Shown: one piece after another, positions 1-64,000 of the stretch
Layout: each line of letters begins with the position of its first letter
How positions within the stretch are numbered: position 1 is the first letter of the stretch
Notes under the pieces: model-generated
The model's input: the letters and a program-made list of their open reading frames with translations, nothing else
Told to the model about the DNA's origin: nothing
The model's database searches: none
Made by a program: the position numbers and the translations under genes
Assembly: GCF_010092425.1 (NCBI RefSeq)
Contig: NZ_CP048030.1
Location: forward strand, 2,243,501 to 2,307,500
Direction: 5' to 3'
Length of the DNA: 64,000 nt
Source of the DNA: Sinimarinibacterium sp. NLF-5-8
GTDB taxonomy: Bacteria > Pseudomonadota > Gammaproteobacteria > Nevskiales > Nevskiaceae

Positions 1-2
1 TG

Positions 3-614
3 AACAGCGGGCACATCGTTGAAACCAGCCTCGGATACTTCATCAATCCCTTGGTCAGCGTGCTGTTTGCGGTGGCACTGCTCGGCGAGCGGCTGAATCG
101 CGCACAGTGGGCGGCAGTGGCGGTGGCGGCGCTGGGGGTTTTGTGGCTGACACTGCACGCCGGACGGGTGCCGTGGATTGCGCTGCTGCTGGCCGTCTCA
201 TTTGCCAGTTATGGCCTGCTGCGCAAACTCGCAGAAGTCCCGGCCGTGCAGGGTCTTGCGATAGAAAGCGGGGTGTTGTTCATCCCGGCACTGGTTTTTT
301 TGCTGTGGGAAAACCATCGGGGCAACGCAGCGTTCGGCCACCTTGACGTGCAAACCGATGTGCTGCTGATCCTGGGCGGACTGGTAACGGCAGTGCCCCT
401 GGTGTTGTTTGCCATTGGCGCACGGCGGATTCGGCTGTCGCTGATCGGAATCCTTCAGTATCTGGCGCCAACCCTGCAACTGCTTTGCGGAGTACTGTTA
501 TTCAACGAGCCTTTCACCGGCATACAGGCACTGGGGTTCGGCTGCATCTGGCTAGCATTGCTGCTGTATGCGCTGGATAGCGTGTGGCGCAACCATCGCC
601 AGCGTTCGTCATAA
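3..614 (+). CDS. rarD: RarD-like EamA-family permease, 3' part
   Basis: The gene starts upstream of the window; the open frame runs from base 3, so about 203 C-terminal residues are present. The first visible residues (NSGHIVETSLGYFINPLV) match the conserved loop of RarD permeases of the drug/metabolite transporter superfamily. At least five hydrophobic helices follow, ending in the last EamA membrane repeat (QYLAPTLQLLCGVLLFNEPF). RarD proteins are inner-membrane permeases of unsettled substrate. The acyltransferase gene begins 7 bases after the stop, so the two may be co-transcribed. Family assignment is secure; the substrate cannot be read from sequence. Confidence 0.85.
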   Translation, partial: NSGHIVETSLGYFINPLVSVLFAVALLGERLNRAQWAAVAVAALGVLWLTLHAGRVPWIALLLAVSFASYGLLRKLAEVPAVQGLAIESGVLFIPALVFLLWENHRGNAAFGHLDVQTDVLLILGGLVTAVPLVLFAIGARRIRLSLIGILQYLAPTLQLLCGVLLFNEPFTGIQALGFGCIWLALLLYALDSVWRNHRQRSS

Positions 615-621
615 GTACAAT

Positions 622-1542
622 ATGCCGATGGCCGCTCCCACTTTTAACGCTTCGCTGCTGCATCCCCGACACTGGCTGACCTGGCTGGGCATTGGCCTGA
701 TCGGGTTGATCAGCTGGCTGCCGTTTCAGGTGCAGGCACGACTCGGCAGCGGCCTGGGCCGACTCGCCGGACGCATCCTCAAAAAGCGCCGGGCGGTGGT
801 GCGCAAGAATCTGCAGATCGCCTTTCCGGATTTGCATGGCGCGGCTCTGGAGCGCCAAGTCGGCGCACATTTTGCCGAGATCGGGCGCGGTGTCTTTGAA
901 ACCGCCAGTGCCTGGTTTGCTCCGGATTGGCGTCTGCGCGCGCACGGCCATGTGGAAGGTCTTGAACATTTGCACGCAGCCATGGCCGACGGCTCCGGCG
1001 TGCTGCTGCTGACCGCCCACTTCACCACCCTGGAAATCGGCGCGCGTTTTTTGTGTCTGGCCGGCGTGCCGTTCCATGCGATGTATCGACCCTACAACAA
1101 CGCGGTGATGGACTTCTGGATGCACCGCTGGCGCGAAGGCCGCTCCGGCCTGCCGGCACTGCCCCGTGAAGATCTGCGCGCGCTGGTGCGCGCGCTGCGC
1201 AACGGTCGTGCCATCTGGTACGCGCCGGATCAGGCACTGGATCGGCGGCTGTCGGTCTATGCGCCGTTTTTTGGGGTGCCGGTGTCCACGATCACGGCAA
1301 CGGCACGACTGGCACAGATGGGACGTGCCAAGGTCGTGCCGTATTTTCCCTGTCGCGAGAACGGCCACTACACCGTGCGCTTTTTCCCGGCGCTGGAAGA
1401 TTTTCCAGGCAACGATCCGCTGACGGATGCGACTCGAATCAATCGCATCATCGAAGACGGCATCGCCCTTGCCCCCTCGCAATATTTCTGGGTGCACAAG
1501 CGTTTCAAGAACACCCCGCCCGGCCATCCGCCGATTTATTGA
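622..1542 (+). CDS. LpxL/HtrB-family lipid A acyltransferase
   Basis: 306 residues from the ATG at 622, with a second ATG two codons on; the frame is open further upstream but that part overlaps rarD. An N-terminal hydrophobic anchor (about residues 15-35) is followed by the H-x4-E acyltransferase motif in LLTAHFTTLEIG (His about 133, Glu about 138), then WYAPDQ and YAPFFGVPVSTIT, all typical of late acyltransferases that add secondary acyl chains to Kdo2-lipid A on the inner membrane. LpxL and LpxM types cannot be separated here. The C-terminus reads FWVHKRFKNTPPG, the usual ending of the family. Very likely correct at family level. Confidence 0.88.
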   Translation: MPMAAPTFNASLLHPRHWLTWLGIGLIGLISWLPFQVQARLGSGLGRLAGRILKKRRAVVRKNLQIAFPDLHGAALERQVGAHFAEIGRGVFETASAWFAPDWRLRAHGHVEGLEHLHAAMADGSGVLLLTAHFTTLEIGARFLCLAGVPFHAMYRPYNNAVMDFWMHRWREGRSGLPALPREDLRALVRALRNGRAIWYAPDQALDRRLSVYAPFFGVPVSTITATARLAQMGRAKVVPYFPCRENGHYTVRFFPALEDFPGNDPLTDATRINRIIEDGIALAPSQYFWVHKRFKNTPPGHPPIY

Positions 1543-1642
1543 ACCGATTGGCTTTTTGCAATCCGCAGCGCCCCGACCCCAAACCGGGCATGGGGAGGCT
1601 GGTATAGTTCCACCTTCACCATTGTTTTCTGGATCACTTTGC

Positions 1643-2641
1643 ATGTTTGCGCTCCGCCACATTGCCGCTTTTGCCGCTGCCTTTGCTCTGGTTCCTGCCG
1701 CTGCACTGGCCAACGTTTCTTCTGACGCCCAGGGGTTGATCAATCAAGGTCAGGCTGCACAGGCACTGCAACAACTCGACAGCCATCTGGCCAAAAACCC
1801 GCAGGATGCCGAAGCCCGTTTCACGCGCGGTCTGGCGCTGGTGCAATTGAATCGTTCCGCCGATGCTATCCGAGCCTTTGCCGATCTCACCCGCGACTAC
1901 CCGCAACTGCCCGAGCCTTATAACAATCTGGCCGTGCTCTATGCAGCACAGGGCGACTACGAAAAAGCGCGCGAGGCGCTGCAGGCGGCGCTGGCAACCA
2001 ACCCCAGCTACGCCACCGCGCACGAAAATCTTGGCGACATCTATGCCGCTCTGGCGGGCGCAGCCTACAACCGCGCATTGCAGCTCAATGACACCAATCC
2101 GATGCTGCGCCGCAAACTTGCGCTGCTCAATGAAATCGATCCCGGCACCGTGGTCCGCGCGCCGGTCGCGCAGCAACCTGTCGCGGTCACAACCGCCGCC
2201 CCGACAGTGGCGGCTACGGCGCCGCCCGTCAGCACACCTGCGGTGACCGCCAGTGCCCCGCCAACCGCAGAGCCGGCCAGCCCATCGCCCCAGGCCACAG
2301 ATCTGCAACCGGCGATCGAATCCGCCATCCAGGCCTGGGCCAATGCATGGTCGGCGCAAAACGTGACCGCTTACCTGCTGGCTTACGACGCCGGCTTTAC
2401 CCCTGAAGGCGGCGTTTCGCGCGCGGCGTGGGAAGCCCAGCGACGTGAACGTATTGCCGCCCCCGGCAGCATCAGCGTCAAGGTCGGGGCAATCAATATC
2501 GAAACCACCGGCGAGAATCAGGTGCGCGCCAGCTTTGCCCAGCAATACGCATCGGACAACTATTCAGACAGCACCCAAAAGGTACTGGAGCTCAAGCGCG
2601 CAGAGGGCGCGTGGAAAATCACCCGCGAGTACAACCGCTGA
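1643..2641 (+). CDS. Secreted TPR protein with Cds6-like C-terminal domain
   Basis: 332 residues from the ATG at 1643, chosen because a clean signal peptide follows (MFALRHIAAFAAAFALVPAAALA); the frame is open upstream to 1427 but that part overlaps the acyltransferase. Residues 30-170 contain about four tetratricopeptide repeats (for example PEPYNNLAVLYAAQGDYEKA). A Pro/Ala/Thr linker at about 175-225 leads to a 105-residue C-terminal domain ending in GAWKITREYNR. The same domain closes the next gene product. The family is often attached to L,D-transpeptidases (Cds6-like, NTF2-like fold), so a periplasmic role in cell-wall remodelling beside the downstream enzyme is a reasonable inference. 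Confidence 0.8.
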   Translation: MFALRHIAAFAAAFALVPAAALANVSSDAQGLINQGQAAQALQQLDSHLAKNPQDAEARFTRGLALVQLNRSADAIRAFADLTRDYPQLPEPYNNLAVLYAAQGDYEKAREALQAALATNPSYATAHENLGDIYAALAGAAYNRALQLNDTNPMLRRKLALLNEIDPGTVVRAPVAQQPVAVTTAAPTVAATAPPVSTPAVTASAPPTAEPASPSPQATDLQPAIESAIQAWANAWSAQNVTAYLLAYDAGFTPEGGVSRAAWEAQRRERIAAPGSISVKVGAINIETTGENQVRASFAQQYASDNYSDSTQKVLELKRAEGAWKITREYNR

Positions 2642-2667
2642 TCGCTGCCGGCACCTGACATCTGCTC

Positions 2668-3858
2668 ATGACAGCTTCATTTTTGCGCACCGCAGCGCGG
2701 GTTGCGGCAGCACTGTGCTGGTGCGGAACCGCCTCGGCGGTGACTTACACGGCGCCTGAACAGCAATTCAACTCGGCGATCGAGCTGATGCGCAGCGGTC
2801 ACCCTCAGGAAGCGCTGTCGGTGCTGGGCATGCTCACCCAGCGCGAGCCGAATTTTCGCCTGGCTCAACTGTTCTATGGCGAGCTGCTGGCGATTCTTTC
2901 CGGGCAGAAGCAAAGCCGCTTCATGCCGCCACTGCTCGATGACGACCCTCACCTGCAAGACCTCGCCGAAGAAGCGCGAGTACGACTGGCAGGGGAAAAA
3001 TCCGCACCCGCGCCGGGACTGGTTCCCAATGCGGTGCTGCAACTGCCACCGTCATACCAGCATCTGGTGGTCGTCGATCTGCCGCATGCACGTCTGTACG
3101 TCATGGAAAACCAGGACGGCATGCCACGCCTGCTCGAACACCACTACGCCGCCATCGGTCGCGCCGGATTCGGCAAGCAGGTTTCGGGCGATCTGCGCAC
3201 GCCTGTCGGGCTTTACCACATCACCCACTGGATCGACGACGCCGCACTTCCCGAGCTCTACGGCGCAGGTGCACTGCCTCTGGATTATCCCAATGCCTGG
3301 GATCGCTATCGCAACCGCACCGGTCACGGCATCTGGCTGCATGGCGTTCCGCGCGATACCTACAGCCGCCCGCCACGCTCCAGTGAGGGCTGCGTGACGA
3401 TGGCCAATGCCGACCTGGAAACTTTGCGCCGCTACATACGCTTCGGCCAGACGCCGGTGATTCTGTCTGACGCCCTCGAATGGGTGCCTTCCCAGGCGCA
3501 GGCCAGCTTGCGCGTGGCATTGACGGCGCGCATCGAAGCATGGCGGGCAAAATGGTCCGCCCGCGACACCGATGCCTATCTTGCTTTTTATGCCGATGAT
3601 TTCAGTGCCGAGGGCATGAGCCGGGCTGCATTTGCCGAACACAAGCGCCGGGTCAACGCCAGCAAAACCTTCATCGACCTGCGCATCAGCGATCTTGCAT
3701 TGCTGCGCTACCCCGACACCGAAGCCGATGTGGTGCTCGCCGAGTTCACCCTGGAATACAGTTCCAACAACTTTGCCTCGACTTCACGCAAGCAACAGTT
3801 CTGGAAACGAAACAACACCAGCGGTCAATGGCAGATCGTGCGCGAAAGCAATCGTTGA
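2668..3858 (+). CDS. L,D-transpeptidase (YkuD) with Cds6-like C-terminal domain
   Basis: 396 residues with a signal peptide (cleavage near ALCWCGTASA). A YkuD catalytic domain spans about residues 125-275. The signature is complete: IWLHGVPRD with the conserved His near 224, and SSEGCVTMAN with the nucleophilic Cys near 241. Such enzymes form or remodel 3-3 crosslinks or attach proteins to peptidoglycan in the periplasm, using a Cys rather than a beta-lactam-sensitive Ser. The last 110 residues (from about 285, ending GQWQIVRESNR) repeat the domain found in the preceding TPR protein. The gene starts 26 bases after it, so the two likely form one operon. Confidence 0.9.
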   Translation: MTASFLRTAARVAAALCWCGTASAVTYTAPEQQFNSAIELMRSGHPQEALSVLGMLTQREPNFRLAQLFYGELLAILSGQKQSRFMPPLLDDDPHLQDLAEEARVRLAGEKSAPAPGLVPNAVLQLPPSYQHLVVVDLPHARLYVMENQDGMPRLLEHHYAAIGRAGFGKQVSGDLRTPVGLYHITHWIDDAALPELYGAGALPLDYPNAWDRYRNRTGHGIWLHGVPRDTYSRPPRSSEGCVTMANADLETLRRYIRFGQTPVILSDALEWVPSQAQASLRVALTARIEAWRAKWSARDTDAYLAFYADDFSAEGMSRAAFAEHKRRVNASKTFIDLRISDLALLRYPDTEADVVLAEFTLEYSSNNFASTSRKQQFWKRNNTSGQWQIVRESNR

Positions 3859-3905
3859 AGGCCGCGCGCAACAACCCAGATCCAGCGCGTCGATCGCGGT
3901 TGGGA

Positions 3906-4880
3906 CTACGGAACATCCTCCCAAGGATACTGCCCCAGGCGAAAGTACAGTGGCGCTTCGCGCGGCAGGTTGCGCTCCAGCCAGGTGAGCATATCGGCCC
4001 AGATCCGCGCCTGCTGCTGCGGTGTCGGCATGATCCCTGCGTGCGGCAACTCCAGTGTGATCACCGGCAACCCCAGGTTGACACCGGCGTAATTGCCGAG
4101 AGAGCCGGGGTAGGTGCCAAGCTGGTGCAGATGCAGATAACCAAACCGCTGGGGCGGTTCACGCGGGCCATCAAAGTCGAGCAGCCCAAACGGGGCATGG
4201 ACCGACACAATCGCATCCGGCCTGAACTGCCGGATCTGTTCAACCAGCCAGCGCGTTTCCGGCTCTGAAAGCGCGGCAGGCCCCGGATAGCGACGCGGAT
4301 CGCGATGCGTGCGTTTTTCCCAGTAAGTCATGGCCTCGCGCTGCCAGTCCAGCGTCGGAAAATTACGATTCAGATCAACGCCGTTGGCATTGCCACGGGT
4401 CGCCTTGCGCTGCAGCAGGCCATCGGGATTGGCGTTGGGAATGACCCGCCAGTGAAAGGGTAAAAAGCGGCTGCGCTCGAGGTGATCCATCCAGTTGAAA
4501 ACGATGCTCACCGATGACAGCTCATCGCCATGAATGCCTCCCAGCAGCAAGATGCGCTGCGGCACTCCACGACGTGAACTGGCCGGAAAATCACGGTACA
4601 GCAACGGCACGCCATGAACACTGGCGCTGCCGCTCATGCGCAACCCTGCGCGCAGACACCGAGCCACACCAACGCTCTGCAACTTGCCGCCAATAAGCTC
4701 ACAAGCGCGCGCCTGCGTCATCAACGGAAACTGCCCGGCCTGATCACGCGGCGGTGCCGACGGCAAAACCTGCGCGCGCGCGGTCTGCATCATCGGCCAC
4801 GCCAGCACTGCGCCAACAAGAAAAAGCCCGACGAATCGCCGGGCTTTTTCTGCGGTCTGCAAACGCTTACTGACCGCCAC
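3906..4880 (-). CDS. M14-family carboxypeptidase, MpaA-like
   Basis: 324 residues from a GTG at 4880 that overlaps the end of dsbA. Zinc-peptidase signatures are clear: GGIHGDE (His117, Glu120), NGVDLNRNFP, SVHAP with the third zinc ligand near 229, and VITLELP with the catalytic Glu near 275. MpaA-type enzymes cleave the gamma-D-Glu-DAP bond of murein tripeptides. This one appears exported: from the GTG start it has a basic n-region, a hydrophobic core (FVGLFLVGAVLAW) and a cleavage site near QTARA, unlike cytosolic E. coli MpaA. The signal-peptide codons coincide with the dsbA terminator hairpin, so expression may depend on readthrough. An alternative start is the ATG pair about 30 codons in. 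Confidence 0.82.
   Translation of the reverse strand: MAVSKRLQTAEKARRFVGLFLVGAVLAWPMMQTARAQVLPSAPPRDQAGQFPLMTQARACELIGGKLQSVGVARCLRAGLRMSGSASVHGVPLLYRDFPASSRRGVPQRILLLGGIHGDELSSVSIVFNWMDHLERSRFLPFHWRVIPNANPDGLLQRKATRGNANGVDLNRNFPTLDWQREAMTYWEKRTHRDPRRYPGPAALSEPETRWLVEQIRQFRPDAIVSVHAPFGLLDFDGPREPPQRFGYLHLHQLGTYPGSLGNYAGVNLGLPVITLELPHAGIMPTPQQQARIWADMLTWLERNLPREAPLYFRLGQYPWEDVP
4819..4851 (-). terminator. Rho-independent terminator of dsbA, inside the next gene
   Basis: A 12-bp perfect stem (GAAAAAGCCCG / CGGGCTTTTTC plus one A-T pair, 9-nt loop) lies 15 bases after the dsbA stop and carries its own T-tract. It falls inside the signal-peptide codons of the M14 peptidase gene on the same strand. 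Confidence 0.8.
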
Positions 4881-5526
4881 GTTCCTGACGCACCTTGTCG
4901 ATCAAGAAATTGATCACCGTCACCGCTTCGTCAAAACCGCCTGCCATCGCCGGGCTGGTCACATACTTGCCGCCCACGACCACGGTCGGAACACTGCTGA
5001 CCCCGAACGCCATGGCCTGCTGATCGTTCTTGCGCACCTGGGCATCGGCGGTGAAGCTCTTGAGCTGCGCAATCGTTGCCTCCGGTTCGATGCCGGCAAC
5101 CTGCCTGAACACACCCGCCACCTGCTGATCGCTGGCCAGGCTGTTGTGCTGCTCATGAAAAGCGTTGAATAACGCCGGGTGAATCTTGCTCAGGATTCCC
5201 AGCGAATCCGCGGCATAATAAGCCTTGGCGTGAGTGCGCCCCACTTCACGTCCGAACGTCAACGGCGCACGGACGAAATCAACATCGCCCGCCTTGGTCT
5301 TTTCCCAGGCGGTGATGGCCGGATCAAAGTGATAGCAGTGCGGGCAGCTGTAAAGGAAAAACTCGCGCACTTCAATGCGCTTGGCATCAATCGGCGCTTC
5401 AATGGTACGGACCTGCTGGTACTGTTTTCCCTGCTCAAACTTTGCTGTGGCGCCATCCTGTGCCGAACAGGCCATTGCAAACAGTCCCAGCATTGCGGCA
5501 CTCAGGCCACGCATCCATGTACGCAT
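4867..5526 (-). CDS. dsbA: Periplasmic thiol:disulfide oxidant DsbA
   Basis: 219 residues, the usual length for DsbA. A signal sequence of about 22 residues is followed by a thioredoxin fold with the active site SCPHCYHFDP (Cys61, Cys64) and the cis-proline loop SSVPTVVVGGKY near 184, then the helical insertion. It oxidises cysteines of exported proteins and is reoxidised by DsbB. The cysteine near the cleavage site (AMACSAQ) could be read as a weak lipobox, but ordinary type I cleavage is more likely. It follows the cytochrome c4 gene on the same strand, as in Pseudomonas, and is followed at once by a strong terminator. Confidence 0.93.
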   Translation of the reverse strand: MRTWMRGLSAAMLGLFAMACSAQDGATAKFEQGKQYQQVRTIEAPIDAKRIEVREFFLYSCPHCYHFDPAITAWEKTKAGDVDFVRAPLTFGREVGRTHAKAYYAADSLGILSKIHPALFNAFHEQHNSLASDQQVAGVFRQVAGIEPEATIAQLKSFTADAQVRKNDQQAMAFGVSSVPTVVVGGKYVTSPAMAGGFDEAVTVINFLIDKVRQERGGQ

Positions 5527-5578
5527 GTTTTTTCCTCGATCGATGGCGGGTCATGACACAACCCGCCATTTCAGGCGA

Positions 5579-6202
5579 TTACTGCAAGCCGTTGATGTAA
5601 GACGCCAGCGCGGTAATTTCTTCGTCACTGAGCCTGGCTGCGACTGCCGCCATCACGCCAAAGTTCCCGCCTTCGACGTCTTTTTGCTGGCCCGCACTGC
5701 GATAGGCCTTGAGCCGCGACGCCGCATAGGTCGCGTGCTGCCCACCCAGATGAGGGTATCCCGCAGAAGCAACGCCTGCGCCATCGGGAAGATGGCAGGC
5801 GGCGCAGGCAGGAATGCCGCGCGCGGCATCGCCCCCGCGATACAGGGGCTGGGCAATGGCAACGGCGGCCTCGTTGGCCACCCCGGCGCTGGCCGGTTGC
5901 GCAGCAAAGTAGGCGCCCAGATCACGCATGTCGGCATCCGACAGCGGTGCCGCCATCGGCGCCATCAGCGCATTTTGCCGCGCGCCGCTTTTGAAGCGCG
6001 CAAGCTGATCATGGACATAGCGCGCATTCTGGCCGGCCAGGTTCGGCCATTCGGGGTTGGCGCTGTTTCCGGCCGGGCCGTGGCAGGCCACACAGCCAGC
6101 GGCCTTGGCCGCACCGGCTTCGGCATTGCCTGGAGAGGGGGCGTCTGCGGCAAACGCCGCGAACGGGGCACACAGAATTGCGGCGAGCAGGATACGCTTC
6201 AT
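5579..6202 (-). CDS. Dihaem cytochrome c4
   Basis: 207 residues from the ATG at 6202, chosen because a signal peptide follows at once (MKRILLAAILCAPFAAFAAD); the frame is open to 6316. Two haem-binding motifs are present, CVACH (37-41) and CAACH (133-137), in two similar halves each ending with a methionine-bearing segment, which is the cytochrome c4 layout. The protein is periplasmic or membrane-associated and passes electrons to terminal oxidases. The neighbours dsbA and divergent engB match the Pseudomonas order. Confidence 0.9.
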   Translation of the reverse strand: MKRILLAAILCAPFAAFAADAPSPGNAEAGAAKAAGCVACHGPAGNSANPEWPNLAGQNARYVHDQLARFKSGARQNALMAPMAAPLSDADMRDLGAYFAAQPASAGVANEAAVAIAQPLYRGGDAARGIPACAACHLPDGAGVASAGYPHLGGQHATYAASRLKAYRSAGQQKDVEGGNFGVMAAVAARLSDEEITALASYINGLQ

Positions 6203-6373
6203 GGTTGTTACTCCCAGATCGGATTGCGCCGGAACGCATCTGCACCCTTGTGCCAAAACGCGAATGAACCGGCAAACCTTGTTCAAGCGGTACATTTTAC
6301 ATAGCTCGGCCTGCAATTGGCACGCGCTTGTTGTGTAATGCGCGCTTCGCTCGCACCTCCGCTGACCACACCC

Positions 6374-7006
6374 ATGACCTCATCGACCGTGAACCCTTTC
6401 ATGGGCGCCCAGTTTTTGCTCTCCGCTGCGCGTCTTGCACAACTGCCGCAGGATCAGCGCCCCGAACTGGCCTTTGCAGGCCGATCCAACGCCGGCAAAT
6501 CCAGCGCCTTGAACCGGCTCTGTGGACACAACGCCCTGGCGCGTGTGAGCAAGACGCCGGGGCGCACCCAGTTGCTCAACGTCTTCGACGTGGCGCTGGG
6601 ACGCCTGATCGACCTGCCCGGCTATGGCTTTGCCAAGGTTTCCAAAGGCCAGCGGCAAAGCTGGGGCGTCTTGATCGGCGATTATCTGGAACGACGCAGC
6701 AATCTGTGTGCCATTGTCCTGATCGTGGATATCCGACATCCGCAGATGGAGGCCGATCAGCAGATGCTGGAATGGGCGATCCATCGCGACCTGCCTTGCC
6801 ATGTGTTGCTGACCAAGGCCGACAAACTGGGCTTTGGCGCCAGCAAGAACACCCTGCTGGCGATGCGTCGCAGCCTGCCCGAAAACGCCGCCGTGAGTGT
6901 TCAATTGTTTTCCTCGGCCAGTGGCGCGGGGGTCGAAGAATGTCGCCAACGCTGCGCCGAGCTGTTGCTTGCAGGCCAGCCACCACATGACGATGCGGGC
7001 ATCTGA
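6374..7006 (+). CDS. engB: Ribosome-biogenesis GTPase EngB/YihA
   Basis: 210 residues from the ATG at 6374; the frame is open from 6317 with an in-frame ATG at 6338, and no clear ribosome binding site decides. GTPase motifs: G1 GRSNAGKS (36-43), the switch region with TPGRTQ, G3 DLPGYGFAKV, G4 LTKADKL, G5 near SSASGAG. EngB assists assembly of the large ribosomal subunit in the cytoplasm. It is divergent from cytochrome c4. In Pseudomonas and E. coli it faces polA across a small RNA; here a three-gene module lies between them. Confidence 0.92.
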   Translation: MTSSTVNPFMGAQFLLSAARLAQLPQDQRPELAFAGRSNAGKSSALNRLCGHNALARVSKTPGRTQLLNVFDVALGRLIDLPGYGFAKVSKGQRQSWGVLIGDYLERRSNLCAIVLIVDIRHPQMEADQQMLEWAIHRDLPCHVLLTKADKLGFGASKNTLLAMRRSLPENAAVSVQLFSSASGAGVEECRQRCAELLLAGQPPHDDAGI

Positions 7007-7098
7007 ACCCGTTCGTGCCATTAATTTTTGATCAAACCATCCGCACATTTATTGCGCACAGTATGATGTGCGCCTTCCATCAACTGCTCCCCAATATC

Positions 7099-7671
7099 AT
7101 GAGGCCTTTGATTCACTCGCTGTGCTGCGCGCTGTTGCTCAGCGCCTGTGTCTCGGCCGCATCCACTGCGGACAATGCCGACTCCGGCACGGGCAAGGCC
7201 ATTTATGGCTGGGTCGAGCCGATCACCATCGGCACACAGGCGCTGCCGCTGCTGGCCAAGCTCGACACCGGCGCGACCACTTCATCGCTGAGCGCAGAGG
7301 CCATCAGCGAATTTGAACGCGACAAGGACGATCACTGGGTTCGTTTCACCGTGCGCGATCACAAGAATCGTCCGGTTGTCTTTGAAGCGCCGCTGGTGCG
7401 TCATGTGCGCATCCGTCGCCACGGCAGCACGCCCCAGCGGCGACCCGTGGTCAAACTCGGGATGTGCGTTGGCACGGTCTACCGCGAACGTCAGTTCACC
7501 CTCACGGATCGTGAAGGCTTTGTCTATCCGGTGCTGGTTGGACGCAATTATCTGGAAGGTCGCATCCTGGTCGATTCTGCGCGCAAGAAAACCACACAAC
7601 CTCACTGCACCCACCCTCGCCCGCAACATGATTCTGCGGAAGAAACCGCCGAGGATCTGGAGGAAGAATGA
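7099..7671 (+). CDS. Retropepsin-like lipoprotein (PF05618 family)
   Basis: 190 residues from the ATG at 7099, preferred because a lipoprotein signal follows (LIHSLCCALLLSAC, lipobox LSAC). The mature part contains LLAKLDTGATTSSL, the Asp-Thr-Gly active-site loop of retropepsin-like aspartic proteases, and later YPVLVGRNYL. The family has been labelled a putative ATP-dependent zinc protease, but the DTG motif and fold point to an aspartic protease. It ends in an acidic tail (AEETAEDLEEE). Its last codons overlap the next start (ATGA at 7668), and it forms an operon with the transglutaminase-like and ligase-like genes. Confidence 0.85.
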   Translation: MRPLIHSLCCALLLSACVSAASTADNADSGTGKAIYGWVEPITIGTQALPLLAKLDTGATTSSLSAEAISEFERDKDDHWVRFTVRDHKNRPVVFEAPLVRHVRIRRHGSTPQRRPVVKLGMCVGTVYRERQFTLTDREGFVYPVLVGRNYLEGRILVDSARKKTTQPHCTHPRPQHDSAEETAEDLEEE

Positions 7672-9197
7672 AACGCTGGCACTTGTTCGTCCTGGTGGTG
7701 TTGCTCGCTGCCAGCAGCCTCTCGCTGATGGTCTACAAGGTGCGCACACTCGGCTATCCGGTGATGCCTGCAGCCGAGGTCGAAAACTGGATCATCGAGG
7801 CACGCCTGGGTTTTGAGCCCAGCGGCGGCGCCATCAAGACCGAGCTGGCGATTCCCAACGACCCCACCGGCTTCAGCATCCTCGACGAAAACTTTGTTTC
7901 GCGCGGCTACGGCCTGCAAACCGAGCGCCGTGGCCCCAACCGCTATGCCACCTGGACCATGCGTCGTCCCAGCGGCAAGCAGGCGTTGTATTACCGTGCA
8001 ACCGTTGCACCGCGCCAGGATGAACGCCTCACCGAAGCGGTGCCCGCGCTCAGCGCCGCACCGGAATACGATGAACTGCAAGCCGCAGCAGTCAATGGGA
8101 TCCTCGACGAAGTTCGCAGCAAATCTGCCGATATCGCCACGTTTTCGTCGCTGATGATGCAGATATTGGCCAGCAACAGCCCCAACGACAATGTGCAATT
8201 GCTGCTGCCCCGGCAAAGCAGCGTCGAAGCGCGCGTGCGCACCGCGATCTTTGTTCTGGCTGGTGCGCGCATCCCGGCGCGGATGGCGCACGGCGTCAGG
8301 CTGATTGATGGCGCCCGCAATCTGGTCGCCGAACCATGGCTGGAAGTCAACAACGGCAGCCGCTGGATCCCGATCGACCCCACCAATGGCAGTCATGGCT
8401 ATCCAGCCGACTTTCTGGTCTGGTGGTATGGCGACCGCCCGGCTTTTGAAACCGAGCGCGCGCGCAGTGTCGATCTGCGATTTTCAGTCACCCAGGTCAT
8501 GGAGCAGGCGCTGGAAACCGCCAGCCGCCAGGCGCAGCTGACCCATTCGCCGCTGACCTCTTATTCACTGATGTCGCTGCCCATTCACACCCAGAACATT
8601 TACCGTACGTTGTTGCTGGTGCCGCTGGGTGCGTTATTGATTGTGGTTCTGCGCAACATCATCGGCATCCAGACTTTTGGCACCTTCATGCCGGTGCTGA
8701 TTGCCCTGGCATTCCGCGAAACCGATCTGGTCGCAGGCGTGGTGCTGTTCAGCGTCATTGTCACCCTGGGACTGGTCGTCCGGTTCTACCTCGAACAACT
8801 CAAACTGCTGCTGGTGCCACGGCTGGCCGCAGTGGTCATCGTGGTGATTCTGCTGATGGCGCTGATCAGTATCCTGTCGCAGCGGATGCGTTTTGAAATG
8901 GGATTGTCGATCGCCCTGTTCCCGATGGTGATCATGGCCATGACCATCGAGCGGATGTCCATCGTCTGGGAAGAAAACGGCCCCGCCAATGCGATCAAGC
9001 AGGGTGTCGGCAGCCTGATCGTTGCCGCCGCCTGCTACCTGACCATGTTCAACGAAGCGCTCGCGCACTTTGTGTTCGTGTTCCCCGAGTCGCTGCTGCT
9101 GGTGCTGGCCGTGACCCTGCTGATCGGCCGCTACACCGGTTACCGTCTCACCGAGCTGACGCGCTTCAACACCATTGTCGAGCACAAAGCCCCATGA
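7668..9197 (+). CDS. Inactive transglutaminase fused to 7 membrane helices
   Basis: 509 residues. An N-terminal membrane anchor (WHLFVLVVLLAASSLSLMV) is followed by a periplasmic transglutaminase-like domain (about 45-265) and then seven hydrophobic helices (about 310-500). The transglutaminase triad is degraded: the region that should carry the nucleophilic Cys reads SSVEARVRTAIF, the usual His of HAWVEV is replaced in EPWLEV, and only the Asp in PIDPTNG remains. This matches the described family of inactive transglutaminases with 7 TM helices. Start and stop overlap the flanking genes (ATGA on both sides), so translation is coupled. A scaffold or sensor role for the neighbouring protease and ligase is inference. 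Confidence 0.9.
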   Translation: MKRWHLFVLVVLLAASSLSLMVYKVRTLGYPVMPAAEVENWIIEARLGFEPSGGAIKTELAIPNDPTGFSILDENFVSRGYGLQTERRGPNRYATWTMRRPSGKQALYYRATVAPRQDERLTEAVPALSAAPEYDELQAAAVNGILDEVRSKSADIATFSSLMMQILASNSPNDNVQLLLPRQSSVEARVRTAIFVLAGARIPARMAHGVRLIDGARNLVAEPWLEVNNGSRWIPIDPTNGSHGYPADFLVWWYGDRPAFETERARSVDLRFSVTQVMEQALETASRQAQLTHSPLTSYSLMSLPIHTQNIYRTLLLVPLGALLIVVLRNIIGIQTFGTFMPVLIALAFRETDLVAGVVLFSVIVTLGLVVRFYLEQLKLLLVPRLAAVVIVVILLMALISILSQRMRFEMGLSIALFPMVIMAMTIERMSIVWEENGPANAIKQGVGSLIVAAACYLTMFNEALAHFVFVFPESLLLVLAVTLLIGRYTGYRLTELTRFNTIVEHKAP

Positions 9198-10195
9198 GCG
9201 GTTCGTTTGCCTGGCCGTGGCAGCTGCGCCGACTCGGCGTGCTGGGCATGAACGCGCGCAATGCGCTGTACATCGGCCCCAACAACCCGCGCCATCTGTA
9301 TCCGCGCGTCGATGACAAGCTGATCTCCAAACAACTGGCCATCGACGCCGGCATCGCCGTTCCCGAGCTGTACGGCGTGATTGCCACCCAATACGAAGCG
9401 CGCCGGATTGACCAGATCGTTGCCGGCCACGATGATTTTGTCATCAAGCCCGCGCGCGGCGCCGGCGGTGAAGGCATCGTTGTCATCACCGGCCGTATCG
9501 GCGACGCCTATCGCAAGGCCAGCGGCGTACCGCTGAGCACCGATGACCTGCGCCATCACATCAGCAACATCCTCTCCGGCATGTACAGCCTCGGCGGCCA
9601 GCCGGATCGGGCGATGGTGGAATACCGCGTCAGCCCGCATCCGATCTTTGACGCCATCGCCTATCACGGCGTCCCCGACGTGCGGGTCATTGTCTACAAG
9701 GGTTTTCCGGTGCTGGCGATGCTGCGCCTGCCCACCCGCATGTCCGACGGCAAGGCCAACCTGCACCAGGGCGCAATTGGCGCAGGGATCGACATCGCCA
9801 GCGGTCAGACCACCCACGGCGTCTGGCGCAATGCCGGGGTGACGCTGCATCCCGACACGCTGTGTCCCATCGCCGGCGTCCAGGTGCCGGACTGGGAAAC
9901 CGTGCTGAGCCTGTCGGCGCGCGCCTATGAACTGACCGAGCTCGGTTATCTGGGCGCCGATATCGTCATCGACCGTCAACGGGGCGCGCTGACGCTGGAG
10001 CTCAACGCCCGTCCCGGCCTGTCGATCCAGATCGCCAATCGCATTGGATTGCGCGCGCGTCTGCAAACCGTGGACCGCGAGGCACCCACCGGCGCCGGTG
10101 CCGCCGAACGCATTGCATTTGCCCAGCAGCGGTTTGGTGTCGCCATCCCAACGCCGACACAAACCCCGGCACAAGCCCCAGCGCCAACGCCCTGA
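9194..10195 (+). CDS. ATP-grasp alpha-L-glutamate ligase-like protein
   Basis: 333 residues. ATP-grasp features related to RimK: FVIKPARGAGGEGI near residues 80-95 (ATP-binding lysine and glycine-rich loop), EYRVSPHPIFD, and LTLELNARPG with metal-binding Glu and Asn near 275. The family (alpha-L-glutamate ligase homologues) should form a peptide-like bond between an amino acid and an unknown acceptor in the cytoplasm. It overlaps the transglutaminase-like gene by four bases and completes a conserved three-gene module. The C-terminus is an odd Pro/Thr/Ala-rich tail (TPTQTPAQAPAPTP), probably disordered. Confidence 0.88.
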   Translation: MSGSFAWPWQLRRLGVLGMNARNALYIGPNNPRHLYPRVDDKLISKQLAIDAGIAVPELYGVIATQYEARRIDQIVAGHDDFVIKPARGAGGEGIVVITGRIGDAYRKASGVPLSTDDLRHHISNILSGMYSLGGQPDRAMVEYRVSPHPIFDAIAYHGVPDVRVIVYKGFPVLAMLRLPTRMSDGKANLHQGAIGAGIDIASGQTTHGVWRNAGVTLHPDTLCPIAGVQVPDWETVLSLSARAYELTELGYLGADIVIDRQRGALTLELNARPGLSIQIANRIGLRARLQTVDREAPTGAGAAERIAFAQQRFGVAIPTPTQTPAQAPAPTP

Positions 10196-10223
10196 ACCCA
10201 ACCGCAGGTTTCTCCGGCACAAA

Positions 10224-10338
10224 TAAAAATACCCGGTGATCTCGGGGGAAGATCACCGGGTCATAGTTTCCGGCGTTGGGGATTGCCGGCCCGCCCAGGG
10301 AGTGAGGCGGGGAGCGGGACAGGGAGAATCGCCGCTCG
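10224..10338 (-). ncRNA. Candidate polA-linked small RNA with three C-rich loops
   Basis: The minus strand between the polA stop and the ligase stop encodes about 113 nt that fold into three consecutive hairpins. Hairpin 1 has stem 10306-10311 / 10290-10295 and loop UCACUCCCUG; hairpin 2 has stem 10285-10289 / 10270-10274 and loop AAUCCCCAAC; hairpin 3 has an 11-bp stem 10250-10260 / 10232-10242 and loop UCCCCCG, and is followed by a U-rich tract, so it should terminate transcription. The 5' part (10311-10329) is also C/U-rich and probably single-stranded. Position and orientation (same strand as polA, downstream of it) equal Spot 42 in E. coli and ErsA in Pseudomonas; the C-rich loops recall Xanthomonas sX13. 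The transcript start is inferred from the promoter. No protein-coding signal was seen here. Confidence 0.72.
10232..10260 (-). terminator. Strong terminator between polA and the ligase gene
   Basis: An 11-bp perfect stem (CCCGGTGATCT / AGATCACCGGG) with a 7-nt loop, followed on the minus strand by TATTTTTATTTG. It is the 3' end of the candidate small RNA and would also stop polA transcripts and, less strongly because no T-run follows on that side, the plus-strand ligase operon. Bases 10371-10510, between the promoter and polA, hold only AT-rich sequence in which I see nothing else. Confidence 0.8.
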
Positions 10339-10343
10339 TAACC

Positions 10344-10370
10344 TTAGATGCGGTCTGCCCGGAAAAGTTC
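10344..10370 (-). promoter_or_regulatory. Sigma-E / AlgU-type promoter of the small RNA
   Basis: On the minus strand GAACTT (10365-10370) and TCTAA (10344-10348) are separated by exactly 16 bases, the spacing and sequence expected for RpoE/AlgU-family promoters. The expected start is about 6 bases downstream, near 10338. It implies that the RNA is part of the envelope-stress response. Confidence 0.65.
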
Positions 10371-10510
10371 AATAGCGGCAGGTAAACAACGCGCGCGCAC
10401 GCTTTTGAAAACCCGATACGACAAATCAATTCTTTCAAAAACAAAGACCTGAAAACTCTGACGTGGCATCAAAACAGCCGTATTTTACCCATTTTTAAAT
10501 TTAAAACCGT

Positions 10511-13264
10511 TTACTTCCAGACACTTGCGCGCCCCATCGGGGTATGTGCATGATCCCACTCAGGGGCAACCCCCCAGTCGGCGACGAGCGGTACCTCCAG
10601 GCGGGTGATTCGGCACATGCGCTCGGCAATCTGCGGCGCCAGCGCCGGCAGCACATCGGCCGCGCCTTCAAAAACCAGCTCGTCATGCACCTGCATGATC
10701 ATCCGCACATCGGCCGCGTGCTGCTGTAAAAACTCGGCGATGTCGATCATCGCCAGTTTGATCAGATCTGCGGCAGTGCCTTGCAGCGGCGCATTGATGG
10801 CGGTGCGTTCCGCATAGTTGCGCAGGTTGGCGTTTTTGGCATTGATGTCCGGCAGGTACAAACGGCGACCAAACAAGGTTTCGACATAGCCGCGCGCGCG
10901 CGCGCTTTGCCGGGTGTCGTCCATGAAACGCTTGACACCCGGATAGCGGCCAAAGAAACGGTCGATGTAGTCCTGTGCCTCATACCGGGTGATGCCCAGC
11001 TGGCGTGCCAGACCAAAGCTGGACATGCCGTAAATCAGGCCAAAATTGATCGCCTTGGCGGCACGACGGCGCTCGCCCGGTACCGCGTCGATCGGATAGC
11101 CGAACACTTCGGCGGCGGTGGCCTGGTGAATGTCGCGGCCGTCGATAAACGCCTGCTGTAGTCCGGCGTCGCCGGAAAAATGCGCCATCAGCCGCAGTTC
11201 GATCTGTGAATAGTCGATCGACAGCAGGGCATTGCCCGGCTCGGCAATGAAGGCCTGACGGATGCGCCGTCCTTCGGCATTGCGGGTGGGGATGTTCTGC
11301 AGATTGGGGTTGGATGATGACAGCCGCCCGGTGGCGGCCACGGCTTGATGGTAGGAGGTGTGGATGCGTCCACTGCGCGGGTTGACGGCCTGTGGCAACT
11401 GCTCGGTATAGGTTGATCGCAGTTTTTGCAGGCTGCGCCAATCCAGGATCAACCGTGGCAGCGGATGTTCGGCGGCCAGTTCATCGAGCACGCTTTCGGC
11501 GGTGGACGGTTCGCCCTTGGGGGTCTTGCCCAGCACCGGCAACTTGAGCTGTTCATACAAGATCACGCCGAGCTGCTTGGGCGACCCCAGATTGAACTCG
11601 CTGCCGGCCTCGGCATGCGCCTGTTTTTCGAGTTCGGCCATGCGTTCGGCAAGCTCGGCGCTGATGGTGTGCAGCAATGCCACATCGACCTTGACCCCGT
11701 GCTGCTCCACCTGTGCCAGCACCGGCACCAGCGGCATTTCGATGCGCTGGTAAACCTCGACCAGCGCCGCTGTCGCCTGCACCTGCGGATACAGCACGCG
11801 ATGCAGCCGCAGGGTGATATCGGCATCTTCTGCGGCATAAGGCGCAGCCTGCGCCAGATCCACCTGATTGAAGGTGAGCTGGTGGCGACCCTTGCCGGCC
11901 ACATCCGTAAACTGGGTGGTGGTATGCCCCAGATACTTGAGCGCCAGCGTATCCATGTCGTGACGGTTGCCTGCGGCATCCAGCACATAACTTTGCAGCA
12001 TGGTGTCGTGCGCCAACCCCTGCACGACGATCCCGTGACGGGCCAGAACGTTCAGATCAAACTTGGCGTTTTGCGCGAGCTTGGCGCGCGCCGGATCTTG
12101 CAGAATCGGCTTGACTGCTTCGATCACCCGCGCGCGCGCCAGCTGTGGCGGCGCGCCGAGATAATCATGCGCCACCGGCACATACCAGCCCGCGCCGGGT
12201 TCGACGGCAAACGCCAGTCCCACCAGCGCCGCATCGTTGGCGTCCAGGCCATTGGTTTCGGTGTCGAAGCAGATCAGCGGGGCTGCCGCCAGCGCGGTCA
12301 GCAAGTCCTGCAACTGCGGCTCGGTGAGCACGGTCGTGACCTCGGTCTGCCGCTGCTCGGCAGGCACCGCCGTGACGTCCGGATCGGCAGAGGCTCCCTG
12401 CGCCGCGCGCGCTTCTGCCAGCAGGCGGCTGAAGCCTTGCTGTTCAAACAATGCCGCCAGGCGCGCGTGATCGGGCGCGCGCGGCGTGAGCTGATCCAGC
12501 GTCGTCGGCAATTCGACATCGGTGACGATGGTGGTCAACCGCCGCGACAGCGGCAGCTGATCCAGATGCGCGCGCAGTTTTTCACCGATCTTGCCGCCGA
12601 TCTGATCCGCGCCGGCGATCAGATCATCCAGCGTTTCAAACTGATTCAGCCACTTGGCCGCCGTCTTGGGGCCAACGCCGGGAACGCCGGGAATGTTATC
12701 CACGGCATCGCCGGTCAGCGCCAGATAATCAATGATCTGCTCGGGCCTGACGCCAAACTTTTCGATGACGCCATCGGGGTCCATCTGGCGGTTTTTCATC
12801 GTATCGAGCAGGTGCACGCGCGCGCTGACCAGTTGCGCCATGTCCTTGTCGCTGGTGACGATCAGCACACTCTGGCCGCGCGCGCTGGCCTGTACCGCCA
12901 GGGTGCCGATCACATCATCGGCCTCCACGCCTTCAACACTCAGCAGCGGCAGCCCCATGCCGTCGATCAGTGTCAGCACCGAAGCAAACTGGCTTTTCAG
13001 ATCATCCGGTGTGGCATCACGATTGGCCTTGTAGGCGGGATACCAGTCATCACGAAAGGTCTTGCCGGGAGCATCAAACACCACGCAGATACGCTCGGGC
13101 GCAAAGTCCTTGAGCAGCTTGCGCAGCATATTGGCCATGCCAAACACCGCGCCGGTGGGTTGCCCCTGGGCATTGGTCAGCGGCGGCAGCGCGTGATAAG
13201 CGCGAAACAACCAGCTCGATCCATCAATCAGAATCAGCGGCTTGGCAGGGTTTTGGCTCATCAC
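10511..13264 (-). CDS. polA: DNA polymerase I
   Basis: 917 residues, full length. The 5'-3' exonuclease domain spans about 1-290 (LILIDGSSWLFRAYHAL, GVEADDVIGTLA, VPGVPGVGPKTA). The proofreading domain (about 310-500) keeps FDTETNGLD and later exonuclease acidic residues, so it should be active. The polymerase domain has motif A LLSIDYSQIELRLMAH, the O-helix (RRAAKAINFGLIYGMSSFG) and motif C MQVHDELVFEG. It removes RNA primers and fills gaps in replication and repair. Two ATG codons open the frame; either could serve. The start is only 9 bases after the lysA stop, so polA belongs to the lptM-lysA transcript, and the small RNA lies just downstream. Confidence 0.97.
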   Translation of the reverse strand: MMSQNPAKPLILIDGSSWLFRAYHALPPLTNAQGQPTGAVFGMANMLRKLLKDFAPERICVVFDAPGKTFRDDWYPAYKANRDATPDDLKSQFASVLTLIDGMGLPLLSVEGVEADDVIGTLAVQASARGQSVLIVTSDKDMAQLVSARVHLLDTMKNRQMDPDGVIEKFGVRPEQIIDYLALTGDAVDNIPGVPGVGPKTAAKWLNQFETLDDLIAGADQIGGKIGEKLRAHLDQLPLSRRLTTIVTDVELPTTLDQLTPRAPDHARLAALFEQQGFSRLLAEARAAQGASADPDVTAVPAEQRQTEVTTVLTEPQLQDLLTALAAAPLICFDTETNGLDANDAALVGLAFAVEPGAGWYVPVAHDYLGAPPQLARARVIEAVKPILQDPARAKLAQNAKFDLNVLARHGIVVQGLAHDTMLQSYVLDAAGNRHDMDTLALKYLGHTTTQFTDVAGKGRHQLTFNQVDLAQAAPYAAEDADITLRLHRVLYPQVQATAALVEVYQRIEMPLVPVLAQVEQHGVKVDVALLHTISAELAERMAELEKQAHAEAGSEFNLGSPKQLGVILYEQLKLPVLGKTPKGEPSTAESVLDELAAEHPLPRLILDWRSLQKLRSTYTEQLPQAVNPRSGRIHTSYHQAVAATGRLSSSNPNLQNIPTRNAEGRRIRQAFIAEPGNALLSIDYSQIELRLMAHFSGDAGLQQAFIDGRDIHQATAAEVFGYPIDAVPGERRRAAKAINFGLIYGMSSFGLARQLGITRYEAQDYIDRFFGRYPGVKRFMDDTRQSARARGYVETLFGRRLYLPDINAKNANLRNYAERTAINAPLQGTAADLIKLAMIDIAEFLQQHAADVRMIMQVHDELVFEGAADVLPALAPQIAERMCRITRLEVPLVADWGVAPEWDHAHTPMGRASVWK

Positions 13265-13273
13265 GACACTCGC

Positions 13274-14521
13274 TTACGGCAACAGGTTTTCGCCGCGAAT
13301 CAGATCATCAAAGGACTCGCGCGCGCGCGCGACGTGAACATGATCCCCATCGACCAGCAACTCCACCGGGCGCGCGCGCGTGTTGTAGTTGGACGCCATG
13401 ACAAAGCCATAGGCACCGGCGGTGCGCACCGCCAGCAGATCGCCGGGCTTGAGCGCCAGCAGACGATCCTGTCCGAGCCAGTCCCCGGTTTCGCAAACCG
13501 GGCCAACCACATCGACGTTGCAGGCGGGCACATCGCTGCGCGGCGTCACCGGCACGATCTCCATCCAGGCCTGATACAGCGTCGGCCGCAAAAGATCGTT
13601 CATCGCCGCATCAACCACCGCAAACGCTTTGCTCTGCCCGCCCTTGAGTCCCAGCACCCGGGTCACCAGCACACCGGCATTGCCACTGATCGCCCGTCCC
13701 GGCTCCGTGATCACCCGCAGCGCGCGCCCGCGCAGGCGGTCTTTGACCGCCGCAGCCCAATCGGCGGGATCAGGTGCCACCTCATCCTTGTAGCGCACGC
13801 CCAGGCCGCCGCCACAATCAATATGCACCAGACCGATGCCGCGCGCGGCCAGCCGATCCACCAGCGCCAGCACGCGATCCAGTGCATCCAGCAGCGGGGC
13901 GATATCGAGCAATTGCGATCCGATATGGCTGGCCACGCCCTTGATGCGAATGCCGGCCATGGTTGCCGCCTCAAGGTAAAGGCTTTCGGCCTCGGCAATC
14001 GCCACCCCAAACTTGTTTTTCTTCAGTCCGGTTGAAATATACGGATGGGTCTTGGGATCAACATCGGGATTGACGCGCAGTGCAATCGGCGCGCGCACGC
14101 CCATGCGCTGCGCAACCTCGTTGAGCTGATGCAGCTCAAACGACGACTCGACGTTGAAGCAGTCAATGCCTGCCTCCAGTGCCAGCTGCATTTCGGCGCG
14201 GGTTTTGCCCACTCCGGAAAACACCACCTTGGCAGGATCACCACCGGCGCGCAGCACGCGCTGCAATTCGCCGCCGGACACGATGTCAAAGCCTGCGCCA
14301 AGCCGTGCCAGCACTTGCAGTACGGCCAGATTGGAGTTGGCCTTGACGGCAAAACAGACGCGATGGTCGATGCCGGACAGCGCCTCGTCAAACGCGCGGA
14401 ACTGGCGCGTCAACCCGGCGCGCGAGTAGATGTAACACGGCGTACCGTAGCGCTGCGCCAGATCGGCAACCGACACGTTTTCGGCGTGCAGGACGCCATC
14501 GCGGTATTCAAAATCGTTCAT
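13274..14521 (-). CDS. lysA: Diaminopimelate decarboxylase
   Basis: 415 residues from the ATG at 14521. A TTG three codons upstream is in frame, but the ATG gives MNDFEYRDG, which aligns with Pseudomonas LysA. It is a PLP enzyme of fold type III: Lys60 in CFAVKANSN binds PLP, HIDCGGGLGVRY holds the phosphate loop, and CETGDWLG supplies the active-site Cys of the partner subunit. It converts meso-diaminopimelate to lysine in the cytoplasm. The lptM stop lies five bases upstream of the ATG; polA follows after 9 bases instead of the dapF commonly found there. Confidence 0.95.
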   Translation of the reverse strand: MNDFEYRDGVLHAENVSVADLAQRYGTPCYIYSRAGLTRQFRAFDEALSGIDHRVCFAVKANSNLAVLQVLARLGAGFDIVSGGELQRVLRAGGDPAKVVFSGVGKTRAEMQLALEAGIDCFNVESSFELHQLNEVAQRMGVRAPIALRVNPDVDPKTHPYISTGLKKNKFGVAIAEAESLYLEAATMAGIRIKGVASHIGSQLLDIAPLLDALDRVLALVDRLAARGIGLVHIDCGGGLGVRYKDEVAPDPADWAAAVKDRLRGRALRVITEPGRAISGNAGVLVTRVLGLKGGQSKAFAVVDAAMNDLLRPTLYQAWMEIVPVTPRSDVPACNVDVVGPVCETGDWLGQDRLLALKPGDLLAVRTAGAYGFVMASNYNTRARPVELLVDGDHVHVARARESFDDLIRGENLLP

Positions 14522-14526
14522 AAAAC

Positions 14527-14661
14527 TCAAGGCGTGGGCGTGGTTTCAAGTGCAGGCGTGGGCGTGGCTGCGGGTGATGTATCCGGCAGGTACAAATCAC
14601 CGCTTTGCCCGCAAGCGCTCAAGACCATACACGCCAACCAGATCCATCCATACCGCGCCAT
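14527..14661 (-). CDS. lptM: Small lipoprotein LptM (YifL/LppL family)
   Basis: 44 residues from the ATG at 14661. The frame is open upstream, but only this start gives the compact family pattern: a short basic/hydrophobic signal, lipobox LSAC, then CGQSGDLYLPD, which corresponds to the CGQKGPLYLP signature of LptM/YifL. In E. coli LptM assists assembly of the LPS translocon LptD. The tail is Pro/Thr-rich. It sits directly before lysA, as lppL does in Pseudomonas. A -10-like TATACT lies at 14693-14698 on the minus strand without a convincing -35. Confidence 0.8.
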   Translation of the reverse strand: MARYGWIWLACMVLSACGQSGDLYLPDTSPAATPTPALETTPTP

Positions 14662-14773
14662 AACCGTCTGCGCCTGTAAAAAGTAGGTGCGCAGTATAGA
14701 TTGAGCCGTCATCACAAGGCGGTCGGCGGCCACCCTGGCGGTGCAGAACCGACGACCCGAACCATGAACGGAT

Positions 14774-15772
14774 CTAACAGCCCTCGGCCAGCACGTAGCA
14801 CCGCAGAGCCGGTTCGGCCGTAGCCATCGGCACTCCCGCCGGGTTGCCCGGTACGGATTGCAGCATGGTATTGAGCAGCACTTCCAGCACTCTGAGGATG
14901 CGCGGGTCCAGGGTGATGCCCGGCATCAGCACCTGATTGCACACCGCGCGGTCGATCCGATCCGGATCCGCCGGTCCCGGATGATTCAGCGCGTCCATCA
15001 CCAGCGCATGCGTTACCGGATCCAGCGTGCCCACCGTCAGGTGCCCGTGCGATGAAGCCGCGCAAATGTCCTGCGTGGCGACATTGATGATGGCGCCTGC
15101 GCCGGTATACAGCCGGGACGAGTCCGCGGGCACTGTTTCGTCGTTGAATGAATAGATGGACGTGTAGTCGATGCCACTGAAGGTTTCAACCTGACTGTTG
15201 AGCGCTTCCAAAAACGCCGAACCGGGATTCTGTTGCCAATGCGCCAGGGTGCACGGGCTGGACGCGGAACACCCGGCATCAAATGTGCCGTGATTGGACG
15301 CGGCCATGCCAATCTGATCCTCGACCAGTGGCCGGATATCGGGCCAGAACCGCAGCGCCCAGCGCGGTGACATTCCCCCCTGGCTGTGTCCCAGCACTCC
15401 GATCGGGCGTCCCGCCCGGGCATGGGTCTGGCGGATGGCGTAGACGATGTACTCGGCGTTGGTCTGAATATCACCACGGGCTTCGTCAGGCAGGGTGACC
15501 GTGCAGTACGGCCGGCCTTCGGATCTGAAGTAGTTGCCGTAGTTCCATTCAAACGCCTGGTCGGGCGTGGTGATGGTGCCGGGCACGAACAGCACGGCCT
15601 GCAACGGCGAGGAGAAATCGCCGCTGCAGGTGTAGGCGGCCTCCAGATCGGCCTGCGCAACGCTGAGCGCAGGCCCCGGCACATCCAGGGCAGCAAAGCG
15701 TTGATCCGTCGGACTGGAGTCACTGCACGCCGCGAGAGCCAGTGCCGCGCCCAGCAGATATCGGACTGACAT
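14774..15772 (-). CDS. Secreted lipase-like alpha/beta hydrolase (lipoprotein)
   Basis: 332 residues. A lipoprotein signal (LLGAALALAAC, lipobox LAAC) leads to a domain with the nucleophile elbow GVLGHSQGGM, the oxyanion region LFVPGTITTPD, and cysteines that could form disulfides. The arrangement (PGTITTPDQAFEWNYGNYF, lipase-type GHSQGG) resembles the group that includes Candida antarctica lipase B. The His of the triad is probably in SSHGHLTVG. It is likely anchored in the outer membrane or periplasm and cleaves esters. It is the last gene of the catabolic cluster on this strand, 9 bases after the decarboxylase-family gene. Confidence 0.82.
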   Translation of the reverse strand: MSVRYLLGAALALAACSDSSPTDQRFAALDVPGPALSVAQADLEAAYTCSGDFSSPLQAVLFVPGTITTPDQAFEWNYGNYFRSEGRPYCTVTLPDEARGDIQTNAEYIVYAIRQTHARAGRPIGVLGHSQGGMSPRWALRFWPDIRPLVEDQIGMAASNHGTFDAGCSASSPCTLAHWQQNPGSAFLEALNSQVETFSGIDYTSIYSFNDETVPADSSRLYTGAGAIINVATQDICAASSHGHLTVGTLDPVTHALVMDALNHPGPADPDRIDRAVCNQVLMPGITLDPRILRVLEVLLNTMLQSVPGNPAGVPMATAEPALRCYVLAEGC

Positions 15773-15781
15773 GGCCGGGGC

Positions 15782-16444
15782 CTACACGTCGCCCGCCGCG
15801 CCCGGCCGTGAGCCGAGCCCCGGTGTCTGCGCCAACGCGGCATCGGTGTGCGTTTCCAGCGGCAGGCCGACGCTGTTGAGCACGCCGGCAAGCATTTCGT
15901 AGTGGCCGATCAGCATGCCGATTTCGATCAGTTGCGGCGACGTGTAGTGTTCGGCGAGCCGCTGCCAGGTGGCGGCGGCGATTTCACGCGCGCGGTGCAG
16001 ATCGTCCGCTGCCTGCAGCAACGCGCTGCGGCGCGGCGTCCAGCCCGGCGCATCCGGTCCTTCAGCAATGCGCGCGATGTCCTGTGCAGACAATCCGGCA
16101 CGCAGGCCAATCTGCACGTGCTGACCCCATTCGTAGCGGCAACGGCAGTTCCAGCCCACGCGCAGGATCACCAGTTCGGCATCGCGCCGATCCAGCGTGC
16201 CGTAGGGCATCAGCCGCGACGCGAAGCGCAGCCACGGCCAGAACAGTCGACGCTGCCGCATCAGCAGCAGAAACACGTCCGGTACCACCGCGGTACCCGT
16301 CCGCTTGCGCCCCCATTGACCGGCCAGCACCAACAGCGTGCGCAGCGGCCAACCCAGCTGCGGCAATGTGAGCGGCACAATGCGCGGCACGTCGGTGCTG
16401 CGCCAACCGCCGGGCGGCGCCAGTTCGGGAGCGGAGCCGGTCAT
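15782..16444 (-). CDS. Carboxymuconolactone decarboxylase family protein
   Basis: 220 residues. The core (about 90-190) carries ELVILRVGWNCRCRYEWGQH, the AhpD/CMD family pattern with a conserved Glu and a His six residues after the YEW tyrosine. The AhpD-type CxxC pair is replaced by CRC, so peroxidase-reductase chemistry is doubtful. Such proteins recur in DUF1302/DUF1329 clusters, where the role is unknown. The start overlaps the stop of the DUF1329 gene by four bases (ATGA at 16441-16444), so translation is coupled. Confidence 0.82.
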   Translation of the reverse strand: MTGSAPELAPPGGWRSTDVPRIVPLTLPQLGWPLRTLLVLAGQWGRKRTGTAVVPDVFLLLMRQRRLFWPWLRFASRLMPYGTLDRRDAELVILRVGWNCRCRYEWGQHVQIGLRAGLSAQDIARIAEGPDAPGWTPRRSALLQAADDLHRAREIAAATWQRLAEHYTSPQLIEIGMLIGHYEMLAGVLNSVGLPLETHTDAALAQTPGLGSRPGAAGDV

Positions 16445-17814
16445 TGCTGCGCGTGCCGGATGACGTTGGCCGGATCGAAGTACGACAGCGGGAAATCACG
16501 GTCCATGGTCATTTCATCCTCATTGTTGAGCGCCATTGCCAGATAGCGGTTGGCCGTAAGGTCGTAGACCGTTTCCACCGCACTGCTGAACACCCGCGTA
16601 TCGTAGGCTTGGAACGCATGCGCTTCCTGCCAGCGCCAGAGATTGCCACGGTTGTCGTAGAGGTCAACAAGCACGATCTGCCAGGAATCCTCGTCGATGT
16701 AAAACACCCGCCGCGCATACAGATGCGAAGTGGTGGGCTTGACCTCGCCCTCGACGACCCAGACGCGGTGGCGCTCATAGCGCAGTACCTCGGGATTGAG
16801 GTGATTGCGATGCACGATGTCCTTGTATTTCAACTGATCGGAATGCGCCTTGTAGGCGTTGTATGGCACGAACATTTCACGCTTGCCGACAAGCTTCCAG
16901 GTGTAGCGGTCGGTGGCACCGTTGAAGACGTCGGTCTGGTCGTTGGTACGCAGGCCGTCGGCGGCCTGGCCGGGGTTGTCGTAGGCAACGCTGGGCGCGC
17001 GGCGCAGGCGACGCTGGCCGCCGTTGTAGGCCCAGACACGGCGCGCTTCCTTGACCTGATCCATGGTTTCGTGGATCAGGCCGATGGTGCCGGCCAGCCG
17101 CGCCGGGGCCATCGTCACCTGCAGGAAGTAGATGGCGACGTTGTTGATCGACTCCGGCGTGGCGTCCGGCAGGCTGTACTCGAAGCGCGCATCCTCACGC
17201 AGCTTGGCGGGCACGTAACTGCCGTTGGGCATCACCGGAATCTGCGTGTTCCAACGCCGGCCGCCGCTGCCGCGATAGCGCAGCTTGTGGTTCCACACCG
17301 GCTCCACGCCGCTTTTGGGGATCGGGAACGGAATGCCGATGGCGGCGCCGGCGATGCCTTCGCCGCCGCTGATCAGTTGCGCCTGTGCAGCGTTGCGCTT
17401 GGTGGCGGCGTCCACATACTCCGGCACCGCGACGCTGCGCCGCGTCGGATAGACATCAATGCGATAGCTTTGATGTTTCTCCAGCATCGCCAGCTGGCCA
17501 GCCGAAAGCTGGTCACGGTATTGCGCCATGTTCTGCGCGGTGATCGAGAACAATCGCGCATCGTCGGCATACGGATCGCAGTAGCGATGGCCCTTACCCT
17601 TGTAGCAGGGCGGCGGCGTGGTCAGCCCGCCATCCCACGCAGGAATGCTGCCATCGGCGTTGCCGGCTTTCTCGCCGCCCTGCGGTGTCAGCGTGGTGCC
17701 CAGACGCGCAACTTCTTCAGGCGAGACGGCGGCGTGCAGCGCGCCAATGGTCAGGCCCAGGCCTGCGTACAGTCCGGCACACAGGCCAAACAGATTTTTG
17801 AAGTGTGGATACAT
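16441..17814 (-). CDS. DUF1329 protein (LolB-like fold, exported)
   Basis: 457 residues from the ATG at 17814; the frame is open to 17913, but the signal peptide begins at MYPHFKNLFGLCAG with cleavage near GALHAA. The mature start EEVARLGTTLTPQGGEKAGN and the segment IPAWDGGLTTPP are hallmarks of DUF1329. Members are predicted periplasmic or outer-membrane LolB-like proteins that almost always pair with DUF1302, as here 31 bases upstream. They probably help hydrophobic substrates cross the outer membrane; this comes from genomic association, not direct proof. Confidence 0.9.
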   Translation of the reverse strand: MYPHFKNLFGLCAGLYAGLGLTIGALHAAVSPEEVARLGTTLTPQGGEKAGNADGSIPAWDGGLTTPPPCYKGKGHRYCDPYADDARLFSITAQNMAQYRDQLSAGQLAMLEKHQSYRIDVYPTRRSVAVPEYVDAATKRNAAQAQLISGGEGIAGAAIGIPFPIPKSGVEPVWNHKLRYRGSGGRRWNTQIPVMPNGSYVPAKLREDARFEYSLPDATPESINNVAIYFLQVTMAPARLAGTIGLIHETMDQVKEARRVWAYNGGQRRLRRAPSVAYDNPGQAADGLRTNDQTDVFNGATDRYTWKLVGKREMFVPYNAYKAHSDQLKYKDIVHRNHLNPEVLRYERHRVWVVEGEVKPTTSHLYARRVFYIDEDSWQIVLVDLYDNRGNLWRWQEAHAFQAYDTRVFSSAVETVYDLTANRYLAMALNNEDEMTMDRDFPLSYFDPANVIRHAQQ

Positions 17815-17845
17815 TGCACAAGTCCTTGATGAACGGCGGCGAGGC

Positions 17846-20044
17846 TCAGAACTGATAGCCAAGCCACAAGGTGAGATGGTCACGGTCGCTGAGGGCATCG
17901 CGCCCCTTCGCACCGGTATAGGCGGTGTAGCGCAGCTCGCCCAGCCATGTGGACTGGTAGTCGAAGCGCACGCCGGTGAGGATCTGCATGCGCCCTTCGA
18001 TGAAGTTCATGCCGATGCCCGGTGTTGAACCCTGCACGTCGTGGAACAACCCGGCGAGCAGTTCGATATTGGCGCCGAACAGCAGGTTGTCGTAACGCGC
18101 CAGTCCCACCGCGCGATAACCCCAGGAATATTCGGTACCGAAGCTCGCACGGTTCTGCGGCGCCGGGTTCTGGCGCAGTTCAGGATCGGAACGGTTGGTG
18201 GATGGATCGGCGGGATCGGTGCGCACGTCACGCGGGTTGATGCCGGCAACACCGTTGGCACCGCTGGTGATGTGCTGATCGGCCACCGCGCCCATCGCCA
18301 TGAACTGCAGTTCGGACAGATCCGGCATGTCCACCACGTGTGTCATCCCCAATTCAAGGATGGTGGTGATCTGGCTGGCACGCAGCAGGTTGGAGCCTCC
18401 GAACAGACGCACCAGCGTCAGCCCCGTCTGCCCCACTTTCATCCGCTCATAGCCACGGATGTACATGTTGGGCGTGACCGCCTGCTGGCGATAGTTGGTC
18501 TGCACGAAATCCGGTACTGCCGTACGGCGACCGGGCAATGTGGCAACAGCGAGGTTCAGATCATCGTCCGGAAACGCCGGCTGCAATGCTGCCAGCAGCA
18601 GGTCGATGGGATGGATCTGCGTCGGCAGGTTGTCGCGAAACACATATTCACCCGACAGCGCCCAATCGCCCACGGTGGTGTTGAACGATACGCCATACAT
18701 GCGGATGTCTTCCGGGTACTCGACGAATACCTTCGGCGTGTCCAGCGGCAGCGCCTCACGCTGGGCCGCCAGGTAAGGGCCGACCCCGGCCGCCGCAGGC
18801 AGCAGGTTGGTGGCGGGAATGCCACAGGCACTCAGCAGCCCCAGCACGTCGACAAGCACCCCATTGCTGCCGGACGGCACGCAGGTGGCATCGGCGGCGT
18901 ACACACTGACGCTGGGAATGCGCGCGTGATAATTGGCAAAGTAGACGGCGATCTCGGTGCCGCCGTTGAGGTTTTCAAAAAACGAGCGCAGCGCAAAACC
19001 GAACTGCCCGCCATTGGACGGCTCACGATCTGCCAGCCGGTGCAAGGTGCGGCTGGACGTGGAACCGAGCACGGCGGTGGGATCGTCCGGGTTGTCCACG
19101 GGTCGGTACAGCCCCAGCGGATCTTCCGGCGCCTTGCCAAAGGTCAGCATCGCGTAGGTGCCACCAGCACCGACGAAATCGGTGGACGAGAAAAAACTGC
19201 CGACCGGATCAATGGTGACAGGCTTCCACTCGTACTGCCAGAAGCCCTCGAGGTTCAGCCCGCGCATCACCTCAAGGTTGAACGAGAGCATGCCGGTGGG
19301 ATCGAACACTTCCTTAATATCCGATCCCGGCAGGCGCAGCAGCACGGCATTGGCGGCGTTGATCGCGGTGAGGCTGTTGAGCGCAAGAAAGGCACTCTCG
19401 CCCCAGTTCAGCACGTGGCTGCCGAGCTTCACCGACAGGTTGCGTTCGCCCAGCATGAAGTTGTGGCTGATGAAGTAATCGAGCATGTACAGATCGGAGC
19501 CGATGACCCTGCGTCCATCGCGCGAAAACGGCGAGGTTGAGGCTTGCAGCGTGGTGTCCGGGTGATGGTTGGTGAGGTTCTCGTACTGATGATCGAAAAA
19601 GTACATCGCCCGCGCGAAGACCAGCGTATCGCCAAAGCTTACCGACAGATCGGTGGTCAGCTTGGCCGTGGCGTTGACGATGTCGTGCTTGTCAAAGTTG
19701 AGGTTGCCGCTGTCGCCATTGACCGAAAATGCACCGGGCGCATCGACGTAGCGCAGGTTGGACGCACCGCCATTGCCGGTTTCGCAGGTATCGCCGCGAA
19801 AGCTCAGACTGCTCGCGCCATCCGGCGAGGTACGCTGGATGCAGATGCCGGGCGCCAGATTGGCCTTGCCAACTAGGGCGTCGCTGCGATCCTGCATGCG
19901 CATCGTCGCGCCAACCGTAAACAGGTTGACCATCCGCACGTCGGCGCCGCCGAGCTGGAAGTCCAGCGCCGTGGCGGGGACGGATGGCAGCATGATCACG
20001 CCGAGCGCCAGCAACAGCGTCCGTGTGGTTCGTGGAATCGGCAT
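17846..20044 (-). CDS. DUF1302 outer-membrane protein
   Basis: 732 residues from the ATG at 20044, which has a ribosome binding site (GAGGTA, 8 bases upstream); an ATG at 20062 is in frame but lacks one. A signal peptide (RTTRTLLLALGVIMLPSVPATA) is followed by LDFQLGGADVRM and long amphipathic beta-strand sequence ending in an aromatic residue (LWLGYQF), as in outer-membrane barrels. DUF1302 proteins are predicted barrels tied to uptake or processing of hydrophobic compounds together with DUF1329. The substrate is unknown. Confidence 0.9.
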   Translation of the reverse strand: MPIPRTTRTLLLALGVIMLPSVPATALDFQLGGADVRMVNLFTVGATMRMQDRSDALVGKANLAPGICIQRTSPDGASSLSFRGDTCETGNGGASNLRYVDAPGAFSVNGDSGNLNFDKHDIVNATAKLTTDLSVSFGDTLVFARAMYFFDHQYENLTNHHPDTTLQASTSPFSRDGRRVIGSDLYMLDYFISHNFMLGERNLSVKLGSHVLNWGESAFLALNSLTAINAANAVLLRLPGSDIKEVFDPTGMLSFNLEVMRGLNLEGFWQYEWKPVTIDPVGSFFSSTDFVGAGGTYAMLTFGKAPEDPLGLYRPVDNPDDPTAVLGSTSSRTLHRLADREPSNGGQFGFALRSFFENLNGGTEIAVYFANYHARIPSVSVYAADATCVPSGSNGVLVDVLGLLSACGIPATNLLPAAAGVGPYLAAQREALPLDTPKVFVEYPEDIRMYGVSFNTTVGDWALSGEYVFRDNLPTQIHPIDLLLAALQPAFPDDDLNLAVATLPGRRTAVPDFVQTNYRQQAVTPNMYIRGYERMKVGQTGLTLVRLFGGSNLLRASQITTILELGMTHVVDMPDLSELQFMAMGAVADQHITSGANGVAGINPRDVRTDPADPSTNRSDPELRQNPAPQNRASFGTEYSWGYRAVGLARYDNLLFGANIELLAGLFHDVQGSTPGIGMNFIEGRMQILTGVRFDYQSTWLGELRYTAYTGAKGRDALSDRDHLTLWLGYQF

Positions 20045-20054
20045 GGGAGTTACC

Positions 20055-20930
20055 TCAGGCACGGGGTTGGTGGTGGGGTTGGAGATTTGCAGCCTTGTGC
20101 AGGGTGTTGTTGAGCCGGCGCATCACCAGGGCGTAGAGCGGAGGGCACCAGCGCTGCAACCAGTGGCCGACACGGATGTCGGCGGAGGTGTAGACCAGAT
20201 AGCGGTTGCGATAGATGCCGCGCAGAATGGCGTGAGCCGCCTGCTCCGGAGTGATGGCACGGCTCTGGAAACGCTTGCGCATCTTTTCCATCTGCGGGTT
20301 ATCAGTGTCCACGCCCACCACTTCGATGGTTTTCACCAGCCCGGTATCGACGCCGCCGGGACACACCAGGCTGACGCCGATGCCATGGCGAGCCAGATCG
20401 AAGCGCAGCACCTCGGAAACACCGCGCAGGCCGAACTTGGCGGCGCTGTAGGGTGCATGCCACGGCAGGCCGAACAGTCCGGCGGCGGACGACACATTGA
20501 CCAGGCGCCCGCCGCGACCGGCCGCGATCATCGGTGGAATGAAGGTTTCGATGACGTGAATCGGCCCCATCAGGTTGATGTCCACGCAGCGCTGCCAGTG
20601 CTGGTGTTCGAGCCTGTCTACCGTGCCCCAGACGGAAATGCCGGCAATGTTCATCACCACATCGAGGCTGCCGTGGCGGGCATGGATGGCCTCACCAAAA
20701 CGGCGCACCGCGGCCAGATCGGCAATGTCAAAGGCTTCTGCCGCGGCCACGTTGCCCCCTTCATCGCGGATTTCGCTGGCGACCTGCGCCAGCGCCGCCG
20801 CGTTGACATCGGTGAGAAAGAGCACCGCGCCATCGCGCGCGGCAGCAATCGCGGTGGCGCGGCCGATGCCGCTGGCGGCACCCGTGACGAGGCATTTCTG
20901 GTTGTTGAGCGAGGCTATGGATGCAGGCAT
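20055..20930 (-). CDS. Short-chain dehydrogenase/reductase
   Basis: 291 residues. Classical SDR motifs: cofactor loop LVTGAASGIGRA (residues 15-26), an Asp at the end of strand 2 (FLTDVN) suggesting NAD rather than NADP, NIAG near 93, catalytic Ser in VNVSSAAGLFG and Tyr/Lys in PYSAAKFG, then CPGGVDTG. It oxidises or reduces an alcohol or ketone. The C-terminal 60 residues, with WLQRWCPPLYALVMRRL, suggest membrane association. It lies between the DUF1302 and hydrolase genes in the same orientation, so it probably acts on a product released by the esterases. Confidence 0.9.
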   Translation of the reverse strand: MPASIASLNNQKCLVTGAASGIGRATAIAAARDGAVLFLTDVNAAALAQVASEIRDEGGNVAAAEAFDIADLAAVRRFGEAIHARHGSLDVVMNIAGISVWGTVDRLEHQHWQRCVDINLMGPIHVIETFIPPMIAAGRGGRLVNVSSAAGLFGLPWHAPYSAAKFGLRGVSEVLRFDLARHGIGVSLVCPGGVDTGLVKTIEVVGVDTDNPQMEKMRKRFQSRAITPEQAAHAILRGIYRNRYLVYTSADIRVGHWLQRWCPPLYALVMRRLNNTLHKAANLQPHHQPRA

Positions 20931-20945
20931 GGGACGCGGGAACCT

Positions 20946-22685
20946 TCAGCAGGACGCGCCGATCGCGGCGCAGAGATCACTGCCGGGCAACACCGGCAGC
21001 AGCAGACGTGACGGCGTATCGCCGCCGAGGGACAAGGTGTTGAGAACGCCGGGCATCGGCAGGTTGTAGGTGGGCGCGCTGACCAGCGAGACACGCAGCC
21101 GGTGTCCGGCCTGGAAGCGATTGCCGATGGGCCAGAACTCCACTGCGTACTCGCGCATCTGTCCGGGTCGCGCGCGCGTCTTGGCACTGAAATCGGGATA
21201 CGGCTGCACCGGCTCGCCGTGCACGTCGTAACGGGTGCGCTCCGGAACGATGGCGGGGAAGCTGCTGCGCAACCGGCCCGCACCCACCGGATGCGCGGAA
21301 CCGTCCGGCCAGACATCCGACAGCACGGCATGAATGTCTGCCTCCGGCAGCGCCGACGAAAGATGCAGCACCAGACTTGCCGGCCCCACCACGTCGACAT
21401 CCTGCGTCAGCGGCGGAGTGGTGTATTGCAGGGATTGCGCGCCGGCGGTGAGCAACAAGGATGTCCAGCTTGCCAGTGAACCCAGAGCCGACACCGTTGC
21501 AGTGGTGTACGGATCGGTGCCGAGTCCGGAGGTCACGGCCAGATAATGCTGCTGCACCTGCGGCATGACTGGCGCTGGCGACAGGCGTGCCTCGTCATCC
21601 AGATACAGCGTCTGCCAGCGCGTGCCGGGAACCGGCCAGTCGTCCGCGCCGAGGTGTTCGACGGCACCGCCGATCTGTGCCGCGTAACCGCCAAGGCCAA
21701 TCAGCATCTGCACCCGTGGCTCACGGTCGATGCCGGTATCGCGATCCAGCAGAAAGCGGTCGAACCAGCGGCGGTATTCGACGAACGGCCCCGGTGTACC
21801 CGCCGGAAAGCCGTCGTGCGCGCCGAACAGGCGCAGATGCACCGGCACCCCCTGCTCGCGCAGCATCCGGTAACTTTCAAACGGCCCGCGCGATTCGACA
21901 TCGTAGAAGCCGGTGTTGGCCAGCACCGGAAAGCGGTTCGGTCCAGGCCGCTGAGTACGCGCCTGCCAGTAATCGTCCAGCGTCGGCTGCGTCAGCAGGT
22001 TCACGGCAATACCGAGCACACCCAGCGTGGCGATCACCGGATCGCCGAGTGTTGCCGGATCATCAAAGCGCGCCGGCAGGCTCTCCAGCGCCGGGCCGGT
22101 GACCCCCAGCCCCACGGCCAGCGCCGGAACGGCATTCGGAATACCACCGGGATAGAGCAGATCGCGGTACAGATCGCTGGTGCCAGCCATCAACGCCGCC
22201 GCCTCGACGCAGGGCAGTGGCAAGTGCAGGGCGTTATAAATGGCAATCGCGCTGGCCGAGAAGCCGTACAGACCAATGCGGCCATCGCTCCACGGTTGCG
22301 CGCACGCCCATTCAAGGAATTCGGCAACATCCTGTTGATCGCGTGGCCCCACTGCACTCCACTGGCCACTGCTTTCGCCGGTGCCGCGCGCGTGCACATA
22401 GACGCGGTTGTAGTCCGGCCCGAAGTCCGGCACCCCCACGCCGCCGTAAGGACTGAACTCGACAATCAATGGCCGAGGCCGCAGATCCCCGGCGCCACGG
22501 ACGATGGCATGCAGCGGCACGCCGTCGCTGGCGGTAAAGCGCACGACTTCGCGCACTTCAGCGCGCGCGGGCGCATCCTCGTCCACCGCACCCGGAACAG
22601 GGGTAGGTGCCGGATCGTTCTGACACGCAGCCAGCCACACGGCCAGAATTACCGCCATTGCCACACCGTGAATTTGTTTTGCCAT
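20946..22685 (-). CDS. CocE/NonD-family hydrolase (S15-like lipoprotein)
   Basis: 579 residues from the ATG at 22685; another ATG five codons upstream is possible. The lipoprotein signal is MAKQIHGVAMAVILAVWLAAC. The alpha/beta-hydrolase part has RPLIVEFSPYGG, a nucleophile elbow GLYGFSASAI, and FGAHDGFP with the probable acid, followed by a C-terminal jelly-roll domain (about 330-575) typical of X-Pro dipeptidyl-peptidase/CocE enzymes. It likely hydrolyses an ester or amide outside the inner membrane. It is the first gene of the minus-strand cluster and faces the TetR gene across a perfect operator palindrome. Confidence 0.85.
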   Translation of the reverse strand: MAKQIHGVAMAVILAVWLAACQNDPAPTPVPGAVDEDAPARAEVREVVRFTASDGVPLHAIVRGAGDLRPRPLIVEFSPYGGVGVPDFGPDYNRVYVHARGTGESSGQWSAVGPRDQQDVAEFLEWACAQPWSDGRIGLYGFSASAIAIYNALHLPLPCVEAAALMAGTSDLYRDLLYPGGIPNAVPALAVGLGVTGPALESLPARFDDPATLGDPVIATLGVLGIAVNLLTQPTLDDYWQARTQRPGPNRFPVLANTGFYDVESRGPFESYRMLREQGVPVHLRLFGAHDGFPAGTPGPFVEYRRWFDRFLLDRDTGIDREPRVQMLIGLGGYAAQIGGAVEHLGADDWPVPGTRWQTLYLDDEARLSPAPVMPQVQQHYLAVTSGLGTDPYTTATVSALGSLASWTSLLLTAGAQSLQYTTPPLTQDVDVVGPASLVLHLSSALPEADIHAVLSDVWPDGSAHPVGAGRLRSSFPAIVPERTRYDVHGEPVQPYPDFSAKTRARPGQMREYAVEFWPIGNRFQAGHRLRVSLVSAPTYNLPMPGVLNTLSLGGDTPSRLLLPVLPGSDLCAAIGASC

Positions 22686-22752
22686 CGCCTCTCGCCCCAT
22701 CCGGCAGGTGGTGTCAAACCCGCGCGCTCGCCATTCGACTATTATTAAACAA

Positions 22753-22770
22753 ACAGACCATTCGGTCTGT
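22753..22770. promoter_or_regulatory. Perfect palindrome, probable TetR operator
   Basis: ACAGACC-ATTC-GGTCTGT is an exact 7+7 inverted repeat in the 189-base gap between the divergent hydrolase and TetR genes. The spacing and the halves are like TetR-family sites of fatty-acid or xenobiotic regulators. A -10-like TATGAT (22777-22782) on the plus strand follows closely, so binding would block transcription of the repressor and probably also of the cluster. Confidence 0.8.
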
Positions 22771-22874
22771 AAGTGTTATGATGATCATGAAACCCAAGCA
22801 CTGTCAAGCCTTGGCAACGCGATGCGTTACCGCTGGCTGCGGCACACTATGACCTTTGCTACTCACGAATCCCG

Positions 22875-23528
22875 ATGCCCACTTCCCCCAAGCCCAAGAC
22901 CGCGCGCGCGCCGGCATCCGATGCCCGCCGCAGTCAGGCGGCGCGACGCTCCGCCACCCGCACCCGTATCCTCGACGCAACCCTGTACTGCCTGGCGACC
23001 TACGGCTACGCCGGTACCGGCGTGGCGCAGGTGGTCGCGCAAGCCCAGGTTTCGCGCGGCGCCTGGGCACATCATTTTCCGTCGATGGCGGTATTGATCC
23101 AGGAAGCCGCCCAGCATCTGATGACGCGCGTTTACGAGCGCCTCGCCGCGGTCTTGCGCGAGCTGGCGCAGACCGATGGCGATGCACATGGACTGATCCT
23201 CACCATCTGGCGCGAGTTCTTTGCCAGCGAAGTCAATGAGATCTATCTGGAGTTGCTGATCGCCAGCCGCCGCGAACCCGGCCTTGCCGAAAAACTGACG
23301 CACCTGTCGGCAAACCTGGAACGCAATCTCGACAGGGTGACCGCGCGCCGCTTCGAGTCGCTGCCGAACGCCGTGCTCGAACCGATCGAACTGCTGCTGC
23401 TCAGTCGCTGGGTTCTGCGCGGCATTGCGCTGGACGCACCATTGATGCCCGATGGCGAACTGGATCGCGCGCTGCGCGCGTGGTCACGGCTGATCGGCAG
23501 CCAGATAAAGCCCCACGCGCCGCAATGA
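22875..23528 (+). CDS. TetR-family repressor
   Basis: 217 residues. An Ala/Arg/Lys-rich N-terminal tail (about 1-25) precedes the TetR helix-turn-helix: TRILDATLYCLATYGYAGTG then VVAQAQVSRGAWAHHFPS. The ligand-binding C-terminal half is not specific. It is divergent from the CocE-DUF1302-DUF1329 cluster, with the palindrome at 22753-22770 between them, and is almost certainly its local regulator. The stop codon lies in the loop of a hairpin shared with tamB on the other strand. Confidence 0.92.
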   Translation: MPTSPKPKTARAPASDARRSQAARRSATRTRILDATLYCLATYGYAGTGVAQVVAQAQVSRGAWAHHFPSMAVLIQEAAQHLMTRVYERLAAVLRELAQTDGDAHGLILTIWREFFASEVNEIYLELLIASRREPGLAEKLTHLSANLERNLDRVTARRFESLPNAVLEPIELLLLSRWVLRGIALDAPLMPDGELDRALRAWSRLIGSQIKPHAPQ

Positions 23529-23538
23529 CGGCGCGTGG
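23513..23538. terminator. Convergent hairpin between tetR and tamB
   Basis: A 10-bp perfect stem (CCACGCGCCG / CGGCGCGTGG) with a 6-nt loop that contains the last bases of the tetR stop codon. There is no T-run on either side, so it is a terminator-like or barrier structure between convergent genes. Confidence 0.5.
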
Positions 23539-23544
23539 AGCGGC

Positions 23545-26500
23545 TCAATGTTCCACGGTGTAGAGCAAGTCCCCGCCGGATTCAACGCCGGTTTCCGTCG
23601 CCAGCTTGAAGCCATGGCCAATGTCGTACTGGAGGCGGAATGTATGCCCCGGTTGAAACAACCCGACGCCATAGCTGATGAACAGTTTGGGCGACAGGTA
23701 TTTTCCTACCGTGAGCTGTGCCTGATCGGCACTTTCGCCGGGTTTGGCGCCCAGCGAGATTTCATCCAGCCCGATGCTGTGCCCCAGCCGTTGCGCCAGC
23801 CAGTCTCCGCCCGCCAGCCCCATGCCCAGTGCCGCATCGGCCACGATGCCCCGATCCGAGGCATTGCTGTTGGCCTCCAGTGAGCGCCCCAGCACCAGCC
23901 ATGCCAGTTGATTCTCCTGCGGCATCGCCGGTGTCGAAAACAGGCTGAACTCGGGTTTATCGAGGGTGCCGCGCACCAGCACGCCAACATTGATGTCCTC
24001 GCGCGGCTGGCGGGTAGCCTTGAGTTCGACGGCCGGATCGGTCAACGGCCCGCCGGTGAACAGCAGCTTGCCGGTTTCAACGGTCAGATCCTGGCCGTAG
24101 GCCTTGTAATGACCCTCCACCAGTTCCAGCTCACCTTTGGCGCGCGTGGCCACTCCGGGGCTTTCGCTGACGCTGACACTGCCGCTGACCTTGGTTTTCA
24201 GCCCAAAACCATCAATGCTGACGGCATCGCCAAGGCGCAGCGTGACCTGCGCAAAAATCCCCAGCGGAGGATCATCGTTTTGCGCATCCCCCCGGCGGAT
24301 GATGATCTGATCTGCGCTGGGGCCGACGCCGCCATCGATGTTCTTGGGCGTGATCTCGGCGCGCGGCACATCCACCACGCCGGTCACATTGAGCCGGTTG
24401 TTGGCCAGCGCAACTTCCAGCTGGGGTGAAATCCAGGCTTTCGCCTCGCCGGTGCGCAGCGCCTGGAAATGATCCCCGCGAATCAGCAGATCAACCTTGG
24501 GCGGCAGCGTTTGCAGATCCACATCGCCGTTGATCCGCAGTGGCCCATTGTCCGAATACGCCTCCATGAAAACCGAAAGCCCGTCATCACTGGCCCCTCG
24601 GATGACCGCGCGCAAGCGTTCGATCTCCAGTCCCGGCGTGCGCAGTCGCAGCCGCGCCTGCGCCAGTGCAAGATCACCGCTGATCTGCGGCGCGCCCAGC
24701 GTTCCGCCGAGTTGGAAGCCGCCATCGAGCCGCCCTTCCACGGCCTGAATCTCACGATGGAATGTGCTCAGCCATGACAGATCCGGCAACTCGATCCGCA
24801 GCTCGCCTTGCAGTGCGCGCCGGGTCAGATCGCCCTGCCCGCCGAGTACGGCATTGAGCTGCACGCCGCCCTGATCGAACGGTAGCGAAGCGTCGGCCAT
24901 CAGTCCCTCGCCCTGGTCTTCGATGTGGATGAATCCGGGCTTGATGTGCAGCGGCGCGAACTCGCCGCGTTGCAGCGTCAGCAAATCGTTGTCCAGATTC
25001 AGGTGCAGATCCTCGATGCCCTGTTGTCCCAGCAGCACCCGCGCCTGCGCGGCAAAGCCGCCCTTGACCGACAACTCGGGCGGCAACAGCGGCGCAAGCT
25101 GTGCCAGATCGGCCCGCTCGATGTCCAGCGTCAGCAGCCGCGCCGACCGGGGCTGCGGCGTCAGGGATGCACACAGCTGCGCCAGTGGCCCGGCCAGGCA
25201 CAACGATTCCAGGCTCAGCGTGCCATCTGCCGCCACCGACAATGGCGCCGGCGCTTGCAACGCCAGTGGCGGCAAGTCGGCAGGATGAAGATTCAGCGCG
25301 TTGACGGCACCGCGCCAGTGTTGCCGCGCCAGATCCAGCGCGCCTTCCAGCGTCAGCTGCACCTGCGCCTGCGGCGTGGTGGCATCCAGCGTCAGCAGGT
25401 GCTGGCCGACCCGGCCATGCAGATGCAGCCCGGCATCGGCCAGCTCGGTTCCCAGCTGCCAGTCCCGCAGCGACACATCCAGCGCCAGCAATTGATCCAG
25501 ATCCAGATCAAACACCGCCTTGAGTGCAGCACCCCGGATGTCGTCAAAGCGGAACTTGCGCAAATCAATCTGCCCGGCCACACGCGGCTGTTGCAGTGCG
25601 CCGCTGGCGCGGACGTCGGCGTTGATCCGCCCGCCCAGCTGCGGCAGCAGCTGCGACAGATCGCGCGCGCGGATCCGGCTTCGCACGTCCAGACGCGGCA
25701 GCACCTGACCGCTGGCCTCAAGCCGGTTATCACCCGAGCGCAGCGCCAGCGTGGACAGCGTCAGCCGTTCACCCAGCAGCCGACCGCGCGCGCGCAGATC
25801 GGCGGCCAGCCCCTGCAACTCGGATTGGTCAAGATGCAGATCAAACGTCACCTCAGGCTGATCGTCCCTGACGATCACCTCAACCTCAAAGCCCCCCTGG
25901 ATCCGCCCGTTCAGCGCCGCCAGCCAATGCGCCGGATCCAGCGCCTGGATTTGGCCTTTGACAGTGGCGCGCAGCGGCGCATCGAGCTGCACCTCGGCGC
26001 CCAGCGTGACCTTCCCATGGCCGCTGTCCACCACCAACCGCTCGGCCACCACCTGCGACAGCGAGCCGTGACCCTGCCCCTGCACCGCCAGCACCTCGTC
26101 CATCACGGCCAGCCGGGTCTGCACGGTATAGCGCCAATCATCAAACGTGCCTTGCCAATGCAATTGGCCTTTGGGACTGCTCAGCAGCAGCGGTTCATCC
26201 GCCATTCCGGCGCGCGCCGCAGGCGGCCAGCGCAGCGTCTGCCACTGCAAGTCGAGATCAGACGCGGTATGGCTGTAGCCCAGGGTGCCGCCGAGGCTGG
26301 CCTGGACAAAACCCTGCGTGGTCAGCCGGGCGATCTCCAGCCGATCCGGGTACAGCCGCGCCTCGGCCTGCATCGCCACTGCGCCGACCCACGGCGTCTG
26401 CGCCGCCAATTCCAGCACCTGCACGCGGTTGCCCTGCCAGCCACCGGAAAAGCCGATGTGCTCGATCACGAGGGCTTCGCTTTGCGGCTGTTGCAGCTCA

Positions 26501-26943
26501 AAGCGATCGATCTTGAGCCGTTTGAGCAACAGACCCACCGGCAGCCGGGTCGGCATCGGCGCATCGGCAGCGGCAGGCGCCGCGGGCGTCGGTGCCGGCA
26601 GAACGCTGACCTGGACCTGTCCGGCCTGCAATCGTGAGATCGACACATTCAACGCCAGCAATTGCAGCAGCGACCAGTCCAGCTCGGCATCGTCCACCGC
26701 CACCCTCACCGACGCATCGGCATAGCGCAGGTGCTCAACCCGCAGCGGCCCCCACAGGCGGCCACTGACGCCTTCGATCTGCACCGCAGGCACGGCACGG
26801 CTGACTTCGCGCAGCAACAGGCGCGTGCCGGTTTGCGTCATCACCACATAAGCCAGCACCGCGATCAGCAGCGTGACCAGCACTCCGCCAAGATCGCGCG
26901 CGATTCGCAACAGTACATTCACCGCTCGCCAGATCAGCGTCAT
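23545..26943 (-). CDS. tamB: TamB, inner-membrane part of the TAM complex
   Basis: 1132 residues. One N-terminal membrane helix (LGGVLVTLLIAVLAYVVM) is followed by a very long beta-rich periplasmic region with repeated short strand pairs and, in the last 300 residues, the conserved TamB domain (KGELELVEGHYKAYGQDL, EINVG-type strands, FISYGVGLFQPG). TamB is a bridge-like protein implicated with TamA in outer-membrane protein assembly and in lipid transport across the periplasm. It overlaps tamA by four bases (ATGA at 26940-26943). Confidence 0.93.
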   Translation of the reverse strand: MTLIWRAVNVLLRIARDLGGVLVTLLIAVLAYVVMTQTGTRLLLREVSRAVPAVQIEGVSGRLWGPLRVEHLRYADASVRVAVDDAELDWSLLQLLALNVSISRLQAGQVQVSVLPAPTPAAPAAADAPMPTRLPVGLLLKRLKIDRFELQQPQSEALVIEHIGFSGGWQGNRVQVLELAAQTPWVGAVAMQAEARLYPDRLEIARLTTQGFVQASLGGTLGYSHTASDLDLQWQTLRWPPAARAGMADEPLLLSSPKGQLHWQGTFDDWRYTVQTRLAVMDEVLAVQGQGHGSLSQVVAERLVVDSGHGKVTLGAEVQLDAPLRATVKGQIQALDPAHWLAALNGRIQGGFEVEVIVRDDQPEVTFDLHLDQSELQGLAADLRARGRLLGERLTLSTLALRSGDNRLEASGQVLPRLDVRSRIRARDLSQLLPQLGGRINADVRASGALQQPRVAGQIDLRKFRFDDIRGAALKAVFDLDLDQLLALDVSLRDWQLGTELADAGLHLHGRVGQHLLTLDATTPQAQVQLTLEGALDLARQHWRGAVNALNLHPADLPPLALQAPAPLSVAADGTLSLESLCLAGPLAQLCASLTPQPRSARLLTLDIERADLAQLAPLLPPELSVKGGFAAQARVLLGQQGIEDLHLNLDNDLLTLQRGEFAPLHIKPGFIHIEDQGEGLMADASLPFDQGGVQLNAVLGGQGDLTRRALQGELRIELPDLSWLSTFHREIQAVEGRLDGGFQLGGTLGAPQISGDLALAQARLRLRTPGLEIERLRAVIRGASDDGLSVFMEAYSDNGPLRINGDVDLQTLPPKVDLLIRGDHFQALRTGEAKAWISPQLEVALANNRLNVTGVVDVPRAEITPKNIDGGVGPSADQIIIRRGDAQNDDPPLGIFAQVTLRLGDAVSIDGFGLKTKVSGSVSVSESPGVATRAKGELELVEGHYKAYGQDLTVETGKLLFTGGPLTDPAVELKATRQPREDINVGVLVRGTLDKPEFSLFSTPAMPQENQLAWLVLGRSLEANSNASDRGIVADAALGMGLAGGDWLAQRLGHSIGLDEISLGAKPGESADQAQLTVGKYLSPKLFISYGVGLFQPGHTFRLQYDIGHGFKLATETGVESGGDLLYTVEH

Positions 26944-28679
26944 AGTCCCACCCTGACCCCCAGATGCAGGCGCACACCACTGCCGGCGCCGCCACCGGGA
27001 TCATCAAACGGATGTGCCACGTCGATCTGTACCGAACCCACCGGCGCGCGGTAGCGCAGGCCGGCTCCGGCACCTTTGAACAGATGCGGAAACGGATCAT
27101 CGTCAGCCCCACCGGCATCGACGAACAGCGCCGCACCCAGATCACCCCAGACGCGGGTTTCAAACTCGATGCCCATGGTGTTGAGGAACTTGCCGCCGAT
27201 GACGGCGCCCTCCTCGTTTCTCGGCCCCAGCGATTGATACTTGTAGCCGCGCACGGATTGATCACCCCCGGCAAAAAAGCGCTGTGTGGCAGGCAACACG
27301 CTGAACTCCTCCACCCAGTTCGCTCCGTACTCATAGCGCAGCAACAAACGGCTGCGGCCACCCACCGGCAATGCACCGCGCAACTGCCCCAGCACGCGCA
27401 CGAATGTGGTGTCCGACAACGTGCCCTTGACCGCACCATGAACATCGGTAAACAGCGACCAGCCACGGCGGGTGTAAATCGGATCGTCGAGGCGCGCGGT
27501 GCTCAGCGCCAGCCCCGGCGTCAACAGGTTGGCACTTTGATGGCTGCTGCCCAGATCCGAACGCTCATGGATGAAGGCCAGATACAGCCGCCGCTGCCAG
27601 TCCCCCGGCGTGCGCGACAGACTCAGCTCGGTGCCCCATTTACGGCTTTGGCCATCCACGAACCGCTCCTGCGCCCACTCCGTGGCAATCCCGATGTTTT
27701 CACCGACACGGTCGCCCAGCGGAATCCGGTAATCGGTGCGCGCGGTATTTTTGACTTCGGACAGGCGCGTCTCGACCTTGCCGGTGTGACCATGGCGATT
27801 GAGTCGCCGCACCTCGGCACCCGCCCCGACGCGCGCGCCGGTATCGGTGCCATAACCCACGCCCAGGTTGTAGCGCGTGCGCTTGCGCGGCGTGGTGCGG
27901 ATCACCACCGGCACATGCCGGTTGTCATCGGCCTGGTCTTTTTGCGGCAGCACTTCGAGCCCGTCGAAATAACCCAGATCGCCAAGGGTGAACTGGGTAT
28001 TGAGCAGCGCCTGCGGGTCGAACACCTCGCCGGGATGCACTTTCAGATAACGCGCCACCACGTCATCGTCCAGCACGGTTTGCTCGACGCGGACATCGCC
28101 AAAGTAATACTGCGGCCCGGTATCAAAATGCAGCTCGATCTCGGCCCGATTGTCGTCGGCCAGCACTTTCATTTCGGCCTGGGTGAAGCGCGCATCCAGA
28201 TAGCCGCGCGCGTAGGCCGCACTGGAAAGCTGACGCTTGGCATCGGCATAGCGGCTGTGAATCAGCGGCTGATCCGGTTGCAGCGCGCGCAGGATCGGCT
28301 CCCGCAGCGGCGCCAGCGCCTCGGCGCCCTCGCCTTCGATGATCAAATGACTGTGCGCGATCGTCGTGCGCGGCCCGGCCTTGATCTGATACGTCGCCGT
28401 CCACTTGCCATTGCCACCGTCGAGCGTGGCTTCGATCGTCGGGTTGTAATAGCCAAACGGCTGCAGCGCGCCGCGAATCTCATCCGCCGCATCCGCATGC
28501 AGCGACTCCACCAGCGCCTGATCCAGATCCTTGCTCTTGCGCTCGGCATTGATGCTCAGCCGAGCCATGACGTTATCGCGCAACGCCGCCGTCTTGATGC
28601 CTTCGATGTTGACACTCACCGCCGCGCGCGCGCCGAGGCTTGTCAGCAGCAGCAGCACCGCCATCAGCGCGCGCATCAT
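26940..28679 (-). CDS. tamA: TamA, outer-membrane Omp85-family protein
   Basis: 579 residues with a signal peptide (MMRALMAVLLLLTSLGARA). Three POTRA-like domains occupy about 20-260, followed by an Omp85 barrel with the family motif in FFAGGDQSVRGYKYQSLG and a C-terminal LGVRVGL strand. TamA partners TamB. The start codon overlaps the end of the TraB/GumN gene and a second ATG follows directly; either gives the same protein within one residue. Confidence 0.93.
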   Translation of the reverse strand: MMRALMAVLLLLTSLGARAAVSVNIEGIKTAALRDNVMARLSINAERKSKDLDQALVESLHADAADEIRGALQPFGYYNPTIEATLDGGNGKWTATYQIKAGPRTTIAHSHLIIEGEGAEALAPLREPILRALQPDQPLIHSRYADAKRQLSSAAYARGYLDARFTQAEMKVLADDNRAEIELHFDTGPQYYFGDVRVEQTVLDDDVVARYLKVHPGEVFDPQALLNTQFTLGDLGYFDGLEVLPQKDQADDNRHVPVVIRTTPRKRTRYNLGVGYGTDTGARVGAGAEVRRLNRHGHTGKVETRLSEVKNTARTDYRIPLGDRVGENIGIATEWAQERFVDGQSRKWGTELSLSRTPGDWQRRLYLAFIHERSDLGSSHQSANLLTPGLALSTARLDDPIYTRRGWSLFTDVHGAVKGTLSDTTFVRVLGQLRGALPVGGRSRLLLRYEYGANWVEEFSVLPATQRFFAGGDQSVRGYKYQSLGPRNEEGAVIGGKFLNTMGIEFETRVWGDLGAALFVDAGGADDDPFPHLFKGAGAGLRYRAPVGSVQIDVAHPFDDPGGGAGSGVRLHLGVRVGL

Positions 28680-29533
28680 GGCGCCACCGCCGTCACTGCA
28701 AAGCCCTGCGCGCGCAGCTGCGCCAGCAAGCCGTCGTCACCGACCAGATGCGCCGCCCCCACCACCACCAGCGTTGGCAGCGCATCGGCAAACCAGCGTG
28801 CCAGCGGCGCGCGCCACGCCGCATTGCGCTGCCCCAGCAAGTGCGCGTAGGCGCGCGGATGGTGCTGCTGCATCGCCATCACTTGTGCACTCAGCGCCGC
28901 CACATCACCGCGGCGCCAGAGCGCCACCAGATCGACCGCAACAGTCTTGCCATCGCCGATGTCATCCAGTGTCGAGGCCAGCAACTGCTCGGCCGCCACC
29001 GCCGGCATCCGGGTCAAAAAACCGATCTGCTCGGCGGCCGATTCCAGCGTCACGATCGTGCGCCGATCCTGTTTTGCACGCTGATAAAAATACCGATCCA
29101 GCCCATATTCGGCAGTAAAACCGGCGCGCTCGAACGCCGTCAGCTCCAGCATCAGCGCGCAGTACCATGACTGCACAATGTCACACATGGCCTGCGGCAA
29201 ACCCCAGTGCGCCAGCGGCACCCGCGCGCGCGCGCTCAGCGCCGCCGGGGTGTGTGGTGCCCGCTGCGCCGCATCCCACAATTGTGTTTGCAATTCAGGG
29301 GCTTGCAGGGCATCCAGATCGCTCTCCAGCACCAGCCGCCGGGTGTCGGTGTAGGCCTGTTGCAGCGCCACGGGCAGCGGGTATTCGGCAGACGACAGCA
29401 CATGCAGCGATCCGAGAAGGTAATGCGTCACCGGATTGCCGGGTGCGCGCACCTGCCATGCAAACGGCGCCGACTCTGCCGCGCACAGCGGCGCAAGCCA
29501 GGCCAGCAGCAACAGCACCCCGAGTTTTTTCAC
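28676..29533 (-). CDS. TraB/GumN-family protein
   Basis: 285 residues with a signal peptide (MKKLGVLLLLAWLAPLCAAE). Family motifs are present: HYLLGSLHVL near residue 40, LVLESDLDA, and VVVGAAHLVGDDGLLAQL near the C-terminus, i.e. the conserved His/Glu residues of the TraB/PrgY/GumN (Tiki-like, metal-dependent protease fold) group. It is probably periplasmic. It lies between ttcA (9 bases) and tamA (4-base overlap), so translational coupling to TamA is likely; a functional link to outer-membrane assembly is inference. Confidence 0.87.
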   Translation of the reverse strand: MKKLGVLLLLAWLAPLCAAESAPFAWQVRAPGNPVTHYLLGSLHVLSSAEYPLPVALQQAYTDTRRLVLESDLDALQAPELQTQLWDAAQRAPHTPAALSARARVPLAHWGLPQAMCDIVQSWYCALMLELTAFERAGFTAEYGLDRYFYQRAKQDRRTIVTLESAAEQIGFLTRMPAVAAEQLLASTLDDIGDGKTVAVDLVALWRRGDVAALSAQVMAMQQHHPRAYAHLLGQRNAAWRAPLARWFADALPTLVVVGAAHLVGDDGLLAQLRAQGFAVTAVAP

Positions 29534-29542
29534 GTCACCGCC

Positions 29543-30472
29543 TTACCCAGCCGTGTCACGGCTGGACATCAGCCAATCCTGCGCCGTGGCGGCAGTCCCG
29601 CCCAACCCGGCAAAATCGAACAGGTTGCGGTCTGCCAACTGCGACGGCGCCACATGGGTCAATGCCGCAAAGACCTGCTCGATGCGCGCGGGATGTTCCT
29701 GCTCCCATTGCCGCATCATCCGCCCCACCTGCTGGCGTTGCAGATTGTCCTGCGAGCCGCACAGATCACAGGGAATGATCGGAAACGCGCGCGCTGCGGC
29801 ATACGCCGCAATGTCACGCTCACGACAGTAGGCCAGAGGCCGGATGACGATGTTGTCGCCATCATCGGACTGCAATTTCGGCGGCATCGCCGCCAGCCGT
29901 CCGCCGTGAAACAGGTTGAGAAAGAACGTGGCCACGATGTCATCCTTGTGATGACCCAGCGCAATCTTGGTAAACCCGTGCTCGCGCGCATAGGTGTACA
30001 GCGCACCACGGCGCAGCCGCGAGCACAGACTGCATGTGGTCTTGCCTTCGGGAATCACCCGCTTGACCACCGAATAGGTGTCCTGCTCGATGATGTGGAA
30101 CGGCACGCCTTTTTCGCTCAGATACGCAGGCAATACATGCTCAGGGAATCCCGGCTGCTTCTGATCCAGATTGACCGCCATCAATTCAAATCTGACCGGT
30201 GCCTTGGCCTGCAACTGCAACAGCATGTCCAGCATCGTGTAACTGTCCTTGCCGCCGGACAGACACACCATCACCTTGTCGCCCTCCACGATCATGTTGT
30301 AATCCATGATCGCCTGCCCGACCTGCCGCCGCAGCCGCTTGTTGAGCTTGTTCAGCGCCAGCTGATCACGCGGCGCAGACACCTGCGGCAGTGGACGCGG
30401 GTCATACTGCCGCACCGACGCAGGCGCGCGCAGTTGATCCAGAGAAATCGGCACAGAAATCGAAGCAGACAT
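29543..30472 (-). CDS. ttcA: tRNA 2-thiocytidine(32) synthetase TtcA
   Basis: 309 residues from the ATG at 30472; the frame is open to 30550, but this start fits the family. The PP-loop is [13 protein letters not shown], and two Cys pairs, [10 protein letters not shown] and [11 protein letters not shown], are the [4Fe-4S] and active-site cysteines of Ttc[18 protein letters not shown] is diagnostic. It thiolates C32 of certain tRNAs in an ATP- and Fe-S-dependent reaction in the cytoplasm. It is the first gene of the ttcA-traB-tamA-tamB run. Confidence 0.95.
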
Positions 30473-30562
30473 GACGCAGCCATCAAACAGGAAAAACAGC
30501 GCCCATTGTCGCATGAGCCGGTGTGCCGCTGCGCCAGCCGCCAGCGCCAACCATATCCCTTC

Positions 30563-30578
30563 ATCCGCATAAGCGGAT
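30563..30578. promoter_or_regulatory. Perfect palindrome in the ahcY promoter
   Basis: ATCCGC-ATAA-GCGGAT, an exact 6+6 inverted repeat, overlaps by one base a -10-like TATACT (30578-30583). It could be the site of a regulator of the SAM/SAH cycle such as an ArsR-family SahR-type repressor; that identity is a guess. No SAH-riboswitch core is visible in the 80-base leader, which instead holds a small hairpin (TTTACCT / AGGTAAA, from 30598). Confidence 0.5.
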
Positions 30579-30662
30579 ATACTTTCAAAATCCCTGATTT
30601 ACCTGCGCGTGCGTAGGTAAAGCGGCTTTTTTAACCTCTCTTGATTCCGCAGCGAGCACCCC

Positions 30663-32111
30663 ATGACCGCATCGTTTGATACCTCTGGCGACTTCAAAAT
30701 CCGCGATCTTTCACTGGCCGAACTTGGCCGCAAACGCATCCGCATGGCCGAAGAAGAAATGCCCGGCCTGATGAGCATCCGTGCCAAATATGCGCCGCAG
30801 CAACCGCTCAAGGGCGTGCGCCTGACCGGCTCGCTGCACATGACCAAGGAAACGGCGGTGCTGATCGAAACCCTCGTTGCCCTTGGCGCGCAAGTGCGCT
30901 GGGCCTCGTGCAACATCTTCTCCACCCAGGACGACTCCGCCGCCGCCATCGCCCAGGCCGGCACGCCGGTGTTTGCGTGGAAAGGCGAAACGCTGGAGGA
31001 ATACTGGGACTGCACGCTGGCCTGCGTCACCCACACGCTGGCCGACGGCACCCTCACCGGCCCCGAACTGGTGGTGGACGACGGCGGCGACGTCACCCTG
31101 CTGATTCACAAAGGCTACGAGCTGGAACAAGGCAGTGATTGGGTCAACAGCGCCAGCGGCAGCCACGAAGAACAAGTCATCAAAGACCTGCTCAAGCGTG
31201 TCGCCAGCGAGCGCCCCGGCTTCTGGACGCGCGTGGTGGCCGACTGGAAAGGCGTCTCCGAAGAAACCACCACCGGCGTACATCGCCTGTATCAGATGAT
31301 GGAAGCGGGCAAGCTGCTGATTCCCGCCATCAACGTCAACGACTCGGTCACCAAATCCAAGTTCGACAACCTCTATGGCTGCCGCGAATCGCTGGCCGAT
31401 GGCATCAAACGCGCCACCGATTTGATGATTGCCGGCAAAGTCTCTTTTGTGGCTGGCTATGGCGACGTTGGCAAAGGCAGCGCCCACTCCCTGCGCGGCT
31501 TCGGCTCGCGCGTGATCGTCTCCGAAATCGACCCCATCAACGCCCTGCAAGCGGCGATGGAAGGCTTTGAGGTCAAAACCATCGAAGACGTGCTGCCATT
31601 TGCCGACGTGTACGTCACCACCACCGGCAACAAAGACATCATCACGCTCGAACACATGCGCGCGATGAAAAACAACGCACTGGTCTGCAACATCGGCCAC
31701 TTCGACAACGAAATCCAGATGGATCGACTCAACGCCGAAGTCGAAGCTGGCCGCGCCGTGCGCGACACCATCAAACCGCAGGTCGATCGCTACACCTTCA
31801 ATGACAGTGGCCGTTCGATTTACGTCCTCGCCGAAGGCCGCCTGGTCAATCTCGGCTGCGCCCACGGCCACCCCAGCTTTGTGATGAGCAACAGCTTCTC
31901 CAACCAGACGCTGGCGCAAATCGACCTGTGGGCCAACAAAGACAGCTACGAAAAAACCGTCTACCGCCTGCCCAAAAAGCTCGACGAAGAAGTCGCGCGC
32001 CTGCACCTGGCACAAATCGGCGTCAAGCTCACGGTGCTCACCGCCGAACAAGCCGCCTACCTCGGCGTGCCGGTAGAAGGGCCGTATAAAGCCGATCACT
32101 ATCGCTACTGA
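30663..32111 (+). CDS. ahcY: S-adenosylhomocysteine hydrolase
   Basis: 482 residues, the longer form that is usual in Proteobacteria. NAD-binding loop [19 protein letters not shown], active-site segments [13 protein letters not shown] and [23 protein letters not shown], and the C-terminal [10 protein letters not shown] with the Lys/Tyr that reach the neighbouring NAD. It splits S-adenosylhomocysteine to adenosine and homocysteine, relieving inhibition of methyltransferases. It stands alone with its own promoter region and is followed by a long hairpin. Confidence 0.97.
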
Positions 32112-32128
32112 GGATTGCCTGCTGGAAA

Positions 32129-32163
32129 TAACACAAGGCCGCGCACTGCGCGGCCTTGTGTTA
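32129..32163 (+). terminator. Hairpin after ahcY
   Basis: A 15-bp perfect stem (TAACACAAGGCCGCG / CGCGGCCTTGTGTTA) with a 5-nt loop, 17 bases after the ahcY stop. No long T-run follows, but the stem is strong enough to act as a terminator or 3' stabiliser. Confidence 0.65.
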
Positions 32164-32200
32164 TGGGATAAAGACATGAAACGTTGTGGTAAGGGCTGGG

Positions 32201-32464
32201 TTATTCTTGGTTCAACGCATCAGCCAACGCCTTTGCATACGGCCTTTCCAGAAACAGATATACCCGCTTGCAATCCCCGAACTCGCGGATGAGTTCTTTT
32301 TGCCGGACAGGATGATTGCCGTAGCGATAACAGCGACTGCTTTTTTCCGAAGGGAGTTCGTATACGCCGTAACTGCGTGGAGACGTAGACCTCCCGACCA
32401 CGCGTACCAAGTTTGGCGAAATCGCGTGTTGGATGATGGCTTCGGTTCTGGCAGGAATATCCAT
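32201..32464 (-). CDS. Hypothetical protein, 87 residues
   Basis: Small basic protein from the ATG at 32464 (a GTG one codon upstream is possible). The stop of the upstream secreted-protein gene and this start overlap (TGATG), so it is translated by coupling. No family is recognised; there is no signal peptide. It contains RSYGVYELPS, CYRYGNHPVRQKELI and KRVYLFLERPYAKALADAL, a mixed alpha/beta pattern that could be a small nuclease- or partner-type domain, but nothing in the sequence fixes it. Base composition is visibly less GC-rich than the flanks. Confidence 0.6.
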   Translation of the reverse strand: MDIPARTEAIIQHAISPNLVRVVGRSTSPRSYGVYELPSEKSSRCYRYGNHPVRQKELIREFGDCKRVYLFLERPYAKALADALNQE

Positions 32465-33144
32465 CACAGGCCGACCCGCTTCGAGGCCTCAGTCTGTCGC
32501 CGTGCCTTGTTTTCCGCTCGAAAAGTCGCGCTTTGCACGCGCAGAAAGCCTAAGTTGGTACCCATATCGCCTGGGGTACGCAAATTGCCTGGGCTTTCAA
32601 GCCGGACGTAGGTACCCGACGGCAACTCCCATTCGGCGATAAGCCCCTCGTATTGGGCGCCCATCTTATTTTGGAGGTGTATCGCTTCTTGATGGGTCGG
32701 CTTGCCGAACTTCTCGGTCAGCCCAGCCAAATCTTGAGCCTGCGTCGGGATGCCACCGGTGACCGCGCCTACCACGTCAATTTTTCCGCTTCTGGTATCC
32801 GCGTAAATCCGGCCAAAATTCGCAGGTTCTTGCCCCTCTGCGAATTTGATGCCAAGTCTTTCATCGCCAAGCGGGCCTTCAGCGTAAACCGCCACCGCCC
32901 CGAACAAGGATTGTTTGCCCTTGGCCTCGCGCCCGTAGCAGGCTCCCTGCGAGGGTCTGTCGTACCGATCAAACTCCTTCTCCTTCCCCTTTTTGATGGA
33001 ACATTCCGGGATTGAGGGCGGTGCATTCAGTTCCAGTCCAAATACGGTGTCCGAGATCGGCTGTGCGTTGACGCCTCCAGCCAATGACATGACGACAGCA
33101 ATGGCTCCGACGCCGGAATAAAGACGGACAAACATCTGCTTCAC
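32464..33144 (-). CDS. Exported hypothetical protein
   Basis: 226 residues from a GTG at 33144 preceded by AAAGGAGATATAG, a good ribosome binding site. The signal peptide ends near LAGGVNA. The mature protein has four cysteines at most, segments LNAPPSIPECS and GKPTHQEAIHLQNKMGAQYEG, and no motif I recognise. The last residues (RAENKARRQTEASKRVGL) are strongly basic. It forms a two-gene unit with the small gene downstream and shares its lower GC content, which suggests recent acquisition. Confidence 0.68.
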   Translation of the reverse strand: MKQMFVRLYSGVGAIAVVMSLAGGVNAQPISDTVFGLELNAPPSIPECSIKKGKEKEFDRYDRPSQGACYGREAKGKQSLFGAVAVYAEGPLGDERLGIKFAEGQEPANFGRIYADTRSGKIDVVGAVTGGIPTQAQDLAGLTEKFGKPTHQEAIHLQNKMGAQYEGLIAEWELPSGTYVRLESPGNLRTPGDMGTNLGFLRVQSATFRAENKARRQTEASKRVGL

Positions 33145-33481
33145 GGCCTATATCTCCTTTTGAAGGGTGGGCTTCATAAAAAACGCCCTGATCTGATGGG
33201 CTGTACTGAGGATTACTCCGCGCGATTCGCGAAGCATTGCAGGTCAATACCCCACCCAAACCCGGCTGGCCCCTCCACCCTGACAAGTCCATTTTGGACT
33301 TGCTGGAAAACCATACAAGCGGGTTTACCCGCGAATGACCGGATTTGGCTCAGATGCAGCAAAGCCCAATCCACGGACAGCGCCGGCACATCTTCATCGG
33401 CAGCGGAACAGTTCAAGCCCAGCCGACATCTGTGTACTATTCGCCCACTCCTCATGCTGCTCGTCACCACCATTTAAAAAC
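33145..33481. other. Gap of 337 bases between divergent islet and copper module
   Basis: The gap holds a promoter candidate for the copper genes (33412-33440), two short perfect inverted repeats, AAGTCCA-TTT-TGGACTT (33285-33301) and GCGGGT-TT-ACCCGC (33319-33332), and the second copy of an 11-base repeat (33204-33214) also found at the end of ahcY. Small open frames here on both strands have no recognisable content. Confidence 0.5.
33412..33440 (+). promoter_or_regulatory. Candidate sigma-70 promoter of the copper module
   Basis: TTCAAG and TACTAT separated by 17 bases, about 40 bases before the DUF2946 start codon. Spacing is ideal; the -35 box is weak. Confidence 0.35.
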
Positions 33482-33937
33482 ATGCTTGCGATCAAGCCCC
33501 TCCACCGAAAACAGCGCGCGCGTCTGAGTCATGCGCTGTTGTGCCTGGTGGTTTTGGCTTTTTTGGCACGCGCCATGGCGTTTGTGGGCAGCGGCTCGAT
33601 GGCGTGGGCGAGTCTGCCCGCAAACGCCGCTGCGGCGGCGCCGATCGCCATGCTCTGCCACACCGCCGAAACGGGCGCGCGCACGCTGGCCGATCAGGCC
33701 AGCGCCGCCGCGCAGCCGGATAGAGCCGATCACGGCGACGGCGACCAAGCCCTGCACGTTCAGCACTGTCCGCTGTGCATTGCCGTGTTTCACGCTGCGC
33801 CGCCGCTGTTGCGTGCATGGAAATTGCCGCCGGTGGCGGCTCCCGCGCAGCAGCATCCGCGCCAAAGCGCCGAGCCGCTCATCATCCCCATCCGCAGTGT
33901 GCCTCTGGGCTCGCGCGCGCCCCCTCGCCTCGCCTGA
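33482..33937 (+). CDS. DUF2946-family protein
   Basis: 151 residues from the ATG at 33482. One N-terminal membrane helix or signal (LLCLVVLAFLARAMAFVGS) is followed by a His/Asp-containing linker and the motif VQHCPLCIAVFH, the HCPLC signature of DUF2946. The family is common in copper-related loci and the His/Cys cluster is compatible with copper binding. The C-terminus is basic and Pro-rich. It is the first gene of the copper module; YcnI follows 64 bases later. Confidence 0.8.
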   Translation: MLAIKPLHRKQRARLSHALLCLVVLAFLARAMAFVGSGSMAWASLPANAAAAAPIAMLCHTAETGARTLADQASAAAQPDRADHGDGDQALHVQHCPLCIAVFHAAPPLLRAWKLPPVAAPAQQHPRQSAEPLIIPIRSVPLGSRAPPRLA

Positions 33938-34001
33938 AAACTTTGCTCGATGACTACCCCATCGCGGGTGGTTGATTGCGTGTTTTTTGCGAGGATTTTC
34001 A

Positions 34002-34547
34002 ATGTCTTTACTTCATTTGTGCGCGCGCGCCGCAGGGCTGTGCGTGGCGCTGGCGCTGGCGTCTCCGGCCTCGGCGCATGTGACGCTGGATGTGCCGCAG
34101 GCGGCCATTGGCGGCGGTTACAAGGCGGTGTTTCGGGTGCCTCACGGCTGTCAGGGTTCGGCCACGGTGGCACTGCGGGTTCAGATCCCCGAAGGCGTGA
34201 TCGGGGTCAAGCCGCAGCCCAAACCGGGCTGGCAGATCAGCACCGTCAGCGGCGATTACCAGCAGGCGCATGGTTTTTACGGCGGGGTGCGCCTGCGCAG
34301 CGGCGTCACCGAACTGGCCTGGCGCGGCGGCCCGTTGCCGGACGGCTATTACGACGAGTTTGTGTTCATGGGCTATTTGAGCGATCAGCTCAAACCCGGC
34401 AGCACGCTGTATTTTCCGGTGGTGCAGGAATGTGAAAAAGGGGTGATGCGCTGGATCGACATCCCCGACGCCACAACGCCCGCCGCCGACGATCACAGCG
34501 ATACGCCCGCCGTGCCGCTCAAGCTGCTGCCTGCGGCAACGCGCTGA
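34002..34547 (+). CDS. YcnI-family copper-binding protein (DUF1775)
   Basis: 181 residues from the ATG at 34002. Signal cleavage after PASA would leave an N-terminal His (HVTLDVPQ), as in YcnI proteins where a His1 brace with a conserved Trp binds copper. Other conserved segments: YKAVFRVPHGCQGSATVAL and KPGWQI. It is a periplasmic or anchored copper handler, here without the C-terminal membrane helix of Gram-positive YcnI. It sits between DUF2946 and CopC-CopD. Confidence 0.88.
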   Translation: MSLLHLCARAAGLCVALALASPASAHVTLDVPQAAIGGGYKAVFRVPHGCQGSATVALRVQIPEGVIGVKPQPKPGWQISTVSGDYQQAHGFYGGVRLRSGVTELAWRGGPLPDGYYDEFVFMGYLSDQLKPGSTLYFPVVQECEKGVMRWIDIPDATTPAADDHSDTPAVPLKLLPAATR

Positions 34548-34601
34548 CCCACCCCACCGCATTCCGTGCCTTGATACGGCGCGGGATGCCGGAGTCTTGC
34601 C

Positions 34602-36293
34602 ATGATCCAAAAAACCTTTTGGGGCAGGGACGGCCGCGCGCGCGCACAGCCAACATCCGGCGGTTTGATCCGCGGGTTGCTCTGGCTGGGTTTGCTGCTC
34701 GGCGCCAGCGGCACGCCGCTGACGCTGTATGCCCACGCCAGCTTGATCAGCAGCGAACCTGCGCAGGGGGCGGTTTTGTCCACGCCGCCAACGCAGGTAC
34801 ATCTGCACTTTGACGAGCCGATCGCCCCTTTGTTGTTGAAGTTGGTGCACCCGGATGGCGATCTCACCGAGCTGCCGTTACCGGAAGCGCACGGCGAAAC
34901 GCTGCACATCCCCCTGCCCACGGTTGCCGCCGATGGCCGCTATGCCCTGAGCTGGCGGGTGGTCTCTGCCGACGGTCATCCGATTGGCGCGACCCTCGCG
35001 TTTGCCGTGGGGCAAGCCACAACGGCGGCGCAACCGACGGCGGCGGCGCCGAATCGCGCGCGCACCATTAGCAACTGGGCGGCGCTGTGGGCGCGCTACA
35101 GCTTGCTGATGGCGGCCATCGGACTGGCGCTGGCGCGGGTGTTGGCACCGGGGCTGCACCAACAGCGCGCGCTGGGGCGCAGTGTTGCGGCACTGGCGGC
35201 AATCGCCTGCGTCAGCACGCTGGGCTTGCTGGGCGTGGATGCGCTGGACTTGCCGCTGCGCGGGCTTTTGCAAACGGCGAGTTGGCGCGCGGCGATCCAC
35301 ACTTCGCAGGGGCTGGCTACGGCGCTGGCATTGCTCAGCCTGGGCTTTGCGGCGCTGCTGTGGCGCAACGCTGAACCGCGCGCGTCCAAGGCTGTGGCAC
35401 TGCTGATGCTGCTGGCGCTGGGCGGCAGCTTTGCCGTCAGCGGCCATGCCAGTACCGCCGCGCCGCAGCTATTGGCGCGTCCCGGCGTCTGGATGCACGC
35501 CGTGGCGGCGACGCTGTGGATCGGCCTGCTGCTGCCGCTGTGGCTGACGCTGCGCGCGCCTACCGACAAAACCGCGCTGCTGCGGCTGTTTTCGCGGGGC
35601 ATCGGCGGAGTGCTGCTGTTGCTGCTGGGCAGCGGCGTGCTGTTGGCGGTGCTGCAACTACCGTCCTTGAACGCGCTGTGGCAAAGCCGCTATGGGCAGG
35701 TGCTCATCGCCAAGCTGCTGCTGGTGACACTGCTGCTGGGCATCGGAGCCTATAACCGCTATCGGTTGACGGCACCGGCGCTGGGCGGCGATGTACGCGC
35801 GCAGCAACGGCTGCGATGGCTGCTGGGGGTTGATCTGGCACTGGCGTTGCTGCTGCTGGCCGTGGTGGCGCTGTGGCGGTTCACGCCGCCGCCGCGCGCG
35901 CCCAGTGCCGAGCCGCCCCCCGCCGCCAGCGTGCACCTGCACAGTGAACAGGCGATGGCTCAGCTTGGCTTATGGCACGCAGCGCAGGCCGACCGGCTGC
36001 GGGTGCAGTTGTGGGATGCCGACATGCAGCCCTTGTCCGCGCAGGCTGTAGAGGTGGTGTTCATCGACCCCGAACAGCAGATCGAACCGCTGCGCTACCG
36101 CGCGCGCGCGCCACAAGACTCGGCAGGCGACTCGGCAGGCAACTGGGTTCTGACTGATTTTCAGCTCCCCGCAAAGCCGCAATGGCAGGTGCAGCTACAC
36201 ATCCAGGTTTCTGATTTCAAACGCATCACGCTCAGCGCAATGCTGGCGCTGGATGCGCCTTCACCACTTTTGATGGAAAACACAACACCATGA
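34602..36293 (+). CDS. CopC-CopD fusion protein
   Basis: 563 residues. After a signal segment (LLWLGLLLGASGTPLTLYA) the CopC domain starts with HASLISSEPAQG, giving the N-terminal copper-binding His, and includes VHLHFDEPI and SADGHPIGATLAF, the other copper ligands. About eight membrane helices (residues 160-430) form the CopD part, and a soluble beta-rich domain closes the protein (440-563). CopC binds periplasmic copper and CopD is thought to move it inward. The stop overlaps the TonB-receptor start (ATGA at 36290). Confidence 0.92.
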   Translation: MIQKTFWGRDGRARAQPTSGGLIRGLLWLGLLLGASGTPLTLYAHASLISSEPAQGAVLSTPPTQVHLHFDEPIAPLLLKLVHPDGDLTELPLPEAHGETLHIPLPTVAADGRYALSWRVVSADGHPIGATLAFAVGQATTAAQPTAAAPNRARTISNWAALWARYSLLMAAIGLALARVLAPGLHQQRALGRSVAALAAIACVSTLGLLGVDALDLPLRGLLQTASWRAAIHTSQGLATALALLSLGFAALLWRNAEPRASKAVALLMLLALGGSFAVSGHASTAAPQLLARPGVWMHAVAATLWIGLLLPLWLTLRAPTDKTALLRLFSRGIGGVLLLLLGSGVLLAVLQLPSLNALWQSRYGQVLIAKLLLVTLLLGIGAYNRYRLTAPALGGDVRAQQRLRWLLGVDLALALLLLAVVALWRFTPPPRAPSAEPPPAASVHLHSEQAMAQLGLWHAAQADRLRVQLWDADMQPLSAQAVEVVFIDPEQQIEPLRYRARAPQDSAGDSAGNWVLTDFQLPAKPQWQVQLHIQVSDFKRITLSAMLALDAPSPLLMENTTP

Positions 36294-38368
36294 AACAACA
36301 CACACTCAACACCTTCGTGACCACGGTCGCGGCGCTGGCCGCCGCACCCACGCTGGCACTGGCGCAAAGCACTGCGCCGACGCTGCTCAATCCCATCGAG
36401 GTTCACGCCAGCGTCAGCGCCGATCCCGTCCTGCAAACGCAGCGGCTCACGCCCGGCCAGTTGCAGGTGGTGGACGGTGAGACCTTCAATCAACGCCAGG
36501 TCACCACCCTGAGCGATGCCTTGCGCTACGTTCCGGGGGTGATGCTGCAAAGCAGCGGTGCCAACGAAGGCGGGCAAACCCTGTCGATTCGCGGCTCCAA
36601 CCTGACGGCGCAGGCGTTTGCCAGCGGCGGCGTGATTTTTTACCAGGATGGGCTGCCGGTCAGCGCCGCCGATGGCAGTAACCACAACCGCTTTTTGGAC
36701 CCGCTGAGCGCGCGCGATATCGTCGTTGCCAACGGCGCCAGTGCGCTGACCTACGGCGCCAGCGCACTGGGCGGCGCCATCAACGTGGTCAGCCGCACCG
36801 CGCGCAACAGCGACCCCAACCAGCTGTACCTGTCGGGCGGCAGTTATGGCCTGTTTGATGGCTTTGTCAGCACCGGCGGCGTGCGTGACAACCTCGATGC
36901 GATGCTCTCGGTAGAGCACAAACACGATGACGGTTTTCGCGCGCGCGGCCAAAGCCAGCGCAGCAACATCCAGGGCAATTTTGGCTGGCAGGCCAGTCCC
37001 GGCTTCAACCTGCGCGTGTTTGCCACCCACATTCACAACGATCAGCAGCTCGCCGGGGCATTGACGCGCGATGAGTTCAATCAAGACCCGCGCCAGGTTG
37101 ATCCATCGGCGGTGTTGGGCAATCACATGCTCAACGTCAGCAGCGACCGACTGGCGACGGTGGGCGACTGGATGATCGACGCCAACCGCCGGCTGGAGTT
37201 TGGCCTGTCGTTTGAAACCCAATCGCTGTATCACCCGATTGTGACCACGCCGTTTTTCAGCCTGCTGATTGATACCCGGCAAAACACCAGCGGCGGCATG
37301 CTGCGCTACCACCAGCAAATCGGCAGCCATCACCTGCTGCTGGGCACCAACATCAGCTACACCCTCAACGCTGGCAGCCAGTACGCAAACAGCGCTGGCG
37401 CGCGCGGCGACAAAAGCAACGATGTGCGCCAAAGCGCCGCCGACACCACGCTGTTCATCCTCGACCGCTGGCAACTGGCGCGCGCGTGGACGCTGGTTTA
37501 TGGCGGCCAGGGCATCATCACCCGCCGCGACATGCGCAAAACTGCCGTGGCCAATGGCAACCTGCGCCAACAGGACAAAACCTATTCGGCCTTCAACCCG
37601 CGCATCGGCGTGCTCTACGCCCTCACCGCCCAGCAGCAATTGTTTGCCAACATCAGCCGGGTTTATCAGGCGCCCGACTTTTTCATGCTCGACAACGACG
37701 CCCGTGGCGATAACAGCGTCTTGAGCGCGATGCGCGGAATCAGTTACGAAATCGGCGCGCGCGGCCATGCGCAGTGGGCCGATGACATCGGCAGCCAGCA
37801 CTGGAGCCTGACGCTGTATCACAGCCGCCTGAATGACGAGGTGCTCTCGGTTGAAAACCCCGCCCGTCCCGGCACCATGCTCACCGCCAACTACGCCCAC
37901 AGCCGTCACAGCGGCGTTGAAGCGCTGTACGGCGCCAGCCTGGCACTGGCGGGCGGCGCGCACCGGATCGAGCCCTTGATCAGTGCCACTTTCAACGATC
38001 TACGCCTGACCGACGACCCCACTTTTGGCAACAACCGCCTGCCGTCCGCACCGCGTTACTTTGCCCACGGCGAAGTGCTCTACCGGCACATGCCCAGCGG
38101 CCTGTATGCCGGGCCGACGTTTGATTGGGTCGGCAGCCGTTACGCCGACATGACCAACACCTACCGCGTCGATCACGGCTACACCCTGATCGGACTGCGC
38201 ATGGGCGTGCAGGCGCAGCGCTGGACGCTGTTTGCCGAAGCCAGCAACCTTGGCGACCGCCGTTATGTGGCCTCCACCGCCATCCGCACCCAGGCCAGCG
38301 ACAGCGATCGCCTGCTCACCCCCGGTGCACCGCGCTCGGTGTTTGTGGGGCTGCGCTGGAATTACTGA
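36290..38368 (+). CDS. TonB-dependent receptor, probably for copper
   Basis: 692 residues. A signal peptide ends near ALAQ; the TonB box region is PIEVHA; the plug domain is about 45-165 (LSDALRYVPGVMLQSSG, GASALTYGASALGGAINVVS); the barrel ends in FVGLRWNY with the aromatic terminus of outer-membrane proteins. It is translationally coupled to CopC-CopD, so copper or a copper complex is the likely ligand, as for OprC/NosA receptors. I see no diagnostic CxxxM copper site of OprC, so the ligand stays inferred from context. Confidence 0.87.
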   Translation: MKQHTLNTFVTTVAALAAAPTLALAQSTAPTLLNPIEVHASVSADPVLQTQRLTPGQLQVVDGETFNQRQVTTLSDALRYVPGVMLQSSGANEGGQTLSIRGSNLTAQAFASGGVIFYQDGLPVSAADGSNHNRFLDPLSARDIVVANGASALTYGASALGGAINVVSRTARNSDPNQLYLSGGSYGLFDGFVSTGGVRDNLDAMLSVEHKHDDGFRARGQSQRSNIQGNFGWQASPGFNLRVFATHIHNDQQLAGALTRDEFNQDPRQVDPSAVLGNHMLNVSSDRLATVGDWMIDANRRLEFGLSFETQSLYHPIVTTPFFSLLIDTRQNTSGGMLRYHQQIGSHHLLLGTNISYTLNAGSQYANSAGARGDKSNDVRQSAADTTLFILDRWQLARAWTLVYGGQGIITRRDMRKTAVANGNLRQQDKTYSAFNPRIGVLYALTAQQQLFANISRVYQAPDFFMLDNDARGDNSVLSAMRGISYEIGARGHAQWADDIGSQHWSLTLYHSRLNDEVLSVENPARPGTMLTANYAHSRHSGVEALYGASLALAGGAHRIEPLISATFNDLRLTDDPTFGNNRLPSAPRYFAHGEVLYRHMPSGLYAGPTFDWVGSRYADMTNTYRVDHGYTLIGLRMGVQAQRWTLFAEASNLGDRRYVASTAIRTQASDSDRLLTPGAPRSVFVGLRWNY

Positions 38369-38397
38369 AAAGCCGTTGATCTTTGTTGCGGCACAAC

Positions 38398-38436
38398 GCG
38401 CGCGCGGTTTGCTCCAAACCGGCAAACCGCGCGCGC
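38398..38436 (+). terminator. 14-bp hairpin after the TonB receptor
   Basis: Perfect stem GCGCGCGCGGTTTG / CAAACCGCGCGCGC with an 11-nt loop, 29 bases past the receptor stop. There is no T-run; it probably ends or protects the copper transcript. Confidence 0.5.
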
Positions 38437-38482
38437 AATCCGCTTATGATTTGCGTCTGACCGTCATTCAAAGAGGCGCAAA

Positions 38483-39703
38483 ATGACCCGCAAAACAGGG
38501 ATCGGACTCGCACTGGCCGCCATCGCCGCCGCCGTGTTTTATTGGGACTTTGCGCGCGCGCCCGCCGCCGATGCCCCGGCGATGACGCCCGGCATCGTCG
38601 TGCGCAACGACGGCAGCGCCAAGCCGGTCGCCGCAAGCAGTGCCCGCCAAACCGATTTTGTCGTTCTCGACCGCCAGGGCTTTGCCGAGCCGATGCCCGC
38701 CTACCGCCTCAGCGCCCCCGCAGGCTGGCAGGGACAAGGGCAAATCCTCTGGGACGTGCGCAACCCCTGTCTGGCCATCAGCCCTGCCTTGCAATGGCAG
38801 GGGCAATCGGCAGACGGCGCACAGGTGATCGAGGTGATTCCGCGCTGGGTCTCACAACAGCGCAGCAGCGCCACCACCCCGCAAATCTTTCGCGGCTGTC
38901 CCGATGCACCGATTGCCAGCGCGCGCCAATACCTGGAGCAGCTTGCCCGGCAGCGTCACCCCGGCGCGCAAACGCTGGATTACCGTGAACGGCCTGATTT
39001 GTCGGCCAAAGTGGCGGTGATGCAAACCCCGCCGGTCTCCGGCATCCAGCGCCGCGCCTGGGCCGAGGCCGGACAACTCACCATCGGCTGGCAGGACAAC
39101 GGCAGCGCCATGCGTGAAGTGCTGCTGGTCAGCGCGCGCCTGACCGAGCTGACCGCGCAAATGCCGATGGTGGGGCCGCAAACCGTGCGCGCGATCGAAG
39201 CCTTTGGTGCCGTCACCCTGCGCGCGCCACAAGACCAACTGGATGTGGATTTGCTCAACCGCGTGCTGGCCAGCGCCACGGTAGAGCCGCAATGGCAGGC
39301 ACAGATCGCGCAAATGCACCAAAACATGGCCGAGGACGACGCCCGCACCGCGCGCAAGATCAGCGAAATCAACCACCAGGGCGCGCAATTCGCCCTCAAA
39401 CAGATCGAAAAGCGCGGCCAGATCATGGCCGACACCCGCGCGCAGGTCAGCGAGATTCAAAACCAGGCCTGGCAAAACACCCAAGACACCAACGAGCGAA
39501 TCCACAAAAACACGCTCGACGCCCTGCGCAATGTGCAGCCCTACTACGACCCCGAACGCGGCAGCGCGGTTGAAGTGGACAACCGCTACGACTACCTGTG
39601 GCGGCTGGAGGACGGCACTTATTTTCAAACCAATGACCCCAACTTCAACCCCAATCAGGCGCTGGGCATCAGCGGCCAGCAGCTCAACCCGGTCAAACGC
39701 TAA
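38483..39703 (+). CDS. Membrane-anchored hypothetical protein, 406 residues
   Basis: A single N-terminal helix (TGIGLALAAIAAAVFYWDF) anchors an otherwise soluble protein. Residues 65-260 are a globular domain with two Cys (RNPCLAISP, FRGCPDAP); residues 265-360 are a long charged helix rich in Gln, Arg and Asn (probable coiled coil, with YMQ-type heptads around NQAWQNTQDTNERIHKNTL); the C-terminus has a compact aromatic motif, NRYDYLWRLEDGTYFQTNDP. I do not recognise the family. A good ribosome binding site (AGAGGCGCAAA) precedes the ATG. It stands alone between the copper module and an MBL hydrolase. Confidence 0.7.
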   Translation: MTRKTGIGLALAAIAAAVFYWDFARAPAADAPAMTPGIVVRNDGSAKPVAASSARQTDFVVLDRQGFAEPMPAYRLSAPAGWQGQGQILWDVRNPCLAISPALQWQGQSADGAQVIEVIPRWVSQQRSSATTPQIFRGCPDAPIASARQYLEQLARQRHPGAQTLDYRERPDLSAKVAVMQTPPVSGIQRRAWAEAGQLTIGWQDNGSAMREVLLVSARLTELTAQMPMVGPQTVRAIEAFGAVTLRAPQDQLDVDLLNRVLASATVEPQWQAQIAQMHQNMAEDDARTARKISEINHQGAQFALKQIEKRGQIMADTRAQVSEIQNQAWQNTQDTNERIHKNTLDALRNVQPYYDPERGSAVEVDNRYDYLWRLEDGTYFQTNDPNFNPNQALGISGQQLNPVKR

Positions 39704-39873
39704 AAAACGCGCGCGCGCCAAAACCCTTGCAAAACCGGCGCTTGCCGCTTGCCGCAGCGCCGAGTCCGCACGGCATGGGTGATGATCCGTCTTCACCACC
39801 GTGATCAAAACCCAACCCCTGCGCCGCAGCCAGCGGTTAAAGTCTGCCCTCCCACTTTGCTCACGCATCCGCC
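39704..39873 (+). other. 170-base gap with short hairpin
   Basis: Contains a 7-bp stem CGGCGCT / AGCGCCG (39736-39762) and a run of alternating CG (39709-39718); nothing else is seen. Confidence 0.3.
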
Positions 39874-40713
39874 ATGAAAATCCATCACCTGAATTGCGGT
39901 TCCATGTGCCCTCACGGTCGCCGGTTGATGCAGGGCGAAGGCGGCTGGCTGGCGCGCGCGCAGATTGTTTGCCATTGCTGGCTGATCGAAGGCCGCGAAG
40001 GCTTGACACTGGTGGATACCGGCCTGGGCACGGCGCAGGTGGGCGGTCTGATTCACGGCGCGCTCAAAGCCCTGATGCAGCCCCGACTCAGCCTGGCGGA
40101 AACGGCGCAGGCGCAAATCACCGCATTGGGATTGAACCCGCGCGATGTGCGCCACATCGTGCTCACCCATCTGGACTTTGATCACGCCGGGGCACTGGCC
40201 GATTTTCCCGAGGCCACGGTGCACGTCCACGCCCCCGAACTGGCCGCAGCGCAAGCGCCGGTCAACTTCAACGAGCGCCAGCGGTATGAGGCGCGGCTGT
40301 GGGCGCACCAGCCACGCTGGCAGACGCATGGCGTGGGCGGTGAACGCTGGCAGGGCTTTGACGCCGTGCGCGCGCTGGGCAGCGATGACGATGAGATTTT
40401 ATTGGTGCCGCTGGCCGGGCACACACGCGGCCACACCGGGGTGGCAGTGCGCACCCGGCAGGGCTGGCGCCTGCATTGCGGCGATGCGTATTTCTTTCAC
40501 AGCGAAGTCGTCGCTGCGCCGCACTGTCCGCCGGGACTGGCGTTGTTTCAGACCGCGATTGCCGCCGACAACCGCGCGCGCCGTGCCAATCAAACCCGCC
40601 TGGTTGAACTCAACCGCGATCCCGCCATCACCCTCAACAGCGCGCACTGCCCCCATGAGTGGGCGCGCGATGCGGCCCTCGCGGCGTCACCGGAAAGCTT
40701 TCAAGCGCCCTGA
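39874..40713 (+). CDS. MBL-fold metallo-hydrolase
   Basis: 279 residues. The metallo-beta-lactamase motif HIVLTHLDFDHAGAL (HxxDH type) near 95, downstream LAGHTRGHTGVAV and HCGDAYFFH supply the other metal ligands. The layout resembles the AHL-lactonase (AttM/AiiA) branch, but the same pattern occurs in esterases and other hydrolases, so lactone hydrolysis is only one option. No signal peptide; cytoplasmic. It precedes the SbcD-like gene by 56 bases. Confidence 0.85.
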   Translation: MKIHHLNCGSMCPHGRRLMQGEGGWLARAQIVCHCWLIEGREGLTLVDTGLGTAQVGGLIHGALKALMQPRLSLAETAQAQITALGLNPRDVRHIVLTHLDFDHAGALADFPEATVHVHAPELAAAQAPVNFNERQRYEARLWAHQPRWQTHGVGGERWQGFDAVRALGSDDDEILLVPLAGHTRGHTGVAVRTRQGWRLHCGDAYFFHSEVVAAPHCPPGLALFQTAIAADNRARRANQTRLVELNRDPAITLNSAHCPHEWARDAALAASPESFQAP

Positions 40714-40769
40714 ATCTTTGCGCGTGCTGGCGATAATGGCCGCACACCTATTCCCAAAAGGACTCTGCG

Positions 40770-41864
40770 TTGAAGTTTTTGCACACCGCCGATTGGCAGC
40801 TGGGCATCAAGCTGCGCCACCTGTCCGACGAAAACGCTGCGCAGATGCGTCTGCTGCGCTACCAGACCATTGAAAAAATCGCTGCCGTCGCGCGCGCGCA
40901 AGCGGCTGATTTTGTGCTCGTTGCCGGGGATGTCATGGACGACAACGCCCTTGGCAAAGACGCCCTGCAAAAAACCGTGGATGCCCTGCGCGCGTTTGCC
41001 GGCCTGCCGGTTTTTCTGCTGCCGGGCAATCACGATGCCGCCACCGAAGATTCAGCTCTGGCGCGACTGGCGCTGCCGCAAAACGTGCATTTTTTACAGA
41101 CGCGCGCGCCGGTCGCCGTGCCGGGCGGCACCCTGTTTGCGTGCCCGCTGACTCGTCGCCATACGCTGGACGATCCCACCGCATGGCTGCCCCGGCGCAG
41201 CCGCGAGGACGGCATCAGCATCGCCATGGCACACGGCGGCGTGCTCAACTTTTCCGAAGGCAGCGACAGCGCCGTGGCCAATCTCATCAACGCCGAAGCC
41301 GTCATTGCCAAGGGCTACGACTATCTGGCGATGGGCGACTGGCATGGCCTGTACCGGCACGATGCACGGGTCTGGTACTCCGGCGCGCACGAAGCCACGC
41401 GCTTCAAGGAAAAAAACCCCGGCCATGTGCTGATGGTGGAAATCGCTGCGCCGGGCGCCGAGCCGATCGTCACGCCCGTCGGCGTGGCACAAACCCAATG
41501 GCTCAAGTGGCAGATCCACTTCACCGAAGATCACCAGGTGGACACGCTGGCCGAACGCCTGGCGCAACTTGAAAAGCCCTCACAAACCCTGCTGCGCATC
41601 GAACTCAGCGGCACTTTGTCGTTACCCGCGCGCCAGCGCTGCGATGCCCTGCTCGAAGATTACGCCGAACGTCTGGTGCACCTGCGCCTGCGCGGCAGCG
41701 GCATCCTCACCCAGCCCAGCGATGCCGATCTGGCGCAGATGGGCGGCGAGCCATTTCTGGATCAAGTCATCCGCGACCTGCGCAGTGGCGACAACGCCGA
41801 GGACTGCGACGCCCTGCTGCTGCTGTATCGCCTGCAACAGGAGGCACACCATGCGGCTGCGTGA
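40770..41864 (+). CDS. SbcD-like DNA repair phosphoesterase
   Basis: 364 residues, calcineurin-like fold. Motifs in order: KFLHTADWQLG, VAGDVMDDN, LPGNHDAA, AMAHGGV, and MGDWHGLYR in place of the usual GHxH. A C-terminal capping part follows at about 250-364. It resembles nuclease subunits (SbcD, YhaO) that work with an SbcC/Rad50-type ATPase, and the next gene is exactly that; the two overlap by 14 bases. The start is TTG at 40770, giving MKFLHTADW. Confidence 0.85.
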   Translation: MKFLHTADWQLGIKLRHLSDENAAQMRLLRYQTIEKIAAVARAQAADFVLVAGDVMDDNALGKDALQKTVDALRAFAGLPVFLLPGNHDAATEDSALARLALPQNVHFLQTRAPVAVPGGTLFACPLTRRHTLDDPTAWLPRRSREDGISIAMAHGGVLNFSEGSDSAVANLINAEAVIAKGYDYLAMGDWHGLYRHDARVWYSGAHEATRFKEKNPGHVLMVEIAAPGAEPIVTPVGVAQTQWLKWQIHFTEDHQVDTLAERLAQLEKPSQTLLRIELSGTLSLPARQRCDALLEDYAERLVHLRLRGSGILTQPSDADLAQMGGEPFLDQVIRDLRSGDNAEDCDALLLLYRLQQEAHHAAA

Positions 41865-44490
41865 AATCGAACTGCGCCACTGGCGCGGCCTGAGCGTGGT
41901 CATCGGCCCGCTGCACGAACGCCTCAATGCCATCTTTGGCCCCAACGAATCGGGCAAAAGCCGGGTGATGCAAGCCCTGCACTTTGCCTTGTTCGAATCG
42001 TACAAAGGGCAGGCTGCACACAAAAAAGAATTGCAAAGCTGGCATACGCAGGAACCGCCTTACGTTCGCGTCACATTCGATCTTGACGGTGTTACATACG
42101 AACTACGAAAGCAATACCTGAAAAAAGAGTTTGCCAGCCTCGCCGGTGGCGGCAAAACCCTGCGCGCCGAAGATGCCGAGGACAAACTGCGCGCCCTGCT
42201 GCGCGCGCACAACAGTGGCAGCGGCAAAGCCAAATCCGAGCATCTGGGGCTGTGGCCGCTGTTGCTGGTGGAGCAAGGCCGCGCCGCCGACAGCATCAAC
42301 GAGGCGCTCAACGCCGACAGCCGCAACAGCCTGCAAACGCGACTGGCCGCCGAAATCGGCGTGGCCGCGATCTCGGCACACAGCCAGCAATTGCTGGCGC
42401 GCGCGCAGGCCGAATATCAGCGTTACTTCACCGCCACCGGCAAAGACGGCAAGGAACTGACGCGCGCGCGCACCGCACTGGAACAGGCCCGGCAAGCCCT
42501 GACCGAGGCCGAGCAGGCTTACCGCACGCAAGTGCAGACCGCCGAGCAATTGCAGCAGGCCAAACAGCAGGCCGCCGAGCTCGCGCCCCGCCTGAAAGTG
42601 TTGCAGCAAAACCATGCGCAACTCTCGCAGCGCGCGCGCGACGTCGCCCAGGCACATGACCGGGTTGTGCAGGCGCAGCAGCAGGTGGAAATCTGCACCG
42701 CGCAGGTTCACAGCGCCGAGCAACAGTTGCAGACGCGGCAAACCCTGCACGCCGATGCGCAGCAGCAGCAACAGGCGCTGACCCAACTGGCGGCCAAGCA
42801 AAATGACGCCCGGCAACGGCTGGACGAACTCGCCCATGAAACCCGGAGCGCCCAGCAAAAACAACACGATGCGCAAACACAACTGGCGCGCGCGCAGGCG
42901 CAGCAGCGGCAGGCACAACAGCAGCAGCAGCGGCAGCAGCTTCAGCAAGCGCGCGCGCGGCTGGATCAGATCCTGGCGCGCTATACCGCGCTGGAAACCG
43001 AACTGGCGCGCGCGCGCCAGCAGCGCGCGGCCTTGCCGGCCATCAGCGATGCACAGCTCAAAGCGCTGATCACCGCCGATCAGGCCAGACTGACGGCGCA
43101 AGCGCGCTTGTCCGGCGCTGCAATCCGGGTGCGCATCGACCCGGCGTGCGACTTGCGGGTGGAGGGGGCACTGCTGCGCGCAGGGCAACCGCAGGAGTTT
43201 GAGGTGGTGGATGACCGCACCCTGACGCTGGACGGCATCGCCCGGATTCAGGTGCGCCCCAGCGCCGGATCGCTGGATGAGCTGCGGCGTCAAGCCAGCG
43301 ATGCCGATGCCGCACTGGCGGCCAGTCTCGCCAAACTCGGCGTGACCACACTGGAACAGGCACACCAGCAGCATGCACAGTTCAAGGCGCTGTCACAGGC
43401 CATCACCCAGTTGCAGGCGGAGCAACAGCGCCTCAGCAGCGAATCGCTGGCGGATTTGCAGGAACAGCGGCAACGGCTGACCACGCAAATCCAGCAACTG
43501 CCCGCACAGAACCCGGCGGACGACTCCGTAGCCGACAGCGCTCAGACACAGGCCGCCGTGCAGGCCGCAGAGCAGGCGCTGATGCGGGCGCAGCAGCAGG
43601 TACAACGCTGTCACACAGCGGAACAGTCGATCCAGCTCGATCTGGCGCGGCTCGACGGCGAGTACGGCAGCAAATCCCGGCAATTGGATTCGGTGCAACA
43701 GATGCTGGCGCAGCAACCGGCAGAAGACGTCTTGCGCAAAAAGGTCGAAGCCAGCAAAGCCGCATGCGCACAGCAGGTTCTGGCCCTGCAAGCACAACGC
43801 ACGCTGCACGCCGATCTGGGCGGGGATCGGATCGCCGATCAGGTGCAGCGCGCCGAACAGGCCGTGACCAATCTGGAGGTGCGCGCGCGCGAACTGCAAT
43901 CCGAAATCGACCAACTGCAAGGCCAGCTCAAAACGCTGATCGGCAGCGGTCGCTATGACCAGCGCGCCGACGCGCAAAACGAGGTCGATCGCAGCCAGGC
44001 CGAACTGGATCGGCTGTTGCGGGGCGCGCGCGCGGCACAACGGCTGCATCTGCTGTTACAGACCACCCGCAGCACCATGGTGCAGCGCATCAGCGCGCCG
44101 GTGATCGAGCGGATACGTCCCTATCTGGCCGAGCTGTTTCCCGGCGCACAGCCGCTGACCGATGAGCAGTTCAACTTTACCGGCCTGGGCAGCGACAACA
44201 TCGAAGAAGGCTTTGACCAGCTCAGCGGCGGCGCCCGAGAGCAATTCACGCTGATGACGCGGATCGGTCTGGCCGAGGTGCTGGCCAGCGGCACGCGCTT
44301 GCCTTTGGTGCTGGATGACAGCGTGGTCAATTCCGATGCCGAACGCATCCGCGCCATCAACCGCGCACTGGGACGTGCCGCGCGCGGCCTGCAGATCATC
44401 GTGCTGAGCTGCCACGAACCGCTGTTTGATGATCTGGGCGCCGATCATGTGCAACGGCTTGAACCCACGCGCGGGCGCGCCCGGCCATGA
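41851..44490 (+). CDS. SbcC/Rad50-like AAA ATPase without zinc hook
   Basis: 879 residues from the ATG at 41851, which has a strong GGAGG 7 bases upstream and overlaps the SbcD-like gene. The ATPase head is split: Walker A FGPNESGKS near residue 30 and signature LSGGAREQ near 790 with Walker B LPLVLDDSVV near 818. Between them are two long Gln/Ala/Arg-rich coiled coils (about 190-415 and 465-740) joined by a beta-rich segment (about 425-460, VRIDPACDLRVEG). There is no CxxC zinc hook at the apex, so dimer tips must join differently from Rad50. It should process DNA ends with the neighbouring phosphoesterase. Confidence 0.85.
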   Translation: MRLREIELRHWRGLSVVIGPLHERLNAIFGPNESGKSRVMQALHFALFESYKGQAAHKKELQSWHTQEPPYVRVTFDLDGVTYELRKQYLKKEFASLAGGGKTLRAEDAEDKLRALLRAHNSGSGKAKSEHLGLWPLLLVEQGRAADSINEALNADSRNSLQTRLAAEIGVAAISAHSQQLLARAQAEYQRYFTATGKDGKELTRARTALEQARQALTEAEQAYRTQVQTAEQLQQAKQQAAELAPRLKVLQQNHAQLSQRARDVAQAHDRVVQAQQQVEICTAQVHSAEQQLQTRQTLHADAQQQQQALTQLAAKQNDARQRLDELAHETRSAQQKQHDAQTQLARAQAQQRQAQQQQQRQQLQQARARLDQILARYTALETELARARQQRAALPAISDAQLKALITADQARLTAQARLSGAAIRVRIDPACDLRVEGALLRAGQPQEFEVVDDRTLTLDGIARIQVRPSAGSLDELRRQASDADAALAASLAKLGVTTLEQAHQQHAQFKALSQAITQLQAEQQRLSSESLADLQEQRQRLTTQIQQLPAQNPADDSVADSAQTQAAVQAAEQALMRAQQQVQRCHTAEQSIQLDLARLDGEYGSKSRQLDSVQQMLAQQPAEDVLRKKVEASKAACAQQVLALQAQRTLHADLGGDRIADQVQRAEQAVTNLEVRARELQSEIDQLQGQLKTLIGSGRYDQRADAQNEVDRSQAELDRLLRGARAAQRLHLLLQTTRSTMVQRISAPVIERIRPYLAELFPGAQPLTDEQFNFTGLGSDNIEEGFDQLSGGAREQFTLMTRIGLAEVLASGTRLPLVLDDSVVNSDAERIRAINRALGRAARGLQIIVLSCHEPLFDDLGADHVQRLEPTRGRARP

Positions 44491-45251
44491 AAATCTGCGT
44501 GTATTCCGACCTGCACCTTGGCCGCGCGCGCAGCGATATTGCGCTGACGCCCGCGCGCGATGCCGAACTGGTCATCCTCGCCGGAGATATCGCGCGCGGG
44601 GTCGAAGGCGTGCACTGGGCACAGCAAACCTTTCCCCGCGTACCGGTGCTGATGGTGCTGGGCAATCATGAGTTCTACGATCACGACTTTGTAACACTTG
44701 CCGATGAATGCAAAGCGGCCGCGCGCGGCAGCAACGTCTGCGTGCTCGATCGTGATGCGTTTGAACTGCCCGGCGCGCGCGTGCTCGGCTGTACGTTATG
44801 GACCGATTACCTGCTCAAGGGCGCAGCACAGCGCGCCGCCGCACAAGCCTGGGCCCTTGCGTGGATGCGCGATTTTTCCAGCATCCGCCACGGCACGCGC
44901 ACGCTCAGTCCCGACGACACCGTGCAGGCATTCCAGCGGGATGCCGCCTGGCTGGAAACACAGATTGCGGCGGCGGATCGGCCCCTGATCGTGGTCACCC
45001 ACCACGCGCCCACGATCCAGACCGCGCAGCCCCGATACCGCGACAGCGTCAGCACGGCCGCCTTTCATTCCCACGCCGAACACCTGATCCGCGCGCCAGT
45101 GGCGCTGTGGATTCATGGCCACACCCACTACAACGCGCGCGCGCAGATCAACGGCGTGCCGGTGCTCAGCAATCAGTTGGGCTACCCCAGGGAAGGCGGC
45201 ATCGGCTTTGATCCGACGGGGGCTTTTCAGATCGACCTGCCCCTTCGCTGA
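44487..45251 (+). CDS. Metallophosphoesterase
   Basis: 254 residues. Full calcineurin-like motif set: VYSDLHLGR, LAGDIARG, VLGNHEFYDHD, VVTHHAPT and IHGHTHYNARA. It overlaps the SbcC-like gene by four bases (ATGA), so it is co-translated as the third gene of the unit. Substrate unknown; a nucleotide or DNA-end phosphate is a possibility from context. Confidence 0.88.
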   Translation: MKICVYSDLHLGRARSDIALTPARDAELVILAGDIARGVEGVHWAQQTFPRVPVLMVLGNHEFYDHDFVTLADECKAAARGSNVCVLDRDAFELPGARVLGCTLWTDYLLKGAAQRAAAQAWALAWMRDFSSIRHGTRTLSPDDTVQAFQRDAAWLETQIAAADRPLIVVTHHAPTIQTAQPRYRDSVSTAAFHSHAEHLIRAPVALWIHGHTHYNARAQINGVPVLSNQLGYPREGGIGFDPTGAFQIDLPLR

Positions 45252-45278
45252 AAAGCCTTGCGCGCGCCCGCAGCCGAC

Positions 45279-45998
45279 TCACCCCGCCAGCCGCTGATCC
45301 AGCCGCGCCAGCACATCGGCAGGCGTGGCGTAGCCGCAGGCAATCTGCGTGTGCCGCCCCTGGGCATCGAGCAACAGACTCGGAAAACCCTGCACGCCCC
45401 ATTGCTGGCTGCGGGAAAAATGCTGGCGCGTGCGAAACGCAGCCGCCTCGGAGGTGTAGACCCACTTGAACCGCTCAAAATCGAGACCGTTCTGCTCGCA
45501 CAGGGGCCGATAAAAGTCGAGCGCGCCGGGGTTCTGGTTGTCCACATAAAACCGGCGCTGGATGCCGGTAAAAAAGTCGAGCAAGGCCAGACCATCTGGC
45601 GCGCTCAGCAGCGCAGAGGCCGCCACCACTGCGCGGCAGGCAGGCGTGGTGTCGTAGGCAAACAGCGGTTGTTCCAGCAAGGCAAAGCCAAATGGCTGGC
45701 CGCTGACCTCGGCAATGCGGGTCCAGGTCTGGCGTAAAAATCCGCGGAACTCTGGCGTCCACTGCTCAACCCCGGCAGCGCGCAGACCGCCGACGGTGAT
45801 GGCAAAGCGCAGGCCGCGCGCGCGGCACGCACGGGCAATCTCATGCAGCGCGGGCGCCATGCCCCAGCACCAGGAACACATCGGATCGCCGATGTAATGC
45901 AAGGTCGGTTTGTCTGCGCCGGGTCTGGCCGGGGTTGTGGAGCCGTTGGCACCGGGCACGGCACAATGGTCGTCCTGGCAGGGGTCGGATGCGTTCAT
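45279..45998 (-). CDS. DsbA-family oxidoreductase (FrnE-like)
   Basis: 239 residues from the ATG at 45998. After a 28-residue hydrophilic tail, a thioredoxin-fold protein with HYIGDPMCSWCWGMAPAL (active-site CxxC near 43-46) and the cis-proline region WGVQGFPSLLLDAQG. FrnE-type cytoplasmic DsbA relatives are thiol oxidoreductases or isomerases; there is no signal peptide. The start codon overlaps the start codon of the divergent NYN gene, which leaves no room for an RBS in either direction, so a downstream GTG (in CAVPG) is an alternative start. Confidence 0.85.
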   Translation of the reverse strand: MNASDPCQDDHCAVPGANGSTTPARPGADKPTLHYIGDPMCSWCWGMAPALHEIARACRARGLRFAITVGGLRAAGVEQWTPEFRGFLRQTWTRIAEVSGQPFGFALLEQPLFAYDTTPACRAVVAASALLSAPDGLALLDFFTGIQRRFYVDNQNPGALDFYRPLCEQNGLDFERFKWVYTSEAAAFRTRQHFSRSQQWGVQGFPSLLLDAQGRHTQIACGYATPADVLARLDQRLAG

Positions 45999-46668
45999 GC
46001 AGGGTCTCGAAACAAACGAAGCGCGATTACCGGTGGTGGTGATCGACGCGATGAATCTGGCGTACTGGTGCGGTGCGCCGCCGTCGCTGCGCATCGCCTT
46101 GAGTGTTGCGGCAGCACTGCGCGCGCGCGGCCAGACGCTGCGGCTGTTCTTTGACGCCAATGCCGCGTATGTGTTCCCCGAACAGGAGCGCGCGCTGTAT
46201 GCCGGACTGCTGGCGCAGTGTGATTTTGTCACACAAGCGCCGAGTGGCTCGGATGCCGATCCGCTGCTGCTCAGATACGCGCGCGATTGCAACGGCGTCA
46301 TCATCAGCCGCGACCACTACAAGGATCACCGCAAAAGATTCCGCCGCCTGATCAAAGCCCCCGGACGGCGGGTGCAGGGGTTTGTGCAGGAGGACGTGGT
46401 GACGATAGAAGCCCTGGGGCTGCATGCACCGCTGCTCGGCGTGGCGCAACTGGCACACGCCTACGGTTTGCGCTTGACCGCAAAGTGCCAGCCGCCGCTG
46501 ACGGCTTCCGCCGCAGCCGCCGCTGATGCGGAGGCAGGCGCTGCGAGCACCGCCGGAGACACCGGCGGCGGCGTGGGCGGGGCGGTTTCCGGCGTCACCG
46601 AAACGGCAGAAGCGACCGGCTCAGGTGCCGACACCGGCGCTGCAGCGGCAGATACGGGCGCAACGTGA
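45997..46668 (+). CDS. NYN/PIN-like ribonuclease domain protein
   Basis: 223 residues from the ATG at 45997. PVVVIDAMNLAYWCG carries the first acidic residue of an NYN nuclease, LRLFFDANAAYVFP the second, SGSDADPLLLRYARDCNGVIISRD the later ones, and DHYKDHRKRF is the basic segment of Zc3h12a-like ribonucleases. Residues 155-223 are Ala/Gly/Thr-rich and unstructured, and this part overlaps, on the opposite strand, the ribbon-helix-helix gene. An RNA-cleaving function is likely; a toxin role with that neighbour is inference. Confidence 0.78.
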   Translation: MQGLETNEARLPVVVIDAMNLAYWCGAPPSLRIALSVAAALRARGQTLRLFFDANAAYVFPEQERALYAGLLAQCDFVTQAPSGSDADPLLLRYARDCNGVIISRDHYKDHRKRFRRLIKAPGRRVQGFVQEDVVTIEALGLHAPLLGVAQLAHAYGLRLTAKCQPPLTASAAAAADAEAGAASTAGDTGGGVGGAVSGVTETAEATGSGADTGAAAADTGAT

Positions 46669-46826
46669 CGCCGCACATCGGCATCATCACTGCCGGGCTG
46701 CGCAACATACGCGCGCATGAAGTCGCGCAGCAGTTGCGCCGCGCTGCGGTCGCGCGCCTGTGCCTGTGCCGAAAAAGCGGTTTTGAGAGCGTCGTCAACG
46801 CGAAAGGTAAAGGTGGTGTCTTTCAT
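46461..46826 (-). CDS. Ribbon-helix-helix protein, antitoxin-like
   Basis: 121 residues from the ATG at 46826; the frame extends to 46886. The N-terminal 45 residues form an RHH unit: strand DTTFTFRVDD, helix ALKTAFSAQAQ, helix SAAQLLRDFMRAYV. Such domains bind DNA and are typical of RelB/ParD/CopG-like antitoxins and small repressors. The rest is a Pro/Ala/Val-rich tail ending in GGWHFAVKRKP. The tail-coding half (46461-46668) is shared, antisense, with the end of the NYN nuclease gene. Confidence 0.75.
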   Translation of the reverse strand: MKDTTFTFRVDDALKTAFSAQAQARDRSAAQLLRDFMRAYVAQPGSDDADVRRHVAPVSAAAAPVSAPEPVASAVSVTPETAPPTPPPVSPAVLAAPASASAAAAAEAVSGGWHFAVKRKP

Positions 46827-46894
46827 GGCGGGTTCTGTTGGGCGTGTTACAGTGCAATGGCACTGAATCACAATTGTTTTCAACAATCAAGACC

Positions 46895-47371
46895 ATGAGC
46901 CCGTCCGAACTTGAAGCGTTCTTGACCCACGGCATTCCGCTGACACGGGCGCTGGGGGTTGATGTTGAACACGTCAGCACGCATCACCTGCGCATCCGCG
47001 CACCGCTGGCGCCCAATCTGAACCACCACGGCAGCGCCTTTGGCGGCAGCCTGGCGACGCTGGGGATCGTCACCGGCTGGAGCCTGCTGCACAACGCGCT
47101 CACCGATGCCGCGATTGCTGCGGACGTGGTGGTACGCAAGGTTGAGCTGGATTACCAGCGCCCGGTTCTGGCCACGCTGGTGGCCGATGCGCGCGTGGAT
47201 GACGCTGCGCTGCAAGCGTTTCTGAGCCTGGCGCGCGCGCGGCAAAAAGCGCGGCTCACACTGGAGGTTGCGGTCAGCGAACACGGCTGCGACGCAGCGG
47301 CGCTGCATGTGCGCGCGCACTATGTGGCGCTGCCGCCCCCTGAAAAAACGGCTCCGCAACGGGAGCCGTAG
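46895..47371 (+). CDS. Hotdog thioesterase (YiiD C-terminal family)
   Basis: 158 residues from the ATG at 46895. A single hotdog fold with PLAPNLNHHGSAFGGSLATL, the signature of the YiiD C-terminal/thioesterase group, then a central helix and strands. It probably hydrolyses an acyl-CoA or related thioester in the cytoplasm. The last 10 codons (PEKTAPQREP) coincide with a terminator hairpin serving the gene on the other strand. Confidence 0.8.
   Translation: MSPSELEAFLTHGIPLTRALGVDVEHVSTHHLRIRAPLAPNLNHHGSAFGGSLATLGIVTGWSLLHNALTDAAIAADVVVRKVELDYQRPVLATLVADARVDDAALQAFLSLARARQKARLTLEVAVSEHGCDAAALHVRAHYVALPPPEKTAPQREP
47342..47369 (-). terminator. Terminator of the nitrobindin-like gene
   Basis: Stem ACGGCTCC / GGAGCCGT (8 bp) with a 6-nt loop, followed on the minus strand by TTTTTTC. 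It lies about 20 bases past the minus-strand stop and inside the coding end of the thioesterase gene. Confidence 0.72.
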
Positions 47372-47389
47372 GGAAACGATGCGCGCGCT

Positions 47390-47995
47390 TTACTGGTATT
47401 CGACCCCCGGATGGAAGGCCTTGACCCGGTGCAGCGTGTTGCGATCAGTGTGGCGCATCTGTTCGCCCCCGATGGCGGCCAGCTTGAGCACCAGTGTCTG
47501 GTCGTAGCTGAACGTGCCGTCGTCATTGATCGTAAAGGTGGACTCAAAGCTCATCAGCTCTGCGCGCTGACTCAGATATTTGTTCTGCAGTATGCCGTAA
47601 TTGGGGTCACCGGGCGTGGCAACAAACTTGAGCACCTTGTCGCGCGCCTGTGCCGTGCCGCCGGCGATCATCGCAATGCCGCGACCAAACACCACCACAC
47701 GCATGATTTGCCGGGTTTTTTTCTCCCACAGCAAATAGCCCACCTCGTCGTGAAACGGATCCATGCCTTCTTCACCGTGGCGCCAGGCGGTCATTTGAAA
47801 GGTCAGCCCTTCCAGCTCTTGCTGGCCGTTTTCCTGCTTGGGAATGGGCTTGAACACCGCGCGCTCAAAGTAGCTGGTCTGTGCGGTCTCATCGTCCTTG
47901 TTGTGGTAGGAAAGATCGACGCCGACGTTGCCTTCCCACACACCTGCCAGTGGGGACAACGGGCCCATGCGCTGGGAACCGTGAATCTCGGACAT
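47390..47995 (-). CDS. Nitrobindin-like / haem-binding beta-barrel protein
   Basis: 201 residues from the ATG at 47995. It starts with GPLSPLAGVWEGNVGVD, the opening strand motif of the FABP-like/THAP4-nitrobindin family, and continues with LTFQMTAWRHGEEG and VGYLLWEKKTRQIMRV, alternating strands of a ten-stranded barrel. Nitrobindins bind haem and NO, but many bacterial members are uncharacterised. Monocistronic, with a terminator immediately downstream. Confidence 0.78.
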   Translation of the reverse strand: MSEIHGSQRMGPLSPLAGVWEGNVGVDLSYHNKDDETAQTSYFERAVFKPIPKQENGQQELEGLTFQMTAWRHGEEGMDPFHDEVGYLLWEKKTRQIMRVVVFGRGIAMIAGGTAQARDKVLKFVATPGDPNYGILQNKYLSQRAELMSFESTFTINDDGTFSYDQTLVLKLAAIGGEQMRHTDRNTLHRVKAFHPGVEYQ

Positions 47996-48143
47996 TGCCT
48001 TGCTCCTCAAAGTGTGTATTGATCGTCCGGCTCACCCAGACAGCTCAGTACGCTATGCCTGATACGGCGCAGATACAAGCCGCGCACAATGCAACCGCCG
48101 CTTTGACCGGCGCCCGGATTTTTCAACGACACAAGGATTTGCG

Positions 48144-48671
48144 ATGACCCCGATCTACCAGTATTGCCCGCGCTGCGCCGCGCCATTGCACAGCGAAAAC
48201 CACGGCGGCTTCGAGCGTCGCGTGTGCCCCGCACCCGGCTGCGGCTTTATCTGGTGGAACAATCCGACGCCGGTGGTTGCCGCCGTGGTCGAATACCAAG
48301 GCAAGATCGTGCTGGCACGCAATGCGCAATGGACGACGCCGTTTTTTGCGTTGATCACCGGCTATCTGGAACGCAACGAAGACCCTGCCGAGGCGGTGCT
48401 GCGCGAGGTCAAGGAGGAGCTGGATCTGGACGCCGACCACGCCACGCTGATTGGCCATTACACCTTTGAGCGGATGAACCAGCTCATCATCGCCTATCAA
48501 GTAGAGGCTACTGGCACGATCACGCTGAATGAAGAATTGGCCGAGTACAAGCTGATCGAACCGGAGCGCGCGCGTTATTGGCCTGCCGCCACTGGATTGG
48601 CGCTGCGCGACTATTTGCGCACACAGGGGTTCGACCCGCAACCGATTGCGCCACGCCGCGCCGACGATTGA
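48144..48671 (+). CDS. Nudix hydrolase with N-terminal zinc ribbon
   Basis: 175 residues. A zinc ribbon (YCPRCAAP ... RVCPAPGCGF) precedes the Nudix domain with a complete box: GYLERNEDPAEAVLREVKEEL near 74-94 (GX5EX7REVXEEL). The architecture resembles NudC-type or related pyrophosphatases, but the NudC SQPWPFPxS motif is replaced by QWTTPFFALI, so the substrate is unresolved. Cytoplasmic. It lies between the divergent nitrobindin-like gene and a LysR regulator. Confidence 0.9.
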   Translation: MTPIYQYCPRCAAPLHSENHGGFERRVCPAPGCGFIWWNNPTPVVAAVVEYQGKIVLARNAQWTTPFFALITGYLERNEDPAEAVLREVKEELDLDADHATLIGHYTFERMNQLIIAYQVEATGTITLNEELAEYKLIEPERARYWPAATGLALRDYLRTQGFDPQPIAPRRADD

Positions 48672-48713
48672 AGCGCATGCCGCAATCCGCGTCAGCAGGT
48701 CGCCCGCAGATTG

Positions 48714-49619
48714 CTAACGCCCGCCGTATTGCTGGCGGCGCAAATCCACCAGTTGCAGCAGATTGCGGATCTGCGGCGATCCATCTTCATCCTCACGATA
48801 AATCAGGCAAAGCCGCGCAATCGGTGCGGGTTTTTGCAGCGGGCGGTAGGCCACGCCGACGGTGTGCATCTGCTGCATGGAGGCGGGCACCAGCGACACG
48901 CCCAACCCTGCGGCCACCAGGTTGACGATGGATGTGACCTGTGATGTCTCTTGTAACACATGCGGCACAAATCCCGCGCTGCTGCACGCATGCAGGATTT
49001 CTTCATGCAACCCCGCCCCAACGCTGCGTGGAAACAGCACAAACGGCTCGGAGGACAGCGCCGACAGCGGCACCGCTTTGCGCCGGGTCAGCGGGTGTTC
49101 CTGCGGCAGCACCACCACCAGGTCTTCATCCAGCAGGGTTTTGCTGGCGATGCCGTTTTCGGTGCGCAGCAGCGGGCGCACAAACGCCACGTCCAAAACG
49201 TCGGCGCGGATCGAGGCGGCAAGATTGGGCGTGGCGCCTTCATCCAGCGTCAGCGCAACATTGGGATAGTGGCGGCGAAATTCGCGGATGACTTCAGGGA
49301 TCAGCGGGTGAAACGGCGCGGAGTTGATCATGCCCATGCGCAGCCGCCCCAGTTCACCACGGGCAACGCGCTGGGTGCGATCAACCGCGCGCTCCACATC
49401 GCGCAAAATGCGGCGGGCATCGTCAAACAGGGCTTCACCGGCGGCCGTGAGGTTGACCCCGCGCGGCAGGCGCACAAACAGGCGCGTGCCCAGCTCACGT
49501 TCAAGCGCCTGGATTTGCTGCGATAGCGGGGGCTGACCAATGCCGATTTTCTCGGCGGCGCGGGTGAAGTGACGCGCTTCGGCGACGGCAACGAAGTAGC
49601 GCAGGTGTCTGAGTTCCAT
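48714..49619 (-). CDS. LysR-family transcriptional regulator
   Basis: 301 residues. An N-terminal winged helix-turn-helix (ELRHLRYFVAVAEARHFTRA, IGQPPLSQQIQALE) and a substrate-binding domain from about 90. It resembles the BenM/AlsR group. It is divergent from aceE, with two T-N11-A boxes in the 115-base gap, so it probably controls its own gene and perhaps the pyruvate dehydrogenase genes. Confidence 0.93.
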   Translation of the reverse strand: MELRHLRYFVAVAEARHFTRAAEKIGIGQPPLSQQIQALERELGTRLFVRLPRGVNLTAAGEALFDDARRILRDVERAVDRTQRVARGELGRLRMGMINSAPFHPLIPEVIREFRRHYPNVALTLDEGATPNLAASIRADVLDVAFVRPLLRTENGIASKTLLDEDLVVVLPQEHPLTRRKAVPLSALSSEPFVLFPRSVGAGLHEEILHACSSAGFVPHVLQETSQVTSIVNLVAAGLGVSLVPASMQQMHTVGVAYRPLQKPAPIARLCLIYREDEDGSPQIRNLLQLVDLRRQQYGGR

Positions 49620-49638
49620 GAGTGCGATTCAGTTTTAC

Positions 49639-49677
49639 ATATCGTTTTCATATTAATCATATATTGGACGTATCAAT
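49639..49677. promoter_or_regulatory. Two LysR-type boxes between lysR and aceE
   Basis: ATAT-N7-ATAT (49639-49653) and ATTG-N7-CAAT (49663-49677) each contain a T-N11-A core and lie on the same helical face, 24 bases apart. This is the normal layout of a LysR recognition site plus activation site. Confidence 0.5.
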
Positions 49678-49734
49678 AAAACACGCACTACAGTCGGTTG
49701 TCATAACGATGCAATCAAACGCAAGGAGCCTGCC

Positions 49735-52410
49735 ATGAACCCAGCCTTATCCCAGCGCGCGGCTGACGATATTGATCCTGTTGAAACCCGTGAGTGGCTG
49801 GAAGCACTGGATGCGGTGCTGCACAACGCCGGCACCGAGCGCGCGCACTTTTTGCTGGAAACGCTGATTGAAAAAGCCCGCCGCAGCGGTGCGTTTTTGC
49901 CGTTTTCGGCCAATACCGCGTACATCAACACCATTCCCACGCACATGGAGCTGCGCTCGCCGGGCGATCATGATCTGGAATGGAAGATTCGCTCGATCAT
50001 CCGCTGGAATGCGATGGCGATGGTGGTGCACGCCAACCGCGAGCACGAAGGCATTGGCGGCCATATCGCCAGCTTTGCCTCGTCGGCGACCTTGTACGAC
50101 GTCGGCTTCAACCACTTCTGGAAAGGCCCGGAACACGCCAGCGGCGCGGATTTGCTGTACATCCAGGGTCACGTTGCACCGGGGATTTATGCGCGCGCGT
50201 TTTTAGAAGGGCGATTGTCAGAAGATCAGCTCAACAGCTTTCGCATGGAGGCGCTGACGCCGGGCTTGTCCAGCTACCCGCACCCGTGGCTGATGCCGGA
50301 CTTCTGGCAGTTTGCAACGGTGAGCATGGGTCTGGGGCCGATCATGGCGATCTACCAGGCGCGCTTCATGAAGTACCTGCACAACCGGGGCATGGCCGAC
50401 ATGGCCGATCGCAAGGTCTGGTGCTTTTGCGGCGATGGCGAGATGGACGAGCCAGAATCGCTGGGCGCAATCGACATTGCCGAGCGCGAAAAACTCGACA
50501 ACCTGATCTTTGTCGTCAACTGCAACTTGCAGCGCCTCGACGGCCCGGTGCGCGGCAACGGCAAGGTGATTCAGGAGCTGGAAGCGGTGTTTCGCGGCGC
50601 CGGCTGGAACGTCATCAAGGTGATCTGGGGCGCGCAGTGGGATGCGCTGCTGGCACAGGACACCAGCGGCAAGCTGTTGCAGCTGATGAACGAAACCGTG
50701 GACGGCGAATACCAAAACTACAAAGCCAAAGGCGGGGCGTACACGCGCGAACATTTCTTTGGCAAATACCCCGAAACCGCGCGCCTGGTGGAAACCTGGA
50801 GCGATGATCAAATCGCCGCGCTCAATCGCGGCGGGCACGATCCGCACAAGATTTATGCGGCCTACGCCGAGGCGGTCAAGCACACCGGCTCGCCCACCGT
50901 CATTCTGGCCAAAACCATCAAAGGCTATGGCATGGGTGAGGCGGGCGAAGGCCAGAACATCACCCACCAGCAAAAGAAAATGGGGGAGGACGCGCTCAAG
51001 GCGTTCCGCGATCGCTTCAAGATTCCGGTATCGGATGATCAAATCAACGCACTGCCGTTTTACAAACCGGCGGCGGATTCACCCGAGATTCAATACCTCA
51101 AACAGCGCCGCGCAGAACTCGGCGGCTCACTGCCCGCACGCGTGCCCAATCACGCGCCGCTGCCGATTCCACCGCTGTCCGCCTTTGAAAAAATCACCGG
51201 CGGCTCCGGCGCGCGCGAAATCAGCACGACAATGGCCTTTGTGCAACTGCTGCAAACGCTGATCCGCGATAAAAACATCGGCAAGCGCGTGGTGCCGATC
51301 GTGCCGGATGAAGCGCGCACGTTTGGCATGGAAGCGATGTTTCGCTCGGTGGGGATTTATTCCATCGTCGGGCAAAAATACAACCCGGAAGACGCCGACC
51401 AGCTGGCGTTTTACAAAGAAGACATCAAGGGACAGATTCTCGAAGAAGGCATTACCGAGGCCGGGGCCATGTCCTCCTTCATTGCCGCCGCCACGTCTTA
51501 CGCCAACCACGGCGTCGCCATGCTGCCGTTTTTCATCTACTACTCGATGTTCGGCTTTCAGCGCATCGGCGATCTGTGCTGGGCGGCGGGCGATATGCAC
51601 GCGCGCGGTTTCATGCTCGGCGCCACTGCGGGTCGCACCTCGCTCAACGGCGAAGGCTTGCAGCATGAAGATGGTCACTCGCACCTGATGGCCGCCACCA
51701 TCCCCAACTGCCGCGCCTACGATCCGGCCTATGCGTATGAAGTGGCCGTCATCGTCCAGCATGGTCTGCAACAAATGTATGTGGATCAGGAAGATGTGTA
51801 TTACTACCTGTCACTGTACAACGAAAACTACACGCACCCGCCGATGCCGGCAGGCGTGGAAAGCGGCATCATCAAAGGCATGTATTTGCTGCGCAGCGAC
51901 GACACCGCCGCTGCCGCGCATGTGCAACTGCTGGGTTCCGGCTCGATCTTGCGCGAGGTCATCGCCGCCGCTGATGTACTCAAGGCCGATTGGGGCATCA
52001 CCAGCGATATCTGGAGCGTGCCCAGCTTTACCCAGCTCGCGCGCGAAGGACACGAAGTGGAACGCTGGAATCTGCTCAATCCCACGCAAAGCGCGCGCAA
52101 AAACCATGTGGCCGAATGTCTGGACGGCATGATCGGCCCGGCGATTGCCGCCAGCGACTGGATTCGCGCCTATGCCGAACAAATCCGCGCCTATGTGCCG
52201 ATGCGCTACCACGTCCTCGGCACCGATGGTTTTGGCCGCTCCGACACCCGCACCGCCCTGCGCGAGTTCTTTGAAGTCAATCGCCACTGGATTGCCCTCA
52301 AAGCGATCAAGGCGCTGGTGGATGAAGGCACGCTGCCCGCAGATTCGGTGGCCAAGGCCATCGAGAAATACCAGATCGACACCCAGCGCGCCGCGCCGTG
52401 GTTGAGCTAA
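49735..52410 (+). CDS. aceE: Pyruvate dehydrogenase E1 component (homodimeric)
   Basis: 891 residues, full length, with a strong RBS (AAGGAG, 7 bases before the ATG). Thiamine-diphosphate motif GDGEMDEPESLGAIDIAERE with the downstream NLQRLDGPV metal-binding segment, and central-domain segments such as RTFGMEAMFRSVGIYS and EDGHSHLMAAT. It decarboxylates pyruvate and transfers the acetyl group to lipoamide of AceF. aceF follows after 12 bases. No lpd gene is present in the window, and the usual GntR-type PdhR is not adjacent. Confidence 0.97.
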   Translation: MNPALSQRAADDIDPVETREWLEALDAVLHNAGTERAHFLLETLIEKARRSGAFLPFSANTAYINTIPTHMELRSPGDHDLEWKIRSIIRWNAMAMVVHANREHEGIGGHIASFASSATLYDVGFNHFWKGPEHASGADLLYIQGHVAPGIYARAFLEGRLSEDQLNSFRMEALTPGLSSYPHPWLMPDFWQFATVSMGLGPIMAIYQARFMKYLHNRGMADMADRKVWCFCGDGEMDEPESLGAIDIAEREKLDNLIFVVNCNLQRLDGPVRGNGKVIQELEAVFRGAGWNVIKVIWGAQWDALLAQDTSGKLLQLMNETVDGEYQNYKAKGGAYTREHFFGKYPETARLVETWSDDQIAALNRGGHDPHKIYAAYAEAVKHTGSPTVILAKTIKGYGMGEAGEGQNITHQQKKMGEDALKAFRDRFKIPVSDDQINALPFYKPAADSPEIQYLKQRRAELGGSLPARVPNHAPLPIPPLSAFEKITGGSGAREISTTMAFVQLLQTLIRDKNIGKRVVPIVPDEARTFGMEAMFRSVGIYSIVGQKYNPEDADQLAFYKEDIKGQILEEGITEAGAMSSFIAAATSYANHGVAMLPFFIYYSMFGFQRIGDLCWAAGDMHARGFMLGATAGRTSLNGEGLQHEDGHSHLMAATIPNCRAYDPAYAYEVAVIVQHGLQQMYVDQEDVYYYLSLYNENYTHPPMPAGVESGIIKGMYLLRSDDTAAAAHVQLLGSGSILREVIAAADVLKADWGITSDIWSVPSFTQLAREGHEVERWNLLNPTQSARKNHVAECLDGMIGPAIAASDWIRAYAEQIRAYVPMRYHVLGTDGFGRSDTRTALREFFEVNRHWIALKAIKALVDEGTLPADSVAKAIEKYQIDTQRAAPWLS

Positions 52411-52422
52411 GGAGCGCGCACC

Positions 52423-54093
52423 ATGAGCACCTTTGAAGTCAAAATCCCCGATCTCGGCGGTCACGACAACGTGCCGGTGATTGAAGTGCTGGTCAGCGAA
52501 GGCGAAGCGGTTGAAGCCGAACAACCGCTGATCGTGCTGGAATCCGACAAGGCGACGATGGAAGTGCCCGCGCCCAAGGCCGGCACGGTGGGCAAACTCA
52601 CGGTCAAGGTTGGCGACAACGTCTCCGCCGGCAGCGTCATCTGCACCCTTGAACTGACGCCGGCAACGGCCACGGAAAAACCCGCACCATCGGCTGAAAA
52701 ACCAGCCGCTCCCTCTGCACCGCCCGCCGCCGCACCTGAAAAACCCGCCGCAGCGCAAGCCGCAGCAGCGACGGCGGCGGCAGCGGCGGCAGCGACGCAG
52801 ACATTGGACGTGCGCATCCCCGACATCGGCGGGCACGACAACGTGCCGGTGATCGAAATCCTGGTGGCTGATGGCGATGTGGTGGCACAAGACCAGCCGC
52901 TGCTGGTGATGGAATCCGACAAGGCGACGATGGAAATGCCCGCGCCCGCCGCTGGCACCGTGCAAGGCTTTGCGCTCAAGGTTGGCAGCACGGTTTCACA
53001 GGGGGATTTGGTTTGCCAGCTCATCAAAGCAGCCAGCGCGCCCGCACCGGCAGCCACAGCGCCGACAGCGCCGACAGCAGCCGAATCGGCCACCACCCTT
53101 CCCGGCCCTTCGGCCACCCGCTCGGTACTGGAGTCCGATACCGCGCCGCAAGCGCCGATCACCACCGCGCGCCCGGAAACCCCGCCCTATGCCGGCCCCG
53201 CCACCCGCCAATTTGCCCGCAAACTCGGCGTGGATCTGGTGCAGGTCAGCGGCTCCGGCGCGCGCGGTCGCATCGTCATTGAAGACGTGCAAGCGTTCGT
53301 CAAACAACGCCTGCAACAACCCGCCGCTGCGATTGCCAACGCCCCCATGCTCGGCGGCGGCATCCCGCCCATTCCAGCCGTGGATTTTTCCGCGTTTGGC
53401 ACGGTGGACGAAAAACCGCTGGCACGGATTCGCAAACTCTCTGCCGCGCACTTGTCGCGCGCCTGGCTCAACATCCCCCACGTCACCCAGACCGACGACG
53501 CCGACATCACCGAGCTGGAGGCCTTTCGCCAGGATCACAACCGCGCGCTCGGCAAAGACGGCAACAAACTCACGCTGCTGGCTTTTATGGTCAAGGCCGT
53601 TGCCAGTGCGCTCAAAGCGTATCCGGAGTTCAACAGTTCACTGTCCGCCGATGGTGGCAGCCTGCTGATGAAGCAGTACTGCAACATCGGCTTTGCCGCC
53701 GACACCCCCAACGGCCTGGTGGTGCCGGTGGTGCGCGATGTGTGGCGCAAAGGCTTGCGCGACATTGCCGCCGACTGCGCGCAACTCGCGCAAAAAGCGC
53801 GCGATGGCAAACTCAGCGCCGATGACATGCGCGGCGGCTGTTTTTCGATCTCCTCACTCGGCGGCATCGGCGGCGGTTATTTCACCCCGATCGTGAATGC
53901 GCCCGAGGTTGGCATCCTCGGCGTTTCCAAAGCGGTGATGAAACCGGTCTGGGATGGCCAGGCCTTTGTGCCCCGACTGATGTGCCCGCTGTCACTGTCC
54001 TACGATCACCGCGTCATCGACGGCGCCTATGCCGCGCGCTTTATGGTGCATCTGGGTGAGTTGCTGGCCGATCTGCGGCGGTTACTGCTGTAA
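52423..54093 (+). CDS. aceF: Dihydrolipoamide acetyltransferase (E2)
   Basis: 556 residues. Two lipoyl domains, each with the lipoylated Lys in ESDKATMEVPAP (Lys43) and ESDKATMEMPAP (near 170), joined by Ala/Pro linkers; an E3-binding domain (PPYAGPATRQFARKLGVDL, GARGRIVIEDV) near 250-290; then the catalytic domain with YDHRVIDGAYAARF carrying the active-site His and Asp. It moves acetyl groups from E1 to CoA as the core of the complex. Confidence 0.97.
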   Translation: MSTFEVKIPDLGGHDNVPVIEVLVSEGEAVEAEQPLIVLESDKATMEVPAPKAGTVGKLTVKVGDNVSAGSVICTLELTPATATEKPAPSAEKPAAPSAPPAAAPEKPAAAQAAAATAAAAAAATQTLDVRIPDIGGHDNVPVIEILVADGDVVAQDQPLLVMESDKATMEMPAPAAGTVQGFALKVGSTVSQGDLVCQLIKAASAPAPAATAPTAPTAAESATTLPGPSATRSVLESDTAPQAPITTARPETPPYAGPATRQFARKLGVDLVQVSGSGARGRIVIEDVQAFVKQRLQQPAAAIANAPMLGGGIPPIPAVDFSAFGTVDEKPLARIRKLSAAHLSRAWLNIPHVTQTDDADITELEAFRQDHNRALGKDGNKLTLLAFMVKAVASALKAYPEFNSSLSADGGSLLMKQYCNIGFAADTPNGLVVPVVRDVWRKGLRDIAADCAQLAQKARDGKLSADDMRGGCFSISSLGGIGGGYFTPIVNAPEVGILGVSKAVMKPVWDGQAFVPRLMCPLSLSYDHRVIDGAYAARFMVHLGELLADLRRLLL

Positions 54094-54159
54094 ATCGTTG
54101 GCTTGTGAGCCACTGGCGCGCGTTGCAAAATGCGCGCCAATTTTTCAGGCGCTTCATTG

Positions 54160-54330
54160 ATGAGCAATTCAGAAAAACCCTCGGCCAAAAAGACCGCGAT
54201 CAAACAAACCCTGCAAAAACCACAGCCGTGGAGCTTTGGCGGGCGCGCGCCCAAAGGCGCAGGCGGGGCGGCGGTCAAGGCCTCCAAAGATGCCGAGCGA
54301 TTGGCCGGAAAATCGCGCAAAGTGCATTGA
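54160..54330 (+). CDS. Small basic hypothetical protein
   Basis: 56 residues from the ATG at 54160, no signal peptide. It is rich in Lys, Gly and Ala with KKTAIKQTLQKPQPWSFGG and a C-terminus SKDAERLAGKSRKVH. Composition and the conserved look of PQPWSFGGRAPKG suggest a real small nucleic-acid- or ribosome-associated protein, but no family is certain. Confidence 0.55.
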   Translation: MSNSEKPSAKKTAIKQTLQKPQPWSFGGRAPKGAGGAAVKASKDAERLAGKSRKVH

Positions 54331-54438
54331 TTTGCTGTTAACTCGCCATCAACGCACTGCTTTTCTATCAGTATGTCCTGCTTTTCTGCAGCTGCGGCCA
54401 TGTTGCGCGCGCGCTGCCGCGGTTAAACTTTTGTCCTT

Positions 54439-55047
54439 ATGAAAACTTTATCCCCCTCTTTTGCTGCCCTCGCGCTGGCGTTGTCCGGCTTCACTTTTTG
54501 TGCGCAGGCTGCGCCCAGTCAGCAATACATCAGCGACCAGATCACCGTGGTGGTGCGCGATGCCCCGCGCAACGATGCAACGTTTCTATCCAGCATCAAG
54601 AGCGGTGACCGCGTCACCGTGCTGGAAACGCTGGGCGACCAAAGCTTTGCCAAGATTCGCACCGGCGATGGCCGCACCGGCTGGATCATCGCGCGCTATT
54701 TGACCCCGGAGCCGGTGGCACGCACGATCGTCAACGACGTGCGCCGCGAACTTACCGAAGCACAAAGCCGCATCCGCGATCTGGAAGCGCGCCTGGGACA
54801 AACGCGCGCATCACTGGAAAAAGCGCGCCCGGCACTGGAGCTGGCCGGCGATAACGAACGCCTGCGCGAGCAAGTCGATGGCCTGCAACGCAGCCTCAAG
54901 GAAACCGAACAACGCTATGGCGTGGAAAAAGAGCGCCGCCGCACCATGCTCACCGGCGCCGGTTTGGCGGGGGCGGGCATCGTGCTCGGCCTGATCCTGC
55001 CGTGGCTGTTGCGCAGCAACAAACGTCGCCGCTGGGGTGATTTTTAA
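54439..55047 (+). CDS. YgiM-like SH3 and coiled-coil membrane protein (TIGR04211)
   Basis: 202 residues. A signal peptide (FAALALALSGFTFCAQA) is followed by a bacterial SH3 domain (YISDQITVVVRDAPRND to GRTGWIIARYL, residues 30-95), a coiled coil (100-165), and a C-terminal membrane helix (GAGLAGAGIVLGLILPWLL) with a basic tail. The order SH3 - coil - membrane helix is that of YgiM. Envelope location with the SH3 domain in the periplasm is likely; the function of the family is not known. Confidence 0.85.
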   Translation: MKTLSPSFAALALALSGFTFCAQAAPSQQYISDQITVVVRDAPRNDATFLSSIKSGDRVTVLETLGDQSFAKIRTGDGRTGWIIARYLTPEPVARTIVNDVRRELTEAQSRIRDLEARLGQTRASLEKARPALELAGDNERLREQVDGLQRSLKETEQRYGVEKERRRTMLTGAGLAGAGIVLGLILPWLLRSNKRRRWGDF

Positions 55048-55126
55048 GCCTTTGCCGGCCAGCTTGTTGCAACGGGTGCCGGCGCCCAGCCCGGCTTCTG
55101 TCCGGCAAAACCCATAAAGTGCGGGG

Positions 55127-57607
55127 ATGAACGCTTCCGACCCCCTGCGCTGGACGCGCATCGAGTCCCTGTTTGACCGCGCCTGGCCTCTGGATCCTGC
55201 GGCGCGCAGCGCCTTTTTGGCGCGCGAAGCCGGGGATCCCGCCATTCACGCCGAAGTTCTGCGCCTGCTCAGCGCAGCCGATGCCGCGCACGGCAGCGCT
55301 TTTCTGGAGTCACGGGCAACACAAAAAAACCTGCACCTTGCCATCGGCAGTCTGGTTGACGTATGGTGCATCGATGCCCCACTCGGGCAGGGCGGAATGG
55401 GTGAGGTTTACGCCGTCAGCCGCCAGGGACAGGATTTCACCCAACGGGGTGCGCTCAAGCTGCTGACCGAGCTGCACAGCGCCGATGCACGCCGCCGGTT
55501 TGCAGACGAGCGCCGGGTACTGGCACGCCTGCATCATCCCGGCATCGCACACCTGCTCGACGGCGGTGAGCATCGCGGCGTGCCCTACGCCGTCATGGAG
55601 TTCATCGAGGGCGTCCCTCTGACCACGGCCGCACAGGGACTGCCGCTGGCGCAGCGCCTGGCCTTGTTCGAGCAGGTCTGCGCCGCTGTGCGCCATGCGC
55701 ACCGGCACCTGATCGTTCACCGGGATCTCAAGCCCGGCAACATCCTGGTCACCCCCGAAGGCCGGATCAAACTGCTGGATTTTGGCATTGCCAAGTCACT
55801 GGATACGCCTGATGGCAGCCTGTCGCAGGAAGTGCGGGTATCACCAGACTATTGCGCGCCGGAGCAGTTGCGCGGCGAGGATGTGACCGTCGGCACCGAT
55901 GTCTACGCACTGGGCGCCATCCTGTATGAGCTTTTATGCGGGCAGCCGTTGTGGAATCTGGCGGGCGTTGGCGTGGTTCGCGCGCTGCAGCGGCTCAATC
56001 AGGATGAGCCGCTGCCTCCAAGCCGCCGCACCACAGGCAAGGCTGCGCAGCTGATCAGCGGTGATCTGGATGCCATCACGCGCAAGGCGCTGCATCACGA
56101 TCCCGAACAACGTTATGCCAGCGTCACCGAGTTGGCCGACGATCTGCGCGCCTGGCGCGAACTGCGCCCGGTGCGCGCGCGCAGTGGCGGCTGGCTTTAT
56201 CGGGTGCAGCGCAGCCTGCAGCGGCATCGGGGTTTGTTCATTGGCAGCGTGGTATTGCTCAGCGCCCTGTTGCTGGGGCTGGCCGGGACGCTATGGCAGG
56301 CGGGCGAGGCTGCGATCGAGCGCGACCGTGCCCAGCGTCAGGCCGAGCGCGCCGACGCTGTGCGTCACTATTTGATGCTGATGTTCCGCAGCGCCGGCGA
56401 CCAGGCGGACGGCCGCTCGATTACGGCCAAGGCCGTGCTGGATCACGCATCGAGCCGACTGCATCAGGAGTTTATCGACGAGCCCGAACAGTACGGCAGC
56501 ATCGCCCTGGCGCTGGCGGAGCTGTATCTGGCATTGGATGACTATACCGGCGCGCAGCCGCTGCTGGAACGCCTGCTCGACGACGCCCGCCTTCAGCCCC
56601 TGCCGATCGGTGAAGACGAGCGCGCCATGGCCCAGCATGACTTGGCGCAGATTCTGGTGCGCGTCAACGACGCCGACCGCGCGGCACAATTGCTGACCCA
56701 GGCACAGACATTCTGGCAGCAGCGCGCGCCGCTGTTCCGTGATGAATTGATCGAAAGCCGGCTGCTGCAGTCGCAGATCGAGCGCGCACAAGGCCAACCC
56801 GAACAGGCGCTGCGCACGCTGCAGGCGGCACTGCCTGAGCGCATCGCCCTCTCGGGACAATGGCACCGCGAAACCGGGAAACTGATCAATAACCTCGGCA
56901 TCGCCCACTTTCAGCTGGGCCAGTTCGATGCTGCCATCACCCAATTCGAGTCGGCCCAGGCAATCTGGCAGCAACTGCATCTGGCACGCAGTGCCGATGC
57001 CCTCAACACCCTCAATAACTGGGCATCCGCCGAAGTGCGCCGCCAGCGGCTCGATGCGGCACTGCCACTGTTTGAGCGCGCCTTGCAGCTGCGCCGCGCG
57101 CTGTATCCGGCATCGGCGGCGCTGGCCGCGCTGCTGAGCAATTACGGCAAGACCCTCCTTCAAAGCAATCGTGCCGATGAAGCCCTGCCGCTGCTGGATG
57201 AGGCCGTACGGCTGGCCACTCAATATGCAGGCCACCACAGCGTGCTGACAGTTTCGGCGCAGCTGGGACTGGCCGATGCCCAGTGCGCCGGCGCCGACTG
57301 GCGCGGCTGTACGACCACACTGGATGCCGCTGCCGACACCATCGACACCGCCTACGGGGATCGACATGTGCTGGCAGCGATGTTGATGCTGTCACGGGCG
57401 CGCCTGGCTTACGGACAGGGATATCCGACACAGGCCTCGGCGCAGCTGGCGCACGCACGCCGGATCCTGCTCGAACTGGCAGGCGTGGGCGCCGCTTATT
57501 TGCCGCAGGTGGACGCCTTGCAACAGCAGTGGCAGTGGCAGCGGCAACAGCCGCAAGCCACCCTCACGCGTCCTGGAGCGTCTGATACAACCACGCGCGC
57601 GCCTTGA
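55127..57607 (+). CDS. Membrane Ser/Thr protein kinase with TPR domain
   Basis: 826 residues. The kinase domain starts with the Gly loop LGQGGMGEVYAV near 85, the ALKLL lysine, the catalytic loop VHRDLKPGNILV (His about 198) and DFGIAKS near 217, so it should be active. A membrane helix (GLFIGSVVLLSALLLGLAG, near 368) separates it from a large sensor part (about 400-790) with tetratricopeptide-like repeats. The last 44 bases overlap, antisense, the end of an ECF sigma gene. Kinase plus TPR plus an ECF of the same group is a recurrent association. Confidence 0.93.
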   Translation: MNASDPLRWTRIESLFDRAWPLDPAARSAFLAREAGDPAIHAEVLRLLSAADAAHGSAFLESRATQKNLHLAIGSLVDVWCIDAPLGQGGMGEVYAVSRQGQDFTQRGALKLLTELHSADARRRFADERRVLARLHHPGIAHLLDGGEHRGVPYAVMEFIEGVPLTTAAQGLPLAQRLALFEQVCAAVRHAHRHLIVHRDLKPGNILVTPEGRIKLLDFGIAKSLDTPDGSLSQEVRVSPDYCAPEQLRGEDVTVGTDVYALGAILYELLCGQPLWNLAGVGVVRALQRLNQDEPLPPSRRTTGKAAQLISGDLDAITRKALHHDPEQRYASVTELADDLRAWRELRPVRARSGGWLYRVQRSLQRHRGLFIGSVVLLSALLLGLAGTLWQAGEAAIERDRAQRQAERADAVRHYLMLMFRSAGDQADGRSITAKAVLDHASSRLHQEFIDEPEQYGSIALALAELYLALDDYTGAQPLLERLLDDARLQPLPIGEDERAMAQHDLAQILVRVNDADRAAQLLTQAQTFWQQRAPLFRDELIESRLLQSQIERAQGQPEQALRTLQAALPERIALSGQWHRETGKLINNLGIAHFQLGQFDAAITQFESAQAIWQQLHLARSADALNTLNNWASAEVRRQRLDAALPLFERALQLRRALYPASAALAALLSNYGKTLLQSNRADEALPLLDEAVRLATQYAGHHSVLTVSAQLGLADAQCAGADWRGCTTTLDAAADTIDTAYGDRHVLAAMLMLSRARLAYGQGYPTQASAQLAHARRILLELAGVGAAYLPQVDALQQQWQWQRQQPQATLTRPGASDTTTRAP

Positions 57608-58112
57608 TCCAGTCGCGGCGCACGGTACGCTCGGTGACGCCAAGAGCTTCGGCGGTTTCGGCTTCGGTGTATCCGGCGTAGTAACGACATTCCACCACCT
57701 GTGCAAGACGCGGACTCAGAGCCGCCAGTTGCTGCAATGCCTCACCCACGGCAACGACGCGGACATCGGATTCGGCTGCCGCAGGCTGCGATCCGGCGTC
57801 CAGTTCGTCCAGCGACAGGGGCGCCACGCCACCGCCGCGCTTGAGCGCCAGACGTTCGCGCGCCGCATCGATCAAAACCTGACGCATCGCCATCGCCGCC
57901 GCAGCCAGAAAATGCGCCCGATTCTGCCAGGCCTGGCCGCGCACCAGCTTCAGATAAGCCTCATTAATCAGCGCCGTGGTCTGCAAGGTCTGCCCTGCAC
58001 GCACACCTGCCCGCACGCCACGCGCGGCGCGCCGCAGCTCGGGATACAGCAGCGCCGCCAGCGTTGCGGCATCCGCGCCAGGCGCAGGCGAAATGTCCGG
58101 ATTCAAAGTCAC
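57564..58112 (-). CDS. ECF sigma factor (TIGR02999-like)
   Basis: 182 residues. Region 2 (TTALINEAYLKLVRGQAWQN, FLAAAAMAMRQVLIDAARER) and region 4 (LSPRLAQVVECRYYAGYTEAE then LGVTERTVRRDWIKARAWL) are complete. The sequence fits the ECF group that is usually partnered with a Ser/Thr kinase instead of an anti-sigma factor. It is convergent with that kinase, overlapping by 44 bases, and divergent from the lipoprotein gene at 58207, which may be its target. Confidence 0.9.
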   Translation of the reverse strand: MTLNPDISPAPGADAATLAALLYPELRRAARGVRAGVRAGQTLQTTALINEAYLKLVRGQAWQNRAHFLAAAAMAMRQVLIDAARERLALKRGGGVAPLSLDELDAGSQPAAAESDVRVVAVGEALQQLAALSPRLAQVVECRYYAGYTEAETAEALGVTERTVRRDWIKARAWLYQTLQDA

Positions 58113-58206
58113 TGTGCGTATTAAACAATGGCAGTCGAAAGATGTTTTTCATGCGCCATGCACTTTTGGCGGCAGGGCGCTTCACATTCATCCAAGGGGA
58201 ATGGTC

Positions 58207-59514
58207 ATGCAAACAAAGTTTACGTTTGATTTTCAAGGATGGGGGGTCGCGGCGCTGCTGGCGCTGACGCTCACCGCCTGTGGTGGTGGCGGTGGCAGCG
58301 ATGCCGGCAGCTACGATCCAGCCGCCGTGAGTCAGGCGTTGGAAGGCAAAATTCGCATCGGCAACACAGTGGCCGTGACGCGCGACGGTGCGCCGCCAGC
58401 GCCCAGTGGGCTGGATACGCCCAAGATCAAAGAGATCAGCGCCCCCGAGCAAGTGGCACCCGGCACCACGGTTGATATTCCGTTGGGCGTGACGACGCAG
58501 GCTGAATTGCAAACCTTGTTTGCAAAAATCCCCGGCAGCGACAATTTCTTTGCCGTGCCCCTGCAATCCACTGCCTCACGCAGCGGCGCCGCGTCTGTTG
58601 CCTACAAGCGCCGACTGCGCCATGCACAGGCTGCACCGCAGGTCACGGCCAAGGCCGATGCGCCGCTGAGCGTTCGCATCGCCCTGCCCGTCACGCTGGA
58701 AAACGGCCGGCTGTGCATTGATTTTTCGGTGCAGGACGTGACCGAGGCGGTGTCCAACCAAGAGCGAATCTGCGTCAACGTGCAACGTCCGGCGCCCACC
58801 GCAGCACCGACCTCGCCAGCGCAACCCACCGCCGCACCAACACCCGCTGCCACCGCCACGCCGACACCGCCAGCAGGCAATGACACCGCAGCCGCCTGCT
58901 TCGGCGCGCATACGTTCGCCGTCGGTACCACGGTAGAACAGACCTTCGACGAGGAAAATACGTTTTTGGGACGCAGCCGAACCCAGGAAACCTATACCGT
59001 CACCGGCGAGACCACATTCAACGGTCAACCGGCACTGGAACTGGCCTACCAATACAGTGGCGGCGGGCTAATTGCACAAACCTACAAGGATTACATCAAC
59101 ATCGATCCGGGCACGCCCAAGATCATCATTCTGGGAGACCGCAGCGACTATGAAACCTGCACCAACCAGCCGGCTGCGGAATACTCGTTCGGACTGAAAA
59201 AAGGCGCATCAACGACGCAGACCTACACCACGCACTGCAACGATGGAGGGGAAAACTACAGTGCCACCAACACCGTCAAGCTCACCTATCTGGGACGTGA
59301 ACGAATCACCGTGCCCGCCGGAACATTCAACACCTGTGCCTTTGAGCAACAGATCTCTGGCCAGGATGAAGACGCCACTTCGTTTGCGATAACCATCAAG
59401 TCCTGGCTGTCGGTTGGCGATGGCTTGCAGATCAAGCTTGAGAGTACCGGCCTTGACCACAAGGAAGAATTGGTCAGCGCCCGGATCAACGGCCAGCCGG
59501 TGCAGCCCCAATAA
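58207..59514 (+). CDS. Hypothetical lipoprotein
   Basis: 435 residues from the ATG at 58207, placed 7 bases after AAGGGGA; an ATG two codons earlier is too close to that site. Lipobox LTAC follows a hydrophobic core (GWGVAALLALTLTAC) and is succeeded by Gly. Two halves are joined by an Ala/Pro/Thr linker (about 200-230); the second half is a beta-rich domain with FAVGTTVEQTFD and YLGRERITVPAGTFNTCAF, the pattern of a beta-sandwich with a disulfide. The family is not recognised. It is divergent from the ECF sigma factor. Confidence 0.75.
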   Translation: MQTKFTFDFQGWGVAALLALTLTACGGGGGSDAGSYDPAAVSQALEGKIRIGNTVAVTRDGAPPAPSGLDTPKIKEISAPEQVAPGTTVDIPLGVTTQAELQTLFAKIPGSDNFFAVPLQSTASRSGAASVAYKRRLRHAQAAPQVTAKADAPLSVRIALPVTLENGRLCIDFSVQDVTEAVSNQERICVNVQRPAPTAAPTSPAQPTAAPTPAATATPTPPAGNDTAAACFGAHTFAVGTTVEQTFDEENTFLGRSRTQETYTVTGETTFNGQPALELAYQYSGGGLIAQTYKDYINIDPGTPKIIILGDRSDYETCTNQPAAEYSFGLKKGASTTQTYTTHCNDGGENYSATNTVKLTYLGRERITVPAGTFNTCAFEQQISGQDEDATSFAITIKSWLSVGDGLQIKLESTGLDHKEELVSARINGQPVQPQ

Positions 59515-59609
59515 GCGGCGGATGCTGATGCAATCCTGCTAGGATCATGCCGCAGGGCGCGGCATGATCCTGATCCAACATTCGATGTATGACAATCAAG
59601 GACTTAACG

Positions 59610-60356
59610 ATGAAATTCAAACCATTACTGACGACTTTGGCACTGAGTGCGCTACCGCTGATCGCCTTTGCCGGTGGCACAGTCACCCTGGAAATGGGCA
59701 GCGGCGCCGACAAAACCCGGGGCCAGCTGGAATTTGACGGCAGCAAAATCCGCATGGATGCCGCCGGAGCGGACGAAGGCTATCTGCTGGTACACGACCA
59801 ATCGGCCTACGCCGTAACCCGTCAGGACGGGCAGACGATGGTGATCGACCTCGCCAGCATGGGCAAAATGTTTGGCGGTCTGGTGGAACAGATGGGCAGC
59901 GAACTGCCGGGGCAGGATGTCTCGAAATTCATTGGCCTGAAGAAAACCGGGCGCGCTGAAACCGTGGCAGGGATCAAGGGCGAAGTTCACCTGCTGACCT
60001 ATGTCGATGACGATGGCCAGCAAAAAACCGATGAACTGGTGCTCTCCAGCGATCCGCGCCTGCGCGAAATGACACAGGCACTGTTCACCCTTTCACACGC
60101 CATGGCGCGCGCTTTTGGCGTCAAGGCCGATCAGATCAACGGCACCGACAAGCTCGCCAAGGAACTGCTCGGCAGCAACAGCGGGATTCTGCGGATGGGC
60201 AGTGACTTTCGGGTCAGCTCGATCAACGCAGCGTCGCCCGCTGCCGCCCGTTTTGCCCTGCCCGCAGCGCCGCAGCAAATGCCCGACCTGGGCAAAATCC
60301 TTCAAGGCCAGATGCCCGAAGGCATGCCCAGCCTCGGCGATCTGATGGGGCGCTGA
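59610..60356 (+). CDS. Secreted hypothetical protein
   Basis: 248 residues from the ATG at 59610, preferred over one at 59589 because AAGGA lies about 8 bases before it and a signal peptide (FKPLLTTLALSALPLIAFAGG) follows. The mature part has beta-strand features (TVTLEMGSGADKTRGQLEFD, KIRMDAAG, HDQSAYAVTR) resembling LolA-like or DUF4412 periplasmic carriers, then a helical, Met-rich C-terminus (QMPDLGKILQGQMPEGMPSL). Function unknown. It ends 7 bases before a terminator. Confidence 0.72.
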   Translation: MKFKPLLTTLALSALPLIAFAGGTVTLEMGSGADKTRGQLEFDGSKIRMDAAGADEGYLLVHDQSAYAVTRQDGQTMVIDLASMGKMFGGLVEQMGSELPGQDVSKFIGLKKTGRAETVAGIKGEVHLLTYVDDDGQQKTDELVLSSDPRLREMTQALFTLSHAMARAFGVKADQINGTDKLAKELLGSNSGILRMGSDFRVSSINAASPAAARFALPAAPQQMPDLGKILQGQMPEGMPSLGDLMGR

Positions 60357-60363
60357 AAGGCTT

Positions 60364-60398
60364 AAAAAAAACGCGGCGCCGATGACTCGGTGCCGCGT
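60364..60398 (-). terminator. Bidirectional terminator after the ceramidase-like gene
   Basis: A 12-bp stem with one G-T wobble (ACGCGGCGCCGA / TCGGTGCCGCGT), loop TGAC, followed on the minus strand by seven T. It lies between convergent genes and is best oriented for the minus-strand hydrolase. Confidence 0.82.
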
Positions 60399-60447
60399 CA
60401 GAAAACCAGTACCCGCCCCCCGACGGATACCAGTATGCGATCGCGCA

Positions 60448-62298
60448 TCAGCGCGTCATCATGGCTGCGCCGGACGCGCCCACTTCCCCCAACAGTCCAC
60501 ACACATCGGCGGGTAACAGGCTGACCCGCAAACACAGCTCGGACAGCGGTGTCTGCGGATTGAGCAGTCCACAAAAGGCTTCTGGTGCGCCCGCCTCCAG
60601 ACACTGGCTTTTGAGCGATGTCTGGACGTACTCCAGTTTGCGCGCCAGATCGGCCAGCAAGCAGCGCGCATCGGCAGGGCCGCCTTCAAAACAACTGCTC
60701 AGATAGTCCGGAATGGCCGCCGACAAGCCGCCATCGAACAACGGCACATAGGCCTGCAGCCGCAGCAACGGCGCGGTCAGCGGCCCCAGCGAAACGAACT
60801 CCTCATAGCCGGTGAACGGAATCAGAAATCCGGTATCGCCGGAGGCGTCGATATAACTGAATTCATCTTCCGGGAGGATGTAACCAAAACTGTTCTGAGT
60901 CAGCCCCAGCAGCATCACCTGCGCGCCCGGATTGGCCGTTTCGGCGAGGTCGCGAATGATCTGTCCAAAGGTGTGCGTGGCCTCGCCAGGAATGGTGGCA
61001 ATCTCCAGCCCGCCGACACCCCCCAGGCTGATGCGGGTCACCAGGGTTTGTGCGGTACTCGGCACCTGGCCGATCTGGTTTTGGATGGTGCTGACGATGT
61101 CACCCAAAACCGGAATCTGGGTGACCGGTGTGGGGGTGAAGTTGTAATAGCGGTTGAGCGCGCCCAGCGGCGCCGCCGCCAGAAACAACGGATTGGTCAC
61201 CGGCAAAATGGCCGTGACGTTGCGCAGGCTCAGCTCGGCAGGCAGCGCGCGCCGGGGCAGTGCCAATGCCGTATTGGCAATCGCCTCGCCCCGGCAATAG
61301 ACCCGCGCATAGGCATCCTCGGGTTCCGCAGCGCAAGCACCACCAGCTCCGGAAGCATCGGCAATCGGGCCGTTGTAGTAGAGGCCGACACCGCCCCGTT
61401 TTTCCAGTGTTTGCATGGCGCCATAGATGTAATCGGCATGCGGCACGCGCGGATCTTCATTGATGCTGGTGGGGTGCGCGGCATACTGCATGATCTGCGC
61501 AATCGGACGCGCACTGCCGGCGGCCTCGATGCGCAGCAGCGACAGATGCGGATCAGGCTGTGCATCGGCCACCACGCGCGGACGCCGGTAGTTGTTGAAG
61601 GCATGGGTCTGCCCCTGGGCGATGCTCAGTGTGGCTCCTTCGCGCGCGGCAATGGCTTGGCGGACGGCTTCGGCGGCTGCCGGGTAGAGCGTATGGTCGA
61701 TCCAGTCCTGCGGCACCCCGCCCCACAGCCCTTGCAGGTCGGCACCGGCGTGGCTATGCGTCTGGCCAAAGACAATATGGTCGGCATCAATGCACCAATC
61801 CACGGCACAGCTGGCTTCAACGATGGCTGCGCGCAGTCCATCCTGGATCAGATTGCCGGCACCAATGGCGTCGAGCGTGACAAAAACCAGCCGGGTCTCG
61901 CCCAATGCCAATACAGCCGCGCGCAGCCAGGTGTGCTCATCGGTGTTGCTGCGCCCGGCGTGGTGCACGCGCGCCTGTGCAGGCTGGGTCAGCATGTTGC
62001 CGAGCTGTGCCAGCGGATTTGGCAGATTCTGCGTCGGGTCGATGCCAAAGCCACCCAGATTGAAGAACTGGGTCTTGCTGCCGAGGAACAAGCGCGATTC
62101 TTCGATGCCGTCGATCTGCGTCTGTTCGGGCGTGACCACTACCTTGGCCGCACCGGCGCACCATTGATCGGCCGCACAGCTTCCGTGTTCCGAGACGCTG
62201 CGCCCGTGCATGTCGCTGCTGCTGCCACACGCCCCCAGCAGCAGCGCCAATGCAGGCAGACTGCTGCGTAACCAGAGCTGTCGACGGGGCGATGACAC
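60448..62298 (-). CDS. Neutral-ceramidase-like lipoprotein
   Basis: 616 residues. Lipoprotein signal with lipobox LGAC (SLPALALLLGACGSS). A ceramidase-type N-terminal domain: AAKVVVTPEQ, RAAVLALGETRLVFVTLD, and FGQTHSHAGAD, the counterpart of the zinc-binding THSHSGP segment in neutral ceramidases, plus MQYAAHPTS. These enzymes split ceramide to sphingosine and fatty acid. The C-terminal quarter has many cysteines. Divergent from an AraC-type regulator, an arrangement reminiscent of sphingosine-responsive SphR and CerN of Pseudomonas. Confidence 0.82.
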   Translation of the reverse strand: MSSPRRQLWLRSSLPALALLLGACGSSSDMHGRSVSEHGSCAADQWCAGAAKVVVTPEQTQIDGIEESRLFLGSKTQFFNLGGFGIDPTQNLPNPLAQLGNMLTQPAQARVHHAGRSNTDEHTWLRAAVLALGETRLVFVTLDAIGAGNLIQDGLRAAIVEASCAVDWCIDADHIVFGQTHSHAGADLQGLWGGVPQDWIDHTLYPAAAEAVRQAIAAREGATLSIAQGQTHAFNNYRRPRVVADAQPDPHLSLLRIEAAGSARPIAQIMQYAAHPTSINEDPRVPHADYIYGAMQTLEKRGGVGLYYNGPIADASGAGGACAAEPEDAYARVYCRGEAIANTALALPRRALPAELSLRNVTAILPVTNPLFLAAAPLGALNRYYNFTPTPVTQIPVLGDIVSTIQNQIGQVPSTAQTLVTRISLGGVGGLEIATIPGEATHTFGQIIRDLAETANPGAQVMLLGLTQNSFGYILPEDEFSYIDASGDTGFLIPFTGYEEFVSLGPLTAPLLRLQAYVPLFDGGLSAAIPDYLSSCFEGGPADARCLLADLARKLEYVQTSLKSQCLEAGAPEAFCGLLNPQTPLSELCLRVSLLPADVCGLLGEVGASGAAMMTR

Positions 62299-62461
62299 CA
62301 GGTGTTTCTCTTGCAGGTTTCAGGGATCGGGGCGGCAAGCGATGGTCAATAGCGGATCAGCACGATCGGCGCTGTCTACCCCTTGTCGTGAACCGATTCT
62401 GCGCAGCCTTTGCCGGGCAGGTCTTGACGAATGCTGCCTTTTGATTGAGAAATCACGCCAT

Positions 62462-63505
62462 ATGAGCATTTCGATTCATCATTCGATCCCTGGCGGGCTG
62501 ATCGCATCCCTGTACGCGCGCGGCCTGCTCGACTACCTGCGCGGGCGCGGCATCGACCCCTGTGCGCTGTATGCCGAATCGCGCGTGCGCCAGCTGGAAG
62601 CCGCCAGCGGTCAGGATCAGATTCCGCTGGCCGAATGGGTCGCGATGTTCGACCGCGCCATCGCGCATACGGGCGAAGCCGACCTGCCCCTCAAGGCCGG
62701 GGCCAGCCTGCATGTGCGCCATCTCGGCGTACTCGGACATGTGCTGATGAACTGCGCAACGCTGGGCGAAGTGGCCCAGCAGTTGATCCGCTACATCCGT
62801 CTGCTCGGGCAGATCGGCGAACCGGAGGTCGTGGATGTGGGGGATCAGACCCACCTGATCTGGCATTGGCCGCACACCATCGAAGCCTCTCCGTCCGTTG
62901 CCCAGTTCATGCTGGGCGCGCGCGCCATGTTCATGCGCTGGCTGGCCGATCGCAGTGACCTGATCTATGACGCTCATCTGCACTTTCCACGCCCGGCAGA
63001 CACCAGCGCCTACGCGCGCATCTTCGGTGGCGCACTGCATTTTGATCAGCCCGCCAGCAAGATGGTGTTTGCGCGCAGCTACCAACAGTTGCCGGTCGCC
63101 AGTGCCGACGAGGATCTGCGCCAGCAGGTCGAAGCGCGCGCGCAATCCCTGCTGCAACATCTGTCGGGCGAGCCGATGCTGATCACCCAGCTCAAACAAG
63201 TGCTGGCGCGCAACCTCGCCAATGGCCGCGTCTCGCTGGAGTCGGCGGCGCAGGCGCTGCAAACCTCACCGCGCACCCTGCAACGCCGTCTCAATGAACT
63301 GGAGCGGCCATTCCAGTGCGTACTCGGCGAGGTTCGCCAACAGGTTGCCGAAAACCTGCTGCGCGAGCCGCACATTTCGCTGACCCAGATTGCCTTTTTG
63401 CTCGGCTATACCGAGCAAAGCACATTTCATAACGCATTCCGGCGCTGGACCGGCCTGTCACCCGGGCACTATCGCCGCCAGCACGGCCGCGCGCAGGGGC
63501 ACTGA
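62462..63505 (+). CDS. AraC-family regulator
   Basis: 347 residues from the ATG at 62462. An N-terminal sensing domain of the Arabinose_bd/OruR type (about 20-210) and a C-terminal DNA-binding domain with two helix-turn-helix units (LESAAQALQTSPRTLQRRL and LTQIAFLLGYTEQSTFHNAF). The usual ligand class is hydrophobic or amine-type metabolites, fitting control of the divergent ceramidase-like gene 163 bases away. Confidence 0.92.
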   Translation: MSISIHHSIPGGLIASLYARGLLDYLRGRGIDPCALYAESRVRQLEAASGQDQIPLAEWVAMFDRAIAHTGEADLPLKAGASLHVRHLGVLGHVLMNCATLGEVAQQLIRYIRLLGQIGEPEVVDVGDQTHLIWHWPHTIEASPSVAQFMLGARAMFMRWLADRSDLIYDAHLHFPRPADTSAYARIFGGALHFDQPASKMVFARSYQQLPVASADEDLRQQVEARAQSLLQHLSGEPMLITQLKQVLARNLANGRVSLESAAQALQTSPRTLQRRLNELERPFQCVLGEVRQQVAENLLREPHISLTQIAFLLGYTEQSTFHNAFRRWTGLSPGHYRRQHGRAQGH

Positions 63506-63563
63506 ACATGGCGCGCGCCGCGATGTTGCAGCCTGCCGGTGCACGGCGTAAGGTGCGCGCCGC

Positions 63564-64000
63564 ATGAAGATCGTCATTCTCGGCGCCGGTCAGGTTGGCT
63601 CGTCGATTGCCGAAAATTTAGCCAGCGAACGCAACGATGTGACGGTCGTGGACACCCACCACGCCTCGCTGCTGGCACTGCATGAACGGCTGGATATCCG
63701 CACCGTGCGCGGCAATGCGGCGCATCCCAGCATCCTGCGCCAGGCCGGGGTGGACGATGCCGACCTGCTGATTGCCGTCACCAGCAGCGATGAAACCAAC
63801 ATGCTGGCGTGCCAGATTTCCAGCGTCCTGTTCAACACCCCGACCAAGATCGCGCGCGTGCGCGCCACCGATTATCTGCGCGAAGACAAGCTGTTCGGCG
63901 CGCAATCGCTGGCGGTGGACATGCGCATTTCGCCGGAACAGCTGGTCACCGATCTGATCCAGCGGCTGATCGAATACCCCGGCGCGTTGCAGGTCTCGGA
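63564..64000 (+). CDS. trkA: TrkA potassium-uptake regulatory protein, 5' part
   Basis: 145 residues visible before the window ends. The Rossmann loop [18 protein letters not shown] is followed by VTVVDTHH and the RCK pattern [18 protein letters not shown]. TrkA binds NAD(H) on the cytosolic face and gates the TrkH/TrkG potassium channel. The start ATG is at 63564. Confidence 0.93.

Follow-up and report, generated by a model that had tools for sequence, protein, structure and literature searches.

A conserved polA-linked small RNA with four C-rich hairpin loops in Sinimarinibacterium sp. NLF-5-8 suggests one RNA family behind anti-hemB, sX13 and ErsA

The window analysed here, a stretch of 64,000 nucleotides of genomic DNA from Sinimarinibacterium sp. 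NLF-5-8, contains a real and conserved small RNA gene of about 115 nt on the minus strand (10338-10224). The gene is recognised by its fold, conservation, covariation and match to the Rfam family RF02837, with the 5' end placed from the spacing to the -10 element. With good confidence, we regard its product as a trans-acting small RNA of a polA/engB-linked family including RF02837 (anti-hemB), RF02232 (sX13) and RF01719 (ErsA), which would be expressed from its own sigma-E-type promoter and would block G-rich Shine-Dalgarno regions through its C-rich loops.

Architecture and covariation of the RNA

On the minus strand, a promoter is followed by a G+C-rich stretch with four hairpins and an intrinsic terminator. 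The initial annotation had described three adjacent hairpins, which are indeed present with loops essentially as quoted, but it overlooked a fourth one located between the promoter and these three. This hairpin 1 (10337-10312) carries CUCCCU in its loop, and its helix is paired in 96.8% of the alignment cells, with double changes in 4 of 6 pairs. Hairpin 2 (10311-10290; 98.4% of cells paired) contains the family hallmark CCCCGCC...CUCCCUGGGCGGG and corresponds to hairpin 1 of RF02837, while hairpin 3 (10289-10270; 96.7% of cells paired) displays the loop AAUCCCCAAC. Hairpin 4 (10261-10231) forms the terminator stem below a C-rich loop (the UUCCCCCGA region), with 97.2% of cells paired and double changes in 9 of 11 pairs. 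As described before, this terminal hairpin leads into a U-rich terminator tail (AUUUUUAUUU, 10230-10221), whose U-run is short; its stem, however, is predicted to comprise 13 bp instead of 11. The C-rich loops of the four hairpins read, in order, CUCCCU, CUCCCUG, UCCCCAA and UCCCCC. The MFE of the RNA is -57.7 kcal/mol compared with -35.0 ± 3.8 kcal/mol for shuffled sequences (z = -5.9), and none of the 200 shuffles folded as well. A small protein encoded within the RNA was rejected, as the ATG ahead of the terminator stem opens a frame of 3 codons only.

RF02837 matches were found in 55 of 58 family-level genomes, 15 of them above the cut-off, and in 80 of 85 genomes of the order. All four helices covary in relatives. 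Across 36 aligned copies, 97.3% of the cells pair and double changes occur in 19 of 29 pairs, amounting to 145 double-change cells; shuffling gave 43 and sliding the helices no more than 8. Whereas the stems vary, the loops retain CUCCC, CUCCCUG, CCCC and CCC(CC). This is the combination of compensatory stem changes and conserved C-rich loops that had been proposed as a check on the polA-downstream regions of relatives.

Promoter, genomic neighbourhood and copy number

The putative sigma-E/AlgU-type promoter GAACTT-N16-TCTAA (10370-10344, minus strand) consists of GAACTT at 10370-10365, a spacer of 16 nt and TCTAA at 10348-10344, as initially annotated. Its position is conserved in relatives, with the same distance to the RNA in most Nevskiaceae copies, and the genome encodes an RpoE/AlgU protein scoring above the NCBIfam cut-off; the promoter type itself is read from the motif. 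The whole 3.2-Mb genome contains three exact GAACTTN16-17TCTRA sites, one of which is the RNA promoter. Another is a sigma-E-type promoter sequence within the rpoE gene (L230 1501-1528; G000:C1:1309257-1309284), which precedes an RseA/MucA-like ORF.

Among the class-wide copies, the motif GAACTN-N16/17-TC occurs within 65 nt upstream in 65 of 91, in most cases at -24 to -28 relative to the start of the model, and it is present in 56 of the 79 copies outside the family of the window organism. The background amounts to 0.7% of shuffled sequences and one of 91 reverse complements, and an upstream control region contained the motif in 10 of 89 cases, some of which may belong to the tandem copy in front. 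The sX13 promoter of Xanthomonadaceae has drifted (GAACC, TTATA), and therefore sigma-E control would not be universal in the family.

The RNA lies about 140 nt behind the stop codon of polA (DNA polymerase I; 10511-13264, minus strand), the preceding gene on that strand and its syntenic anchor, and a PolA homologue adjoins the RNA in most relatives. In the first loci inspected, polA was upstream in nearly all and a convergent engB downstream in most. Both the gene map and this synteny bear out the original placement of a small RNA gene downstream of polA on its strand. The convergent neighbour in most relatives, engB (yihA; 6317-7006, plus strand), is separated from the RNA in the window by a three-gene block (7015-10195), and one RNA copy is present here. 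The last gene of this block, encoding an ATP-grasp/RimK-like protein (9194-10195, plus strand), is convergent with the RNA. The same gene also neighbours the RNA at L020, where only one RNA copy was found. Judged by eye, the genes of the block are protease-like, transglutaminase/7TM-like and ATP-grasp.

Solimonas species often possess two RNA copies in tandem, and other genomes of the order possess three to six. Five copies are situated between polA and engB in G080 and six in G081, and a Nevskia-type genome has four. Arrays of four to six copies were observed in the polA-engB gap at L153 (1721-2645), L154 (1376-2512) and L157 (2049-4189), and also at L025 (977-1858). A record named Endozoicomonas sp. 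G2_2 (L111), a name that may be wrong, contains a triple array closely resembling the one in Salinisphaera. Where the upstream sequence was read, most tandem copies have their own promoter. The LhrC1-5 RNAs of Listeria, from an unrelated phylum, resemble this family by description in their several copies, CU-rich pairing regions and envelope-stress induction, the last of which is predicted here. High-scoring copies in five genomes (L016, L026, L029, L145 and L149), whose retrieved flanks showed no polA, are probably dispersed paralogues. A second RF02837 match in the window genome (1917565, 28.9 bits) is not confirmed by R1, the model built from Nevskiaceae copies, and is probably due to chance, likewise the matches at L143 and L144.

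The proximity to polA could also be explained by a strong polA terminator or 3'-UTR element that itself regulates nothing, since the RNA ends in an intrinsic terminator only about 140 nt past the polA stop codon. However, this explanation is highly improbable in view of the RNA's own promoter, whose distance is conserved, the three additional covarying hairpins with conserved C-rich loops, the tandem copies, which have individual promoters wherever the sequence was read, and the existence of copies away from polA.

Relationship to known RNA families

An Rfam search of the window at gathering cut-offs gave no match. The RF02837 model aligned end to end (1-81 of 81) to the RNA with 48.2 bits (E 2.4e-10), i.e. 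1.3 bits under its gathering cut-off of 49.5, and several same-genus orthologues exceeded this cut-off with 49.8-57.2 bits. The initial annotation had proposed comparison with the covariance models of sX13, ErsA and Spot 42. Here, RF02232 (sX13) reached 21.2 bits (E 0.063) in the window, below its cut-off of 50, while RF01719 (ErsA; cut-off 50) had no match with E of 10 or below in 10100-10520 and RF00021 (Spot 42) none in the window; the near-cut-off match came from RF02837 instead. The element is thus not undescribed, as had been thought, but a close relative of RF02837 and, via intermediates, of sX13 and ErsA.

RF02837 shares with the window RNA the terminator and the hallmark hairpin CCCCGC..CUCCCUG.GCGGG, and, like the window RNA family, it is linked to engB in three genomes of 6-7 Mb that carry this hallmark. 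In contrast, its Rfam model begins at hairpin 2, without hairpin 1, and some members lie away from polA/engB. Relatives have the extra 5' hairpin, and the RF02837 model may be truncated. The anti-hemB family is also listed as Burkholderia RNA 7 and as ncS04 of B. cenocepacia, where the RNA is expressed (PMC5688073).

The sX13 RNA of Xanthomonas is located directly behind polA and carries C-rich loops on stable stems, in agreement with the sX13-like, polA-adjacent C-loop architecture proposed initially. It differs in having three hairpins and an open 5' end, a drifted sigma-E promoter and independence of Hfq (PMC3771888). ErsA of Pseudomonas (RF01719, Pseudomon-1) shares the polA-engB gap, although engB lies beyond the three-gene block in the window, as well as a sigma-E/AlgU-type (sigma-22) promoter and CUCCC in the terminator loop. 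However, its middle domain is unstructured, the C-loop pattern of its 5' half is largely lost, and it depends on Hfq (PMC8575079).

In a class-wide sample of 274 genomes, the R1 model had matches in 87, and 54 of 66 inspected matches lie beside polA or engB, with many flanks of only 1.5 kb. In 80 named polA loci searched on both strands, 37 of 38 matches lie downstream of polA on its strand, a result that shows strand and side, not linkage, because these loci were chosen for polA. Rfam names the polA-locus matches of Pseudomonas ErsA (RF01719) and those of Rudaea and Alkalisalibacterium sX13 (RF02232), and R1 itself detects sX13 with E 7e-6 to 2e-4. A second model, R2, comprises 93 copies and was meant to omit Pseudomonas and Xanthomonadaceae; its training set excluded G096, G248 and G245, the carriers of above-cut-off RF02232 or RF01719. 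R2 recovers held-out sX13 loci with E 9e-10 to 3e-6 and ErsA-type Pseudomonas loci with E 7e-8 to 4e-4, which, together with the shared gap and promoter type, upholds the link to ErsA drawn at the outset. Its alignment was fitted to the R1 structure, and class-wide pair counts consequently lean towards that structure. The window RNA, whose sequence was used in model building, has the traits of the R1/R2 family, namely four covarying hairpins, C-rich loops, polA/engB linkage and a GAACTN-N16/17-TC promoter. R2 matches in other classes (Alphaproteobacteria-like) were not counted, as the 11 inspected were weak and none lies by polA/engB.

Because R2, built without Pseudomonas and Xanthomonadaceae, finds the polA-linked ErsA and sX13 loci, the families RF02837, RF02232 and RF01719, which are assigned to no clan in Rfam, look like a single ancient polA-engB RNA family. 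It appears likely that sX13, ErsA, anti-hemB and dozens of unannotated RNAs descend within a single ancient, vertically inherited and mostly sigma-E-driven C-loop family. This family would have become established in the polA-engB gap of Gammaproteobacteria, here taken to include Burkholderiales, and would have grown repeatedly into tandem arrays with as many as six sibling RNAs; Spot 42 may even be a remodelled descendant of it. Alternatively, sX13, ErsA and the window RNA could have separate origins at a permissive locus and owe their C-rich loops, a common solution among small RNAs, to convergence; the authors of the sX13 study stressed the absence of sequence similarity among polA-locus RNAs (PMC3771888). 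We consider such an independent origin unlikely, as R2 finds the held-out loci of Pseudomonas and Xanthomonadales in the orthologous position, the promoter position is shared, and elements of one array in G079 are matched by RF02232, RF01719, RF02837 and R1 alike. We found neither a joint treatment of ErsA and sX13 nor a published unification in the literature covered, which was incomplete, and this is not proof of novelty.

Spot 42 (RF00021) occupies the same polA-engB position and strand, as the initial annotation had pointed out, but the sequence relationship is marginal: R2 scores 19.3 bits on Chimaeribacter Spot 42 (E 0.022 in 550 kb), with no C-loops aligned. Homology between the two is possible. 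It is very unlikely that the window RNA is a Spot 42 orthologue regulating carbon metabolism under CRP control, despite the shared position and the R2 score. RF00021 has no match in the window, the C-loops, which Spot 42 lacks, fail to align, and the promoter is of the sigma-E type, whereas Spot 42 is under other control and is repressed by cAMP-CRP.

Proposed mode of action and biological meaning

Envelope stress would free sigma-E (RpoE/AlgU), which would transcribe a compact four-hairpin RNA closed by its own terminator. Its C-rich loops, from CUCCCU and CUCCCUG to UCCCCAA and UCCCCC, may then base-pair with G-rich Shine-Dalgarno regions and thereby keep ribosomes from binding, a mechanism shown for sX13 in Xanthomonas. 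Expression during envelope stress is suggested by the promoter type, in parallel with ErsA, which is induced by AlgU and envelope stress (PMC5819304) and requires Hfq (PMC8575079). By analogy, the loops are expected to pair with G-rich ribosome-binding sites because those of sX13 do so: the C-rich loops of sX13 exert Hfq-independent repression on mRNAs carrying G-rich motifs close to the start codon (PMC3771888). The window genome contains an hfq gene with the ribosome-binding site CAGGGG, and hfq is a target of sX13. Nevertheless, conserved targeting of hfq was rejected, as GGGG near the hfq start was found in only 3 of 48 relatives.

The repeated, similar C-rich loops and the tandem gene copies would also fit a sponge that titrates Hfq, ProQ or another RNA-binding protein instead of acting as an antisense regulator. 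This is improbable, since the loops contain no GGA (CsrA) motifs and, in the relative sX13, loop mutations abolish target-specific, G-motif-dependent repression (PMC3771888). Antisense pairing of the C-rich loops is thus the preferred reading.

The window RNA is close to RF02837, yet formally just below its cut-off, and the broader value lies in the evidence for a common origin, and mostly a common promoter type, of polA-linked C-loop RNAs now listed under three names. In 2013, the authors of the sX13 study asked whether the polA loci of other bacteria encode small RNAs that act alike (PMC3771888). For the first half of this question, the present analysis suggests a positive answer, with one lineage and mostly the same stress-type promoter in this gap across many Gammaproteobacterial families. 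Rfam could join the three families in a clan and lengthen RF02837 at its 5' end, and the tandem sibling arrays offer a natural experiment in small RNA duplication. If the unification is true, the results on ErsA (biofilm, anaerobiosis) and on sX13 (virulence, pairing of C-loops with G-motifs) would inform each other, and the Burkholderia RNA would gain a testable role.
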